Of a DNA stretch of 64,000 bases, positions 1 through 64,000 are shown one piece after another. Made by a program: the position numbers and the translations under genes. Position 1 is the stretch's first letter. Every line of letters starts with the position of its first letter. The stretch lies in contig CP021371.1 of NCBI GenBank assembly GCA_002600635.1, positions 1,925,001 through 1,989,000 of the forward strand, read 5' to 3'. This DNA comes from Rhizobium sp. ACO-34A (GTDB lineage Bacteria; Pseudomonadota; Alphaproteobacteria; Rhizobiales; Rhizobiaceae). The notes beneath the pieces are model-generated. The model searched no databases and was not told the origin of the DNA. It saw nothing but the letters and a program-made list of their open reading frames with translations.

Positions 1-419
1 TCGGCACCGAGGTCAAGCGCCGTATCATGATCGGCACCTATGTGCTGTCGGCCGGTTACTACGATGCCTATTACCTGCAGGCCCAGAAGGTCCGCACGCT
101 GATCAAGCGCGATTTCGAAATCGCCTTCCATGCCGGTGTCGACGCCATCCTGACGCCCGCAACGCCGTCTTCCGCCTTCGCTATCGGTGACAAGGAACTC
201 GCCGCAGATCCGGTCAAGATGTACCTGAACGACATTTTCACGGTGACGGTCAACATGGCTGGCCTGCCGGGGCTCTCCGTTCCGGCCGGTCTCGACAGCA
301 AGGGCCTGCCGCTCGGCCTCCAGCTCATTGGCAAGCCGTTCGAGGAAGAGACGCTGTTCAAGACCGCTCACGTCATCGAACAGGCTGCCGGCAAGTTCAC
401 CCCCGCCAAGTGGTGGTGA
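1..419 (+). CDS. gatA: Aspartyl/glutamyl-tRNA amidotransferase subunit A, C-terminal part
   Basis: This is the last ~139 codons of GatA; the gene starts before the window and the open frame runs from base 3. GatA is the amidase subunit of GatCAB. It releases ammonia from glutamine to convert misacylated Glu-tRNA(Gln) and Asp-tRNA(Asn). The visible part has the typical GatA tail: a [20 protein letters not shown] block, then TPATPSSAF and the [13 protein letters not shown] segment, with a [13 protein letters not shown] end. The catalytic Ser-cisSer-Lys residues lie upstream of the window. gatB follows 1.85 kb downstream, separated by a small gene, a GNAT gene and a convergent gene, an arrangement I know from rhizobia. 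Confidence 0.97.
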
Positions 420-448
420 ACCCGCGCTGAAATTCGTAAAATGATTGT

Positions 449-475
449 CGCCGGTCACATCGTGGCCGGCGAAAT
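449..475 (+). terminator. Stem-loop after gatA
   Basis: A 10-bp stem (CGCCGGTCAC paired with GTGGCCGGCG, one T-G pair) with an ATC loop lies 30 bases after the gatA stop. It lacks a proper T-run, so it may be a weak terminator or only an mRNA 3'-end structure. Confidence 0.35.
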
Positions 476-637
476 CGTTTCTGCTGCCTGAAACCCGCTT
501 CTGCCGTCGGGACGAGTTGCCTTTGGCCGGAAGTCTGCGGGCGACCGGCCTTTACGAACGCAAGGCTTTCGTGATCGTCTGTGGCAGCGCCAGTTCATCG
601 AATGACAGGTGTCGTGCAGAAGGAGAGGGCAAGCGAG

Positions 638-898
638 ATGGCGAAAGATGATGTCAGCCGATTGATGGAAGCCTTCGAGCTTCTTTCCAGTGTGCGCTTT
701 GTCGTTGGACCTGAATGGTCCGCCGCCCACGAGATCTGCCAGTCCCATGAAGGCGAACGACTGTTCGACTGGGGGCATGCGATCTGCCATCGCATCGAGG
801 GCGACGACTGGAATGCCGACTACTGGTATCGCCAGTCTGGCAGAAAGCGTCTGCCATCGATTGCTGACGACTGGGCGGCGTTGAAGGCGGAGCTCTGA
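638..898 (+). CDS. Conserved hypothetical small protein (86 aa)
   Basis: The product is a soluble acidic 86-aa protein beginning MAKDDVSRLMEAFELL, with a tryptophan-rich middle (GPEWSAAHE, LFDWGHAICHRIEGDDWNADYWY). I chose the ATG at 638 because an AGGAGAGG Shine-Dalgarno sits about 10 bases upstream; two earlier in-frame ATGs (581, 602) lack one. There is no signal peptide or membrane segment. I do not recognise a characterised family. The WGHAICHRIEGDDWNADYWYR pattern is reminiscent of small uncharacterised proteobacterial proteins, but no function can be assigned. Confidence 0.7.
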   Translation: MAKDDVSRLMEAFELLSSVRFVVGPEWSAAHEICQSHEGERLFDWGHAICHRIEGDDWNADYWYRQSGRKRLPSIADDWAALKAEL

Positions 899-1285
899 GC
901 TCCCCACGAAGATTCTCCGCGCAATAGCTTCGTAATTCCAAGGATAAACAAAAAGGACGCGCTGGAAAACCGACGCGCGCCCAAAAAACTTGATGGCTTC
1001 AGAGGCCGTTAGTTCAGCGTGTAGGCTATGACCGAATCGCCCGGCGCGCGCGCCTCGAACCGAAGGCCATGGATCAGGATCCGATATTGGGCGTTTGTTT
1101 TCGCATCCGGGCGAATCGAACAACGTTGCCGCTCTCGTTTTCAGTTTCACGGGAACGGGCAGGACTGCGGTGCTGATTTATGAAATTGAAAATAAAAAGG
1201 AATTCAGTTTTCTCGGTGGGGTGCATCGCAACCTCTGGCCAAACCTTCGTGTGGGTGTTCTACTCCGGGAAACACGGGAGAAGGC
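899..1285. other. Intergenic region, no gene recognised
   Basis: About 390 bases lie between the small gene and the GNAT gene. No ORF here has a plausible start, ribosome-binding site and protein-like composition. The minus-strand ORF crossing it (455-1150) is an overlap artefact of the small gene on the other strand. The stretch just before 1286 must hold the GNAT promoter, but I cannot place it. Confidence 0.5.
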
Positions 1286-1792
1286 ATGGCAAATATTCGT
1301 ACCGCGCGACAGGAAGAGGCTGATCTGCTTGCAGATATCGGTATCCGTTCCTGGGAACAGGCGATGATCCCGGTCGGCGAGACGAGCCCGATGCTGGAAA
1401 ATGCACGTCAGGCATTCCAGAATTTCACCCATAGCCGCTGGATCACGATTTCCGTCGTGGAAAGCGGCGGCGCGGTGGCCGGATGGGCAGCCCGCGAGCA
1501 GCTTGACGAAAACATCACCGATTTCTGGATCGATCCGCAATATCAGGGGCAGGGGTTAGGCTCGGCGCTGCTCGAAGAAGTGGAGGACGAGATCCGCAAG
1601 CAGGGTTTCGAGAAGGCGTCGCTCGAAACTCATGCTCTCAATCGCGATGCTGTCGGTTTCTTCGAGAAACACGGCTATTCGGTCCATTGGCTGACCATTG
1701 CCTATAACCCGAAGCTGGATCGTGACGTCCAGACCGTTGGCATGTCCAAGCAGCTCGTAGAGCCGGCGGGCACTGGTTATGCGGAGTTCTAA
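1286..1792 (+). CDS. GNAT-family N-acetyltransferase
   Basis: This is a 168-aa acetyl-CoA-dependent acyltransferase of the GNAT fold, substrate unknown. The pyrophosphate-binding motif A is clear (WIDPQYQGQGLGSALLEEVEDE, about residues 82-103, with Q-x-x-G-x-G). It is followed by the motif B end (LETHALNRDAVGFFEKHGYS), where acetyl-CoA contacts and the late helix/strand lie. The start has a GGGAGAAGG ribosome-binding site 5 bases upstream. The stop overlaps that of the convergent DUF1294 gene by a few bases. The enzyme may modify a protein N-terminus, amino sugar or small amine; the sequence does not say which. Confidence 0.9.
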   Translation: MANIRTARQEEADLLADIGIRSWEQAMIPVGETSPMLENARQAFQNFTHSRWITISVVESGGAVAGWAAREQLDENITDFWIDPQYQGQGLGSALLEEVEDEIRKQGFEKASLETHALNRDAVGFFEKHGYSVHWLTIAYNPKLDRDVQTVGMSKQLVEPAGTGYAEF

Positions 1793-2121
1793 TGTCCCGC
1801 AAAGGAACGGAGCACGGCATTCCATGCGGCTGCTGCGCTTTCGGGAGTGATGAGGACGGCGGAAATAGCCGCGATCTGCACGACGAAGAATGTCGGCAAG
1901 GCGACGGGAAATGGCCGTTTACGCGTCTTGTGGCGGAGAAGCCTTTGGGCGATCAACGCGCCCACGCCACCACCGAACAGGGCAAGCGCAAGCAACGTGG
2001 TTTCTCTTACGCGCCATTCGCCGTTGCGGGCTGCGTCCTTGTCCAGCCAATAGACGCAGAACACCACGACATTGTAGAGCGCAGCGATGGCGACAAGCGT
2101 GAGGGTCGTTTCAGTAGCCAT
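1789..2121 (-). CDS. DUF1294 family membrane protein
   Basis: The product is a 110-aa inner-membrane protein with about three hydrophobic segments. It carries the DUF1294 signature: YWLDKDAARNGEWRVRE near residue 24, then the LALFGGGVGALIAQRLLRHKTRKRPF core, then a last membrane helix (PTFFVVQIAAISAVLI). I chose the start at 2121 (MATETTLTLV) because family members begin just before the first helix. Longer in-frame starts (2136, 2145, 2346) would add a non-conserved arginine-rich tail that overlaps gatB. The function of DUF1294 is unknown. It is convergent with the GNAT gene and the stops overlap. Confidence 0.85.
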   Translation of the reverse strand: MATETTLTLVAIAALYNVVVFCVYWLDKDAARNGEWRVRETTLLALALFGGGVGALIAQRLLRHKTRKRPFPVALPTFFVVQIAAISAVLITPESAAAAWNAVLRSFAGH

Positions 2122-2269
2122 TCGCCTATGCTGCATGAAGCGCATTAACGTTTGATGAGCTGCCTGTGGGCTTGATGTCTTGCCCTGCAAGGCCGGACAA
2201 GCCTTGCGCCACCGCCACATTTGTTCTACCTCACGGGCTTGAAAATTCCACGCATGACACGAGCATCTG

Positions 2270-3772
2270 ATGACCCTAGTTGACACGCGCACGCCCGACC
2301 CGAAACGCTTCATTCCCGGCGCCACCGGCGATTGGGAAGTGATCATCGGTATGGAGGTTCACGCGCAGGTGACGAGCAATTCGAAGCTCTTCTCCGGCGC
2401 CTCGACCACCTTCGGTAATGCGCCGAATGCCAACGTATCGCTGGTGGATGCGGCCATGCCGGGCATGCTGCCGGTCATCAACGAGGAATGCGTCAAGCAG
2501 GCGGTTCGCACCGGTCTTGGCCTCAAGGCGCAGATCAACAAGCGTTCGATCTTCGACCGCAAGAACTATTTCTATCCGGACCTGCCGCAGGGCTACCAGA
2601 TCTCCCAGTTCAAGGACCCGATCGTCGGCGAGGGCAAGATCATCATCTCGCTCGGCCCCGATCGTCAGGGCCAGTTCGAGGATATCGAGATCGGCATCGA
2701 GCGCTTGCATCTCGAACAGGACGCCGGCAAGTCGATGCACGACCAGCACCCGACCATGTCCTATGTCGACCTGAACCGTTCGGGCGTGGCGCTGATGGAA
2801 ATCGTTTCCAAGCCGGACATGCGCTCGTCCGACGAGGCCAAGGCCTACATGACCAAGCTGCGCTCCATCGTGCGCTATCTCGGCACCTGCGACGGCAACA
2901 TGGACGAAGGCTCCATGCGCGCTGACGTCAACGTTTCCGTGCGCAAGCCGGGCGGCGAGTTCGGAACCCGTTGCGAGATCAAGAACGTCAACTCCATCCG
3001 CTTCATCGGCCAGGCGATCGAATACGAAGCTCGCCGCCAGATCGGTATTATTGAAGATGGTGGCGTAATCGATCAGGAAACGCGCCTTTTCGACCCGAAC
3101 AAGGGCGAGACCCGCTCCATGCGCTCCAAGGAAGACGCGCATGACTATCGCTACTTCCCTGATCCAGACCTGCTGCCGCTGGAATTCGACGATGCCTTCA
3201 TCGAGGAACTGAAGAAGGACCTGCCGGAACTGCCGGATGACAAGAAGGCGCGTTTCGTCCGTGATCTCGGCCTGTCGATCTACGACGCCTCCGTTCTGGT
3301 GTCGGAGAAGGCAATTGCCGACTACTTCGAGGAAGTCGCTGCCGGTCGCGATGGCAAGATCACCGCTAACTGGGTCATCAACGATCTGCTTGGCGCGCTC
3401 AACCGCACCGGCAAGAGTATCGAGGAAACGCCGGTTTCTCCGGCCCAGCTCGGCGCGATCATCGACCTCATCAAGGCCGAAACCATTTCGGGCAAGATCG
3501 CCAAGGATCTGTTCGAGATCGTTCTGGCGGAAGGTGGCGACCCGGCCGAGATCGTGGAAGCCCGCGGCATGAAACAGGTGACCGATACCGGCGCCATCGA
3601 AAAGGCTGTCGACGAGATCATTGCAGCCAACCCGGATCAGGTCGAGAAGGTCAAGGCCAAGCCCACGCTTGCCGGCTGGTTCGTCGGTCAGGTGATGAAG
3701 GCGACGGGCGGAAAGGCCAACCCGCAAGCCGTGCAGGCGCTGGTCAAGGCCAAGTTGGGCATCGAGGAGTAA
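2270..3772 (+). CDS. gatB: Aspartyl/glutamyl-tRNA amidotransferase subunit B
   Basis: GatB (500 aa, full length) is the kinase and tRNA-binding subunit of GatCAB. It phosphorylates the side chain of Glu-tRNA(Gln) or Asp-tRNA(Asn) and then amidates it with ammonia channelled from GatA. Hallmarks are IGMEVHAQV near residue 25, [17 protein letters not shown] near residue 100, [30 protein letters not shown] and [22 protein letters not shown]-terminal YqeY-like helical region (about 400-500) ends with the G-K-A-N-P tail. It starts divergently from the DUF1294 gene. A GNAT gene follows after 4 bases and is probably co-transcribed. Confidence 0.99.
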
Positions 3773-3776
3773 TCCC

Positions 3777-4277
3777 TTGTATTTCGTTCGCACCGCGAGC
3801 GAGCGTGACGTCGGGCAGGTGAGGACCCTGCTCGACGAAACCTTTCACGCGACCTACGATCCGTTTTACGGAGCAGACAAGGTGCGCCAGATGGTCGATG
3901 GATGGCATTCGGCGAACGCCATCAAGGCCCGCATCGGAAAGCGTGGCGCCGAGTTTCTCGTCGCCGACAGCGGGCGGGATATCGGTGGTCTCGGTTATGC
4001 CGCCATGTATCCCAAGATGGCGAAGACGGTGATGCTGCATCAGCTCTATGTCCGGCCGTCCTGCCAGAACGAAGGGATCGGCCGTGACATCTTCGCGGAG
4101 CTGGAGACCTGTTTTCCGGATGCCGAGATCATGCGGGTCGAGGTGGCGCTGCCGAATGTCCGAGCCATGTCCTTCTATGAACGTCTCGGCTTCACCGAGG
4201 TCGACCGTATGGAGGAATGGGGCGCACCGAATTCCGGCCTGCCGGCGATCATCATGGAAAAGCGGCTGGAATTCTGA
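3777..4277 (+). CDS. GNAT-family N-acetyltransferase
   Basis: This 166-aa GNAT protein starts at a TTG codon four bases after the gatB stop. The ribosome-binding site GAGGAG lies inside the gatB stop region (3764-3769), so translational coupling to gatB is likely. Motif A reads LHQLYVRPSCQNEGIGRDIFAELE (Q/N-x-x-G-I-G), and the later ALPNVRAMSFYERLGFTEVDR block is typical of the fold. The substrate is unknown. The same gatB-GNAT pairing occurs in other rhizobia as far as I recall, which suggests a stable neighbour rather than a transferred gene. Confidence 0.88.
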   Translation: MYFVRTASERDVGQVRTLLDETFHATYDPFYGADKVRQMVDGWHSANAIKARIGKRGAEFLVADSGRDIGGLGYAAMYPKMAKTVMLHQLYVRPSCQNEGIGRDIFAELETCFPDAEIMRVEVALPNVRAMSFYERLGFTEVDRMEEWGAPNSGLPAIIMEKRLEF

Positions 4278-4405
4278 GCCGCAATCGCCTCGCTATCTGC
4301 GCCGTTTGGCATGTACGAAATTCCCGTGCAAAATCTGCCGCCGTCACACAACCGTCCTGCACTGCTCTGTAGCTTCCGCTGAAAACGGACGGGAAGGGAT
4401 GAGGC

Positions 4406-4873
4406 ATGCAGGGATCGGATATCGTCATCAGGGAAGCACTGAGAGAGGATGTGGTGGCCATCGCAGCCATTCTGGCGGGTGACACCGTCGGTGGCCATGG
4501 GGACACCACGGAGCCGGCAGCACTTCCGGGCTATCTCGCCGCCTTCGACCGCATCGCCGCATCTCCCAATGAAACGCTCTATGTCGCCGAGCGGGGTGGC
4601 GAGGTCGTCGCCACCTGCCAGACCCTCGTCACGACGACACTTTCCGGCCGGGGCGGTTCCTCGATGATTGTCGAAACCGTCTTCACTCACCCGGACTGCC
4701 GCGGGCAAGGCATCGGTGCGACGATGATCCGGCATTGCATTGAAGAGGCGAAAACACAGGGCATGCGAGCGGTGCAACTGACCTCCAATGCAGCGCGCAA
4801 GGATGCCCATCGTTTCTATGAGAAGCTCGGTTTTGCCCAGAGTCACCTTGGCTTCAAGTTGAAGCTGAAATGA
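4406..4873 (+). CDS. GNAT-family N-acetyltransferase
   Basis: This is a 155-aa GNAT enzyme, the third in this region. Motif A (VFTHPDCRGQGIGATMIRHCIEEA) has the canonical R-G-x-G-I-G. Motif B is AARKDAHRFYEKLGFAQSHLGFK, a pattern common in rhizobial single-domain acetyltransferases of unknown substrate. The start ATG is preceded by a GGGAAGGGATGAGG purine tract. The gene stands alone; the 128-base gap before it and the 107-base gap after it separate it from its neighbours. Confidence 0.88.
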   Translation: MQGSDIVIREALREDVVAIAAILAGDTVGGHGDTTEPAALPGYLAAFDRIAASPNETLYVAERGGEVVATCQTLVTTTLSGRGGSSMIVETVFTHPDCRGQGIGATMIRHCIEEAKTQGMRAVQLTSNAARKDAHRFYEKLGFAQSHLGFKLKLK

Positions 4874-4980
4874 CCTCCGGCGCGGCGCGAATCACTAGAC
4901 AACGGCGCTGCAAGGCTGCATAAGCGGAAGACGTTTTTAGCAAGTGCCTTGCCTCGTCGGCAAAGCCCAAGGACCAAGAC

Positions 4981-5379
4981 ATGAAGCAGCTTCTTTTGCA
5001 GGTTTTCACCTGGTGGAACGGCCAGACCATGGGAACGCGGTTCTTCACCTGGCGCAATGGCAAGCGCGTCGGCGAAGACGAAATGGGCAATGTCTATTAT
5101 GAGGGCGGCACCACCTCTTTCGGCCTTCCGCGCCGCTGGGTGATCTACAAGGGCTACGCCGACGCTTCCAAGATCCCGACCGGCTGGCACGGCTGGATGC
5201 ATTACCGCACCGACGTTCCGCCGAGCAAGGAAGACTACAAGGCCCGTGAATGGCAGAAGCCGCATCGCGAAAACCAGACCGGTACCGCGCTTGCTTATCG
5301 TCCCCCGGGCTCTCTTGCTGTTCCTGGCGAACGTCCGCGGGTCACTGGCGACTACGACGCCTGGACCCCCGGCAACTGA
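4981..5379 (+). CDS. NADH:ubiquinone oxidoreductase 17.2-kDa accessory subunit (NDUFA12 family)
   Basis: The 132-aa protein matches the B17.2/NDUFA12 accessory subunit of respiratory complex I, which alphaproteobacteria share with mitochondria. Typical blocks are TWWNGQTMGTRFFTWRNGKRVGEDEMGNVYYEG near the start, then RRWVIYKGYADASKIPTGWHGWMHY, then the PHRENQTGTALAYRPPGSL stretch and a DYDAWTPG end. It binds the matrix/cytoplasmic arm side of the complex and is not itself redox active. Its gene lies away from the nuo operon, as usual in rhizobia. A terminator follows directly. Confidence 0.97.
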   Translation: MKQLLLQVFTWWNGQTMGTRFFTWRNGKRVGEDEMGNVYYEGGTTSFGLPRRWVIYKGYADASKIPTGWHGWMHYRTDVPPSKEDYKAREWQKPHRENQTGTALAYRPPGSLAVPGERPRVTGDYDAWTPGN

Positions 5380-5406
5380 CACCCGATTTGGCCACAATTG
5401 GACTAT

Positions 5407-5433
5407 AGGGCCAAGGTTACGCGGCCCTTTTTC
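5407..5433 (+). terminator. Rho-independent terminator after the NDUFA12 gene
   Basis: An AGGGCC/GGCCCT stem with a 10-base loop is followed by TTTTTCTTT. Confidence 0.75.
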
Positions 5434-5474
5434 TTTATGGGTCGTCGGAAAACACAAGCGGGAGAATGGCGGAT

Positions 5475-5912
5475 ATGAAGCGTTCCGGGTTGGGCTCGGC
5501 CACTGGTATCGTCTGTGCAGCGGTCATGGCTGTCGGTATCGTTGCTCTGGTCGGAAACGAGCCTGCAAAGGCGGCCCGCATCTCCAATCCCGTGGCTGAA
5601 TTCGCCGGTATCGACAAGATCACCGGTCGTATCACGTCTTTCGACGTCTATATCGACGAGACCGTCCAGTTCGGCGCGCTGCAGGTGACGCCGAAGGTCT
5701 GCTACTCGCGCGACGAGACCGAAGCGCAGAAGGTCGATGGTTTCGTCGAGGTCGACGAAATCACGCTCGACCGCAAGATTCGCCGAATCTTTTCCGGCTG
5801 GATGTTTGCCGACAGTCCGGCGCTCAACGCCGTCGAACACGCGATCTATGACGTCTGGTTGACAGGCTGCAAGCAGGCCTCCGACGTTCCCGCGCCGGCA
5901 AAGACCAACTAA
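5475..5912 (+). CDS. DUF2155 domain-containing exported protein
   Basis: This is a 145-aa protein with an N-terminal signal or anchor segment (GIVCAAVMAVGIVALVG) followed by the DUF2155 domain. The domain shows ITGRITSFDVYIDETVQFGALQVTPKVCYSR, EVDEITLDRKIRRIFSGWMFADSPALNAVEHAIYDVWLTGCK. The two cysteines (in KVCYSR and TGCK) are conserved in the family and could form a disulfide in the periplasm. The function is unknown. I prefer the ATG at 5475 over the one at 5466 because GGGAG (5460-5464) is then at a normal distance. It lies directly after the complex I accessory gene, a neighbourhood seen in rhizobia. Confidence 0.9.
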   Translation: MKRSGLGSATGIVCAAVMAVGIVALVGNEPAKAARISNPVAEFAGIDKITGRITSFDVYIDETVQFGALQVTPKVCYSRDETEAQKVDGFVEVDEITLDRKIRRIFSGWMFADSPALNAVEHAIYDVWLTGCKQASDVPAPAKTN

Positions 5913-6017
5913 TTCAGATAGTTTGCCAAAACATACCGGCTTGATCGCCAGCAGGTCTCGGCTCTGTTGACATTTGCTTCGGATTTGAACAAATGGAGAA
6001 CGAATAGGAGTTCCCAT

Positions 6018-6257
6018 ATGTCGCTGTCCGAGAAGTTCATCGTATTGCCATTCAAGAAAAATCGCGGAAATCTGGTCCCGGGCGAGATGCGTCAGGCTTC
6101 GAATGCCGCTTCCGCCGAGAAGATCGCGGCGGCCATGGCTGAGCACCATATCGGGGTTGCCGCTTATTCGGTTCAGGTGGATGAGGAGTCCGGAGACATG
6201 ACCAGTCCGCGCGTGCTCGTCCAGTTCGGAGAAACGGCAGATCTCAACGCTGCATAG
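6018..6257 (+). CDS. Conserved hypothetical small protein (79 aa)
   Basis: The product is a 79-aa soluble protein beginning MSLSEKFIVLPFKKNRGNLVPGEMRQASNAASAEKIAAAMAEHHIGVAAYSVQVDEESGDMTSPRVLVQFGETADL, given here only by its features. It has a basic N-terminal strand, an alanine-rich helix and a beta-strand end. The ATG at 6018 has TAGGAG seven bases upstream, so I prefer it to the in-frame ATG at 5967. I do not recognise a named domain; the length and strand-helix-strand pattern suit a small regulatory or binding protein. It converges on aat. Confidence 0.6.
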   Translation: MSLSEKFIVLPFKKNRGNLVPGEMRQASNAASAEKIAAAMAEHHIGVAAYSVQVDEESGDMTSPRVLVQFGETADLNAA

Positions 6258-6311
6258 CCACGACATTGGCTTTTGTCTGCAGATGGGTGGCTAGGCGTTG
6301 AGGCTCGCCTC

Positions 6312-6926
6312 TCAAAAAGGCAAGGTGTCCGACTGCATCGCCTTGTCCAGGAGCTTCAGATAGCCTTCCTTGGGGATATCGATTGCGCCGAAGGTTTTCA
6401 GGTGCTCGGTGGTGAACTGGGTATCGAGCAGGGTGAAGCCACGCGCCTTCAGGCGCTCGACCAGATGAACCAGGCAGATCTTTGAAGCATTGGTCCGTCG
6501 GGAGAACATGCTTTCGCCGAAGAAGGCTGACCCCAGCGAAACGCCGTAGAGTCCCCCGACCAGTTCATCCCCTTCCCAGGCTTCCACCGAATGCGCATGG
6601 CCGAGGTGGTGAAGCGCGCCGTAGAGATCGCGGATCGTTTCGTTGATCCATGTACTGGGGCGGTTTTCGACTTCCTCGGCGCATTTGGAAATCACTGCGT
6701 CGAACGCAGTGTCGAAGCGGATATCGAAGGGCTTCTGCCGGATAGCCTTGGCGAGGCTCTTGGAAACATGGAATTGGTCGAGCGGCAGGATGCCGCGCAG
6801 TTCAGGCTCGACCCAGAATATCTCGGGGTCGTCGGCCGCATCCGACATGGGGAAGAGGCCTATGGAATAGGCGCGCAACAGGAGTTCGGGTGTGATCCTC
6901 TGATCCCTGCTGCGGCGCCCTGCCAT
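6312..6926 (-). CDS. aat: Leucyl/phenylalanyl-tRNA--protein transferase
   Basis: Aat (204 aa) attaches Leu or Phe from aminoacyl-tRNA to proteins with N-terminal Arg or Lys, creating N-degrons for ClpS/ClpAP in the cytoplasm. Family marks are [15 protein letters not shown], a [12 protein letters not shown] block, [32 protein letters not shown], and the [21 protein letters not shown] end, which includes the GESMFSR substrate-pocket motif. The length is normal for alphaproteobacterial Aat, which lacks the N-terminal extension of the E. coli protein. It is the last gene of the aroQ-accB-accC-aat run, 12 bases after accC. Confidence 0.97.
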
Positions 6927-6938
6927 TCTTCATTCACC

Positions 6939-8288
6939 TCATGCGGAGGTTCTGGCCAGATAATTTTCCAGCCAGTGGATGTCGTAGTCGCCGTTCGCGA
7001 TGTCCTGGTTTGTAACCAGTTCCTGGAACAGCGGCAGTGTGGTCTTGATGCCGTCCACGACGAACTCGTCGAGCACGCGACGCAGGCGCATCATGCACTC
7101 GACGCGGGTGCGTCCATGCACGATCAGCTTGCCGATCAGGCTGTCGTAGTAGGGCGGGATCTTGTAACCGGCATAGGCACCCGAATCGACGCGAACGCCG
7201 AGGCCGCCCGGAGCGTGGAAATGCGTGATCGTGCCCGGCGAGGGGACGAAGGTGCGCGGATCCTCGGCATTGATGCGGCACTCGATCGCGTGGCCATGGA
7301 AGGTGATCTCGTCCTGCGTGACCGACAGGCCGGCGCCGGAAGCGACGCGGATCTGTTCATGCACGAGGTCGATACCGGTGATGGCTTCGGTGATCGGGTG
7401 TTCCACCTGCAGGCGGGTGTTCATTTCAATGAAATAGAACTCGCCGTTTTCGTAGAGGAACTCGATCGTGCCGGCACCCCGGTACTTCATCTTCTTCATG
7501 GCGTCGGCGCAGATCTGGCCGATCCGCATGCGCTGCTCGACGTTGAGGGCGGGGGAGTTGGCCTCTTCCCAGACCTTCTGGTGGCGGCGCTGCAGCGAGC
7601 AGTCGCGTTCACCGAGATGGATCGCATTGCCTGCACCGTCGCCGACCACCTGCACTTCGATATGCCGCGGCTTGCCGAGGTACTTTTCCATGTAGACGGC
7701 CGGGTTGCCGAAAGCGGCAGCCGCTTCGGTCCGGGCGGTGTTGAAGGCTTCCTCCAGATCGGCTTCGGTCTTGGCGACCTTCATGCCACGACCACCGCCA
7801 CCGGCGGTTGCCTTGATGAGAACCGGGAAGCCGATCTGGCGCGCCGTTTCCATCAGGTTTTCGGGGGTGACCTCGCCATCGGAGCCAGGAACGACCGGAA
7901 TACCGAGTTCGACAGCCGTCTGCTTGGCGGTGATCTTGTCACCCATCAGGCGGATATGCTCGGCGGTCGGTCCGATGAAGGTGATGCCGTGGGCTTCCAG
8001 AATGTCGGCGAACTTTGCGTTCTCCGACAGGAAGCCGTAGCCCGGATGCACGGCATCTGCGCCGGTGATCTCGCAGGCGGCAACGATCTGATGGATGTTC
8101 AGATAGCTGTCGCGCGACGGCGGCGGGCCGATGCACACGCTCTCGTCAGCCAGACGGACATGCATCGCATCGGCGTCGGCCGTGGAGTGAACGGCAACGG
8201 TGGCGATGCCGAGTTCCTTGCAGGCGCGCTGGACGCGCAGCGCGATCTCGCCGCGATTGGCTATAAGGATCTTGGAGATGGTGCTCAT
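6939..8288 (-). CDS. accC: Acetyl-CoA carboxylase, biotin carboxylase subunit
   Basis: AccC (449 aa) carboxylates the biotin of AccB using ATP and bicarbonate, the first half of malonyl-CoA synthesis for fatty acids. ATP-grasp features are visible: [13 protein letters not shown] at the start, [12 protein letters not shown] near residue 160, [19 protein letters not shown] and [12 protein letters not shown] with the catalytic Glu and Arg. I took the ATG at 8288; the longer frame to 8321 would run over the accB stop. It begins 4 bases after accB and is co-transcribed with it. Confidence 0.98.
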
Positions 8289-8292
8289 CGGC

Positions 8293-8763
8293 TTACTCGA
8301 CGATGACCAGCGGCTCGCCATATTCGACCGGGCGTCCGTCTTCCACGAGGATCTCGACGACCTTGCCGGCGCGCGGTGCCGGGATCTGGTTCATGGTCTT
8401 CATGGCTTCGATGATCAGGAGGGTCTGGCCTTCCTTCACGGTGGAGCCAACTTCGATGAAGGGGCGGGCGCCAGGCGCCGGGGCGAGGTAGGCAGTGCCG
8501 ACCATCGGAGCCGCAACGGCGTTGGCAAGATTGCGGCTCGGCTCGGCGGCGACGGCCGGTGCTGCTGCAACGGGCGCTGCAGCCGGAGCCGCGACCTGGT
8601 AGGCCGGCATCTGCGGCATTGCCATCATCTGCGGTGCAGCCCGCGAAACGCGGATGCGCAGATCTTCCTGCTCGACTTCGATCTCGCTGAGATCCGTCTC
8701 GTTGAGGATGTTGGCCAGATCACGGATCAGAGCCTGATCGATTCCCGATTTCTTTTCAGCCAT
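8293..8763 (-). CDS. accB: Biotin carboxyl carrier protein of acetyl-CoA carboxylase
   Basis: AccB (156 aa) carries the biotin that shuttles CO2 between AccC and AccAD. The N-terminal helix region (residues 1-45) leads to an Ala/Pro-rich flexible linker (about 50-75) and a C-terminal lipoyl-like beta-barrel. The biotinylated lysine is K122 in EAMKTMN, and the thumb region is seen around [13 protein letters not shown]. The gene lies 22 bases after aroQ and 4 bases before accC, a standard alphaproteobacterial aroQ-accB-accC operon. Confidence 0.98.
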
Positions 8764-8785
8764 GGAATGGGGTCCTGTATTCTTG

Positions 8786-9223
8786 TTATTGCGTGATGTT
8801 CTTCAGCGCGTGCAGCGCCAGGATGTAGCTATGAGGGCCGAAGCCGCAGATCATGCCTTTCGCGGCGGGCGCTATCATCGATTTATGGCGAAATTCCTCG
8901 CGCGCATGGATGTTGGAGATATGCACCTCCACCACCGGTATCGAAATGGCCCGGATCGCATCATGCAGCGCGATCGATGTGTGGCCGTAGGCACCGGGAT
9001 TGATCGCGATGCCTGCGGCCTTGTCTCCTGCTTCGTGAAGCCAGTCGACGAGCACGCCTTCATGGTTCGATTGGCGGAAATCGACGGAAAAACCAAGTTC
9101 GCTACCGACCGTTTTGCAGTCCGTCTCGATATCGGCGAGCGTCTTGCCGCCGTAAATCCCGGGCTCCCGTTTGCCGAGGGCATTGAGATTGGGGCCGTTC
9201 AGGACGTAAATGATCTTGCTCAT
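8786..9223 (-). CDS. aroQ: 3-dehydroquinate dehydratase, type II
   Basis: AroQ (145 aa) dehydrates 3-dehydroquinate to 3-dehydroshikimate in the shikimate pathway as a dodecamer. Seen motifs are VLNGPNLNALGKREPGIYG (catalytic Tyr in the mobile loop), QSNHEGVLVDWLHEA, INPGAYGHTSIALHDAI, EVHISNIHAREEFRHKS (catalytic His) and GFGPHSYILAL. It is the first gene of a tight operon with accB, accC and aat. A RIME1-like repeat sits upstream, between it and the dsbA-like gene, so it may have its own promoter there. Confidence 0.98.
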   Translation of the reverse strand: MSKIIYVLNGPNLNALGKREPGIYGGKTLADIETDCKTVGSELGFSVDFRQSNHEGVLVDWLHEAGDKAAGIAINPGAYGHTSIALHDAIRAISIPVVEVHISNIHAREEFRHKSMIAPAAKGMICGFGPHSYILALHALKNITQ

Positions 9224-9285
9224 ATGCGGTTCCGTCGACTTTCAACCGCCTCCTATAGACTGGCAGGCCGGCAAGGGAAAGCCCC

Positions 9286-9399
9286 AGATCAGGATGATTT
9301 TAGGCCCATAGGCCTAAGATCTGGATCCTGATCTGCATTTTAAGCAAGAGAGCGGGCTTTGAGCCGAAAACCGCTCACACTTTTCGGCATCCCGCTCTC
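9286..9399. repeat. RIME1-like palindromic intergenic repeat
   Basis: Two neighbouring palindromes occupy this gap. The first (9286-9334) has arms AGATCAGGAT/ATCCTGATCT around a TAGGCC-CATA-GGCCTA core. The second (about 9348-9398) has arms AGAGCGGG/CCCGCTCT with an inner GCCGAAAA/TTTTCGGC pair. Size, two-palindrome build and the CCGCTCACACTTTTCGGC segment fit the Rhizobium-specific intergenic mosaic element RIME1 as I remember it. It lies in the aroQ-dsbA gap and could form mRNA hairpins that limit read-through. Confidence 0.75.
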
Positions 9400-9468
9400 G
9401 CGGACAAACGACGGAGCGTTCCCGCGGAAATCACGGAATGTGAACGGAGAAGGCGGCTTTGATGCCCG

Positions 9469-10230
9469 TCAGCAGGTCGCCTTGCCGCAGGTGCGGACAT
9501 TGGCGAGCTTCTGTTCGATCGCTTCAGAGCCGATGGCGCCGAACACGGCCTCGTTGCCGACGATGTAGGACGGGGTGCCGGTGATGCCGAGGCTGGTGGC
9601 TAGCTGGTAGGCTTCCTTGACCTGGACATCATTCGGGCTGTCCTTCATCTTGGCGCGGATCTGGTCCTCGCTTACGCCGAGCGACGAAGCGACGTCGAGG
9701 GCGGCCTGTTCGTCGGCACGACCCTTGCCGCCCAGGAGTGCGCGGTGGAACTCGCCGTATTTCTCAGGCGCAATCTGGCGGAATGCGTAGGAAACCTTGT
9801 GGGCGGCAAGCGAATCGGGACCGAGGATCGGGAATTCCTTGAGCACGAAGCGCACGTTCTTATCCTCGGACAGGATCTTGTCCATGTCCGACAGGGCACG
9901 CTTGCAGTAACCGCAGTTGTAGTCGAAGAACTCGACGACGGTGACGTCACCTTTCGGATTACCAAGCGAAATGTCGTGTTCGGAGGAGAACAGCGCGTCC
10001 TTGTTGTCGCCGACGGCGGCCGATGCCTGCTGCTGGCGCGCGTCATATTGCTTCTTCTCGAGAGCGTCCTGCACCTCCAGCATGATTTCCGGATTGGCGA
10101 TCAGGTATTCCTTGATGAACGCGCCGATTTCCTTTTTCTGCGCGTCATCGAGCGCGAGTGCGGCGGTCGGCAGTATCGCCGGCAGGATGACGAGCGCCGT
10201 GGCGGCGAGCTTCCTGAACGTCAGGGTCAT
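9469..10230 (-). CDS. DsbA-family periplasmic thiol:disulfide oxidoreductase
   Basis: This is a 253-aa exported thioredoxin-fold protein. A signal peptide is clear (MTLTFRKLAATALVILPAILPTAALA). A helical N-terminal segment (about 30-85) precedes the thioredoxin fold with the active site CGYC in FFDYNCGYCKRAL. A helical insert follows, and then the cis-Pro loop TGTPSYIVG. The build resembles ScsC/BdbD/DsbG-like proteins of alphaproteobacteria, which oxidise or isomerise disulfides. The start at 10230 was chosen because the signal peptide begins there; the longer frame to 10329 adds an Arg-rich tail. Two more cysteines lie at the C-terminus (RTCGKATC). Confidence 0.9.
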   Translation of the reverse strand: MTLTFRKLAATALVILPAILPTAALALDDAQKKEIGAFIKEYLIANPEIMLEVQDALEKKQYDARQQQASAAVGDNKDALFSSEHDISLGNPKGDVTVVEFFDYNCGYCKRALSDMDKILSEDKNVRFVLKEFPILGPDSLAAHKVSYAFRQIAPEKYGEFHRALLGGKGRADEQAALDVASSLGVSEDQIRAKMKDSPNDVQVKEAYQLATSLGITGTPSYIVGNEAVFGAIGSEAIEQKLANVRTCGKATC

Positions 10231-10432
10231 GTCTTTCCTCTTGATCCTTTTCCGCCGAAGCGGTCTCTGGCTGTCAGAGCGCATTGTCGGTTGAGCGCTG
10301 CGTTGTGCAATAGCGTAGCGGCGGCCCATGGCAAGGGAAATCGGAAAAAGGGCCGCCAGGTCACGCTCTCGCCATTGTGAACACCGGAATAATACGGCAA
10401 ATGTCTGACGCCCAGAAGAAAGAGTTTAAGCC

Positions 10433-11590
10433 GTGGTTTCCATATCGAGACGCAGTGCAGTCGAACCCTTCCACGCCATGGATGTCCTTGCCGAAGCGAC
10501 CAAACGCCGTCAGGCGGGTGCGCCGGTGATTTCCATGGCCGTCGGCCAGCCCGGGCATCCGGCACCGCAGGCGGCGCTTGAGGCCGCTCGTGACGCGCTT
10601 GCCCATGGCCGCATCGGATATACGGACGCTCTCGGTCTTGTCGAACTCAGACAGAAGCTCGCAGGCTATTATAAAGATCGCCATGGCGTTTCGGTCGATC
10701 CCGCCCGGATCGCGGTGACCACGGGTTCCTCGGCTGGTTTCAACCTAGCCTTCCTGACGCTGTTCGATGCGGGCGATGCCGTGGCGATCGCAAGGCCCGG
10801 CTATCCCGCCTATCGGGCTATCCTTTCGGCCCTTGGCCTGAAGGTTGTGGAGGTTCCGGTCAATGCCGGGACGGGCTTCACCCTGACGCCGGAAAGCCTG
10901 GAAGCAGCCCAGTCGCAGGCTGGCGTGCGGCTGAAGGGCGTTCTGATTGCAAGCCCCGCCAACCCCACGGGCACGGTCACCAGCCGGGAGCAATTGCGCG
11001 CCGTCTACGACTATTGCAAGGGGCAGGGCATCAGCCTCATCTCCGACGAAATCTATCACGGCCTGACCTACGCGGGAGAAGATACGACCGCGCTCGAATT
11101 CGGCGACGATGCGGTCATCATCAATTCCTTCTCGAAATACTATTGCATGACCGGCTGGCGGATCGGCTGGATGGTTCTTCCCGAAGAGGCCGTGAGGCCG
11201 ATGGAATGTCTGGCGCAGAGCCTTTACATCTCCGCACCGGAGCTTTCGCAGGTCGCAGCGATTGCCGCCCTGGGGGCGGGAGAAGAACTGGAGCAATACA
11301 AGGCAAGCTGCGCGGCTAATCGCGAATTTCTGCTGAAGCGCCTGCCGCAACTCGGCATGCCCCTGTTGTCTCCGATGGATGGCGCCTTCTACGCCTATGT
11401 CGATGTGTCCCGCTTCACCAATGACAGCATGGCTTTCGCAAAGCGCATGCTGGCCGAGATCAATGTGGCGGCAACACCCGGCATGGATTTCGATCCTGTC
11501 GAAGGCCATCTTGCGCTGCGCATGTCCTATGCCGGAACCATGACGGAGATGTTCGAGGCGACGGATCGCATCGCCCGCTGGATCGCGTGA
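10433..11590 (+). CDS. Pyridoxal-phosphate-dependent aminotransferase, class I/II
   Basis: A 385-aa fold-type I aminotransferase. Marks are VGQPGHPAP near residue 38, GYTDALGLVELRQKLA, TTGSSAGFNLAF, ASPANPTGT, DEIYHGLTY (Asp binding the PLP ring nitrogen) and the Schiff-base lysine in SFSKYYCMTGWRIGW. The Arg binding the substrate carboxylate is in ALRMSYAG. The substrate is likely an amino or keto acid such as aspartate or an aromatic residue; the sequence does not settle it. The start is GTG at 10433 with an AGAAGAAAGAG purine tract upstream. It is divergent from the dsbA-like gene. Confidence 0.93.
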   Translation: MVSISRRSAVEPFHAMDVLAEATKRRQAGAPVISMAVGQPGHPAPQAALEAARDALAHGRIGYTDALGLVELRQKLAGYYKDRHGVSVDPARIAVTTGSSAGFNLAFLTLFDAGDAVAIARPGYPAYRAILSALGLKVVEVPVNAGTGFTLTPESLEAAQSQAGVRLKGVLIASPANPTGTVTSREQLRAVYDYCKGQGISLISDEIYHGLTYAGEDTTALEFGDDAVIINSFSKYYCMTGWRIGWMVLPEEAVRPMECLAQSLYISAPELSQVAAIAALGAGEELEQYKASCAANREFLLKRLPQLGMPLLSPMDGAFYAYVDVSRFTNDSMAFAKRMLAEINVAATPGMDFDPVEGHLALRMSYAGTMTEMFEATDRIARWIA

Positions 11591-11675
11591 AGGAATCCGT
11601 AAGCAACAGGTTGCGGCCATTTCCTGACTCATTTTCTGAACGGCGATTTCTCACCGTCTGATGTCCGAACAAAGA

Positions 11676-11705
11676 AAAGGCCCCGCATTGCGGGGCCTTT
11701 CTTGT
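11676..11705. terminator. Bidirectional terminator between the aminotransferase gene and rne
   Basis: AAAGGCCCCGC and GCGGGGCCTTT form an 11-bp perfect stem with an ATT loop. The A/T arms give a T-run in both directions, suiting the two converging genes. Confidence 0.85.
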
Positions 11706-11730
11706 TTCAGGTTCGGTAGGCAGTGCCAGC

Positions 11731-14610
11731 TCAGAAGAAGCCGCGCTTCTGCCACCAGCCACCCTTTTTCGGCTTGGTCGGCTCGTCACCTTCTTCGGAC
11801 GTCTTGTTGGAGGTCACGACCGGTTCGGAGGAGGTCACGTTCGAGCCGCGGTTGGCGCGTGCGGGCTTTGCCTCTTCGGTGTCATTCACTGTAGGCTCGA
11901 CCGTTTCCTCGACGGCGACGCTTGCAACAGCTTCCTGTTCCTCGACGATTTCCGGAAGGGGAGCCGGCATCTCTTCTGCGACGACGGGTTCCTCGACCGG
12001 CGATGCGGCGACCTTGGGCTTGCGGCTCCGGCGCGGCTTCGGCGCGACCGGCTCTTCGGCGGATTCGATGGCAGCCTGTGCGGCGGGCTCTTCTGCGGCG
12101 TTCTGCTCGGCGATGACCTCGATCAGAGCGGCTTCGGTGTCGGAGTCGTCAACCTCGCTCTCGCCTTCACCCTCATCATCGCCGGAAGCTTCGGCGTTTT
12201 CTGCGCCTTCTTCACCCGGACGGTTGCGACGTCCGCCGCGCTTTCCGCGACGACGACGCTTGCGCTTCTGGCTATCGTCACCCGATGCTTCGCCGTCAGC
12301 TTCAACTGCTTCTGCCGCGCCTTCTTCATCACCTTCGCCATCGATGTCTTCGGCGTCGTCGGACATGCCTTCTTCATCGCCATCGGCTGTGGCGGAAGCA
12401 TTGCCCTGTCCCTGGCCATTCTTGTTGCGACGGCGACGACGGCGCTTGCGCTTGCGGTTGCCTTGTTCCTCGCCATTGCTGCTGGCCGCGGACTGGGCAG
12501 CCGGTGCGGCTGCTACTGCAATGACTTCCTCTTCTTCTTCCTCATCCTCTAGCTCAGGAACGTAGTCGTCCTCTTCCGGCTCGGGCAGAAGCTGCATCAG
12601 GCTCTCGATCTTCACCGGATTGGCGACTGCCTCGCCCCGGTCGATGGCGAAATGCTGATGGCCGACCGACTCGTCGGAGTCGATGGTGATCGTCACCCCG
12701 AAGCGGCGTTCGTAATCGACGATCGTGCCGCGCTTCTGGTTGAGCAGGTAAAGAGCCGTCTCCGGCGTGGAGCGCACGGTGATGTCGTGCAGCGTGCTCT
12801 TGAGCAGGAATTCCTCGATGCCGCGCAGGACATGCAGGGCAACGGAGGACTGCGAACGGATGAGACCCGTGCCACCGCAATGTGGGCAAAGCTGCGTCGT
12901 CGATTCCAGAACCGAGGCGCGAATGCGTTGGCGCGACATTTCGAGCAGGCCGAAATGCGAGATCCGGCCGACCTGGATGCGGGCGCGGTCGTTCTTCAGG
13001 CAATCCTTAAGCTTCTTCTCGACGGCGCGGTTGTTGCGCTTTTCTTCCATGTCGATGAAGTCGATGACGATCAGGCCGGCAAGGTCGCGCAGGCGCAGCT
13101 GGCGCGCAACTTCTTCCGCTGCTTCAAGATTCGTCTGCAAGGCCGTGTCTTCGATCGAGTATTCCCGGGTCGAGCGACCCGAGTTGACGTCGATCGCAAC
13201 CAGCGCTTCCGTCTGGTTGATGATGATGTAGCCGCCGGACTTCAGCGTTACCTGCGGCTGCAGCATGCGGTCGAGCTGCGCCTCGATGCCGGAACGCGAG
13301 AAGATCGGGTGAAGATCGCGATAAGGCTGAACCACCTTGGCGTGGCTCGGCATCAGCATCTTCATGAAGTCCTTCGCTTCGCGATAGCCTTCCTCGCCGG
13401 CGACGATAACTTCGCTGATGTCCTTGTTATAAAGGTCACGGATCGAGCGCTTGATCAGCGAGCCTTCCTCGTAGACGAGGCAGGGGGCGGTGGAGTTCAG
13501 CGTCAGCGTGCGGACGTTTTCCCACAGGCGCATCAGGTATTCGAAGTCGCGCTTGATCTCGACCTTGGTGCGGTTGGCGCCGGCGGTGCGCAGGATGACG
13601 CCCATGCCCTGCGGCACTTCGAGACCGCGGGCGATTTCCTTCAGGCGCTTGCGGTCCTGCGGATTGGTGATCTTGCGGGAAATGCCGCCGCCACGCGCGG
13701 TGTTCGGCATCAGAACCGAGTAACGGCCGGCGAGCGACAGGTAGGTGGTCAGGGCTGCGCCCTTGTTGCCGCGCTCTTCCTTGGCGACCTGAACCAGCAG
13801 GATCTGCCGGCGCTTGATCACTTCCTGGATGCGGTACTGCTTGCGGGGCTTGCGTACGATCCGGTCCGGAACCTCTTCCATGGCGTCTTCGGCGCCAACG
13901 GATTCGATCTCTTCCTTCTCTTCGACGTGATCGTCGTCGTCATCTTCGAAATCGTCATCACGGCCGCGGCGTCCGTCGGCATCCTCGGAAATTTCGTCCA
14001 TGTCGACCATGGCCGCCATGGTGTCGCTGCCGCCTTCGTCTTCGGACGAGGCTTCTGCAGCCTGCACTTCCGGTTCGGTGGTCTTCTTGGCGCGCGGCTT
14101 GCGAACGCGCTTCGGCTTTGCCTTGGTTTCGGGCGCTTCCTCGGCAACGGTTTCCGCCGCAACTTCTTCCGTCTTGATTTCGGGCTGTTCGTCCTCGGCC
14201 GCCGTAACGGCCTCTATCGTCTCGATGACGGATACAATGCCGGTATCGGGCTGATCCTGGGTGGAGAGGTCGACCGGAGCGGGTTGCGGCTCGTCGCCTT
14301 CGACGTCGTTTTCCTTGCGGTGTTCTTCCGCTTCTGCATGCAGCAGCGCCTGCCGGTCGGCAAGCGGGATCTGGTAGTAGTCGGGATGGATTTCGGCGAA
14401 GGCCAGGAAGCCGTGGCGGTTGCCGCCGTAGTCGACAAAGGCCGCCTGGAGCGAGGGTTCGACCCGGGTCACCTTGGCGAGATAGATATTGCCTCTGATC
14501 TGCTTCTTGTGCTGCGATTCGAAATCGAATTCTTCGATGCGGTTACCGCGTACGACAACTACGCGCGTCTCTTCTTCGTGAGACGCGTCTATCAGCATTT
14601 TGTCTGCCAT
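11731..14610 (-). CDS. rne: Ribonuclease E
   Basis: RNase E (959 aa) is the main endonuclease of mRNA decay and 5S/tRNA processing and the scaffold of the degradosome. The S1 domain starts near residue 36 (GNIYLAKVTRVEPSLQAAFVDYGGNRHGFLAF). It is split by a long acidic/lysine-rich insertion (about 95-250). Then come the 5'-sensor and RNase H-like parts and the DNase I-like catalytic site with D474 (VAIDVNSG) and D517 (VIDFIDM). The Zn-link cysteines C575/C578 (CPHC) follow. The tail (about 690-959) is a low-complexity scaffold with RKRKRRRRRR and GKRGGRRNR RNA-binding patches between acidic runs. It is transcribed divergently from the amidase gene. Acidic insertions in S1 are known in alphaproteobacterial RNase E. 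Confidence 0.98.
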   Translation of the reverse strand: MADKMLIDASHEEETRVVVVRGNRIEEFDFESQHKKQIRGNIYLAKVTRVEPSLQAAFVDYGGNRHGFLAFAEIHPDYYQIPLADRQALLHAEAEEHRKENDVEGDEPQPAPVDLSTQDQPDTGIVSVIETIEAVTAAEDEQPEIKTEEVAAETVAEEAPETKAKPKRVRKPRAKKTTEPEVQAAEASSEDEGGSDTMAAMVDMDEISEDADGRRGRDDDFEDDDDDHVEEKEEIESVGAEDAMEEVPDRIVRKPRKQYRIQEVIKRRQILLVQVAKEERGNKGAALTTYLSLAGRYSVLMPNTARGGGISRKITNPQDRKRLKEIARGLEVPQGMGVILRTAGANRTKVEIKRDFEYLMRLWENVRTLTLNSTAPCLVYEEGSLIKRSIRDLYNKDISEVIVAGEEGYREAKDFMKMLMPSHAKVVQPYRDLHPIFSRSGIEAQLDRMLQPQVTLKSGGYIIINQTEALVAIDVNSGRSTREYSIEDTALQTNLEAAEEVARQLRLRDLAGLIVIDFIDMEEKRNNRAVEKKLKDCLKNDRARIQVGRISHFGLLEMSRQRIRASVLESTTQLCPHCGGTGLIRSQSSVALHVLRGIEEFLLKSTLHDITVRSTPETALYLLNQKRGTIVDYERRFGVTITIDSDESVGHQHFAIDRGEAVANPVKIESLMQLLPEPEEDDYVPELEDEEEEEEVIAVAAAPAAQSAASSNGEEQGNRKRKRRRRRRNKNGQGQGNASATADGDEEGMSDDAEDIDGEGDEEGAAEAVEADGEASGDDSQKRKRRRRGKRGGRRNRPGEEGAENAEASGDDEGEGESEVDDSDTEAALIEVIAEQNAAEEPAAQAAIESAEEPVAPKPRRSRKPKVAASPVEEPVVAEEMPAPLPEIVEEQEAVASVAVEETVEPTVNDTEEAKPARANRGSNVTSSEPVVTSNKTSEEGDEPTKPKKGGWWQKRGFF

Positions 14611-15290
14611 TTAAGCTGTGCTCCTCGGCGCTGCCGAAAAGGAGATCACCCGCTCGCTGTACTATGGTGCGGATGGTGCTTTGCGGGCTTGGCGCCGGAT
14701 ATATAGGTCTCCGTCCGGAGGAGTGTGCTGCCAGCAATCGAACGGGATTCGGGAGACTGAAGTGTCCCGGCTCGCCCAATTTGTTCAATCCCTGCTGCAA
14801 CGACATTAATGACCGAACGAAAACGACAATGACATAGGTCCCTCAGGACCCGATGAGTGCTCTGTTGAAGAGCTTTTGGTGGAAGCCACCTGTTACAAGT
14901 TCCGGCCGGGCCGGCGTGATAAACCAGTTTCAGGACAAAAGTGCAGAAACGGCGGATGAATGTCCGTCTAACCGGGCGCCAAGTCCTTGTAAGGTTGGCA
15001 GCCGCTGCGGCGATTCTATCCCGTGGGCACTTTTAACCCTCATGTGCGTTGTATGTTTTCTCTGTCACAATAGCAAGGGGAAACGAATTTATGCCATAAT
15101 ATCGATTGATTAGCGGGCAAGACTGCGCCGCGGTCGATTCATCGTCCGGACGCGGCAGCGTGCATTGCTGGGGACAATGCTGGCATGGCATCCGTGGTCC
15201 GGTTGAACACCGGCTGAAAATGATGGTTTACAGGATTGCAGCGGATCGCAGCGGCACGGCGATCCCTTGCGATCGTAACGGGGAAACGGA
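14611..15290. other. rne / amidase divergent intergenic region (680 bases)
   Basis: This gap must carry the rne promoter and 5' leader (minus strand) and the amidase promoter (plus strand). I cannot fix either with confidence. By analogy, rne leaders in other proteobacteria are long and let RNase E control its own mRNA. A plus-strand ORF (14853-15113) has no convincing start signal or domain and is not called. A CGGCGGA...TCCGTCTAACCG stretch near 14950 can form weak hairpins only. Confidence 0.5.
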
Positions 15291-16562
15291 TTGTCTGTCA
15301 TTCGAAGCTTTGCGGGCCGGGTTCTGCCCAATGCTGGTCCATCATGGGCCGCACGGCTTCTGGCCGTATCCATGCTGATTGTCATCCCAGCGACGGAAGT
15401 GACAGCGGTGCAGGCCGAGCAGGAAGGCCCCTTGCTCGCCTATTCGGCGCGCATTGCCGGTGACCGCGCTCGCACTCGCATCGTCATCGATTTCGACCGC
15501 AAGCCCGATGTCGAGGTGCGCTATATGGCGAAGCCGGACCGCATCGTGGTCGACATGCCGGCAACCGCTTTCACCTTTCCGAATGCCGACCTGAAGCCGA
15601 CCGGTCTGTTCAAGGAAATCCGTTTCGGGGCGATGGATGCCAATTCGGCTCGTCTCGTGCTGACCGCTGAGCGTCCCGCAAAACTTGTGTCTGCCGAGGT
15701 CAAGGAAGACGAGGGCGGCAACGGTTATCGTCTGGTGCTGGATGCCGAGATGGTGTCGCAGCCGGATTTCGATACGCTCGTCGCCACCCAGACCTGGGGC
15801 GGGGGAGCGTCCGCGACCGTCGATCTGCGCGGCGATCGCATCGCGACTGTCGATCCGGCCAAGGATGACGAATTCGTGATCGCGATTGATGCTGGCCATG
15901 GCGGCATCGATGCAGGTGCGGCCGGTGCGGAAACCAAGACGCCTGAAAAGGAAATCACGCTCGCCTTTGCCAGGGCATTGGCCGAGCGTCTGAAGAATGA
16001 AAAGGGAATCAAGGCGTTCCTGACGAGGGAAGGAGACGAGTTTCTCTCTCTCTCCGAGCGCGTGACCATCGCCCGTCAGCATCGGGCCGATCTCCTGATC
16101 TCCTTCCATGCCGATACCCTGCGCCAGAGCGGTATCCGGGGCGCAACCGTCTATACGATCTCCGACACCGCATCGGACCACATGGCCGCCGATCTTGCAG
16201 AGCGCGAAAACCTCTCGGATGCCGTCGCTGGCGTCGATCTGACGAGCGAACCGACCGAAGTCACCGACATTCTGCTAGACCTGACCCGGCGCGAAACGCA
16301 GGCCTTTTCCGTATCCATGGCGGATGCGGTGATCGGCTCCTTCAATGGACAGGTGCAGCTGATCAACAATCCGCACCGCTCGGCCGGTTTCAGGGTTTTG
16401 CAGGCTCATGACGTGCCCTCGATCCTGCTGGAACTCGGGTTCCTGTCCAACAAGGACGACGAGAAACTGCTGCTCGACCCCCAGTGGCGGGAAAAGATCG
16501 CATCGCTGCTCGCCGATGCCATAAAGCGCTATCGTTCTCCGGTCGTTGCGAAGGGCGGATAG
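15291..16562 (+). CDS. amiC: N-acetylmuramoyl-L-alanine amidase with AMIN domain
   Basis: This is a periplasmic zinc amidase (423 aa) that cuts the amide bond between MurNAc and the peptide stem, used in daughter-cell separation. A long signal region ends near residue 43 (AEQEG). An AMIN domain (about 50-150; ARTRIVIDFDRKPDVEVRYM, RIVVDMP) targets the septum. The Amidase_3 domain (about 195-412) has Zn ligands at H203 (DAGHGG), the E in PEKEITL and the H in ISFHADT, with the catalytic Glu in LLELGFLSN. Start: an in-frame stop at 15276 leaves TTG 15291 as the first good start. mrcA follows, as in other alphaproteobacteria. Confidence 0.93.
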   Translation: MSVIRSFAGRVLPNAGPSWAARLLAVSMLIVIPATEVTAVQAEQEGPLLAYSARIAGDRARTRIVIDFDRKPDVEVRYMAKPDRIVVDMPATAFTFPNADLKPTGLFKEIRFGAMDANSARLVLTAERPAKLVSAEVKEDEGGNGYRLVLDAEMVSQPDFDTLVATQTWGGGASATVDLRGDRIATVDPAKDDEFVIAIDAGHGGIDAGAAGAETKTPEKEITLAFARALAERLKNEKGIKAFLTREGDEFLSLSERVTIARQHRADLLISFHADTLRQSGIRGATVYTISDTASDHMAADLAERENLSDAVAGVDLTSEPTEVTDILLDLTRRETQAFSVSMADAVIGSFNGQVQLINNPHRSAGFRVLQAHDVPSILLELGFLSNKDDEKLLLDPQWREKIASLLADAIKRYRSPVVAKGG

Positions 16563-16782
16563 CCGGGTACCGGCCTGTGGGTGAAATGAGGGAAGCCGCT
16601 GGTGGCCCTATTTTCCTCACAATCCGGCCGTTACTCCGAAATGAAGCGGTTGATGCTTTGATGCATTGGAATCAATGCTTGCCGCCGCGTCTTGCCAAGC
16701 AGGGCCTGACGTGCAAAACGCCACGGTATGTGCGATGCTTGCCATTGCGCGCCAAACCGAAAGCCATCGCGGTAGCTCGAAT

Positions 16783-19238
16783 ATGATCAGACTGATTGGA
16801 TATTTCTTCGGATTGGCATCCGTTCTCGCCTTGGGCGTCGCGGTTGTCGCTGCCGTCTATCTGGCCGGCGTAACGAAGGATCTTCCCGACTATGAAGTTC
16901 TGGCGAGCTATGCGCCGCCGGTGACCACGCGATTCCACGCCGGCAACGGCGCGTTGATGGCGGAATATGCGCGCGAGCGCCGCCTGTTCCTGCCGATCCA
17001 GGCTATTCCGGACCGCGTGAAGGCTGCTTTCCTTTCTGCCGAAGACAAGAACTTCTACAATCACCCAGGCGTCGATGTTTACGGTCTCGGCCGTGCCGTC
17101 CTGGTCAACCTGCAGAACTTCGGCTCGGGTCGTCGCCCGGTCGGCGCTTCGACGATCACCCAGCAGGTGGCGAAAAACTTCCTCCTCTCGGCTGACCAGA
17201 CGATGGACCGCAAGGTAAAGGAAGCCATTCTCTCCTTCCGCATCGAGCAGACCTATTCCAAGGACAAGATCCTCGAACTCTATCTGAACGAGATCTTCTT
17301 CGGCATGAATGCCTACGGCATCGCCGGCGCCGCTCTGACCTATTTCGACAAGTCGGTGACGGAACTGACGATCGCCGAGACCGCCTATCTCGCTTCGTTG
17401 CCCAAGGGACCGTCCAACTATCATCCCTTCCGTCATGCCGAAGCCGCTCTGGAGCGCCGCAACTGGGTCATCGACCGTATGGTCGAAAACGGTTTCGTTG
17501 CCCATGACGAAGGCGAGGAGGCCAAGAAGCAGCCGCTTGGCGTGACGCTTCGCCGTTCCGGCTCCTACCTCTTCGCGTCGGACTACTTCTCCGAAGAGGT
17601 TCGTCGCCAGATCATCGAGAAGTATGGCGACAAGGCGCTTTATGAAGGCGGTCTCTCTGTTCGCACCTCGCTTGATCCGAATATCCAGATCGCGGCCCGC
17701 AAGGCTCTTCAGGACGGCTTGATTACCTATGATGAGCGTCGCGGCTATCGCGGCCCGATCAAGAACATCGGCGTTGGCGGTGACTGGGGTGTGGAGCTTG
17801 GCAAGGTCGATGGCCTCAGCGATGTTCCCGAATGGAAGATCGCGGTGGTGCTGGATACTTCTGCCAGCCAGGTCGATATCGGTCTTCAGCCCCCAAGGGT
17901 GGTGACGGCAAGGTTGGTGCTGAGCGTCAGACCGGCCGCATCGCTGCTGGCGACATGGATTGGGCCTACCGTTCCGCTTCCAGCGATCGCAAGTCGGCAA
18001 AATCACCCGAAGGTGTCTTCAAGCCGGGCGACGTCATTTATGTTCAGGCTCTCGGCGATTCCAAGCCGGGAAGCTATCGCCTGCGCCAGCCGCCCAAGGT
18101 TCAGGGTGGTCTCGTCGCCATGGATCCCCATACCGGCCGCGTGCTCGCCATGGTCGGCGGCTTCTCCTACGCCCAGTCGGAGTTCAACCGCGCAACCCAG
18201 GCCATGCGCCAGCCGGGCTCCTCCTTCAAGCCCTTCGTCTACGCAGCCGCGCTCGACAACGGCTATACCCCGGCTTCCGTTATTCTCGATGCACCGGTGG
18301 AGTTCGTTTCGGGCGGCCAGGTCTGGAGACCGCAGAACTATGGCGGCGGTTCGGCCGGCCCTTCGACATTGCGCCTCGGCATCGAGAAGTCGCGCAACCT
18401 GATGACGGTTCGCCTTGCGAACGACATGGGCATGAACCTTGTCGCCGAATATGCGGAACGCTTCGGGATCTACGACAAGATGAACCCGGTTCTTGCGATG
18501 TCGCTCGGTTCCGGCGAAACGACCGTTCTACGTATGGTTTCGGCCTATGCAGTGCTCGCCAACGGCGGCAAGCAGATCCGGCCGACCCTGATCGACCGTA
18601 TTCAGGACCGCTATGGCAAGACGATCTTCCGTCATGAAGAACGCACCTGCGAGGGTTGCAACGCCGATGAATGGCAGGGTCAGGAAGAGCCGAACGTGAT
18701 CGATAACCGCGAACAGGTTCTCGATCCGATGACCGCCTACCAGATCACCTCGATCATGGAAGGCGTTATCCAGCGTGGTACCGCCGCCGGCAAGGTGAAG
18801 CTCGATCGTCCCGTCGCCGGCAAGACCGGCACGACCAACGACGAAAAGGACGCCTGGTTCGTCGGTTATACTCCGGATCTCGTCGCCGGCCTTTATGTCG
18901 GCATGGACAACCCGACCCCGCTCGGTCGCGGTGCGACCGGTGGTTCGATGTCGGCTCCGATCTTCAACGAGTTCATGCAGGCGGCTGTCGTCGGCACGCC
19001 GCCGGGCATGTTCCATATTCCGGAGGGCATGAGCCTTATCCCGATCAACCGGAAGACCGGCATGCTCGCGGCAGAAGGCGACCCCGATACGATCGTCGAG
19101 GCCTTCAAGCCCGGTACAGGCCCGGCCGACAGCTTCTCGGTCATCGGCATGGATGGATATGCGGCGCCGGAAGAAATTCTCAGGGATTCGCCGCAGGCCA
19201 ATCAGGCCGTGACATCCGGTGCCGGCGGCCTTTTCTGA
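16783..19238 (+). CDS. mrcA: Penicillin-binding protein 1A, with an apparent single-base frameshift
   Basis: This is a bifunctional class A PBP that polymerises glycan and cross-links peptides. Frame 1 (from ATG 16783) carries the membrane anchor and the transglycosylase domain: EDKNFYNHPGVD, GASTITQQVAKNF, RKVKEAILSFRIEQ, ELYLNEIFFG. The reading then breaks in the C-run at 17890-17894, near GLQP. The other frame continues with SxxK (SSFK in QPGSSFKPF), SRN and KTGT in AGKTGTTND, and ends at 19238. One missing C (CCCCC where CCCCCC would read through) restores a full ~818-aa PBP1A. Every catalytic motif is present, so a base-calling error or a very recent mutation is likely. Frame 1 alone ends uselessly at 18402. 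Confidence 0.92.
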
Positions 19239-19265
19239 TCCGCTTCTGAAATCCTGAATGCTGCC

Positions 19266-19292
19266 GGCCGCCCCTTTACATCGGGGGCGGCC
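19266..19292 (+). terminator. Stem-loop after mrcA
   Basis: GGCCGCCCC and GGGGCGGCC form a 9-bp stem after the mrcA stop. No T-run follows, so termination is only presumed. Confidence 0.45.
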
Positions 19293-19341
19293 GACACTAT
19301 TCACCCCCTCAGCAATTCGATCCGAGGTGAAATCAAGCGAA

Positions 19342-20470
19342 ATGCGTGCAGAAATCGAGAACGTAGTCGACGAAATCAAGCAGGCCATAAGCCTGCTGAG
19401 GAGGCATCTTTGACTGGGACCAGGCGGTAAGACGACTGGACTGGTTGAACAACAAGGCAGAGGATCCGAACCTCTGGAACGACGCGCAGGAAGCACAGAA
19501 GCTAATGCGCGAGCGCCAGCAGCTCGATGAGAGCATCGCGGGCGTCAAGCGTCTCGAACAGCAGATGAAAGACAACATCGAGCTGATCGAGATGGGCGAG
19601 GAAGAAGGTGACGAGTCGATCGTCAAGGAGGCGGAGGAGTCTCTGAAGGCGCTGAAGGCCGAATCCGGCCGTCTTCAGGTCGAGGCCATGCTTTCCGGTG
19701 AAGCCGACGGCAACGACACCTATCTGGAAGTGCATTCCGGCGCGGGTGGTACCGAGTCCCAGGACTGGGCCAACATGCTGCTGCGCATGTATATCCGCTG
19801 GGCAGAAAAGCAGGGCTTCAAGGTCGAGGTGCTGGAAGTGCATGACGGCGAAGAAGCCGGCATCAAGTCCGCCACGGTGCTCATCAAGGGCCACAATGCC
19901 TATGGCTGGACGAAGACTGAATCCGGTGTTCACCGCCTCGTGCGCATTTCGCCCTATGACTCGAACGCGCGCCGGCACACGTCCTTCTCGTCGGTCTGGG
20001 TCTATCCGGTCGTCGATGACTCGATCAACATCGAGATCAACGAAAGCGACTGCCGCATTGATACCTATCGCTCGTCGGGCGCAGGTGGTCAGCACGTTAA
20101 CACGACCGACTCGGCTGTGCGTATCACGCACATTCCGACCGGCATCGTGGTTGCCTGCCAGCAGGAGCGCTCGCAGCACAAGAACCGCGCCAAGGCGTGG
20201 GAAATGCTGCGTGCCCGCATGTACGAGGCCGAATTGATGAAGCGGGAAGCGGCAGCCAATGCCGAAGCCGCCTCCAAGACGGATATCGGCTGGGGTCACC
20301 AGATCCGCTCCTACGTCCTGCAGCCCTACCAGCTGGTGAAGGATCTGCGGACCGGCGTCGAAAGCACCGATCCGGATACCGTATTGAACGGTGACCTGAA
20401 CGAGTTCATGGAAGCGGCACTTGCCCACCGCATCAGCGGCAAGGCGGATGCCGTCGCCGACATCGATTGA
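19342..20470 (+). CDS. prfB: Peptide chain release factor 2 (programmed +1 frameshift)
   Basis: RF2 recognises UAA and UGA and triggers peptide release. The gene is split into two frames: codons from ATG 19342 reach an in-frame TGA at 19411, and the rest continues in the +1 frame to 20470. Joined as 19342-19410 + 19412-20470 it gives 375 aa. Evidence for RF2: the GGQ loop ([18 protein letters not shown]) and a stop-codon recognition loop with SPY ([18 protein letters not shown]) where E. coli has SPF, which I recall as usual in this group. The frame that starts late at TTG 19445 would lose the N-terminal domain. RF2 is expected to regulate itself through the shift. It follows mrcA. Confidence 0.96.
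19399..19414 (+). promoter_or_regulatory. prfB: Programmed +1 ribosomal frameshift site of prfB
   Basis: An internal Shine-Dalgarno AGGAGG (19399-19404) stands 3 bases before CTT TGA C (19408-19414). This is the canonical bacterial RF2 autoregulation site: the ribosome pauses at the weak UGA when RF2 is low and slips +1 on CUU. Confidence 0.95.
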
Positions 20471-20497
20471 TCGGTATTTCACGGTTATATAAAATTG

Positions 20498-20527
20498 AAA
20501 CGGCGGGGCAAAACCCCGCCGTTTTTC
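20498..20527. terminator. Bidirectional terminator between prfB and the MFS gene
   Basis: AAACGGCGGGG and CCCCGCCGTTT form an 11-bp stem with a CAAAA loop and a following TTT. The two converging genes share it. Confidence 0.85.
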
Positions 20528-20529
20528 GT

Positions 20530-21771
20530 TCAGGACCGCTTTTCCGCCGGCTCGGCCGTGCGAGGTTCGGCGGTCGGCGAGCGGAGCGTCATCGTTGCGA
20601 GCAACAGCACCATCAGCGAGCAAGCGGCAATCGTCGCGACCATCGGCAAGGCCGTACCGTTGAAGAACAGGCTGGCAATGCCGATCACGCTGGAGGCGGT
20701 GACGAATTGCAGCGTGCCCATCAGTGCCGACGCCGTACCCGCGATCCGGCCGTGGGCCTCGAGCGCAAGGACGGCCGAGGTTGGAATAACCATGCCGAGG
20801 AAGCCGTAAGCGACAAACAGCAGGGCCGCCATGAGCGGCAGGCTGCCGAGACCGAATTCAAACAGGAGGAAGAGTGTCGTTGCCGCGGCGGCGAAGCCGC
20901 AGACGGCAAAGCGAATCAGCCGTTGCAAACCGAAGCGGCGGGATAGCCGGCCATTCATCTGCGAGGCGCCGATAAAGGAAATGGCATTCAGCGAGAACAG
21001 CACGCTGTAATATCCCGGCGTCAGGCCATAGTGCTCGATCAGGACGAAGGACGAATTGGCCACATAGATCATGTAGCTCGACATGCCGAACGAGGCGATC
21101 AGCACCAGACCGAGATAATGAGGATCGCGCAACAGCGTGCCGTAGGAGGCAAGGGCGCTGCCGACGCTGCTTTCGCTGCGGGCTTCCGGTGAGCGCGTTT
21201 CCGGAAGCAGCGTGGCGGCGAGAATGACACCGAGTGCTGCGGTCGCGACCATGACCCAGAAGATTACGCGCCAGCTTCCGAATGCCGTAATCATGCTGCC
21301 GACAAGCGGAGCAAGGATGGGCGATACGCTGAAGACCAGCATCAGACGCGACATCAGGTGCGCGGCGGCGATGCCAGTGAAGAGATCGCGGACAATTGCC
21401 CGACAGAGCACAGTGCCGGCGCAGGCGCCGACGCCCTGCAGCGCCCGAAAGGCGATCAGCCATTCGACAGATGGCGACAGCGCACAGCCGACGGCTCCGA
21501 TGGCGAAAAGGGCAAGGCCGAAGAACAGCGGCTTCTTTCGCCCGACCATGTCGGAGACGGGGCCATAGACAAGCTGAGACAACCCCATCGCGACGAAGAA
21601 GGAAATGAGGCTGGCTTGCACGGCACCGCTGTCGGCGTTCAATCCCGCACCGATTTCCGGCAGGGATGGCAGGTACATGTCGATTGCGAAGAGCCCGATT
21701 GCCGTCAGCAGACCGAGAACGATCGGAAGCGAAGCCGGGCTCCTGGAGAGAGGAGGAGATTTTTGCAGCAT
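20530..21771 (-). CDS. MFS drug efflux transporter, Bcr/CflA family
   Basis: This is a 413-aa inner-membrane proton antiporter with 12 predicted membrane helices. Features of the Bcr/CflA group are FAIDMYLPSLPEIG after helix 1, GPVSDMVGRKKPLFFGLALF (MFS motif A), RALQGVGACAGTVLCRAIVRDL (the helix-4/5 motif) and SWRVIFWVMVATA. I took M at 21771 (MLQKSPPLSRS) because it begins the cytoplasmic tail. The longer frame to 21903 runs through the operator. It lies divergent from a TetR gene; the palindromes between them make it the likely regulated exporter. The substrate is unknown. Confidence 0.93.
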   Translation of the reverse strand: MLQKSPPLSRSPASLPIVLGLLTAIGLFAIDMYLPSLPEIGAGLNADSGAVQASLISFFVAMGLSQLVYGPVSDMVGRKKPLFFGLALFAIGAVGCALSPSVEWLIAFRALQGVGACAGTVLCRAIVRDLFTGIAAAHLMSRLMLVFSVSPILAPLVGSMITAFGSWRVIFWVMVATAALGVILAATLLPETRSPEARSESSVGSALASYGTLLRDPHYLGLVLIASFGMSSYMIYVANSSFVLIEHYGLTPGYYSVLFSLNAISFIGASQMNGRLSRRFGLQRLIRFAVCGFAAAATTLFLLFEFGLGSLPLMAALLFVAYGFLGMVIPTSAVLALEAHGRIAGTASALMGTLQFVTASSVIGIASLFFNGTALPMVATIAACSLMVLLLATMTLRSPTAEPRTAEPAEKRS

Positions 21772-21874
21772 GAAATACCTTTGCGTCACCGGGGCGGCTG
21801 CCGCGGAGGGGGAGGAAGACGGAAAAGGGTTTGGCAACGAGCGCGACAATGTCACGCAATGGTTGGGTTTTGTA

Positions 21875-21903
21875 TGTCCAAAATTTTGGACACAATTGTC
21901 CAA
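21875..21903. promoter_or_regulatory. TetR-type operator in the MFS/TetR intergenic region
   Basis: A perfect 18-bp palindrome TGTCCAAAATTTTGGACA (21875-21892) is followed by TGTCCAA (21897-21903). TGTCCAA forms a second inverted repeat with the TTGGACA half shared with the first. Two overlapping TGTCCA-type sites between divergent TetR and transporter genes fit binding by two TetR dimers. Confidence 0.75.
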
Positions 21904-21929
21904 TTAGTCAAGTCCCTCTATGGTGAGGC

Positions 21930-22583
21930 ATGGATCAGACACATCAGGCCCCGAATCTCCCGCAAAGCAACGACACTGGCAATCGCACCAAACGCGGTGC
22001 CATCATCGATGCCGCTGCGGCCATTTTTTCCGAAAGCGGTTATTCCGGCGCCAGCATCGACGCGATCGCTGTCAGGGCGAATGTTTCGCGCCAGACGGTC
22101 TACAACCAGATCGGCGACAAGGAGAAAGTGTTCCGGGCGGTCGTGGCGGAAATCACCCAGCGTTCCAGTGCTGGGTTTTTCTCGGTGCTGGAGACTTTTC
22201 CGGATGCGCCAAAAGACCTTGAGGCCGATCTTCGCGCCTTTGCCGCCCGTCTCCTGAAGGTGGCCGTGTGCGAGCCGAGCGGCCGCTGGCTTCTGCGTCT
22301 GCTGTCGCTCGAAGGCGCGCGCCATCCCGAGCTGTTTACGACGTGGCGGGAATATGGGCCCGGTCGCAAGCATCCCGCCATGGCGGCCCGCTTTGCGCAA
22401 CTCGCCCTTGGCGGCTACCTCGATATCGAGGACCCGTCGCTGGCGGCTCGCCAGTTCATGGCCCTGGTGATGTCGGATGTGCGAAACGACCTGCAGCTCG
22501 GCATCCCGATCCCGGAAAGCGAACTTGAGGGATTGGCGAAGAACGCCGTTCACACCTTCCTGAAGGCGTTCGGCAAGCGCTGA
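21930..22583 (+). CDS. TetR-family transcriptional repressor
   Basis: This is a 217-aa one-component repressor. The N-terminal helix-turn-helix is clear (about residues 22-68): GAIIDAAAAIFSESGYSGASIDAIAVRANVSRQTVYNQIGDKEKVFRAVV. The all-helical C-terminal domain (about 75-215) would bind an inducer and form the dimer. It is divergent from the MFS exporter with the palindromic operator between, so it probably represses itself and the exporter until a toxic compound binds. The start is the ATG after a GGTGAGG stretch. It converges on the secreted hypothetical gene. Confidence 0.92.
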   Translation: MDQTHQAPNLPQSNDTGNRTKRGAIIDAAAAIFSESGYSGASIDAIAVRANVSRQTVYNQIGDKEKVFRAVVAEITQRSSAGFFSVLETFPDAPKDLEADLRAFAARLLKVAVCEPSGRWLLRLLSLEGARHPELFTTWREYGPGRKHPAMAARFAQLALGGYLDIEDPSLAARQFMALVMSDVRNDLQLGIPIPESELEGLAKNAVHTFLKAFGKR

Positions 22584-22614
22584 CGCTGACGTTTAACCGA
22601 GGTGCTGACTGTGG

Positions 22615-23172
22615 TCAGTTCGTTTCGCGCTCGACCCTGATGTCGCCGAACTCATCGATCAGCACGGTCCAGCCTTCCGGCTCCATCTGCTGAGGATCGG
22701 TCTTGAGATAGACGGTGGCGAAAAGGCCCGGCTGGCGGCTGACACCGGTCGAATCCTCCGGGCGGATATCGGTGACATAGGCTTTGATTGCCGAGAATTC
22801 CTCAAGCTCCACGCTTTCCAGTACCTTTGGACCGCTTTCGACCGAGAGGATCTGCTGCAGGTAAATCTTGGCGGTGCGGTCCGGCTGACGAATGGCGACG
22901 AGCTTGTAATAGCCGCGCTGTGTTTCGGCTTTCTCGGCGGTCTGTGGCGCGGCCGGCTGTGTCGGCGCGGGCGTTGCCGTGCCACTGCCCGCGACATCCG
23001 GCGCCGATTCGATTTCGCCGACGTCGCCCTCCCAGAAGCCGCCGCTGATGACGAAGGTGGCGGTTACCGGCAGCTGGTCGATATCGTCGGCCCGGGCGGC
23101 GACGCTGGAAAGAAGCAGGACGGCAAGACCGGTGCGAAGAAGCGGGGTGCGAAAAGGCAGGGAAGGGGTCAT
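22615..23172 (-). CDS. Conserved exported hypothetical protein
   Basis: This is a 185-aa protein with a clear signal peptide (LLRTGLAVLLLSSVAARA), probably periplasmic. After a short Pro/Ala linker (AGSGTATPAPTQPAAPQ, about 62-78) there is a beta-rich region (YYKLVAIRQPDRTAKIYLQQILSVESGPKVLESVELEEFSAIKAYVTDI, EGWTVLIDEFGDIRVE). I do not recognise a named family; the arrangement next to NAD kinase is one I associate with rhizobial chromosomes. It begins 10 bases after the NAD kinase stop and is probably co-transcribed with it. Confidence 0.75.
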   Translation of the reverse strand: MTPSLPFRTPLLRTGLAVLLLSSVAARADDIDQLPVTATFVISGGFWEGDVGEIESAPDVAGSGTATPAPTQPAAPQTAEKAETQRGYYKLVAIRQPDRTAKIYLQQILSVESGPKVLESVELEEFSAIKAYVTDIRPEDSTGVSRQPGLFATVYLKTDPQQMEPEGWTVLIDEFGDIRVERETN

Positions 23173-23182
23173 GGGATATCCC

Positions 23183-23956
23183 TCAGTTCGAAAACTGTTC
23201 GGCGAGGATTCGGTCGGACCAGGATCTGTCCGGATCGGACAGGATGCTGGCGGTGGTATCCTCCGACTGCGCGATCTGCACGCGGACGACGGACTTCACC
23301 TCCGTATGATCGGCGACGGCGTTTACCGGCCGCTTCTCGACCTCCAGCACGATTATGTCGACGTTGACCTTGTTCGGTAGAAGTGCGCCGCGCCAGCGGC
23401 GGGGTCTGTAGGGGCTGACCGGGGTGAGCGCCAGAAGCGGCGCTTCCAACGGCAGAATGGGGCCGTGGGCGGACAGATTGTAGGCGGTGGAGCCAGCGGG
23501 GGTGGCCACCATAACGCCATCGCAGATCAGTTCTTCCAGCCGCACCTGACCGTCGATGATCACCTTGAGCTTCGCCGCCTGATAGGATTGGCGCAGCAGC
23601 GACACTTCATTCAAGGCGAGCGCGATAGAAGTAGTACCGTCGGCATTGGTCGTCGTCATCTTGAGCGGATGGAAATCATTCTCGACGGCGGCGGCGATCC
23701 GGTCCGTCAGATTCTCGGTCGAATAGTCATTCATCAGGAAGCCGACCGAGCCGCGGTTCATACCATAGACCAGCTTGCCGGAATTCATGGTCTCGTGCAG
23801 CGTCTGCAGCATGAAGCCGTCACCGCCCAGCGCCACGATGACATCGGCGTCGGTCGGTGCGACATCGCCATAAAGGCGAATCAACTCCTTGCGGGAGGCC
23901 TGTGCCTCTTCAGTATTGGAGGCGAGGAAGGAAAGCGACCGGAACGAACGAGACAT
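23183..23956 (-). CDS. nadK: NAD kinase
   Basis: NadK (257 aa) phosphorylates NAD to NADP with ATP or polyphosphate in the cytoplasm. The diacylglycerol-kinase-like fold shows ALGGDGFMLQTLH (GGDG, catalytic Asp), YGMNRGSVGFLMND, ALNEVSLLRQ (the NE-S motif), DGVMVATPAGSTAYNLSAHGPILPL (the Gly-rich nucleotide site) and a beta-rich end. The start at 23956 (MSRSFRSLSFLAS) has AAAGGGC upstream on the minus strand, so the extension to 24073 is not taken. It probably forms an operon with the exported hypothetical gene downstream. Confidence 0.97.
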   Translation of the reverse strand: MSRSFRSLSFLASNTEEAQASRKELIRLYGDVAPTDADVIVALGGDGFMLQTLHETMNSGKLVYGMNRGSVGFLMNDYSTENLTDRIAAAVENDFHPLKMTTTNADGTTSIALALNEVSLLRQSYQAAKLKVIIDGQVRLEELICDGVMVATPAGSTAYNLSAHGPILPLEAPLLALTPVSPYRPRRWRGALLPNKVNVDIIVLEVEKRPVNAVADHTEVKSVVRVQIAQSEDTTASILSDPDRSWSDRILAEQFSN

Positions 23957-24123
23957 GGGTAGCCCTTTGAATATGCTTCTGTCGTACATGATAAAGGCTG
24001 GAAGCGACAAGGCGTTTTGCCGCCCCTTTGGTCGCACCGGCGCGCGAGACTGTGGGGTATCGCGACCGCTCACCGAAATTTTTCTTTACCGCCGCAAGAA
24101 ATCCGCTTATTGACGCCTCCACT

Positions 24124-24199
<76 letters not shown>

Positions 24200-24758
24200 T
24201 AAATCTTTGTTTTTTCTGTATTTTTAGATGAGTCTTATGCGGTTCATTTTACGCTAGGCGCTATATTTTACAGTTTGTTCTCAGCGCGTTCCCTTGCTGA
24301 TGGCGTCGATGATTTCCTGTCCTGCCAAGTGTGACGCCGAATTTTGTCCTCTGCATCCTCTCTCGAATGGCCTGATATCCCGGCGATAAGCTGGTTTTTC
24401 TTCGTGTGAGCGGTTCATAACGGTTCGAGTTGCCCGCTTTTCTTCAACGGATTGCGGTTGCCTCCCGGCTTCGCGTTCTCGTTCCCATGCTCGGTGATAG
24501 TGCATCACCGGTGGCGGCTTCTTCCTGAAAGAACTTCGTGAGTGCCGCTTTGGAAGCAGGAGTGGCCGATGCGGATAATCGTTTGGTTGGATGAATGATT
24601 TCAAATTTATATATTTAGAAAATTAGGAGGATAGCTAAATATAAAGGCAAATAAACACAAGGATCGTATGGCGGCTTCGGCATTTTCTCCCGTTGCGCTG
24701 GACATCGGTGCTTCGCCCGGATAAGCCCGCCGCATGGTCAAGGACAGGGGAAACCATC
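24200..24758. other. Low-coding stretch after tRNA-Thr
   Basis: About 560 bases directly after the tRNA contain T-rich runs, several short ORFs without credible start signals (the longest, minus 24281-24604, is Arg/Pro-rich with no domain) and lower G+C. I see no integrase or repeat of the tRNA end. It could be decayed DNA, but nothing more can be supported. Confidence 0.45.
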
Positions 24759-24971
24759 ATGGAAGTCAGAGATTCGAACGGTACGGTGCTTAACGAGGGC
24801 GATAACGTCACTCTCATCAAGGATCTGAAGGTCAAGGGAACGTCGGAGACGCTGAAGCGCGGCACGATGATCAAGGGCATTCATCTGACCGATGATCCGG
24901 CAGAGGTCGAATGCCGGCATGCCAAGATCAAGGGACTGGTGCTGCGCACCGAGTTTCTGAAGAAGGCCTGA
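24759..24971 (+). CDS. PhnA/YjdM C-terminal domain protein
   Basis: The protein is 70 aa: a compact beta-barrel-like SH3 domain of the PhnA C-terminal family (VRDSNGTVLNEGDNVTLIKDLKVKGTSETLKRGT, ending with KIKGLVLRTEFLKKA). The zinc-ribbon N-terminal half found in E. coli YjdM/PhnA is absent; the frame begins at MEV with AGGACAGGGG upstream. This short form is common in rhizobia as a stand-alone protein. The function is unknown; the old alkylphosphonate link of phnA is not supported by the context. Confidence 0.85.
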   Translation: MEVRDSNGTVLNEGDNVTLIKDLKVKGTSETLKRGTMIKGIHLTDDPAEVECRHAKIKGLVLRTEFLKKA

Positions 24972-25087
24972 ACGCCTGTTTTGCGGCAGTATTGGCGAGC
25001 GAAACTTGCGTTAAGGCAAGAAATCGCAATTTACAGGTGGCATGGTTGAGCGTCTACTGAAGTTACGGCAATTGATGACGGAGCTTC

Positions 25088-25576
25088 ATGATGATCTTCG
25101 CAATGACGCCTTTCACGCTTTTTCATGTACTGTTGAGCCTCGTCGGTATCGCGACGGGGCTTGTTGTTCTTTATGGCTGGCTGAAGTCGGACCGCATGTC
25201 CGGCTGGACCGCAGTGTTCTTGATCAGCACGCTGGCAACCGTGATTACCGGCTTCCTCTTTCCCTTCGGCGGGTTCACGCCGGCCATCGGGGTGGGCATC
25301 ATTACACTGGCAACGCTGGTCGGGGCGCTCGTCGCCCTCTATCGATTTCATCTGGCGGGCCGCTGGCGGATCGTCTTCCTTCTCTGTTCCACCGCCTCTC
25401 TTTATCTCAACGTCTTCGTGCTGGTGGTGCAGGTCTTTGCCAAGGTGCCGGCGCTGAATGCGCTGGCCCCGACCGGCTCGGAGCCGCCCTTCGCAGCTGT
25501 GCAGGGCGTTGTGCTCCTTGCCTTTCTCGCCGCCGGCTATCTGGCGGTCAACCGCTTCCACCCGGCGACAGCCTGA
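25088..25576 (+). CDS. Putative integral membrane protein (162 aa)
   Basis: This is a small inner-membrane protein with about four hydrophobic helices: LFHVLLSLVGIATGLVVLYG, TAVFLISTLATVITGFLFPFG, GVGIITLATLVGALVALY and a last pair around FLLCSTASLYLNVFVLVVQVF and GVVLLAFLAAGYLAV. Short charged loops separate them. I do not recognise a family, and no transport or enzyme motif is visible. It stands alone, convergent with gpgS. An ATG at 25088 with CGGAGC upstream was used; the next ATG is a possible start too. Confidence 0.75.
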   Translation: MMIFAMTPFTLFHVLLSLVGIATGLVVLYGWLKSDRMSGWTAVFLISTLATVITGFLFPFGGFTPAIGVGIITLATLVGALVALYRFHLAGRWRIVFLLCSTASLYLNVFVLVVQVFAKVPALNALAPTGSEPPFAAVQGVVLLAFLAAGYLAVNRFHPATA

Positions 25577-25597
25577 ACTGCGGGCGGGTGGGGCTGG

Positions 25598-26815
25598 TCA
25601 GTCTTCGTCCTTGTCCGCCTGGACGGCTTCGTGCATCTGACGGATAAGGTCGGGCAGGGCGCTTTGCACCCGGTTCCAGCTCGGCATGAACGGGGTTGCG
25701 TTTGGCGTGTCGAGAAAGGCGTTTCCAGCCTCAACGAGGTTCGCGGCAAACAGTTCGACCGCGAGCTCTTCCCGGTGCCGGTCGGTGGTCAATCCGTTCA
25801 TGCGTGCGTCGTTGTGATAGATTTCGACGAGATCGAGCGCATTGCGGAAATAGGTCGCCTTCAAGGTTCTCAGGCTTTCCTGGCTGAAGATCACCCCGTC
25901 GGTAGCGAGCTTGCGCAGGAGCGCCTTGGTGATGTCGATCGACATGCGCGAAAGCCCGGAGGTCGCGTCTTCGGCCGAAAGCGACTGATGCTTGTGGTCA
26001 TAGCTGTCGGCGATATCCACCTGGCAGATCGCATTGTTGGAATAGCTGCGCCACAGTTCGGAGAGAACGCCGATCTCGAGGCCCCAGTCGGAGGGTATGC
26101 GGATATCCGGAATGAGATGCGTGCGCATGGCGAACTCGCCGGCCAGCGGATAGCGGAAGGCCTTGAGGTAATCGATATAGGGATGATGACCGATCACGCG
26201 CTCAAGGCTGAGAAGCAGCGGGGTCACCAGCAGTCGAGTGACGCGACCGCTCAGGGAATGATCGGCGATGCGCGGATAATATCCCTTGGAAAAGACGTAA
26301 GGGAAGCTGGGATTGGTGACGGGATAGACGAGCCGGGCCAGCATTTCTCGGGAATAGGTGACGATATCGGCGTCATGCAGCGCAACGACCCCGGAATTGC
26401 GGGCGCCCAGCACATATCCCATGCAATACCAGACATTGCGGCCCTTGCCCGGCTGGTCGGGCGCAAGGTCGGCCTCGGCCAGTTGTGCGTCGATGGCGCT
26501 GAGTCGTGGTCCGTCATGCCAGAGGATAGAATGGTTTTGCGGCAGCCGGGAAAAATAGGCCTTGGCCTGCGCAAACTGCTCGCGGTCGGCCTGATCGAGG
26601 CCGATGACGATTTCGGAGATATAGGGAACCTGAGAAAGTTCGCCGACGATATGATCGAGCGCCGGGGCCTCGAGTTCGGAATAGAGCGAAGGAATGATCA
26701 GGGTGACGGGCCGATTGGCTGAAAAGAGCTTAAGTTCCCGTTCCATGCGCTCGATCGAGCGTTCGCGCAGATTGTGCAGGGTGGCGACCACCCCGTTCTG
26801 ATGAAAATCCGCCAT
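25598..26815 (-). CDS. gpgS: Glucosyl-3-phosphoglycerate synthase-type glycosyltransferase
   Basis: This is a 405-aa GT-A glycosyltransferase that resembles glucosyl-3-phosphoglycerate synthase, which transfers glucose from an NDP-glucose donor to 3-phosphoglycerate. Features: VTLIIPSLYSELEAPALDHIV near residue 30, RNVWYCMGYVLGARNSGVVALHDADIVTYS with the metal-binding DAD-like motif, SKGYYPRI and SDWGLEIGVLSELW. A HAD phosphatase gene lies upstream in the same operon and fits dephosphorylation to glucosylglycerate, an osmolyte. The start at 26815 (MADFHQNGV) avoids overlapping the phosphatase gene. An exact donor is inferred, not proven. Confidence 0.82.
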   Translation of the reverse strand: MADFHQNGVVATLHNLRERSIERMERELKLFSANRPVTLIIPSLYSELEAPALDHIVGELSQVPYISEIVIGLDQADREQFAQAKAYFSRLPQNHSILWHDGPRLSAIDAQLAEADLAPDQPGKGRNVWYCMGYVLGARNSGVVALHDADIVTYSREMLARLVYPVTNPSFPYVFSKGYYPRIADHSLSGRVTRLLVTPLLLSLERVIGHHPYIDYLKAFRYPLAGEFAMRTHLIPDIRIPSDWGLEIGVLSELWRSYSNNAICQVDIADSYDHKHQSLSAEDATSGLSRMSIDITKALLRKLATDGVIFSQESLRTLKATYFRNALDLVEIYHNDARMNGLTTDRHREELAVELFAANLVEAGNAFLDTPNATPFMPSWNRVQSALPDLIRQMHEAVQADKDED

Positions 26816-26855
26816 ATCTAGTCCTTTCTGAAAAGACACGGTTGCGGCCGTGCGT

Positions 26856-27632
26856 CTAAAACCCCGTTTCAACGAGTGTGTGGATCATGTGGTTCCAGCC
26901 TGTGGGACCCGGTAAGGGCGAGCGCAGGATAAAGCCGTGTGTTTCCCGTTCTGTGACAGGAAGAGATGCATGTGACGGATTGGCGATGATGACACCGGTA
27001 TCCGCCGCCTGCAGCATGGCAAGGTCGTTCGGCGCATCGCCGAGCGCGATGGTGCGCATGTCCTCGCCGCTGGATTGCCGGTAATACGCGACTAATTCGG
27101 CCATCCGTTCGGCCTTGGACGTCCTGGGCATCAGGGTGAGGAAACGTCCGCCCTGCGCCGCATGGTATCCGGCTGCTTCGACCTGCCCGATGAATTTGGC
27201 CTTCTGCCGGTCGGTGCCGGAGAATAGGCCTGGTTCGGAGAAACGGCGGTGACGCGCAAGCCGTGCCGTAGCAAGCGGCAGGCCGGTGCGCGAGGCCACT
27301 TCCTCGTCGCTCCAGTCACCGAATCCCTGAAACAGCCCGGAGAGTTCCTCAGGCAGGCTCTGAAGAAACGCGCGCAATGATTCGTAATGATTCGCGACTT
27401 CGGATTTGCGACCGGGAAAATCGACGATACCCGCACCGTTTTCGACGATCATGGGGTAGGCGATACCGATCGCGTCAGCGATCGGCCGCATTTCGGCTTC
27501 CGTCTTGCTGCTGGCCAGAATGAGCGGAATGTCCCGCTCGGCAAGCAGATGAAGTGCAGGCTTTGCCGGCTCGAAGGAGTAGCTGTCGTGGTCGAGCAGC
27601 GTTCCGTCAAGGTCGGTAAAGACGACAATCAT
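26856..27632 (-). CDS. HAD-IIB phosphatase, mannosyl-3-phosphoglycerate phosphatase-like
   Basis: This is a 258-aa HAD phosphatase. The catalytic motif I is FTDLDGTLLD near the start, with the nucleophile Asp and acid-base Asp two residues later. It continues with motif II LILASSKTEAE, a C2B cap (about 85-180) and motif IV GDAPNDLAMLQAAD. This set is typical of mannosyl- or glucosyl-3-phosphoglycerate phosphatase (MpgP/GpgP). It would remove phosphate from the GpgS product to give the glucosylglycerate osmolyte. Its start overlaps the rlmB stop by 4 bases, and gpgS follows after 40 bases. Confidence 0.85.
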   Translation of the reverse strand: MIVVFTDLDGTLLDHDSYSFEPAKPALHLLAERDIPLILASSKTEAEMRPIADAIGIAYPMIVENGAGIVDFPGRKSEVANHYESLRAFLQSLPEELSGLFQGFGDWSDEEVASRTGLPLATARLARHRRFSEPGLFSGTDRQKAKFIGQVEAAGYHAAQGGRFLTLMPRTSKAERMAELVAYYRQSSGEDMRTIALGDAPNDLAMLQAADTGVIIANPSHASLPVTERETHGFILRSPLPGPTGWNHMIHTLVETGF

Positions 27633-28513
27633 GCCTTCCGCTTCATCAGGTGCTGGCGGGTGGCATAAAGGGCGATGGCAGCGGCATTCGATACATTGAG
27701 TGACTTGATCGCACCCGGCATGTCGAGGCGGGCAAGCACGCTGACCGTATCGCGGGTTTTCTGGCGAAGACCCTTGCCTTCCGAGCCGAGAACCAGCGCG
27801 ATACGCTCACCGGAAAGTGTTTCTTCCATCGGAGCCGGTCCTTCGGAATCAAGTCCGACGGAGTAAAAACCGAGTTTGTGCAGCTCTTCCAGCGCATCGG
27901 CGAGATTGGTGATCTGGATATAGGGGATGAGTTCCAGTGCACCGGAGGCCGATTTTGCGAGAACGCCGGATTCGGTCGGGCTGTGACGCATGGTGGTGAT
28001 GACTGCGCCGGCGCCGAAGGCAACTGCCGAGCGCATGATGGCACCGACATTGTGCGGATCGGTCACCTGATCGAGAACGAGCAGAAGGGGACTGTCCTTC
28101 AGCGCATCGAGCCGGCGGGCAGGCAGGGGCCTCGTCTCCAGCATCGCGCCCTGATGAATGGCATCGGGTCCGAGCACCTTGTCGAGATCCTGCGGGCTGA
28201 CGATTTCCACAGGAAAGCCGAGCTGGTCGACCGGGCCGATATCGAGACGCACCAGCGCATTCTGCGTGACCGAAAGCTTGATCAGCTTGCGCTCGGGATT
28301 TTCTATCGCGGCGCGCACGGTGTGCAGACCGTAAAGCTGTACCTGATCCGGCGCCAGCTGCGGCGGTGTCCAGTCGGCAGCGGACTTGCGGTGCTTCTGC
28401 GGCTGCGGTGTCGGAATTTCGCCTCTTTCGCGCTTGCTGTCGCGAACCTGGCGGCGCAGGGTTGCGTAGTGACTGTCGCGGGCGGATTTGTCGTTTTTCG
28501 GATCTTTTGCCAT
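27629..28513 (-). CDS. rlmB: 23S rRNA (guanosine-2'-O-)-methyltransferase RlmB (SPOUT/TrmH family)
   Basis: RlmB (294 aa) methylates the 2'-O of G2251 (E. coli numbering) in the 23S P-loop. The N-terminal SpoU_sub_bind-type domain is seen around YGLHTVRAAIENPERK, after a basic N-terminal tail (about 1-45). The SPOUT knot has motif 1 DPHNVGAIMRSA, motif 2 IALVLGSEGKGL and motif 3 SLNVSNAAAIALY. The basic tail is longer than in E. coli RlmB; this is common in rhizobia. The gene is first in the operon with the HAD phosphatase and gpgS, and lies divergent from the tRNA-Tyr array. Confidence 0.95.
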   Translation of the reverse strand: MAKDPKNDKSARDSHYATLRRQVRDSKRERGEIPTPQPQKHRKSAADWTPPQLAPDQVQLYGLHTVRAAIENPERKLIKLSVTQNALVRLDIGPVDQLGFPVEIVSPQDLDKVLGPDAIHQGAMLETRPLPARRLDALKDSPLLLVLDQVTDPHNVGAIMRSAVAFGAGAVITTMRHSPTESGVLAKSASGALELIPYIQITNLADALEELHKLGFYSVGLDSEGPAPMEETLSGERIALVLGSEGKGLRQKTRDTVSVLARLDMPGAIKSLNVSNAAAIALYATRQHLMKRKA

Positions 28514-28615
28514 GCGCCCTTATAACTGTAGGAGAACGCGGGCGATAGACCTGCGCTGGCGTCGGTCGTCCACAGGCCCAATGAAAAAATTCGAAAATTT
28601 TCGTCATTCATCGTG

Positions 28616-28644
28616 TTGACATGCGCAGGAGGGGCGGTCATATA
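28616..28644 (+). promoter_or_regulatory. Strong sigma70-type promoter of the tRNA-Tyr/tRNA-Gly array
   Basis: TTGACA (28616-28621), a 17-base spacer and CATATA (28639-28644) lie about 75 bases before tRNA-Tyr. In the uninterrupted arrangement this promoter would also drive tuf. Confidence 0.75.
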
Positions 28645-28719
28645 GCCGCCATAGATCGCGGGGCCAACGCCTCGAAGATCTCGACTGAAAAGCTTGGTCG
28701 CTGATCCGGACGAATAACT

Positions 28720-28804
28720 GGAGAGATGCCCGAGTGGTTAAAGGGGACGGACTGTAAATCCGTTGGCTTCGCCTACGTTGGTTCAAATCCAACTCTCTCC
28801 ACCA
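28720..28804 (+). tRNA. tRNA-Tyr (anticodon GTA)
   Basis: This is an 85-base class II tRNA with long variable arm and encoded CCA. The acceptor GGAGAGA pairs TCTCTCC and the anticodon loop ACTGTAAAT holds GTA. It is the first gene in the array with tRNA-Gly, 24 bases apart. Confidence 0.97.
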
Positions 28805-28827
28805 TTCGTTCTCGGATCGAACATGCC

Positions 28828-28901
28828 GCGGGTATAGCTCAATGGTAGAGCAGCAGCCTTCCAAGCTGAATACGCGGGTTCGATTCCCGCTACCCGCTCC
28901 A
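28828..28901 (+). tRNA. tRNA-Gly (anticodon TCC), island attachment gene
   Basis: This is a 74-base tRNA. The acceptor GCGGGTA pairs TACCCGC, the anticodon loop CTTCCAA holds TCC, and the CCA is encoded (28899-28901). The last 14 bases, CGCTACCCGCTCCA, occur again at 36310-36323, so the 3' end served as the integration site of the island that follows. The tRNA remains intact. Confidence 0.97.
28888..28901. repeat. attL: direct repeat copy inside tRNA-Gly 3' end
   Basis: CGCTACCCGCTCCA, left copy, identical to 36310-36323. Confidence 0.85.
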
Positions 28902-29290
28902 ATTTTTTTCTATAAAGCTTAGATATTGGACATAACAAACTGAATCTAAAAGATTTTTTTGAAAATCAAAAGTTCTTTCGGAACCTCAAAACCAAGAATC
29001 GAACTGGTCTGTTAGATTGGAAAGATGAATACTATCTTTTTGATAAATATGCATTTTCTTTGATCTGGCGGGAGGCGATTCTATGCCGGTTTCCCGTTGT
29101 GTATCATCAACAATGCTCTAGCCTTCCTAAAGAAGCTGATTTCCAAATTATAGAAACCAACGAATGAACTTCGGCTCATAGAATGAGGAGCCGGGGCCGA
29201 ATCCTTTCAAGAGTTCTCACGAACAGATGAGGAAATCATTTCCGCATCTGTTCTCTGTAGCTTGGTGGTTTGTCGTTGGATTGGGCCGAC
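28902..29290. other. Left flank of the island, non-coding
   Basis: About 390 AT-rich bases lie between tRNA-Gly and the recombinase stop. No gene is recognised. The att-site arms recognised by the recombinase would be expected here. Confidence 0.5.
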
Positions 29291-31629
29291 CTACGCTGCC
29301 TCCCAAACTTGGTTCAAAATCTTGGCTGCCAGTGCCGCCTTGTCCTGCGGCAGGAACCGACCGTAGTGCTGCTGCACCACATCCGGCGTATCCTTGATTG
29401 CGTAGCTTGCCTGCTCATACGACCCAGTCTGTTTGAGGATATGGGTCGCCAGAATGTCACGTAAGTTATGAGGACCATGCGGCAGCAGGCCCTTGATGGC
29501 GCCGCGACCGGCATAGGGATTGTAGATGCCATACCGCTGGATCACGGTCCGCCAGGCTTCGTAAAAAGTTGTGGAGTCATACGCCGCATCCAGGCTGGTC
29601 GCCTTCACCGTCTTGACGAACAGCGTGCCGGGATCTTTTGCCGAGCCGAGCAATACGCCGCGATGGCGGTCGATATAGGCTTCGAGGTATTTGTAGAGAT
29701 CAAGCAAGTCCGGCAGGATGAGACGGAACGGCTTCTGCCCAAAGAAGGACGAGCCCGAGTTCTTGAAGGCGACCGACGGGATGAGCACTTCCCATCCACC
29801 CTCTCGGTCGCTCCAGCGCAACTCGCCACATTTCATGTCTTCGAGGCGGCGTTCGGACGTGGGAAAAATGGCCGCGCGGGCAGACGCGAAGCTGACGAGG
29901 GTTCTTCTGCCGAAGCCCTGGGTGCAGGCCCAGGCGAAGCAAAAGGAAGGATCGCACAGCCTCGGCGGCTGCACGCGGGTAGCGGGCCTCATCTGGCATG
30001 CGTTTCAGGATCTCGTCCGTGATCTTGCGATATTCCGCCAGTGTGCTGTCTGCCTCCAGAACGCACATGATGGGCTCAAACGGATCACGGTGCACATGCA
30101 TCACGCGCTGTATTTCCTTTGAGCGGTTAGCGGCGTGCCGATGAAACGCATTGCAGGCGCCATGCCAGTCACGGGAGGCGAACTCGATCTCCTCCGGGGC
30201 AATCAGCCCGTCGATCGGTCGGACGTTTTTCAGGAGTTCGGGATGTTGACGGATCCAGCCAACCTCCGAGCGGGTGAGAGCTTGCGCGACCATCAACATG
30301 TCTTCTTCCCATTTGTTGTAGAAGCCGCGACGTTGTTCGCGCCATTGCAGATACCAGTCCCAGACGCCGGGGAAGATCAGCAGGCCAAAGGTCAACTGGC
30401 TGAGTGGGACGCCGCGGCCTTTGATGATGCCGTCGGGTGAGGCGGCCAGCGCTCCGAACATCAGGCCGAGATGTTCGATCTTCTGCGACGCGGTTTCCTC
30501 GCCCCATACACCATTCCGCTGAAAGCCGACCGCCGTCAGCGTCGAGGTCTTGAACCGGATCAGATCAGCCATTTCCATTGCAAGCCGCGGCGGCGCGTCG
30601 ACGACGCCAGACAGGAGGTCAGGATCCTCGAAGGTTTCCGCAGCATTGTGGTTGTGGCGCTGGCAGACAGGGAGTTCGCGCTAGGAGACAGCGAGCCTCC
30701 GCCATAGGTGACGCCTGGAAAGCAGATGGCGTAACGCTGTTTGGTTGCGGCAGCCTGGTAGCGCAGATAGTCAGTCGAACCCGAGATAATGACCCGGCGC
30801 ACCCAGTCGAGGATTTCCTCCCGCTTGCTGAACGGCAGGCTGCTGAAATCTTCCGCCGCGCGGCGGGGCTGATGTCGCCAAGGTCGTGACCTTGGAGAGA
30901 GCGTGACTGATGGGGCAACTTCGCCTTGAAGTATCCTTCCGGCAGCCGGTATCGTCGCTCGATACGGGAGAGGATGTCCATGCTCGCGACGGATCGTGGC
31001 ATGCGCTCTCCCTGGATCCAGGACAGCAGAGTCTTGTCGTCGAACGTTTCGCCGAGGCGAACGACGGCGCGATAGAGCTGCCAGTAGCGCTCGCCGAACC
31101 GGCGCATGTGATAGACGAGGGCATCCTGAAATCCGGCGGGGTCCTCGCTCGCTTCGAACAACGGATCCGGAAATGGTTGGATCACTTTCGGTTGCAGCCC
31201 TCTCGGCGCCAAAGCGGATTGCGCATGAATATTGTCGTCGCCGATCCGCCGCGGCTTTCGGGTAGAGAGCGTGGGAGTTGTAGCCTTACGCTGATCGGCT
31301 TTATGTGATTGCGGGGCTCGCTTCATTGGCCGAATGTCTTCAGACGCGGGTGGTGCGCCCAGCCAGCGGATGATTGCATCCAGAGCAATACGGAACTGCT
31401 TCTTTAAATCGGCCGTTAGTTCGTCTTCAATTCCGCAGGCGTGAGAAATCGCCATCCAGTCGGTGCGACGATTCTGTAGCGGTGGCGACTTGCGGTAGAT
31501 TATGAGGCTGATGAGATAGGGCCTGATATTCTCCAGCAACCGCTTCGACGTGACCGGAGCAATACGCACCCCGCAGAACTTTGAGATTTCTTGCTGAAAA
31601 TGACGTGATGAAAGATCTTGTTTTGGCAT
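29291..31629 (-). pseudogene. Site-specific tyrosine recombinase (integrase), frameshifted
   Basis: A continuous ancestral frame of about 775 codons is broken three times: near 30852-30868 (one base missing), near 30680-30686 (one base missing, giving a TAG) and at the A-run 29864-29868 (one base extra on the minus strand as TTTTT). The N-terminal part (31629 to about 30868) has an HTH-like stretch (GETFDDKTLLSWIQGERMPRSVASMDILSRIERRY). The last part carries the tyrosine-recombinase signature: Arg-I in RRLEDMKCGELRW, the HxxR box as HNLRD, and the nucleophile Tyr in VVQQHYGRF. It presumably integrated the island at tRNA-Gly. Three independent shifts argue for true decay, though sequence quality must be checked. 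Its family name is unclear to me. Confidence 0.8.
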
Positions 31630-32009
31630 GCTCGCATTTCATTACAGTCGGCACCGGTGCCGAGGGCGAGCGGGAATAGGAGTGGAATATTAACAATCAG
31701 TGTAATCGTTAGAGCCAGACACACTTGCCCGCATGTTCGCGATATCGTGGGCATGGCAGAGGAGATTGGGAACGAGGCCTATATCCTCATTGCAGAACTG
31801 GCAAATGAGGGGATTAAGCAATCCGTGCTAGCTGTTGTTCACAAAGTCATCTCGACTCGTGCCGCGCTGTTGCGGGGAGTAACTAAAAAAGGACTTTGAG
31901 CAGTCGCCAGAATGACAGGCGGGTAATCGGCGTCGATATCAATGTCCGCTCGCTGTCTGGCCGAAGACGACGAAACGCAGTTGCCCGCCCTGAGGCGCGA
32001 GAGTCCGCT
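31630..32009. other. Spacer between recombinase and NACHT gene
   Basis: About 380 bases lie here. The only frame of note is a plus-strand ORF around 31753-31899 (48 aa, MAEEIGNEAYILIAEL) with no ribosome-binding site; I do not call it. A promoter for the recombinase is expected near 31640-31750. Confidence 0.45.
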
Positions 32010-35000
32010 TTAGCTTGGCGTTTTCATCTTCCAGAGCCATTCAACCGGATCGAGCATGCGAACGTGCGCATAGTCGATCGGCGGAATGTCGATGAAGCGC
32101 ACTAGGCGGGATTGGCGCGACAGGGCTGCTTCGGGTTGCGCCTCGATCTCGGCGAGCAATCTCCTTGCGTCCGTGCGGAGCCCAGCGATATCCACGCCGC
32201 TGAGCGCGGCGAGGGCCTCCACCATAGCGCGCATTTCCTCCCGTTTTCCGGGATCTTGCCAGCGTTTGCTAGCGTTCCGCAGGCCGAAGCTAAAGCCGGT
32301 GGCCTCCAGAAACGCGCTGAAATGAAGGAAGGGGGCACCAGCCTCGGTTCCGTCCTCCTCGATGAGCCTTTCGCCGGCACCGTCAGCAAGCACGTCGAGG
32401 ATCATCTTCAGCATCTGCTCTTCTCGTTTGGCGTAGCGTTTCTCCTGTTCGAGCGAGAGGAAGCCCCATCGGGAGAGCAGCCCATCGGCATCATCGCCGC
32501 GTCCGGCCGAATGAAGTAGCGCGGTGGCGTTGTGAACGAACCTGATGGGCGGCGGGGCGGGCTTGTCGCTGAGTTTCCGGAGAAGGGTCGCCAGAAGCGT
32601 ATTGCTTCTTTCGGCGGGAAGGTCCCGGAGCATCTCCTCGAACGCGGCCGTCGCGAAGGCGATGGCGAGGTCCTGAGCGTCGTCGTACGCCGTTGAGCCG
32701 GGCGGCGGGCCGAAATCCTCCGGGTGCATGCCGAGGGCTGGCAGGTCGAGGAACATCGCGACGAGGGCGTCGAGGTTGTAGTGCCGAGGCCCCGCCGTCG
32801 CTAGGCAGGCCCAGGCGGCAAAGCGCACCCAGTTCCGCGGGTCGTCGCGGACCACGCCTGCCCGCCGCGCGACCGCGTCGGGATAGGGTTTCGTCGCGCG
32901 GAGCAGGACCGGAAGGATGCGGCCAGCCGCCGCCGGCGTGGACAGGAGAAGGGCGAAGGCGGCGTCCAGGATCTCCTCGACAAGATCCGTCGGCAATCCG
33001 CCGTCGCTGTCGGCGAGCAGCGCGACGCATGCGCCGATCCGCCTCGCATGCGGGATGCCTTCGCCGGCAGGCGTCAGCAAGGCGCGGGCGACAGGAACGG
33101 CAAGGCCGAGGCCGCCCGCGAAAATCAGCGGCTCCAGGAAGGCGGCGCGTTGCGAGCCGGACAGGATCGCAGCGTCGCGCGCCTCGGCGGGAAGGCTCGC
33201 GAGATAGCGCGCGCCCGCATATTCGCCGAGCGTCTTGTGGACGAACAGCAGCATGTCCTCGCTGGCATGGCGCACCTGCTCGATCAGGCCCGTCTGACGC
33301 CAGAACGCCACGCATTCCTCGAACCCTGTCTCCGCCCTGAGCCTCGACACGCCCAGCTCGTCGGCCAGTATCTCGGCGCATTGCGTGCGAACCTGGGTCA
33401 GCCGCGCGCTGGGATTTGCCGTCAGCACCCAGCCCAGCACGTCCACGCAGCGGATCGCCAGGCTGCTGAAGGGCCGGGCATCGACGCGGGCATTGGGCGC
33501 CCGCTCGATCCGCTCGAACACGCGCGCGTAGAGACCGCTCCTGCCGTCGCCGAACTCGATCCGGTCAACGCCGAACAGGACGCCGAAACCGAGGAGCAGG
33601 GGACTGCGGTTCAGGAGGCTGCCGCCGGGGTTGCGCGCGAACTGCCGCTCGACGAAGGCCTGCGTGGCGAGCCGCTCGGCGGGCGCGTCGGGATAGATGC
33701 CAATAAGAAGGCGCTCGACATGGTCGCCCACGCGAAAGGGATCGAGCGCCAGTATCTCGTAATGGCGCCAGCCGCTGAGATGCGGCGTCTCATAGCCGAC
33801 CGGCCGCGTGGTGACGATCACGCGGCAGCCCGGATGGCTTTCGGCGAAGGCCGCAAGGTCGCGTGCGATACGGTCCTGGGCGTCGCCGGTCTCGTCCAGG
33901 CCGTCGCACAGCAGCACGCCGGATGCCAGGAAAGCCGGCGTGATCATATCGGGAGCGACGCCGCAATCCCGCACGCCGAGCGCCAGGAGGTTTTCCAGGA
34001 ATGACCCGCCGCGCCGCAGCGCCAGCGCCTTCGCATCGACCCTGACAACCGGGAAGCCGTCCCGCGCATAGGCTAATGCCAGCTTACGGATCAGCATGCT
34101 CTTGCCCAGGCCAGGACCACCGACAACGACGCAGTGCCGGTAGAATCGTCCGATCGATATGTTCGCGATGGACGGGACCGCCCAATCGGCCATCGGATAT
34201 CCGCTCTCGCGATAGCGGGCCAGCATCGCGTCGGTCGTCGCGGGCCTGCCGGTTTCCGCGTTCATCGCGACGATGACGGGCAGGTCGATCCATGCTTTGT
34301 CCATCGACAGCGGTCGGGACACACCGAAGATCGAGAAGGACCGGTTGGACGCGACGACATGCTGCCGAAGCCGGGCTTTGGCCTCGCGCACGGCGTCCTC
34401 GTCCTCGGGTGCTCCGGCGCGCCTGAACGCCCTCTGCTCGCTGAACGGAACCTGGCTCGACGTCGCATCCTCGAAGACGCGCAGGAAATCCGCCCGTGTC
34501 AGGGAAGGGGCTGCTTCGGACGAGGCCGTTTCGAATGCCCGGTGATAAAGGGCGTCGAAGGCCTTCTGCGAATCGCCCGGCGACGAGCCTGTCTTCTCTC
34601 CATGCAGGACCAGCGCGTTCTTGATCGTCCGGACCAGGTCGTCGCTGTCTCCCAGTCCCGTGCTCCACTCGATCGGCAGGATCAGCCGTTCGATCACGCC
34701 GGCGGGCGTGGCGCTTTCGAGAAAGGCCTTCACTTCGAGGAGAATCTCCGGCTGCTCGCACAGGAATTCCGTGATCCGCTTTGCATTGGCGAGGGACCTT
34801 CCCGTCAGCGGTGCGGCTCGGATGTCCGACCAGAGGCGAAGCCCGCTCTGTGCCTTGCCGAAAGACCGGTCCCGCTCGATGCCGATGCCGGATGTCGTCA
34901 TGTAGCGGTAGCGGAGGCGGAGTTCGCGATTCCGCTCTTGGTGCCGCCAGAAGGCGTTAATGGCGTCGATCACGCCCTTCGTGCGAAGCGTGATGTTTCC

Positions 35001-35198
35001 CGATCCGGCCGTGTTGCGCGCCTGGCCGAGCAGCGCGTCTTGGCCGGCAACCCGGTCGAAATCCTCCGCCCCCTCAAGATAAAGCTCCTCATGATCGTCG
35101 AGGCGGAGCCAGGCATCGATGGTCCGTACGATCTGATAGCTGTAGCCGCGCAATGCGGTTCTGGCGTTGCGCTTCGGGTCGGCATTTAGGCGGTTCAT
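32010..35198 (-). CDS. NACHT NTPase with N-terminal Cap4/DUF4297-like nuclease-fold domain (candidate antiphage defence)
   Basis: This intact 1062-aa ORF has a STAND/NLR build. Residues 10-110 resemble the Cap4/DUF4297 nuclease family: RGYSYQIVRTIDAWL (18-31), LEGAEDFD (41-48), GQAR (58-61), then AINAFW (79-84) and LRYRYMTTSG (95-104). After a linker comes the NACHT domain with Walker A GGPGLGKS (360-367), Walker B LLCDGLDE (429-436) and sensor RVIVTTRP (459-466). The winged-helix/NACHT end shows FVHKTLGEYAGARYLASL (652-669), and a long helical, repeat-like C-terminus follows (about 690-1062). Family knowledge: such proteins sense phage products and then activate an effector domain. The nuclease motif seems altered (QAR, where the family has QxK), so activity is uncertain. 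It has no obvious partner genes. Confidence 0.88.
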   Translation of the reverse strand: MNRLNADPKRNARTALRGYSYQIVRTIDAWLRLDDHEELYLEGAEDFDRVAGQDALLGQARNTAGSGNITLRTKGVIDAINAFWRHQERNRELRLRYRYMTTSGIGIERDRSFGKAQSGLRLWSDIRAAPLTGRSLANAKRITEFLCEQPEILLEVKAFLESATPAGVIERLILPIEWSTGLGDSDDLVRTIKNALVLHGEKTGSSPGDSQKAFDALYHRAFETASSEAAPSLTRADFLRVFEDATSSQVPFSEQRAFRRAGAPEDEDAVREAKARLRQHVVASNRSFSIFGVSRPLSMDKAWIDLPVIVAMNAETGRPATTDAMLARYRESGYPMADWAVPSIANISIGRFYRHCVVVGGPGLGKSMLIRKLALAYARDGFPVVRVDAKALALRRGGSFLENLLALGVRDCGVAPDMITPAFLASGVLLCDGLDETGDAQDRIARDLAAFAESHPGCRVIVTTRPVGYETPHLSGWRHYEILALDPFRVGDHVERLLIGIYPDAPAERLATQAFVERQFARNPGGSLLNRSPLLLGFGVLFGVDRIEFGDGRSGLYARVFERIERAPNARVDARPFSSLAIRCVDVLGWVLTANPSARLTQVRTQCAEILADELGVSRLRAETGFEECVAFWRQTGLIEQVRHASEDMLLFVHKTLGEYAGARYLASLPAEARDAAILSGSQRAAFLEPLIFAGGLGLAVPVARALLTPAGEGIPHARRIGACVALLADSDGGLPTDLVEEILDAAFALLLSTPAAAGRILPVLLRATKPYPDAVARRAGVVRDDPRNWVRFAAWACLATAGPRHYNLDALVAMFLDLPALGMHPEDFGPPPGSTAYDDAQDLAIAFATAAFEEMLRDLPAERSNTLLATLLRKLSDKPAPPPIRFVHNATALLHSAGRGDDADGLLSRWGFLSLEQEKRYAKREEQMLKMILDVLADGAGERLIEEDGTEAGAPFLHFSAFLEATGFSFGLRNASKRWQDPGKREEMRAMVEALAALSGVDIAGLRTDARRLLAEIEAQPEAALSRQSRLVRFIDIPPIDYAHVRMLDPVEWLWKMKTPS

Positions 35199-36309
35199 GG
35201 GCTTCGGATCGGCTTTCTTTCTATGGTTAGAGATCCCATAAACGCCTTAAATACGGTCAAGGAGACTATCGACATTCCTATTACGATCGATGCTCTCGTT
35301 TTTTGGGAAGCTGGAATTCCGAAAGCGTTTGGCTGTCATCGTGCGGAGGAAGCGTGCATTCGCGAATGTCGGTTTCTGGCGTATGAAATCCGTTTCACCA
35401 ATAAGGGCGAAAATAAACTCCGTCTGGAGTGGCTTTGCCTCGGGTAAGCGTTCTCACTACATTCATTTCAGTTGAAGCAGACCGTTATGTCAAATCATGG
35501 CAAAAAGCCGTGCCAACGGTGGATAATCAAGCATGATCCACGATCGGCGTCGGGCATTTCTCAACGCCGCCCCGAGATGTTCCTCAATCCCTGCCTAGGG
35601 GGTATATTGCGGCTCTCTGAAATTCACTGCGTGGGGAGCGTATTCGCCCTCCGGATATATTGACGTCCCTGATGAGCCATGAGCAACAGCCCTACTGTGC
35701 CGCCCGCTGAAGGCGGCTGAACTGAATGGCACCACGCATCAGGCAGGCGACTCACGTGAGATCAAAGCCGGCCGCAGGGCTGCTACTGAGCATGATCTCC
35801 CCCCCGTTAGAGAGAATGCTTCTCGATCCCGAGGTTCGGTCCACTTTCGACATCTTCGGCAGTGAACTTCCGGACGAAGCCTTTGACGGTGTCCTCGATC
35901 AATTTTCTATGCCGGCGACGCGAATAATAGCCGGTATTGATTAAAAACTGAGGCATACCGACGTCTATCTGTTGGCATCCACCTTCATCGACAGCCAGGC
36001 AGGGCTTTCGCCACATGACAAGAGACTGTGGGCGGCAACTGACAAGGCAAGGGTGAGACTCCATCCACTAGCAACTATGTCGAACTAATAGCAGGGGAAG
36101 CGCTGACGTTCTCACCGCAACCATTCTACGGCGGTGGAAAATGGCTTGGACTCCATGGATCATAGTGGAACTTGGTGGAAAAATATGACTTATTAATTAG
36201 ATAGCATCACGCCGATTGGTGATTTCCGGTACATCAAATAGTACATCCGGCAAATCACGAATTGGAAGAATGCTATTCGATCAAGACGTTAGAGCCCGGA
36301 TATGAGGCT
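35199..36309. other. Right part of the island, no recognisable gene
   Basis: About 1.1 kb lies upstream of the NACHT gene. Short ORFs (plus 35223-35447; plus 35726-35944; minus 35807-36064) lack ribosome-binding sites and known domains. They may be remnants of older cargo. The NACHT promoter should lie in about 35199-35500 on the minus strand. AT-rich sequence near 36170-36260 with the inverted word pair GGTACAT...AGTACATCC could be recombinase arm sites. Confidence 0.45.
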
Positions 36310-36323
36310 CGCTACCCGCTCCA
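36310..36323. repeat. attR: direct repeat copy of the tRNA-Gly 3' end
   Basis: CGCTACCCGCTCCA, right copy; it ends the island 219 bases before tufA. Confidence 0.85.
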
Positions 36324-36542
36324 TTCTCCCTTATTTGCAAGCTTTTGTTTTTACGCGGAACATTTCGTTCGTGCCATCGGTGTGCCTGTTTGTCGCGCAT
36401 GCGCACAAACGCCCTTGCGCGGTGATTCGGAGGGCGCTCCAAGCGAAACAATTAAGTCTTGCGCAATTCCCGCGAAAGCCTTAAACGGCGGGACCAAACC
36501 GGTTCGCCGGGGCAACCCATTTCGATCATAGGAAGCATTCAA

Positions 36543-37718
<1,176 letters not shown>

Positions 37719-37793
37719 TGATGGACGGGAGCGATGGCGTAAGCTGCCGACGGCACTAAGAGTGTTCAAATGGCGCGCAAGCGCGATTTGAAC

Positions 37794-37829
37794 GTCGGCG
37801 CCGGCATCGTCGCATCCATCATCGAGTGA
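37794..37829 (+). repeat. Duplicate of the tuf 3' end
   Basis: These 36 bases repeat 37683-37718 (last 11 codons and stop of tuf) with one change (T to A). It is followed by TTG, as after tufB, while the functional tufA stop is followed by unrelated DNA. It looks like a leftover from recombination between tuf copies. A 75-base spacer with an imperfect hairpin (CAAAT...ATTTG near 37768-37791) separates the two ends. Confidence 0.9.
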
Positions 37830-37854
37830 TTGTTCTCCCTAACGGGATTGCAGG

Positions 37855-37884
37855 AAACCCCGCTGGAAACAGCGGGGTTTTTCC
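37855..37884 (+). terminator. Rho-independent terminator after tufA
   Basis: AAACCCCGCTG and CAGCGGGGTTT form an 11-bp perfect stem with GAAA loop and a TTTTT tail. Confidence 0.9.
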
Positions 37885-37919
37885 GTTTGAGGGTGCATTG
37901 AAAAAGGGCGAGGGAAGTC

Positions 37920-38411
37920 ATGAGCGAAGTGGTGATCAGCCGATTTGCGGAAGGGGATATGCAAGGTGTGATCGATGTCATTCTGCCGATCCAGCGCGAA
38001 GAGTTCGAAATTCCGATCACTGCGGCAGACCAGCCTGACTTGCGTGATATTCCCGGTTTCTATCAGGTCGGACATGGCGATTTCTGGGTTGCCAAGGTCG
38101 GTGGCAGAGTGGTCGGGACGATCGGCCTCAAGGACATAGGCGAAGGACAGGCGGCGCTTCGCAAGATGTTTGTTGCCGAAGCATGGCGCGGCCGGGAGTT
38201 CGGCGTGGCGGCGGCGCTGCTGCAAGGGCTGCTTGCCGCGGCGAAGGGTAGGGGGATCAGGGAGGTCTATCTGGGCACGACGACCAAATTTCTCGCAGCG
38301 CACCGATTCTATGAAAAGAACGGATTCGTCGAGATTGGTTTGGATGCTCTGCCCGAGCGTTTTCCGCGTATGGCCGTAGACACCAAATTCTACAGGATTG
38401 CATTAGGTTGA
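37920..38411 (+). CDS. GNAT-family N-acetyltransferase
   Basis: This is a 163-aa GNAT enzyme. Core blocks are VAKVGGRVVGTIGLKDIGEGQAALRKMFVAEAWRGREFGVAAALLQ (motif A with R-G-x-x-x-G-V, the middle Gly weakly conserved) and GTTTKFLAAHRFYEKNGFVEIG. The family is close to acyltransferases that modify small amines; the substrate is unknown. It sits between the tufA terminator and the tRNA-Trp promoter, an isolated insertion in an otherwise very conserved translation block. Confidence 0.87.
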   Translation: MSEVVISRFAEGDMQGVIDVILPIQREEFEIPITAADQPDLRDIPGFYQVGHGDFWVAKVGGRVVGTIGLKDIGEGQAALRKMFVAEAWRGREFGVAAALLQGLLAAAKGRGIREVYLGTTTKFLAAHRFYEKNGFVEIGLDALPERFPRMAVDTKFYRIALG

Positions 38412-38527
38412 TGCGTTTTGCCTGGTCTTCGCCCTCTGCCTCGGTGGAGAAGATGGGCCGGGTGGTTTGTGGAAACGGTACGCGCCAAAAAATCGTTGCA
38501 GGTGATTGGGAAAAAACAAAAACCTGC

Positions 38528-38556
38528 TTGCCATTCTCTTCGTCGCGCCTTAAAGA
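38528..38556 (+). promoter_or_regulatory. Putative promoter of tRNA-Trp/secE/nusG
   Basis: TTGCCA (38528-38533), 17-base spacer, TAAAGA (38551-38556), about 50 bases before tRNA-Trp. The -35 is good, the -10 only fair. Confidence 0.5.
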
Positions 38557-38608
38557 GCGCCAAGCTCGCAAGCAGCGGTTCGGAATCGAGGCTTGCTGGG
38601 AACGGCTT

Positions 38609-38684
<76 letters not shown>

Positions 38685-38876
38685 TGTCCGGTTCGGCGCT
38701 AGTATTTCAGCGACGATAGGTGGTAAGTCTCCGGATTGGCGTTGGCCGAAATGTCGCTGAAGGTCGAATTCCCTCTTGTTAAATTGGGAATCGGTCTTTA
38801 TGTAGGGTTCAAACAGACACGCGGTGCGTGGGGCTGATTAGTTCGGCTTTACGCGCCGTAAATGCGTGGGCATTAA

Positions 38877-39077
38877 ATGGCATCCAAGGCAAATCCATTC
38901 ACGTTTCTGCAGCAGGTTCGCTCCGAGACGTCCAAGGTTACGTGGCCGTCGCGTCGCGAAACCATGATTTCGACCGCTATGGTTCTGGCCATGGTTGTCT
39001 TTGCCTCGCTGTTTTTCTTTGCTGCCGACCAGTTGATCGGTTGGCTGCTCAGACTCGTTCTGAGCCTCGGCAATTAA
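38877..39077 (+). CDS. secE: Preprotein translocase subunit SecE
   Basis: SecE (66 aa) is the clamp subunit of the SecYEG channel. It is the short, single-helix form of alphaproteobacteria: an amphipathic cytoplasmic helix (residues 10-28; FTFLQQVRSETSKVTWPSRRE) and one membrane helix (about 31-64). The conserved SKVTWPSR motif is present. It lies 18 bases before nusG and is probably co-transcribed with it. Confidence 0.97.
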   Translation: MASKANPFTFLQQVRSETSKVTWPSRRETMISTAMVLAMVVFASLFFFAADQLIGWLLRLVLSLGN

Positions 39078-39095
39078 TAAAGGGCGGACACGGAC

Positions 39096-39626
39096 ATGGC
39101 GGCACGTTGGTATATCGTCCACGCATATTCGAATTTTGAGAAGAAGGTCGCGGAAGACATCGAGAACAAGGCTCGGCAGAAGGGTCTTGAGCATCTCTTT
39201 GAGAAGATTCTCGTTCCGACCGAGAAGGTTGTCGAAGTGCGTCGCGGCCGCAAGGTCGACAGCGAGCGCAAGTTCTTCCCCGGCTACGTGCTGGTGCGGG
39301 CGAACCTGACGGACGAGGCTTACCATCTGATCAAGAATACTCCGAAGGTCACGGGCTTCCTCGGTTCCGACAATAAGCCGGTTCCGATTCCGGATTATGA
39401 AGCTGATCGCATTCTGGGTCAGGTTCAGGAAGGTGTTGAGCGGCCGAAGTCCTCCGTCTCTTTCGAGATCGGCGAGCAGGTCCGCGTTTCCGACGGCCCG
39501 TTTGCCTCGTTCAACGGCATTGTTCAGGATGTCGACGAAGAGCGGTCGCGTCTCAAGGTCGAGGTTTCGATCTTCGGCCGTGCGACCCCCGTCGAACTGG
39601 AATACGGTCAGGTCGAAAAGGTCTGA
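39096..39626 (+). CDS. nusG: Transcription termination/antitermination protein NusG
   Basis: NusG (176 aa) binds RNA polymerase and links it to Rho or to S10 on the ribosome. The NGN domain (1-115; ARWYIVHAYSNFEKKVAEDI, the FFPGYVLVRANLTDEAYHLIKNTPKVTGFLG block) is followed by the KOW domain (about 125-176; GEQVRVSDGPFASFNGIVQDVDEERSRLKVEVSIFGRATPVELEY). Everything typical is present, including the conserved FPGYV. It sits between secE and rplK. Confidence 0.98.
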   Translation: MAARWYIVHAYSNFEKKVAEDIENKARQKGLEHLFEKILVPTEKVVEVRRGRKVDSERKFFPGYVLVRANLTDEAYHLIKNTPKVTGFLGSDNKPVPIPDYEADRILGQVQEGVERPKSSVSFEIGEQVRVSDGPFASFNGIVQDVDEERSRLKVEVSIFGRATPVELEYGQVEKV

Positions 39627-39775
39627 TCGATCAAGGGGAGGTGTCTCCCCGATCCGCGTGGGAGGATGGTGGCCTCATAAGCCGGGCTCTCCAGACGTAC
39701 CACGCAACCGCAGCCGCCGGACTTGTTTCGGCATATTGAGCCGGGCAACCGGTTCGCAATGAAAGGCAGAGAGAT

Positions 39776-40207
39776 ATGGCTAAGAAAGTTGCAGGCCAGC
39801 TCAAGCTCCAGGTCAAGGCAGGATCGGCTAACCCGTCCCCGCCGATCGGCCCGGCCCTTGGTCAGCGTGGCATTAACATCATGGAATTCTGCAAGGCGTT
39901 CAATGCCGCCACGCAGGAGATGGAAAAGGGTATGCCGATCCCGGTCGTCATCACCTATTACCAGGACAAGTCCTTCACCTTCGCAATGAAGCAGCCGCCG
40001 GTTACCTACTGGCTGAAGAAGGAAGCGAAGATCACCTCCGGTTCCAAGACTCCGGGCAAGGGTGCGAAGGTCGGTACCATCACCAAGGCTCAGGTCCGTG
40101 CGATCGCCGAAGGCAAGATGAAGGACCTGAACGCTGCTGACGTCGAAGGCGCAATGGCAATGGTTGAGGGTTCTGCCCGCTCCATGGGCCTGGAAGTGGT
40201 AGGTTGA
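39776..40207 (+). CDS. rplK: 50S ribosomal protein L11
   Basis: L11 (143 aa) binds 23S rRNA in the GTPase-associated centre. It carries [44 protein letters not shown] and the C-terminal RNA-binding domain (about 75-143) with [23 protein letters not shown]. It starts 150 bases after nusG, where a GGGGAG-GTGT-CTCCCC hairpin (39635-39650) lies. The next gene begins 2 bases after its stop. Confidence 0.98.
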
Positions 40208-40209
40208 TC

Positions 40210-40905
40210 ATGGCTAAGCTCGCAAAGCGCATTCAGAAGATCCGCGAAGGTGTTGATCCGACCAAGCTTGTTGCCCTGACCGACGCCATCGTCATGGTCA
40301 AGGAACGTGCTGTCGCCAAGTTCGATGAAACCATCGAAATCGCCATGAACCTCGGTGTTGACCCGCGTCACGCCGACCAGATGGTCCGCGGCGTTGTAAA
40401 CCTGCCGAACGGCACGGGCCGCGACGTTCGCGTTGCCGTCTTTGCTCGCGGCGCCAAGGCTGACGAAGCCAAGGCTGCCGGTGCAGACGTTGTCGGCGCT
40501 GAAGAACTGGTCGAAATCGTCCAGGGCGGCAAGATCGACTTCGATCGTTGCATCGCGACCCCGGACATGATGCCGCTCGTCGGTCGTCTCGGTAAGGTTC
40601 TCGGCCCGCGTGGCATGATGCCGAACCCGAAGGTCGGTACGGTAACCATGGACGTTGCCGGAGCCGTCAAGGCTTCCAAGGGCGGCGCAGTCGAGTTCCG
40701 CGTCGAAAAGGCCGGTATCATTCACGCCGGTATCGGCAAGGCTTCCTTCGACGCCAAGGCGCTCGAAGAAAACATCAAGGCCTTCGCTGATGCTGTCGTC
40801 AAGGCAAAGCCGACTGGCGCCAAGGGTAACTACGTCAAGCGCGTAGCGATCTCCTCGACCATGGGTCCGGGCGTCAAGATCGACCCGTCGACGGTCACGG
40901 CCTGA
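40210..40905 (+). CDS. rplA: 50S ribosomal protein L1
   Basis: L1 (231 aa) forms the L1 stalk and in many bacteria represses the L11-L1 operon by binding its mRNA. Conserved parts are [42 protein letters not shown], the [22 protein letters not shown] motif and a [25 protein letters not shown] block. The start at 40210 ([15 protein letters not shown]) is chosen; an upstream TTG at 40204 overlaps the rplK stop. Confidence 0.98.
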
Positions 40906-41250
40906 TTTCTCCGGGGTCCCCAGGGATCCCGGTTTTAAAGAATTCCCGGTCCTTCGGGGCCGGGAGTATCCGGGGAAACCCGGATTTCCTGTCCGAGATT
41001 GCTGGTGGCTTCGGCCTTAATGTATGCCGGCATGAGACGGGTAAGACCCGAGACTTTTCTAAGGTGCAAAGCACCGCTGAAGTGTCGGTTCGAGCCTAGT
41101 GTGCCTTGTGCCTGGAGCCCTTGAGGTAACAGTGCGAGGGGACAGGATCCTCAAGCGTCGCTCGGGATCTTTTTTAAGAAGATCCCTTGAGGCAAAAGGC
41201 AAACCCGATGGGGCCTGCAGGATTGCGGTCCCGTCTACTGGAGACAGACA
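40906..41250 (+). promoter_or_regulatory. Structured rplJ leader with mutually exclusive hairpins
   Basis: This 345-base leader lies between rplA and rplJ. It has a TTCG-capped stem (CCCGGTCC/GGGCCGGG, 40945-40964). It also has three copies of pairing words: CTTGAGG at 41120-41126, CCTCAAG at 41149-41155, CTTGAGG at 41186-41192. CCTCAAG can pair either forward or back, so the structures exclude each other. Inside the second is a hairpin GGGATCTT/AAGATCCC (41164-41186). Function by analogy: binding of the L10(L12) complex to its own mRNA (L10 leader). Confidence 0.7.
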
Positions 41251-41769
41251 GTGGAAAGAGCGGAAAAACGCGAATTCGTCACAGAACTGAACGAAGTCTT
41301 CAAGGCTTCCGGTTCGGTTGTTGTGGCCCACTATGCTGGTGTCACGGTTGCGCAGATGAACGATTTTCGTTCGAAGATGCGCGCTGCTGGCGGCACCGTC
41401 AAAGTCGCGAAGAACCGCCTGGCCAAAATCGCTCTTCAGGGCACGGAGTCGGAAGGGATGTCGGACCTGTTCAAGGGTCAGACGCTCATTGCCTACAGCA
41501 ATGACCCGATCACCGCTCCGAAGGTTGTCATGGATTTCGCCAAGACCAACGACAAGCTCGTTGTTCTCGGTGGCGCCATGGGTACGACCACGTTGAACGC
41601 GGATGCAGTCAAGTCGCTTGCGACCCTGCCTTCGCTGGACGAACTGCGTGCAAAGCTGCTGGGTATGATTCAGACCCCGGCTACCCGCATCGCAGGCGTT
41701 GTCCAGGCTCCGGCCGGTCAGCTGGCTCGCGTTTTCGCAGCCTATGCCAAGAAGGACGAAGCCGCTTAA
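41251..41769 (+). CDS. rplJ: 50S ribosomal protein L10
   Basis: L10 (172 aa) anchors L7/L12 dimers to the stalk. Starts at GTG 41251 with GGAGACAG upstream. The N-terminal RNA-binding part is [57 protein letters not shown], and the C-terminal helix (about 140-172) binds L12. It follows the structured leader and is followed by rplL after 61 bases. Confidence 0.98.
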
Positions 41770-41830
41770 GGCGGTTTTTCGCTGTTCATAATCAAACCAG
41801 TTCGAACCGAACACAAAAGGAACTAGTAAA

Positions 41831-42208
<378 letters not shown>

Positions 42209-42222
42209 TATCGGAAATGGTT

Positions 42223-42309
42223 GTTGGGAGAGGGCGGTATCGCTCTCTCCCAACTGCTTGTTCCTCTGAAACTATTACCCAAAAGCCGGTGAAACGGCTT
42301 TTGGGTAAT
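42223..42309 (+). terminator. Tandem hairpins between rplL and rpoB (attenuator or processing site)
   Basis: Hairpin 1: GTTGGGAGAG (42223-42232) pairs CTCTCCCAAC (42245-42254). Hairpin 2: a perfect 15-bp stem (ATTACCCAAAAGCCG, 42274-42288, against 42295-42309) with loop GTGAAA. No long T-run follows hairpin 2, so partial termination or RNase cleavage is more likely than full stop, as known at this position in E. coli. Confidence 0.75.
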
Positions 42310-42468
42310 GGGTTCTTCAAGAGGATGGTCTCCACCAGGGCTTCCGGCAATCCGGCCGCAGGTTCTGGCAGGCGAGACGAGATTGAACGATCCATTGATT
42401 GACGGAGCCGACTGGCCAGCGGTGTCCGTCTGTTGCAGGCCCGGATGCAAAATTGACAAGGAGCGACG

Positions 42469-46605
<4,137 letters not shown>

Positions 46606-46787
46606 TGTTTTGACAAGGCGTGCGCTGTCGCAAGGCAGCGCACGTATCCCGCTCTCCGGACTTTCGGAAGGGCAGGGAGTTTCGCCGCATTTTGCGGTTA
46701 TTGTCATTCTAAGGCCTGATGCGGTGGCCCGGGAATTCGCCGCTTTCAGTGCCAAGCAAGGGCACATCGCCCGTTAAGGAGATAGGC

Positions 46788-51002
<4,215 letters not shown>

Positions 51003-51012
51003 GGCGAATCGG

Positions 51013-51081
51013 GCGGTGCGCTTTTGTCGCACCGCACACTTGACGATTGAAAGGCGCTCGGGGCTTCCGGGCGCCTTTTTT
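51013..51081 (+). terminator. Tandem stem-loops ending the rpoBC transcript
   Basis: GCGGTGCG/CGCACCGC (51013-51035) is followed by AAAGGCGC/GCGCCTTT (51050-51078) with T6. The second stem-loop with T-run is a good Rho-independent terminator. Confidence 0.85.
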
Positions 51082-51134
51082 CATTGCACCCCACATCCGT
51101 CGGCATTAAGCATTGATCGAGCGCAAAGCTGCGA

Positions 51135-51151
51135 TTTAGAATTATTCTAAT
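51135..51151 (+). promoter_or_regulatory. Irr-type iron control element (ICE box)
   Basis: TTTAGAATTATTCTAAT fits the TTTRGAAYNRTTCYAAA ICE consensus I remember, with one mismatch at the last base. It stands 33 bases before a haem peroxidase, a typical Irr target class. Confidence 0.72.
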
Positions 51152-51183
51152 ATGAGTCCCGTTCACAACGAACGGAGGCTATT

Positions 51184-52239
51184 ATGAAAAGACTACTGAC
51201 ATCGGTCGCAGTGTTGCTTCTGGCAACCTCGGCGTTTTCCGCCGATCCTGTCCCTGCGGACCTCAGGGAAACTGCACTCAGCACTTTCAAACCTTTGCCG
51301 TCCACCATCCCGGCGGTAGCCAACAATCCGATCACGCCCGAGAAGATCGCCCTCGGAAAGGCGTTGTTCTTCGATCCTCGCATGTCGGCATCGGGCGTTT
51401 TCTCGTGCAATTCCTGCCACAACCTGGCAACAGGCGGTGACGACAACCTTGAGACTTCGATCGGCCATGGCTGGCAGAAGGGCCCGCGCAATGCGCCGAC
51501 CGCACTCAACGCGGTTTTCAACATTGCCCAGTTCTGGGATGGTCGTGCAGAAGACCTGAAGGCTCAGGCCAAGGGGCCGGTGCAGGCCGGCGTGGAAATG
51601 GCGAATACCCCGACCCAGGTCGTGGCGACGCTGAAGTCGATGCCGCAATATGTCGAATGGTTCAAGGCGGCCTTCCCGGGCGAGGAAGATCCGGTCACCT
51701 TCGACAATTTTGCCAAGGCGATCGAGGCATTCGAAGCAACTCTGATCACGCCCGCACCGTTCGACGCCTATCTGAACGGTGATGATGGCGCCATGACCAC
51801 GGAACAGAAGCAGGGCCTGGCGCTCTTCATGGATAAGGGATGTTCGTCCTGCCATACCGGCATCAATGTCGGCGGCGAGGGGTATTACCCCTTCGGTTTG
51901 ATCGAGAAGCCCGGTGCTGACGTTCTACCCGAAAACGACAAGGGGCGCTTTGCCGTCACCAACACTGCGGACGACTCCTACGTCTTCCGCGCCGCACCTC
52001 TGCGCAACGTCGCCCTGACGGCTCCTTACTTCCATTCCGGCAAGGTCTGGAACCTCAAGCAGGCCGTTGCCATCATGGGTACGGCCCAGTTGGGTGAGGA
52101 ACTGAACGATGAAGAAGTCAACCTGATCGTCGCATTCCTCGACTCGCTGACTGGCAAGATGCCGGAAGTCAGCTATCCGGTGCTGCCCGCCGAAACGGAC
52201 GCCACACCCAAGCCGAGCGGCGAGGTGGTCAAGAACTGA
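51184..52239 (+). CDS. Dihaem cytochrome c peroxidase
   Basis: This is a 351-aa periplasmic dihaem enzyme reducing hydrogen peroxide with electrons from cytochrome c. A signal peptide (MKRLLTSVAVLLLATSAFSA) is followed by two c-type haem motifs: CNSCH at 75-79 and CSSCH at 220-224. The RNAPTALNAVFN and AAPLRNVALTAPYFHSG blocks are typical of the CcpA/MauG family. The ICE box upstream implies control by Irr, which would shut down this haem enzyme under iron limitation. A MauG-like substrate oxidase is an alternative. A terminator-like hairpin follows. Confidence 0.92.
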   Translation: MKRLLTSVAVLLLATSAFSADPVPADLRETALSTFKPLPSTIPAVANNPITPEKIALGKALFFDPRMSASGVFSCNSCHNLATGGDDNLETSIGHGWQKGPRNAPTALNAVFNIAQFWDGRAEDLKAQAKGPVQAGVEMANTPTQVVATLKSMPQYVEWFKAAFPGEEDPVTFDNFAKAIEAFEATLITPAPFDAYLNGDDGAMTTEQKQGLALFMDKGCSSCHTGINVGGEGYYPFGLIEKPGADVLPENDKGRFAVTNTADDSYVFRAAPLRNVALTAPYFHSGKVWNLKQAVAIMGTAQLGEELNDEEVNLIVAFLDSLTGKMPEVSYPVLPAETDATPKPSGEVVKN

Positions 52240-52261
52240 TCCGGCGTGAATGCCAAAAAAG

Positions 52262-52293
52262 AGGAGGGCCGCCGGAAATCCGGCGGCCCTCCT
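52262..52293 (-). terminator. Terminator for the small minus-strand gene
   Basis: AGGAGGGCCGCCGG/CCGGCGGCCCTCCT, a 14-bp perfect stem with a 4-base loop. On the minus strand a TTTTTT run follows, so it mainly ends the gene at 52311, though it may also slow the peroxidase transcript. Confidence 0.82.
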
Positions 52294-52310
52294 GCATTAT
52301 GAGAGAAAAC

Positions 52311-52604
52311 TCAGTTGAAGCGAATGATCGCGACTTCGCCTTCGAGGGCACCCTGATACGCCGAGGCATGCGGCTCTTCATCCGGCGGAGCGGTGACCAT
52401 TCCAATCTGGTCGAGGTCTGCCTCGAGGAAACCTTCCTCTGCCAGAGCGTTGAGGGCCGCACGAACGGCAGAATCGTCATCGGCTGCGGTCAGCATGATA
52501 TGCAGGTCGATGCCTTCGTCGCCTTCGACCTCGTAGGCCTTGGCGATGATGATGAACACCATCGGCTCGTCGAAATTGTTGTCGTTGTCTGGCGTGGAGA
52601 TCAT
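52311..52604 (-). CDS. Conserved hypothetical protein (97 aa)
   Basis: The protein is acidic, 97 aa, from M at 52604 (MISTPDNDNNFDEPMVFIIIAKAYEVEGDEGIDLHIMLTAADDDSAVRAALNALAEEGFLEADLDQIG). It has alternating strand and helix and no signal peptide. The longer frame (to 52688) would add a non-typical Pro-rich start. I do not recognise a function. It is followed by a strong terminator and lies between the peroxidase and the str operon. Confidence 0.65.
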   Translation of the reverse strand: MISTPDNDNNFDEPMVFIIIAKAYEVEGDEGIDLHIMLTAADDDSAVRAALNALAEEGFLEADLDQIGMVTAPPDEEPHASAYQGALEGEVAIIRFN

Positions 52605-52688
52605 CGTGTTGGTCTTTTCCGGCCTGGTTGATTCCCCCGGTCGAATCGAGAGGGGAAGGAGAGGGGCGCCCCATTCGGCTTTCGCCAT

Positions 52689-53107
52689 TATCTAGGGTGT
52701 TTTGATCGAATGCCAAAGGCAATTTATTGCAACCCGTCCGTTTTGGGTGCAGAAGGGGTGTCACAGCGGCGCGGAGGCCCTGCGTTCCGGCATTAAATTG
52801 CGATAGAGACTTGACGGAACCGGGTGAAAACAGTAGTACGCCCGCCATCGGAGCCTATGTGAGGTTAGGCTTTTCGGAACGTCTCGTTCCGGAGTTCGCC
52901 TCAAACAGGGTCCTTTTCGCACGTTGACGAACACAAATGCCGCACGCAAGACGCGCCGAGTGTGCGTCCTCTGCTTTCTGTGGTCCATCCGTGAATAGCG
53001 GATAGGGCCACATTTTGCGCATGAAGGAAATTGTGCGATCGCTGCCGGCAACGGCTAAACGGGGCCTGAGAGGGCTTTAGAGACAAGATTTTGCAAGGGA
53101 TGGGTAT
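52689..53107. other. Intergenic region before rpsL (419 bases)
   Basis: No gene is recognised. It carries the str operon promoter and leader; see 52811-52839. GTTCGCCTCAAA to CGGCTAAACGGGGCC has no clear L-protein binding structure that I can fix. Confidence 0.5.
52811..52839 (+). promoter_or_regulatory. Putative str operon promoter
   Basis: TTGACG (52811-52816), 17-base spacer, TAGTAC (52834-52839), 269 bases before rpsL. The -35 is strong, the -10 weak. Confidence 0.45.
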
Positions 53108-53479
53108 ATGCCTACCGTAAACCAGCTTATCCGCAAGCCGCGTCAGGCACAGGTAAAGCGCAACAAGGTTCCTGCTCTGCAGGAAAATCCGCAGAAGCGC
53201 GGCGTTTGCACCCGCGTCTACACCACGACCCCGAAGAAGCCGAACTCGGCTCTGCGTAAGGTCGCCAAGATCCGCCTGACCAATGGCTTCGAAGTCATCG
53301 GCTACATTCCGGGTGAAGGTCACAACCTGCAGGAACACTCCGTCGTCATGATCCGTGGCGGTCGTGTAAAGGACTTGCCGGGTGTGCGTTACCACATCAT
53401 CCGCGGCGTTCTCGATACCCAGGGTGTCAAGAACCGTAAGCAGCGCCGTTCGAAGTACGGTGCAAAGCGTCCGAAGTAA
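53108..53479 (+). CDS. rpsL: 30S ribosomal protein S12
   Basis: S12 (123 aa) lies at the decoding site. [18 protein letters not shown] (the K43 streptomycin position is Lys) and [16 protein letters not shown] (K88 and the conserved Pro) show a streptomycin-sensitive type. It is the first gene of the str operon, with rpsG 78 bases later. Confidence 0.98.
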
Positions 53480-53557
53480 TTCGGCAATCAGATTTAACGG
53501 CGCTGCGCGAGGTTCTCCGCGTGGTATAGCGTCATCAAAAGTTGAGAGACAAATAGT

Positions 53558-54028
53558 ATGTCCCGTCGCCATAGTGCAGAAAAGCGCGAAATCAATCCGG
53601 ATCCGAAGTTCGGCGATCTCGTTGTCACCAAGTTCATGAACGCCATCATGCTTCACGGCAAGAAGTCCGTCGCCGAAAGCATCGTTTACGGCGCGTTCGA
53701 TTCGGTTCAGGGCAAGCTGAAGCAGGAGCCGCTCGGTGTCTTCCATCAGGCGCTCGATAACATCGCGCCGCATGTTGAAGTTCGCTCCCGCCGCGTCGGT
53801 GGTGCGACCTACCAGGTTCCGGTAGATGTTCGCCCCGAGCGTCGTCAGGCTCTTGCCATCCGTTGGCTCATCGCTGCTGCCCGCAAGCGCAACGAGACCA
53901 CCATGATCGATCGCCTCTGCGGCGAACTCATGGACGCCGCCAACAACCGTGGCTCTGCTGTCAAGAAGCGTGAAGACACGCACAAGATGGCTGACGCGAA
54001 CCGCGCCTTCTCGCATTACCGCTGGTAA
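53558..54028 (+). CDS. rpsG: 30S ribosomal protein S7
   Basis: S7 (156 aa) starts 30S head assembly and, in E. coli, represses the str operon. [46 protein letters not shown] and the [46 protein letters not shown] core match the family. The C-terminal tail contacts the E-site tRNA. fusA begins 31 bases after its stop. Confidence 0.98.
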
Positions 54029-54059
54029 TCCAACGATCGAATATTGAAAGGCAGTCCGT

Positions 54060-56159
54060 ATGGCTCGCGAATATAAAATCGAAGACTACCGCAATTTTGG
54101 CATCATGGCCCACATCGATGCCGGCAAGACCACGACTACCGAGCGTATCCTTTACTACACCGGTAAGTCGCACAAGATCGGCGAAGTGCACGACGGCGCT
54201 GCTACCATGGACTGGATGGAGCAGGAGCAGGAACGCGGCATCACCATCACGTCCGCTGCTACCACGACCTTCTGGAAGGGTCGCGACGGCAAGATGCGCC
54301 GCTTCAACATCATCGACACCCCCGGCCACGTTGACTTCACCATCGAAGTCGAACGTTCGCTGCGCGTTCTCGACGGTGCGATCGCTCTTCTCGATGCCAA
54401 CGCCGGCGTAGAGCCGCAGACGGAAACCGTCTGGCGTCAGGCTGAGAAGTACAATGTTCCGCGCATGATCTTCTGCAACAAGATGGACAAGACCGGCGCG
54501 GACTTCTACCGCTCGGTCGAGATGATCAAGACCCGTCTTGGCGCAACCGCTGTCGTCATGCAGCTCCCTATCGGTGCAGAAACCGAATTCAAGGGTGTTG
54601 TCGACCTGATCGAGATGAACGCGCTCGTATGGCGCGATGAGTCCTTGGGCGCTGCCTGGGACGTCGTCGAAATCCCGGCTGACCTGAAGGAAAAGGCTGA
54701 AGAATATCGCGAAAAGCTGATCGAGACCGTTGTCGAGATCGACGAAGAAGCGATGGAAGCCTACCTCAACGGCGATCTGCCCGACAACGACAAGATCCGC
54801 GAACTCGTTCGCCGCGGTACCATCGACGTGAAGTTCCATCCGATGTTCTGCGGTACCGCGTTCAAGAACAAGGGCGTTCAGCCGCTTCTCGACGCTGTTG
54901 TCGACTATCTGCCGTCGCCGCTCGACATTCCGGCGATCAAGGGTATCGACTTCAAGACCGAAGCCGAAATCGAGCGTCACGCTGACGACAACGAGCCTCT
55001 CTCGATGCTCGCGTTCAAGATCATGAACGACCCCTTCGTCGGTTCGCTGACCTTCGCACGCATCTACTCCGGCAAGCTCGAAAAGGGTTCGTCGGTTCTG
55101 AACACGGTCAAGGACAAGCGCGAGCGCGTCGGCCGTATGCTCCAGATGCACTCCAACAGCCGTGAAGACATCGAAGAAGCCTTTGCAGGCGACATCGTTG
55201 CTCTTGCTGGCCTGAAGGAAACCACCACGGGTGACACGCTCTGCGATCCGCTGAAGCCGGTTATCCTCGAGCGCATGGAATTCCCCGAGCCGGTCATCCA
55301 GATCGCCATCGAGCCGAAGTCCAAGGGCGACCAGGAAAAGATGGGCCTCGCGCTCAACCGTCTGGCTGCAGAAGATCCGTCCTTCCGCGTGAAGACGGAC
55401 CAGGAATCGGGTCAGACGATCATCGCTGGCATGGGCGAACTTCACCTCGACATCATCGTCGACCGCATGCGTCGCGAGTTCAAGGTTGAAGCCAACGTCG
55501 GTGCTCCGCAGGTTGCTTACCGCGAAACCATCACGCGTCAGCACGAAGAAGACTACACGCACAAGAAGCAGTCCGGTGGTACCGGTCAGTTCGCGCGCGT
55601 CAAGATCGTCTTCGAACCGAACCCGGATGGCGAAGATTTCGTCTTCGAATCCAAGATCGTCGGCGGTGCTGTTCCGAAGGAATACATCCCGGGCGTTCAG
55701 AAGGGTATCGAAAGCGTTCTGTCTTCCGGTCCGCTCGCTGGCTTCCCGATGCTCGGCGTCAAGGCCACCCTCATCGACGGTGCCTTCCATGACGTTGACT
55801 CGTCGGTTCTCGCCTTCGAAATCGCATCGCGTGCCTGCTTCCGTGAAGCAGCCAAGAAGGCCGGCGCTCAGCTGCTCGAGCCGATGATGAAGGTCGAAGT
55901 CGTAACGCCGGAAGACTACGTCGGTGACGTTATCGGTGACCTGAACTCCCGCCGTGGTCAGATCCAGGGTCAGGAACAGCGCGGCATCGCGATCGTCATC
56001 AACGCTCACGTACCGCTGGCGAACATGTTCAAGTATGTCGACAACCTGCGCTCCATGTCTCAGGGCCGTGCACAGTACTCGATGACCTTCGATCACTACG
56101 CACCGGTTCCGTCGAACGTCGCAACCGAAATCCAGGCAAAGTACTCCGGTCAGAAGTAA
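54060..56159 (+). CDS. fusA: Elongation factor G
   Basis: EF-G (699 aa) translocates the ribosome. G1 is [15 protein letters not shown]3 DTPGHVDF, G4 [15 protein letters not shown]. Domain II starts near residue 295. Domain IV has [20 protein letters not shown]. The C-terminal [26 protein letters not shown] is typical. It is the third gene of the str operon; tufB follows after 93 bases. Confidence 0.99.
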
Positions 56160-56252
56160 TCGGAATACCAGCTTGAAATACGCCTCGGCCTCGGGCCGGG
56201 GCGATCACACGAATTGGAGCCCTCTGGGCTCAAGAAGAATGGAGAGCCCGAA

Positions 56253-57428
<1,176 letters not shown>

Positions 57429-57435
57429 TTGAATT

Positions 57436-57466
57436 CGGAGCGGCGGGAAATTGCCGCTCCGTTTCT
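57436..57466 (+). terminator. Terminator of the str operon
   Basis: CGGAGCGGC and GCCGCTCCG form a 9-bp stem with an eight-base loop and a GTTTCTC tail. Confidence 0.75.
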
Positions 57467-57476
57467 CAGTATTCGG

Positions 57477-57505
57477 TTGACGAATCTTTGCTGGCATTGT
57501 ATGTG
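57477..57505 (+). promoter_or_regulatory. Putative S10 operon promoter
   Basis: TTGACG (57477-57482), 17-base spacer, TATGTG (57500-57505). It stands just after the str terminator, and rpsJ starts 220 bases later, leaving room for a leader. Confidence 0.6.
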
Positions 57506-57725
57506 CCGGCCACGAAGAAAGCGGACAGCGGTTTCGTTGTCCGATTTTCGCTGCGTTGAGTCGATCTCTTGAAGGTCGAGACCTGGCAGGTTTCTGAGAA
57601 TAGCAAGTGACAGGGGCGCCTTCACGGTGTCCCTGTGATTTTTGATAATCCGGGGCCGACCAGTAATTGGTAATTCACTGTCTCTGCGTATGCGGGACGC
57701 AAGAAAACGAACAAGGACAAGTCGA

Positions 57726-58034
57726 ATGAACGGCCAGAATATCCGCATCCGCCTCAAGGCGTTTGATCACCGGGTTCTCGATGCCTCCACGCGGGAGATT
57801 GTTTCGACCGCAAAGCGCACCGGTGCAAGCGTTCGCGGCCCGGTACCGCTTCCGACTCGCATTGAAAAATTTACTGTTAACCGTTCGCCTCACGTCGACA
57901 AGAAGAGCCGCGAACAGTTCGAGATGCGCACGCATAAGCGTCTTCTCGATATCGTTGATCCGACCCCGCAGACCGTTGACGCTCTGATGAAGCTCGACCT
58001 TGCTGCCGGCGTAGACGTCGAGATCAAGCTCTAA
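57726..58034 (+). CDS. rpsJ: 30S ribosomal protein S10
   Basis: S10 (102 aa), also NusE, works in the 30S head and in antitermination with NusB/NusG. The start [73 protein letters not shown] is the full family form. An AGGACAAGTCGA stretch precedes ATG 57726. A longer frame to 57642 is not used. Confidence 0.98.
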
Positions 58035-58206
58035 GAAGGAATTCCGGCGAGAGCCGAAATAACAAGGAAGGTACGTGGCAAGACCTGCCAACGACTTCTC
58101 GAAACGGGAAACCGCATGGCCTGGAAGGGCCGGAACGGAATCCTTAAACAAAGAGGCAGGGAAGGGGCTTTCGGGCTCTGACTCGACTCTCAAGAGGAAT
58201 GAACCA

Positions 58207-58845
58207 ATGCGTTCAGGTGTGATTGCACAGAAAGTGGGAATGACCCGCGTCTATAACGACGCCGGCGAGCATGTCCCGGTAACAGTTCTGCGTTTGGATA
58301 ACGTACAGGTCGTTGCCCAGCGCACTGTCGAGAAAAACGGCTACACGGCCGTCCAGCTCGGCGCTGGCCAGGCGAAGGTCAAGAATACTTCGAAGGCGAT
58401 GCGCGGCAATTTTGCTGCTGCCTCCGTTGAGCCGAAGGCGAAGCTCGTCGAGTTCCGCGTTTCGGAAGACAATCTGATCGATGTCGGCTCCCAGCTCACC
58501 GCAGGCCATTTTTCGGCCGGCCAGCTGGTTGATGTCACCGGCACGACCATCGGTAAGGGTTTTGCTGGTGCGATGAAGCGCCACAACTTCGGTGGTCTGC
58601 GCGCAACCCACGGTGTTTCGGTTTCGCACCGTTCGCACGGTTCGACCGGTAACAACCAGGATCCGGGCAAGGTCTGGAAGGGCAAGCGCATGGCTGGTCA
58701 CATGGGCCAGACCCGCGTCACCACCCAGAATCTTGAAGTCGTTTCGACCGATGAAGATCGTGGTCTGATCCTTGTGAAGGGCGCTGTTCCCGGTTCGAAG
58801 GGTTCCTGGATCATCGTGCGCGACGCCGTAAAGTCGGCGAAGTAA
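58207..58845 (+). CDS. rplC: 50S ribosomal protein L3
   Basis: L3 (212 aa) binds near the peptidyl-transferase centre. [30 protein letters not shown] and the methylated-Gln loop region [32 protein letters not shown] are conserved. I chose ATG 58207 (CAAGAGGAATGAACC upstream); the frame extends upstream to 58075 with an unrelated sequence. It follows rpsJ by 172 bases. Confidence 0.98.
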
Positions 58846-58857
58846 GGAGCCAAACCA

Positions 58858-59478
58858 ATGGAATTGAACGTCAAGACCCTCGAGGGCAAGGACGCCGGCA
58901 AGGTTTCTCTGTCGGATGCGATTTTCGGCCTTGAGCCGCGCGAAGACATCATTGCCCGTGTGATCCGTTGGCAGCTGGCAAACAAGCGCCAGGGCACCCA
59001 CAAGATCAAGACCCGTGGCGAAGTCTCCCGCACCGGCTCCAAGATGTACAAGCAGAAGGGTACGGGCCGCGCTCGTCACCATTCGGCTCGCGCTCCGCAG
59101 TTCCGCGGCGGTGGTAAGGCTCACGGCCCGGTTGTTCGCAGCCATGCTCATGACCTGCCGAAGAAGGTTCGCGCTCTCGCTCTGCGTCACGCTCTGTCCG
59201 CCAAGCTGAAGTCTGAAGACCTCATCATCGTCGACCAGCTCGTCGCTGCTGAAGCAAAGACCAAGGCTCTGATCGGCAGCTTCGCTTCGCTCGGCCTCAC
59301 CAACGCACTCGTAATCGGCGGCGCCGAGATCGATGGCAATTTCAAGCTCGCTGCCGCAAACATCCCGAACGTCGATGTTCTGCCGGTTCAGGGCATCAAC
59401 GTTTACGACATCCTGCGTCGCGGCAAGCTCGTGCTTTCCAAGGCTGCGGTTGAAGCTCTGGAGGAGCGGTTCAAATGA
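58858..59478 (+). CDS. rplD: 50S ribosomal protein L4
   Basis: L4 (206 aa), which lines the exit tunnel and in E. coli represses the S10 operon. The loop [46 protein letters not shown] is clear. The start follows AAGGAGCCAAACC. The last four bases overlap the rplW start (ATGA), indicating coupled translation. Confidence 0.98.
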
Positions 59479-59768
59479 CTGATCTTCGCCACTACGACGT
59501 GATCGTATCTCCGTCGATCACTGAAAAGTCGACCCTGGTATCCGAACAGAACCAGGTCGTCTTCAACGTCGCCAAGGGTGCAAGCAAGCCGGAAATCAAG
59601 GCTGCTGTCGAAGCGCTCTTCGGTGTCAAGGTCACCGCCGTGAACACGCTGCTCCGCAAGGGCAAGATCAAGCGTTTCCGCGGCTTCGCCGGCAAGCAGA
59701 AGGACGTCAAGAAGGCGATCGTAACGCTCGCCGAAGGTCAGTCCATCGACGTGTCGACGGGCGTCTGA
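59475..59768 (+). CDS. rplW: 50S ribosomal protein L23
   Basis: L23 (97 aa) lies at the exit site and docks SRP and trigger factor. [75 protein letters not shown] is complete. It overlaps rplD by 4 bases and has GGAGCGG upstream. Confidence 0.98.
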
Positions 59769-59784
59769 GGTAGGGAACAAGAAA

Positions 59785-60621
59785 ATGGCATTGAAAAATT
59801 TCAATCCGACCACTCCGAGCCAGCGTCAGCTCGTCATCGTCGACCGTTCGGGCCTGTACAAGGGCAAGCCGGTCAAGGCGCTGACGGAGGGTCTCTCCAA
59901 GAGCGGTGGCCGTAACAACCTCGGTCGCATCACCGCTCGCTTCATCGGCGGTGGTCACAAGCGCACCTACCGTCTCGTTGACTTCAAGCGTCGCAAGTTC
60001 GACGTGGAAGGCACCGTTGAGCGTCTGGAATACGACCCGAACCGCACCGCGTTCATCGCCCTCGTCACCTACACGGATGGCGAACAGGCCTACATCCTGG
60101 CTCCGCAGCGCCTCGCTGCCGGCGACAAGGTCATCGCTTCCGACAAGGCTGTCGACGTAAAGCCCGGCAACACCATGCCGCTGCAGTACATCCCGGTCGG
60201 CTCGATCGTCCACAACGTCGAAATGAAGCCGGGCAAGGGCGGTCAGATCGCCCGTTCGGCTGGCACCTACGTGCAGCTCGTCGGCCGCGATGCCGGCATG
60301 GCTATCCTGCGCCTGAACTCTGGCGAACAGCGCCTCGTTCCGGGCTCGTGCCTGGCTACCGTTGGTGCCGTTTCCAACCCGGATCACGGCAACATCAACG
60401 ACGGTAAGGCCGGTCGTACCCGCTGGCGCGGCAAGACTCCGCATAACCGCGGCGTTGTCATGAACCCGGTCGACCACCCGCACGGTGGTGGTGAAGGCCG
60501 CACGTCCGGTGGTCGTCACCCGGTTTCGCCGTGGGGCAAGCCGACCAAGGGCAAGCGCACCCGTTCGAACAAGTCGACCGACAAGTTCATCATGCGCTCG
60601 CGCCACCTGAAGAAGAAGTAA
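59785..60621 (+). CDS. rplB: 50S ribosomal protein L2
   Basis: L2 (278 aa) is needed for subunit joining. The C-terminal [31 protein letters not shown], including the conserved His, is present. It starts after AGGTAGGGAACAAG, 16 bases after rplW. Confidence 0.98.
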
Positions 60622-60637
60622 GAGAGGTTAGTCAGAA

Positions 60638-60916
60638 ATGGCTCGTTCAGTATGGAAAGGCCCGTTCGTCGACGGCTATCTTCTCAAGAAGGCTGAGAAG
60701 GTTCGCGAAGGCGGTCGCGCTGAAGTGATCAAGATGTGGAGCCGTCGCTCCACCATCCTGCCCCAGTTCGTCGGTCTCACCTTCGGCGTCTACAACGGCA
60801 GCAAGCATGTTCCGGTCAGCGTCAACGAAGACATGGTCGGACACAAGTTCGGTGAATTCGCTCCGACCCGGACCTACTACGGTCACGGTGCGGACAAGAA
60901 GGCGAAGAGGAAGTAA
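60638..60916 (+). CDS. rpsS: 30S ribosomal protein S19
   Basis: S19 (92 aa) binds S13 in the head. [60 protein letters not shown] with [17 protein letters not shown] is typical. Ribosome-binding site AGAGAGG is present, 16 bases after rplB; rplV starts 2 bases after. Confidence 0.98.
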
Positions 60917-60918
60917 TC

Positions 60919-61308
60919 ATGGGCAAGGCAAAAGCCGAACGCCGGCTGAAGGACAACGAGGCGCAGGCAGTTGCGCGCACGCTCCGCGTCAGCCCCCAGA
61001 AGCTCAACCTGGTTGCCGCGCTGATCCGCGGCAAGAAGGTTGACCGCGCTCTGGCCGACCTCGAGTTTTCGCGCAAGCGGATCGCCGGCAGCGTCAAGAA
61101 GACGCTCGAGTCTGCAATCGCAAACGCCGAAAACAACCACGACCTCGACGTTGACCAGCTCATCGTCGCGGAAGCCTACGTCGGCAAGTCGATCGTCATG
61201 AAGCGTTTCCACGCTCGTGGCCGCGGCCGCGCATCGCGCATCGAAAAGCCGTTCGCACACCTCACCATCGTCGTGCGCGAAGTCGAAGCCAAAGTGGAGG
61301 CCGCATAA
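60919..61308 (+). CDS. rplV: 50S ribosomal protein L22
   Basis: L22 (129 aa) extends a loop into the exit tunnel. [106 protein letters not shown] fits. The stop overlaps the rpsC start by one base. Confidence 0.98.
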
Positions 61309-62030
61309 TGGGTCAGAAAATCAATCCGATCGGTTTCCGTCTGGGCATCAACCGTACGTGGGATAGCCGCTGGTTCGCCGACAACGCCGAATACGGCAAG
61401 CTGCTTCACGAGGATCTGAAGATCCGCGCTTACCTGATGGAAGAACTGAAGCAGGCCGGTATCGCCAAGGTGGTCATCGAGCGTCCGCACAAGAAGTGCC
61501 GCGTCACGATCCACTCGGCTCGTCCGGGCCTGATCATCGGCAAGAAGGGCGCGGATATCGAAAAGCTCCGCAAGAAGCTTTCCGAAATGACCAGCTCCGA
61601 AACGCACCTCAACATCGTTGAAGTTCGTAAGCCGGAAGTCGACGCAACCCTGGTTGCTCAGTCGATCGCTCAGCAGCTCGAGCGTCGTATCGCTTTCCGT
61701 CGTGCGATGAAGCGCGCTGTCCAGTCGGCCATGCGTCTTGGCGCCGAAGGCATCAAGATCACCTGCGCCGGCCGTCTCGGTGGTGCGGAAATCGCTCGTA
61801 CTGAATGGTATCGCGAAGGTCGCGTTCCGCTGCATACGCTGCGTGCGGACATCGACTACGGTACGGCTGAAGCCGAAACCGCTTACGGCATCTGCGGCGT
61901 GAAGGTCTGGATCTTCAAGGGCGAAATCCTTGAGCACGATCCGATGGCTTCCGAACGTCGCGCACTCGAGGGTGACGCGCAGGGTCCGGCAAGCCGTGAA
62001 CGTGGCGAACGCCGCCGCGAGAACGCTTGA
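61308..62030 (+). CDS. rpsC: 30S ribosomal protein S3
   Basis: S3 (240 aa) lies at the mRNA entry. [33 protein letters not shown] and the KH domain [24 protein letters not shown] are conserved. The C-terminal domain has [42 protein letters not shown] charged tail ([11 protein letters not shown]) ends it. GTGGAGG upstream serves as its ribosome-binding site. Confidence 0.98.
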
Positions 62031-62068
62031 TTGTCGCTGGCGAAAGATAAGTTCGGAGAAACAAGAAA

Positions 62069-62482
62069 ATGTTGCAGCCAAAGCGTACAAAATATCGCAA
62101 GCAGTTCAAGGGCCGCATCAAGGGTGTAGCCAAGGGCGGTTTCGACCTGGCATTCGGCGAGTTCGGTCTCAAGTCTCTTGAGCCGAACCGCGTCAACGCC
62201 CGCGAGATCGAAGCTGCTCGTCGTGCAATCACGCGTTACATGAAGCGCGCTGGTCGCGTCTGGATCCGGGTATTCCCCGATGTTCCGGTAACGGCAAAGC
62301 CTACCGAAGTCCGTATGGGTAAGGGTAAGGGCTCTGTTGAATACTGGGCATGCAAGGTCAAGCCCGGCCGCATGATGTTCGAGATCGACGGTGTTTCCGA
62401 GGAGATCGCCCGCGAGGCGCTTCGTCTCGGTTCGGCCAAGCTCTCGGTCAAGACGCGCTTCGTTCAGCGCATTGCAGAGTAA
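62069..62482 (+). CDS. rplP: 50S ribosomal protein L16
   Basis: L16 (137 aa) binds near the A site. [95 protein letters not shown] fits the family. Starts 39 bases after rpsC. Confidence 0.98.
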
Positions 62483-62493
62483 GGATCACGCCC

Positions 62494-62694
62494 ATGAAAG
62501 CCGCAGACGTTCGCGCCATGAGCGCCGATCAGCTGAATGACGAGCTTGCCAAGCTGAAGAAGGAGCAGTTCAACCTGCGCTTCCAGAAGGCTACCGGCCA
62601 GCTTGAGAAGTCTTCGCGAATCAACGAAGTCCGCAAGGACATCGCTCGCGTCAAAACCATCGCCCGCCAGAAGGCGGCAGAAGCCAAGGCCTAA
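62494..62694 (+). CDS. rpmC: 50S ribosomal protein L29
   Basis: L29 (66 aa), two helices at the exit site: [60 protein letters not shown]. The start ATG 62494 has AAGGATC upstream, 12 bases after rplP. Confidence 0.97.
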
Positions 62695-62707
62695 GGACCA
62701 GAAGAAC

Positions 62708-62944
62708 ATGCCTAAACGCATTCTGCAGGGCGTTGTCGTCAGCGACAAGAACGAAAAGACCGTCGTTGTACGTGTCGAACGCCGTTTTGCCCACCCGCTG
62801 CTTCAGAAGACCGTTCGTCGTTCGAAGAAGTACAAGGCTCACGACGAAAACAACCAGTACAAGGTTGGTGATGTTGTTTCCATCGAGGAATGCGCACCGA
62901 TCTCCAAGGATAAGCGCTGGACGGTTATTGCCGCCCAGGCTTAA
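62708..62944 (+). CDS. rpsQ: 30S ribosomal protein S17
   Basis: S17 (78 aa), an OB-fold protein binding 16S rRNA early in assembly. [74 protein letters not shown] used ATG 62708; the ORF from 62603 overlaps rpmC. It is the last gene of the S10 group before a 236-base gap. Confidence 0.97.
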
Positions 62945-63014
62945 ATTTCACGGAGTTTTGCGCGAGGGCTTGCACCTTGCGCAAAAATCTGTATGAAGCA
63001 GGCCATTGGCGCAG

Positions 63015-63041
63015 GAACGCTCCGGCACGGGGCGTTCTTTT
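63015..63041 (+). terminator. Stem-loop between rpsQ and rplN
   Basis: GAACGCTCCG and CGGGGCGTTC form a 10-bp stem (one T-G) with a GCA loop and a TTTTGC tail. It sits where the S10 operon of E. coli ends and the spc operon begins, so it may end or attenuate the S10 transcript. Confidence 0.7.
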
Positions 63042-63180
63042 GCTTTGAGCGCACGGAAGGTCCCTTAAAGGGAAACCACCCTGACAACATCCTTCCGCGC
63101 GACAATCGAAATTTATCATAAGCCGGGATAGGGGGCCGCAGTGCCCAACCGTTTCGGTTACAACAAGAAGGCGACCTGAC

Positions 63181-63549
63181 ATGATTCAGATGCAGACTAA
63201 CCTCGACGTGGCGGATAATTCCGGCGCACGTCGTGTCATGTGCATCAAGGTGCTGGGCGGCTCCAAGCGCAAGTACGCTTCGATCGGCGACATCATCGTC
63301 GTCTCGATCAAGGAAGCCATCCCGCGCGGCCGCGTCAAGAAGGGCGATGTTATGAAGGCGGTTGTTGTGCGTACCGCCAAGGACATCCGTCGTCCGGACG
63401 GCAGCGTCATCCGCTTCGATAACAATGCAGCCGTTCTTATCGACAACAAGAAAGAGCCGATCGGCACCCGTATCTTCGGACCGGTTCCGCGCGAACTTCG
63501 CGCCAAGAACCACATGAAGATCATCTCGCTGGCTCCGGAAGTTCTGTAA
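63181..63549 (+). CDS. rplN: 50S ribosomal protein L14
   Basis: L14 (122 aa) contacts 16S rRNA at a bridge. [107 protein letters not shown] is the family form. It is the first gene of the spc operon, rplX follows after 13 bases. Confidence 0.98.
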
Positions 63550-63562
63550 GGGAGCGACGACG

Positions 63563-63871
63563 ATGCAAAAGATTCGTAAGGGCGACAAGGTCGTCGTACT
63601 GACCGGCAAGGACAAGGGTCGTTCCGGTGAAGTTATCCAGGTAATGCCGAAGGAAGACCGTGCGGTCGTCCGTGGCATCAACGTCGTGAAGCGCCACCAG
63701 CGCCAGACGCAGACCCAGGAAGCCGGCATCATCAGCAAGGAAGCTTCGATTCATCTGTCGAACCTCGCTGTTGCTGACAAGGACGGCAAGCCGACCCGCG
63801 TCGGTTTCAAGGTCGTTGACGGCAAGAAGGTTCGTGTGGCCAAGCGTTCGGGAGATGTGATCGATGGCTGA
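63563..63871 (+). CDS. rplX: 50S ribosomal protein L24
   Basis: L24 (102 aa), an assembly initiator with a KOW domain: [43 protein letters not shown]. The tail [22 protein letters not shown] fits. Ribosome-binding site GGGAGCGACG precedes it. It overlaps rplE by 8 bases. Confidence 0.98.
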
Positions 63872-64000
63872 GGCAAAGTATGAGCCGCGGCTCAAGAAAG
63901 ACTACGTTTCCCGGATTCGCGCTGCGATGCAGGAGCAGTTCTCCTACGCTAACGAGATGCAGATCCCGAAGCTTGAGAAGATCGTGATCAACATGGGTGT
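63864..64000 (+). CDS. rplE: 50S ribosomal protein L5, N-terminal part
   Basis: The first 45 codons of L5 ([19 protein letters not shown], then [14 protein letters not shown]), which binds 5S rRNA. The ATG at 63864 overlaps the rplX end. The gene is cut by the window end. Confidence 0.96.

Follow-up and report, generated by a model that had tools for sequence, protein, structure and literature searches.

A NACHT protein with a DUF4297/Cap4-type N-terminal domain and a lysine-to-arginine change in its predicted active site: a candidate single-gene defence protein on an insertion at tRNA-Gly(tcc)

Avs (AVAST) proteins that bear a Cap4 or Mrr domain at the N-terminus join STAND logic to an N-terminal nuclease. 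In nucleases of the PD-(D/E)XK fold, the lysine is normally catalytic. Bacterial NACHT proteins with published tests protect their hosts from phages, and in two of them, bNACHT25 and bNACHT32, the mutation D48A abolishes both defence and nuclease activity, according to the accessible part of the source (PMC12169576). The structure 8XAV is that of DUF4297-HerA, for which the nuclease mutant used was D40A/Q53A/K55A; mutants of either the nuclease or the ATPase active site lost defence, again according to the accessible part of the source (PMC11291478).

The gene described here belongs to Rhizobium sp. ACO-34A and lies in a window of 64,000 nucleotides (contig CP021371.1, positions 1,925,001 to 1,989,000), to which all coordinates refer (Table 1). 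The single intact frame proposed in the sequence-only reading of this window is borne out; it runs on the minus strand, of which that reading made no mention, and a plus-strand reading of the same interval (frame 1) is rejected because of stops in frame. The longest stop-free frame of the insertion that carries the gene spans 1078 codons, whereas 200 mononucleotide shuffles gave none longer than 338, and the 1062-aa ORF is not a product of chance. The protein has one match within its own genome. A crude scan upstream of the gene found no sigma-70-like promoter.

Table 1. Features of the NACHT gene and of the insertion that carries it, in window coordinates
Feature	Position	Strand	Basis
Left 14-bp repeat CGCTACCCGCTCCA, the 3' end of tRNA-Gly(tcc) 28828-28901	28888..28901	.	
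Broken recombinase, phage-integrase type, over three frames	29291..31629	-	Pfam Phage_integrase E 0.097, below cut-off; last piece with relatives
NACHT/STAND protein gene, intact, 1062 aa, ATG start	32010..35198	-	ORF call, Pfam
C-terminal region, residues 670-1062, presumed sensor	32013..33191	-	No Pfam family above cut-off
FVHKTLGEYAGARYL, residues 652-666	33201..33245	-	H654 and E659 invariant in 24-sequence alignment
NACHT domain, residues 355-486	33741..34136	-	Pfam PF05729
Sensor TTRP, residues 463-466	33801..33812	-	Motif position check
Walker B VLLCDGLDE, residues 428-436	33891..33917	-	Motif position check
Walker A GGPGLGKS, residues 360-367	34098..34121	-	Motif position check
Effector-swap junction, approximate, residues about 270-278	34365..34391	-	P0006 versus P0007 identity bins
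Predicted DUF4297/LmuA-type (Cap4-like) nuclease domain (A-type), residues 1-270	34389..35198	-	PADLOC LmuA, DUF4297; structure-chain profile
GQAR, residues 58-61: Q59 retained, Arg at the catalytic-lysine position (61)	35016..35027	-	N-domain alignments
EGAEDFD, residues 42-48, acidic part of predicted active site (E42, E45, D46, D48)	35055..35075	-	Conservation, 8XAV register
Right 14-bp repeat copy	36310..36323	.	

The protein (P0001) features the parts of a NACHT/STAND NTPase, in agreement with the earlier proposal: the Pfam NACHT score of 26.9 bits lies barely over the cut-off of 26.7 (the relative P0010 scores 41.9 bits), and the Walker A, Walker B and sensor motifs occur at the residues proposed, the end motif being shorter by three residues than the 652-669 given before. 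G363, G365, K366, D432, D435 and R465 are invariant in an alignment of 24 sequences; just G365 and K366 are still so in one of 30 rows. A profile of 13 NACHT-family relatives, with P0007 in and P0001 out, reaches NLRC4 structures at E 2.8e-5; a 30-sequence profile that includes P0001 reaches them at E 0.074-0.091, ranked behind other P-loop proteins. With the studied protein alone, a PDB search returned no NACHT or nuclease structure, and its top match was a HerA-like helicase at E 0.17.

With a probability of about 0.68, judged from sequence, the gene would encode a single-gene, NLR-related defence protein of the STAND class that acts against phage by abortive infection. At rest, the switch formed by NACHT would keep the N-terminal domain inactive. 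Residues ~670-1062 would sense a cue that comes from the phage or is induced by it; nucleotide exchange and oligomerisation would follow, and the DUF4297/Cap4-type domains gathered in this way would cut cellular and phage DNA, so that the infected cell dies or halts growth. We infer the oligomerisation, the trigger, the DNA cleavage with an arginine and the protection.

The Cap4/DUF4297-like character of the N-terminus, claimed in the sequence-only reading, is supported by a profile of 14 N-domain sequences that reaches the solved DUF4297 structures 9c1m, 8ziq and 8xav at E 5.9e-6 to 4.9e-5. As to profile searches with the protein itself, NACHT is found over the Pfam cut-off as above and DUF4297 is matched in PADLOC (E 0.0028), but the NCBIfam DUF4297 model gives 19.3 bits, far under its 300-bit cut-off. 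The best PADLOC match is LmuA (E 2.9e-5, residues 12-244), which is matched by all 14 N-domains scanned. Pfam Cap4_nuclease matches four of these 14, the studied protein being without a match. RGYSYQ lies at residues 17-22. The domain is probably still a nuclease, as far as sequence can tell.

The predicted active site is strongly conserved. E42, E45 and D46 are invariant in 145 of 145 N-domains and D48 is present in 142; the four residues align with E36, E39, D40 and D42 of the 8XAV chain, and D46/Q59/R61 share register and spacing with its D40/Q53/K55. In the catalytic D...QxK motif, D46 and Q59 are present and the lysine is replaced by R61. The GQAR cited earlier as a supporting motif is there letter by letter, but it departs from the QxK pattern of the family, in which position 61 is lysine in 135 of 145 domains and arginine in the other 10, with no other residue. 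On one quick tree, built with columns 58-61 left out, the state at this position changes five times. The restriction to lysine and arginine together with these changes suggests that a positive charge is required and that arginine is tolerated.

R61 may reduce cutting or end it, given the catalytic part that lysine normally plays in this fold. The strongest alternative, which we consider unlikely, is the same NACHT alarm protein with a dead or altered nuclease, in which R61, with G58, would make the N-domain a DNA- or nucleotide-binding effector or give it another chemistry, toxicity arising by binding, sequestration or another target. Of the 27 columns that are conserved to at least 95% in 119 other N-domains, 25 are kept by the six NACHT members (P0001-P0006), in line with the main reading. 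K61R, the sole change common to all six, speaks for the alternative, as does G58, which is fixed in the six, absent from the 119 others and, in the larger set of 145, found in 6; both positions lie in or beside QxK. A dead site would, however, be expected to lose some of its active-site residues, and none of the six has lost E42, E45, D46, D48 or Q59, although their subgroups are just 57-63% identical in the N-domain. Moreover, R61 recurs in 4 of 139 non-NACHT domains (P0055, P0131, P0163 and P0164). We infer that DNA cleavage may be retained with arginine in place of lysine. Whether a PD-(D/E)XK immune nuclease can function with an arginine, and whether such tuning is tied to a change of switch, is a testable question.

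The A-type domain is carried by none of 39 strong NACHT relatives, of which 35 have another N-terminus. P0007 is 57-76% identical to P0001-P0006 from the NACHT domain onward, yet has another N-domain; it shares 76% identity with P0006 in the NACHT region, whereas the front ends of the two are not detectably related, and identity rises from 7/30 in the bin from residue 240 to 21/30 in the bin from 270. As judged by these comparisons, the usual N-terminus of the NACHT lineage is replaced by an A-type domain—an effector swap. A tree groups P0007 with P0006 (93/78), but a single clade of P0001-P0006 that leaves P0007 outside is not rejected by the AU test (p 0.26), so that among these seven members the swap may have gone either way. 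Owing to the similarity of P0006 and P0007 and the sharp junction near residue 275, junction, switch and effector can be tested by exchange, and the pair serves as a natural experiment in the remodelling of bacterial NLR-like proteins. Tentatively, and at rather less than even odds, the NACHT lineage took up a Cap4/DUF4297-type nuclease and fixed a remodelled active site (K61 to R, G58) on the branch leading to the NACHT-borne copies. Arginine chemistry would then determine the immune output, through a functional nuclease with arginine in the place of lysine, whose self-toxicity is lowered on the new switch, or through an effector that does not cut. If so, K-to-R changes that arose independently on other chassis would make position 61 a site at which STAND effectors are tuned repeatedly.

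The B-type NACHT relatives (P0007-P0024; L007 on the Rhizobium leguminosarum plasmid pRLa11) resemble the studied protein in the NACHT and C-terminal regions, where P0008, P0010, P0012 and P0017 show about 21-43% identity to P0001-P0006, but differ in an N-terminus of the form E..DD...ExQxKK, for which profile comparison shows no link with the A-type. A search at sequence level for shared ancestry of the two types found none (hhalign probability 0.1-1.2%), although both carry an acidic and a QxK pattern. PADLOC PDC-M54A matches the N-terminus of P0008, P0010 and P0016 and not that of P0007. The nearest N-domains outside NACHT belong to putative TPR-STAND proteins of ~1342 aa (P0032, P0033, P0034 and others); those of the three named are 47-51% identical to the studied one, but the proteins have their own NTPase and TPR parts and keep K61. 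P0032 is annotated as a TPR protein at source, with Pfam TPR_12 and AAA_16 below cut-off. Among the genomes drawn at order level (397) and class level (385), with at most two candidates scored per listed genome, no full-length relative was found besides that of the own genome; hence there are no neighbourhoods for the exact clade. At 80% cover, no relative was found in 50,697 phage records or in 72,556 plasmid records; partial matches numbered two (NACHT) in the former and 17 in the latter. At least two relatives came from a scan of viral contigs, among them L088, with a B-type N-terminus, and L089, with neither type.

The island-borne setting proposed earlier is supported by an insertion of 7,422 bp (28902-36323) at tRNA-Gly(tcc), bounded by the 14-bp repeats; 10 of 12 same-genus sites fetched are free of an insert. 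The sequence-only reading did not include the broken recombinase. The recombinase family finds no support as a marker of tRNA-borne defence islands: no tRNA gene was found in 12 neighbourhoods, taken from the 53 genomes with a match, and five of the 12 hold what is presumably a HipA-like gene. The insertion is decaying, as its recombinase is broken and P0001-P0003 lack the last 30-40 residues of P0004-P0007. Both features would also fit a formerly active defence gene stranded there and no longer functional, as would a frame beside the C-terminal end with a presumably IS3-like stretch. Such a relic is improbable: the frame of 3.2 kb is uninterrupted, its NTPase motifs are intact, and P0002 (97% identical to P0001) and P0003 (84%), listed from other sources, share the short end and the N-domain, P0002 being possibly of the same species.

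The earlier claim that the gene has no partner is supported, no neighbour gene being common to more than 6 of the 39 relatives' loci. Among 81 ORFs near 12 NACHT-family loci are GajA (9.3e-264), HamB (E 0), Dsr1, RT_IX and five phage integrases; many neighbours at these NACHT-family loci are ordinary metabolic or transport genes. That the gene is the only large intact one recognised on the insertion might point to plasmid or mobile-element exclusion or to a toxin-like stabilising function rather than to phage, but with some NACHT relatives adjoining known phage-defence genes and published bacterial NACHT proteins defending against phages (accessible part of PMC12169576), this is very improbable. 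A two-component Lamassu and a two-component HerA-DUF4297 system are both rejected, as neither an LmuB SMC-like partner nor a HerA gene was recognised among the three other insertion ORFs scanned with PADLOC, those of the recombinase, or the outer neighbours, the tRNA and tuf. A search of the open-licence literature found no publication with NACHT, DUF4297 and phage together, which does not imply that the combination is unpublished.

Compared with described systems, the single-gene NACHT defence protein proposed here has no PADLOC match to Avs families at E 1. LmuA, the Cap4-type effector of Lamassu and the best PADLOC match of the N-domain, has a different activator, and no gene for an SMC-type partner was recognised at the studied locus. 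The DUF4297 protein of HerA-DUF4297 (8XAV and others) has the start of the N-domain, E..ED.D and Q.K in register with the studied protein; its complex with the HerA ATPase is encoded by two genes, whereas the studied N-domain is fused to NACHT and has arginine at the lysine position. bNACHT25 and bNACHT32 (clade 6), which come nearest to the studied protein in function, differ in their C-terminus, NCH1, and are set apart by description; a Pfam search of the studied protein at E 1 gave no NCH match, which is informative only if Pfam has an NCH1 model. Like the studied protein, they combine a PD-(D/E)XK-type nuclease, a NACHT domain and a C-terminal sensor in a single chain, as the accessible part of the source describes them (PMC12169576).

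The gene under study, judged from its sequence, is real and well formed, a candidate single-gene NACHT defence system of a kind already known; its putative effector combination is unusual within its NACHT family and carries a fixed active-site substitution. The gene starts with ATG and encodes a protein of 1062 aa, P0001. Within the insert, the longest frame free of stops spans 1078 codons versus at most 338 in 200 mononucleotide shuffles, and all motifs named by the sequence-only reading are found at the residues it assigned. The NACHT assignment holds, with the Pfam NACHT profile barely exceeding its cut-off at residues 355–486; the relative P0010 reaches 41.9 bits. A profile built from 13 relatives, P0001 excluded, finds NLRC4 structures at E 2.8e-5. 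A profile of 30 sequences including P0001 finds them at just E 0.074–0.091, below other P-loop proteins, and P0001 alone as the query does not reach them. The C-terminal half of P0001 contains no Pfam domain over cut-off. The clade of P0001 lacks the C-terminal ~240–250 residues seen in relatives of 1,300 aa, and P0001–P0003 lack an additional 30–40. The last ~12 residues of P0001 are unlike those of P0004–P0007, from which P0002 diverges at the same point; the adjoining frame encodes MALEDENAKLKR..., which we take to resemble the end of an IS3-type transposase. A small divergent ORF lies immediately upstream of the gene.

Features of the NACHT insertion (window positions)
Feature	Position	Strand	Size	Remark
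Insertion	28902–36323		7,422 bp	14-bp repeats and empty sites
Repeat of the tRNA end	28888–28901 and 36310–36323		14 bp	
NACHT gene (P0001)	35198 to 32010	minus	1062 codons	
End of P0001 and adjoining frame	31929–32030	minus		
Small divergent ORF	35223–35447	plus	~74 aa	
Broken recombinase	29291–31629	minus	~800 aa	across three frames

The source genome comprises 6.28 Mb in five contigs, and the NACHT gene lies between tRNA-Gly(tcc) and tuf, the latter recognised by eye. In two of the four remaining contigs, the stretches searched found their best hits in Rhizobium daejeonense plasmids (88.5% identity across 68% of the query and 90.5% across 63%), which suggests a member of the Rhizobiaceae close to this species. 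Twelve of 59 same-genus genomes were fetched for comparison of this site: the tRNA-to-tuf gap measures 219–243 bp in ten of them versus 7,641 bp in the window. At two of these sites, L120 and L122, the flank on the tRNA side and that on the tuf side share a 13-bp overlap and thus mark an empty site; the repeat copies together with the empty sites define the insert size. The proposal that the gene is island-borne is therefore upheld, with an insertion at tRNA-Gly(tcc) and no insert in 10/12 same-genus genomes. The 2-kb bin 32001–34000 has a GC content of 0.673 versus 0.555–0.621 across the remaining bins. A dehydrogenase-like gene, by eye of the zinc-type alcohol-dehydrogenase kind, occupies the interval in the other two genomes (L124, 12306–13400; L125, 734–1810), so the gap accepts other DNA as well. 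Apart from the NACHT gene, one broken recombinase only is recognised on the insertion. One piece of it has relatives in 53 of the 297 genomes of the same family, the window's own included, with top identities of 88–95% and several within open frames of ~800 codons. Among 12 neighbourhoods of these relatives, none contains a tRNA gene, and in five an adjacent gene is presumably HipA-like.

Residues 1–270 match LmuA and DUF4297 in PADLOC, as do all 14 of a diverse set of N-domains; Pfam Cap4_nuclease is matched by four of the 14, P0001 not among them. Searched with the profile of the 14, solved structures yield three DUF4297 chains (E 5.9e-6 to 4.9e-5), and these matches bear out the suggested Cap4/DUF4297-like N-terminus, here called A-type. 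P0002–P0006 share both halves with P0001. P0007 is 57–76% identical to these six NACHT members across the NACHT and C-terminal columns and unlike them before residue ~270; its identity to P0006 rises from 7/30 (bin starting at 240) to 21/30 (bin starting at 270). The front end of P0007 is of the B-type usual in this lineage (38–46% identity to six B-type relatives versus 28–34% in its remainder) and appears to be missing the initial ~40 residues of that type, possibly through the start-site call. Relatives were surveyed as the best 80 of at least 135 in named genomes, a set that may omit records close to the window's own genome; plasmid locus L007 and viral locus L088 were added. The at least 39 strong loci, matching residues 275–1062 at E ≤9.75e-39 (next locus, 2.9e-18), comprise 35 of B-type, four of neither type (L009, L035, L037, L041) and none of A-type. 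The weaker loci include L047, with a faint A-type match (37 bits), and L068, L078 and L086, with faint B-type matches. Profile comparison of the two N-domain types found no link. In a 45-row N-domain tree, the six form a clade (97% SH-aLRT) beside P0032–P0034, P0054 and others, proteins of ~1342 aa that some sources name TPR proteins; they are probably TPR-STAND proteins, a tentative label since in P0032 and P0034, the two scanned, the NTPase and TPR regions fall under Pfam cut-offs. In the NACHT/C-terminal tree, P0007 and P0006 form a pair (93/78), and a P0001–P0006 clade excluding P0007 is also compatible with the data (AU test, p 0.26). N-domain exchange is thus demonstrated at the level of sequence, and may have run in either direction within the P0001–P0007 clade.

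The gene was expected to act without partners, and the relatives agree: among 452 ORFs of ≥100 aa around the at least 39 strong loci there is no common partner gene, the largest shared cluster covering 6/39 loci. A defence scan covered 81 hand-picked ORFs of 249 listed (≥200 aa) at 12 of 27 loci. With 25 of 187 PADLOC families listed, these ORFs include GajA (9.3e-264), HamB, Dsr1, RT_IX and five phage integrases; matches to GajB/UvrD are less specific, since UvrD helicases serve in housekeeping too. Many further neighbours have ordinary functions, among them transporters, citrate synthase, GMP synthase and parts of tRNA synthetases. For the A-type NACHT clade, the neighbourhood read is the window's insertion only, and 397 order-level plus 385 class-level genomes yielded no further full-length relatives (at most two candidates scored per listed genome). 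L007, on the conjugative plasmid pRLa11 of Rhizobium leguminosarum, carries a B-type relative; genes for a site-specific integrase, a patatin-like phospholipase and an MBL-fold hydrolase are close by, and for the last of these and its neighbour there are relatives at L032 as well.

Among 145 N-domains gathered here, E42, E45, D46 and Q59 never vary and D48 is retained in 142. Position 61 holds K in 135 domains and R in the other 10. R61 is carried by the six NACHT members and by P0055, P0131, P0163 and P0164. In P0055, an A-type N-domain (DUF4297, E 1.1e-5) with R for K in the QxK motif precedes an NB-ARC module (Pfam, 88 bits). The six retain 25 of the 27 columns that are ≥95% conserved among 119 non-NACHT domains; K61 is replaced by R in 6/6 and S26 by T in 2/6. 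G58 occurs in all six versus 0/119. The K/R state requires five changes on one quick tree with columns 58–61 left out. Since position 61 admits K or R only and the acidic residues are kept, a working or tuned enzyme appears likelier than a dead one.

E36/E39/D40/D42/Q53/K55 of the DUF4297–HerA structure 8XAV correspond to E42/E45/D46/D48/Q59/R61 of P0001 at constant offset. Phage defence by DUF4297–HerA was lost when the active site of either the nuclease or the ATPase was mutated, with D40A/Q53A/K55A as the nuclease mutant (PMC11291478). The mechanism expected for P0001 follows by analogy from bNACHT25/32: a phage cue would open the NACHT module, which would then oligomerise and bring the N-domains into dimers or larger assemblies that may cut DNA and lead to abortive infection. 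In bNACHT25/32, the N-terminal nuclease degrades DNA upon phage infection, and the D48A mutant loses defence (PMC12169576).
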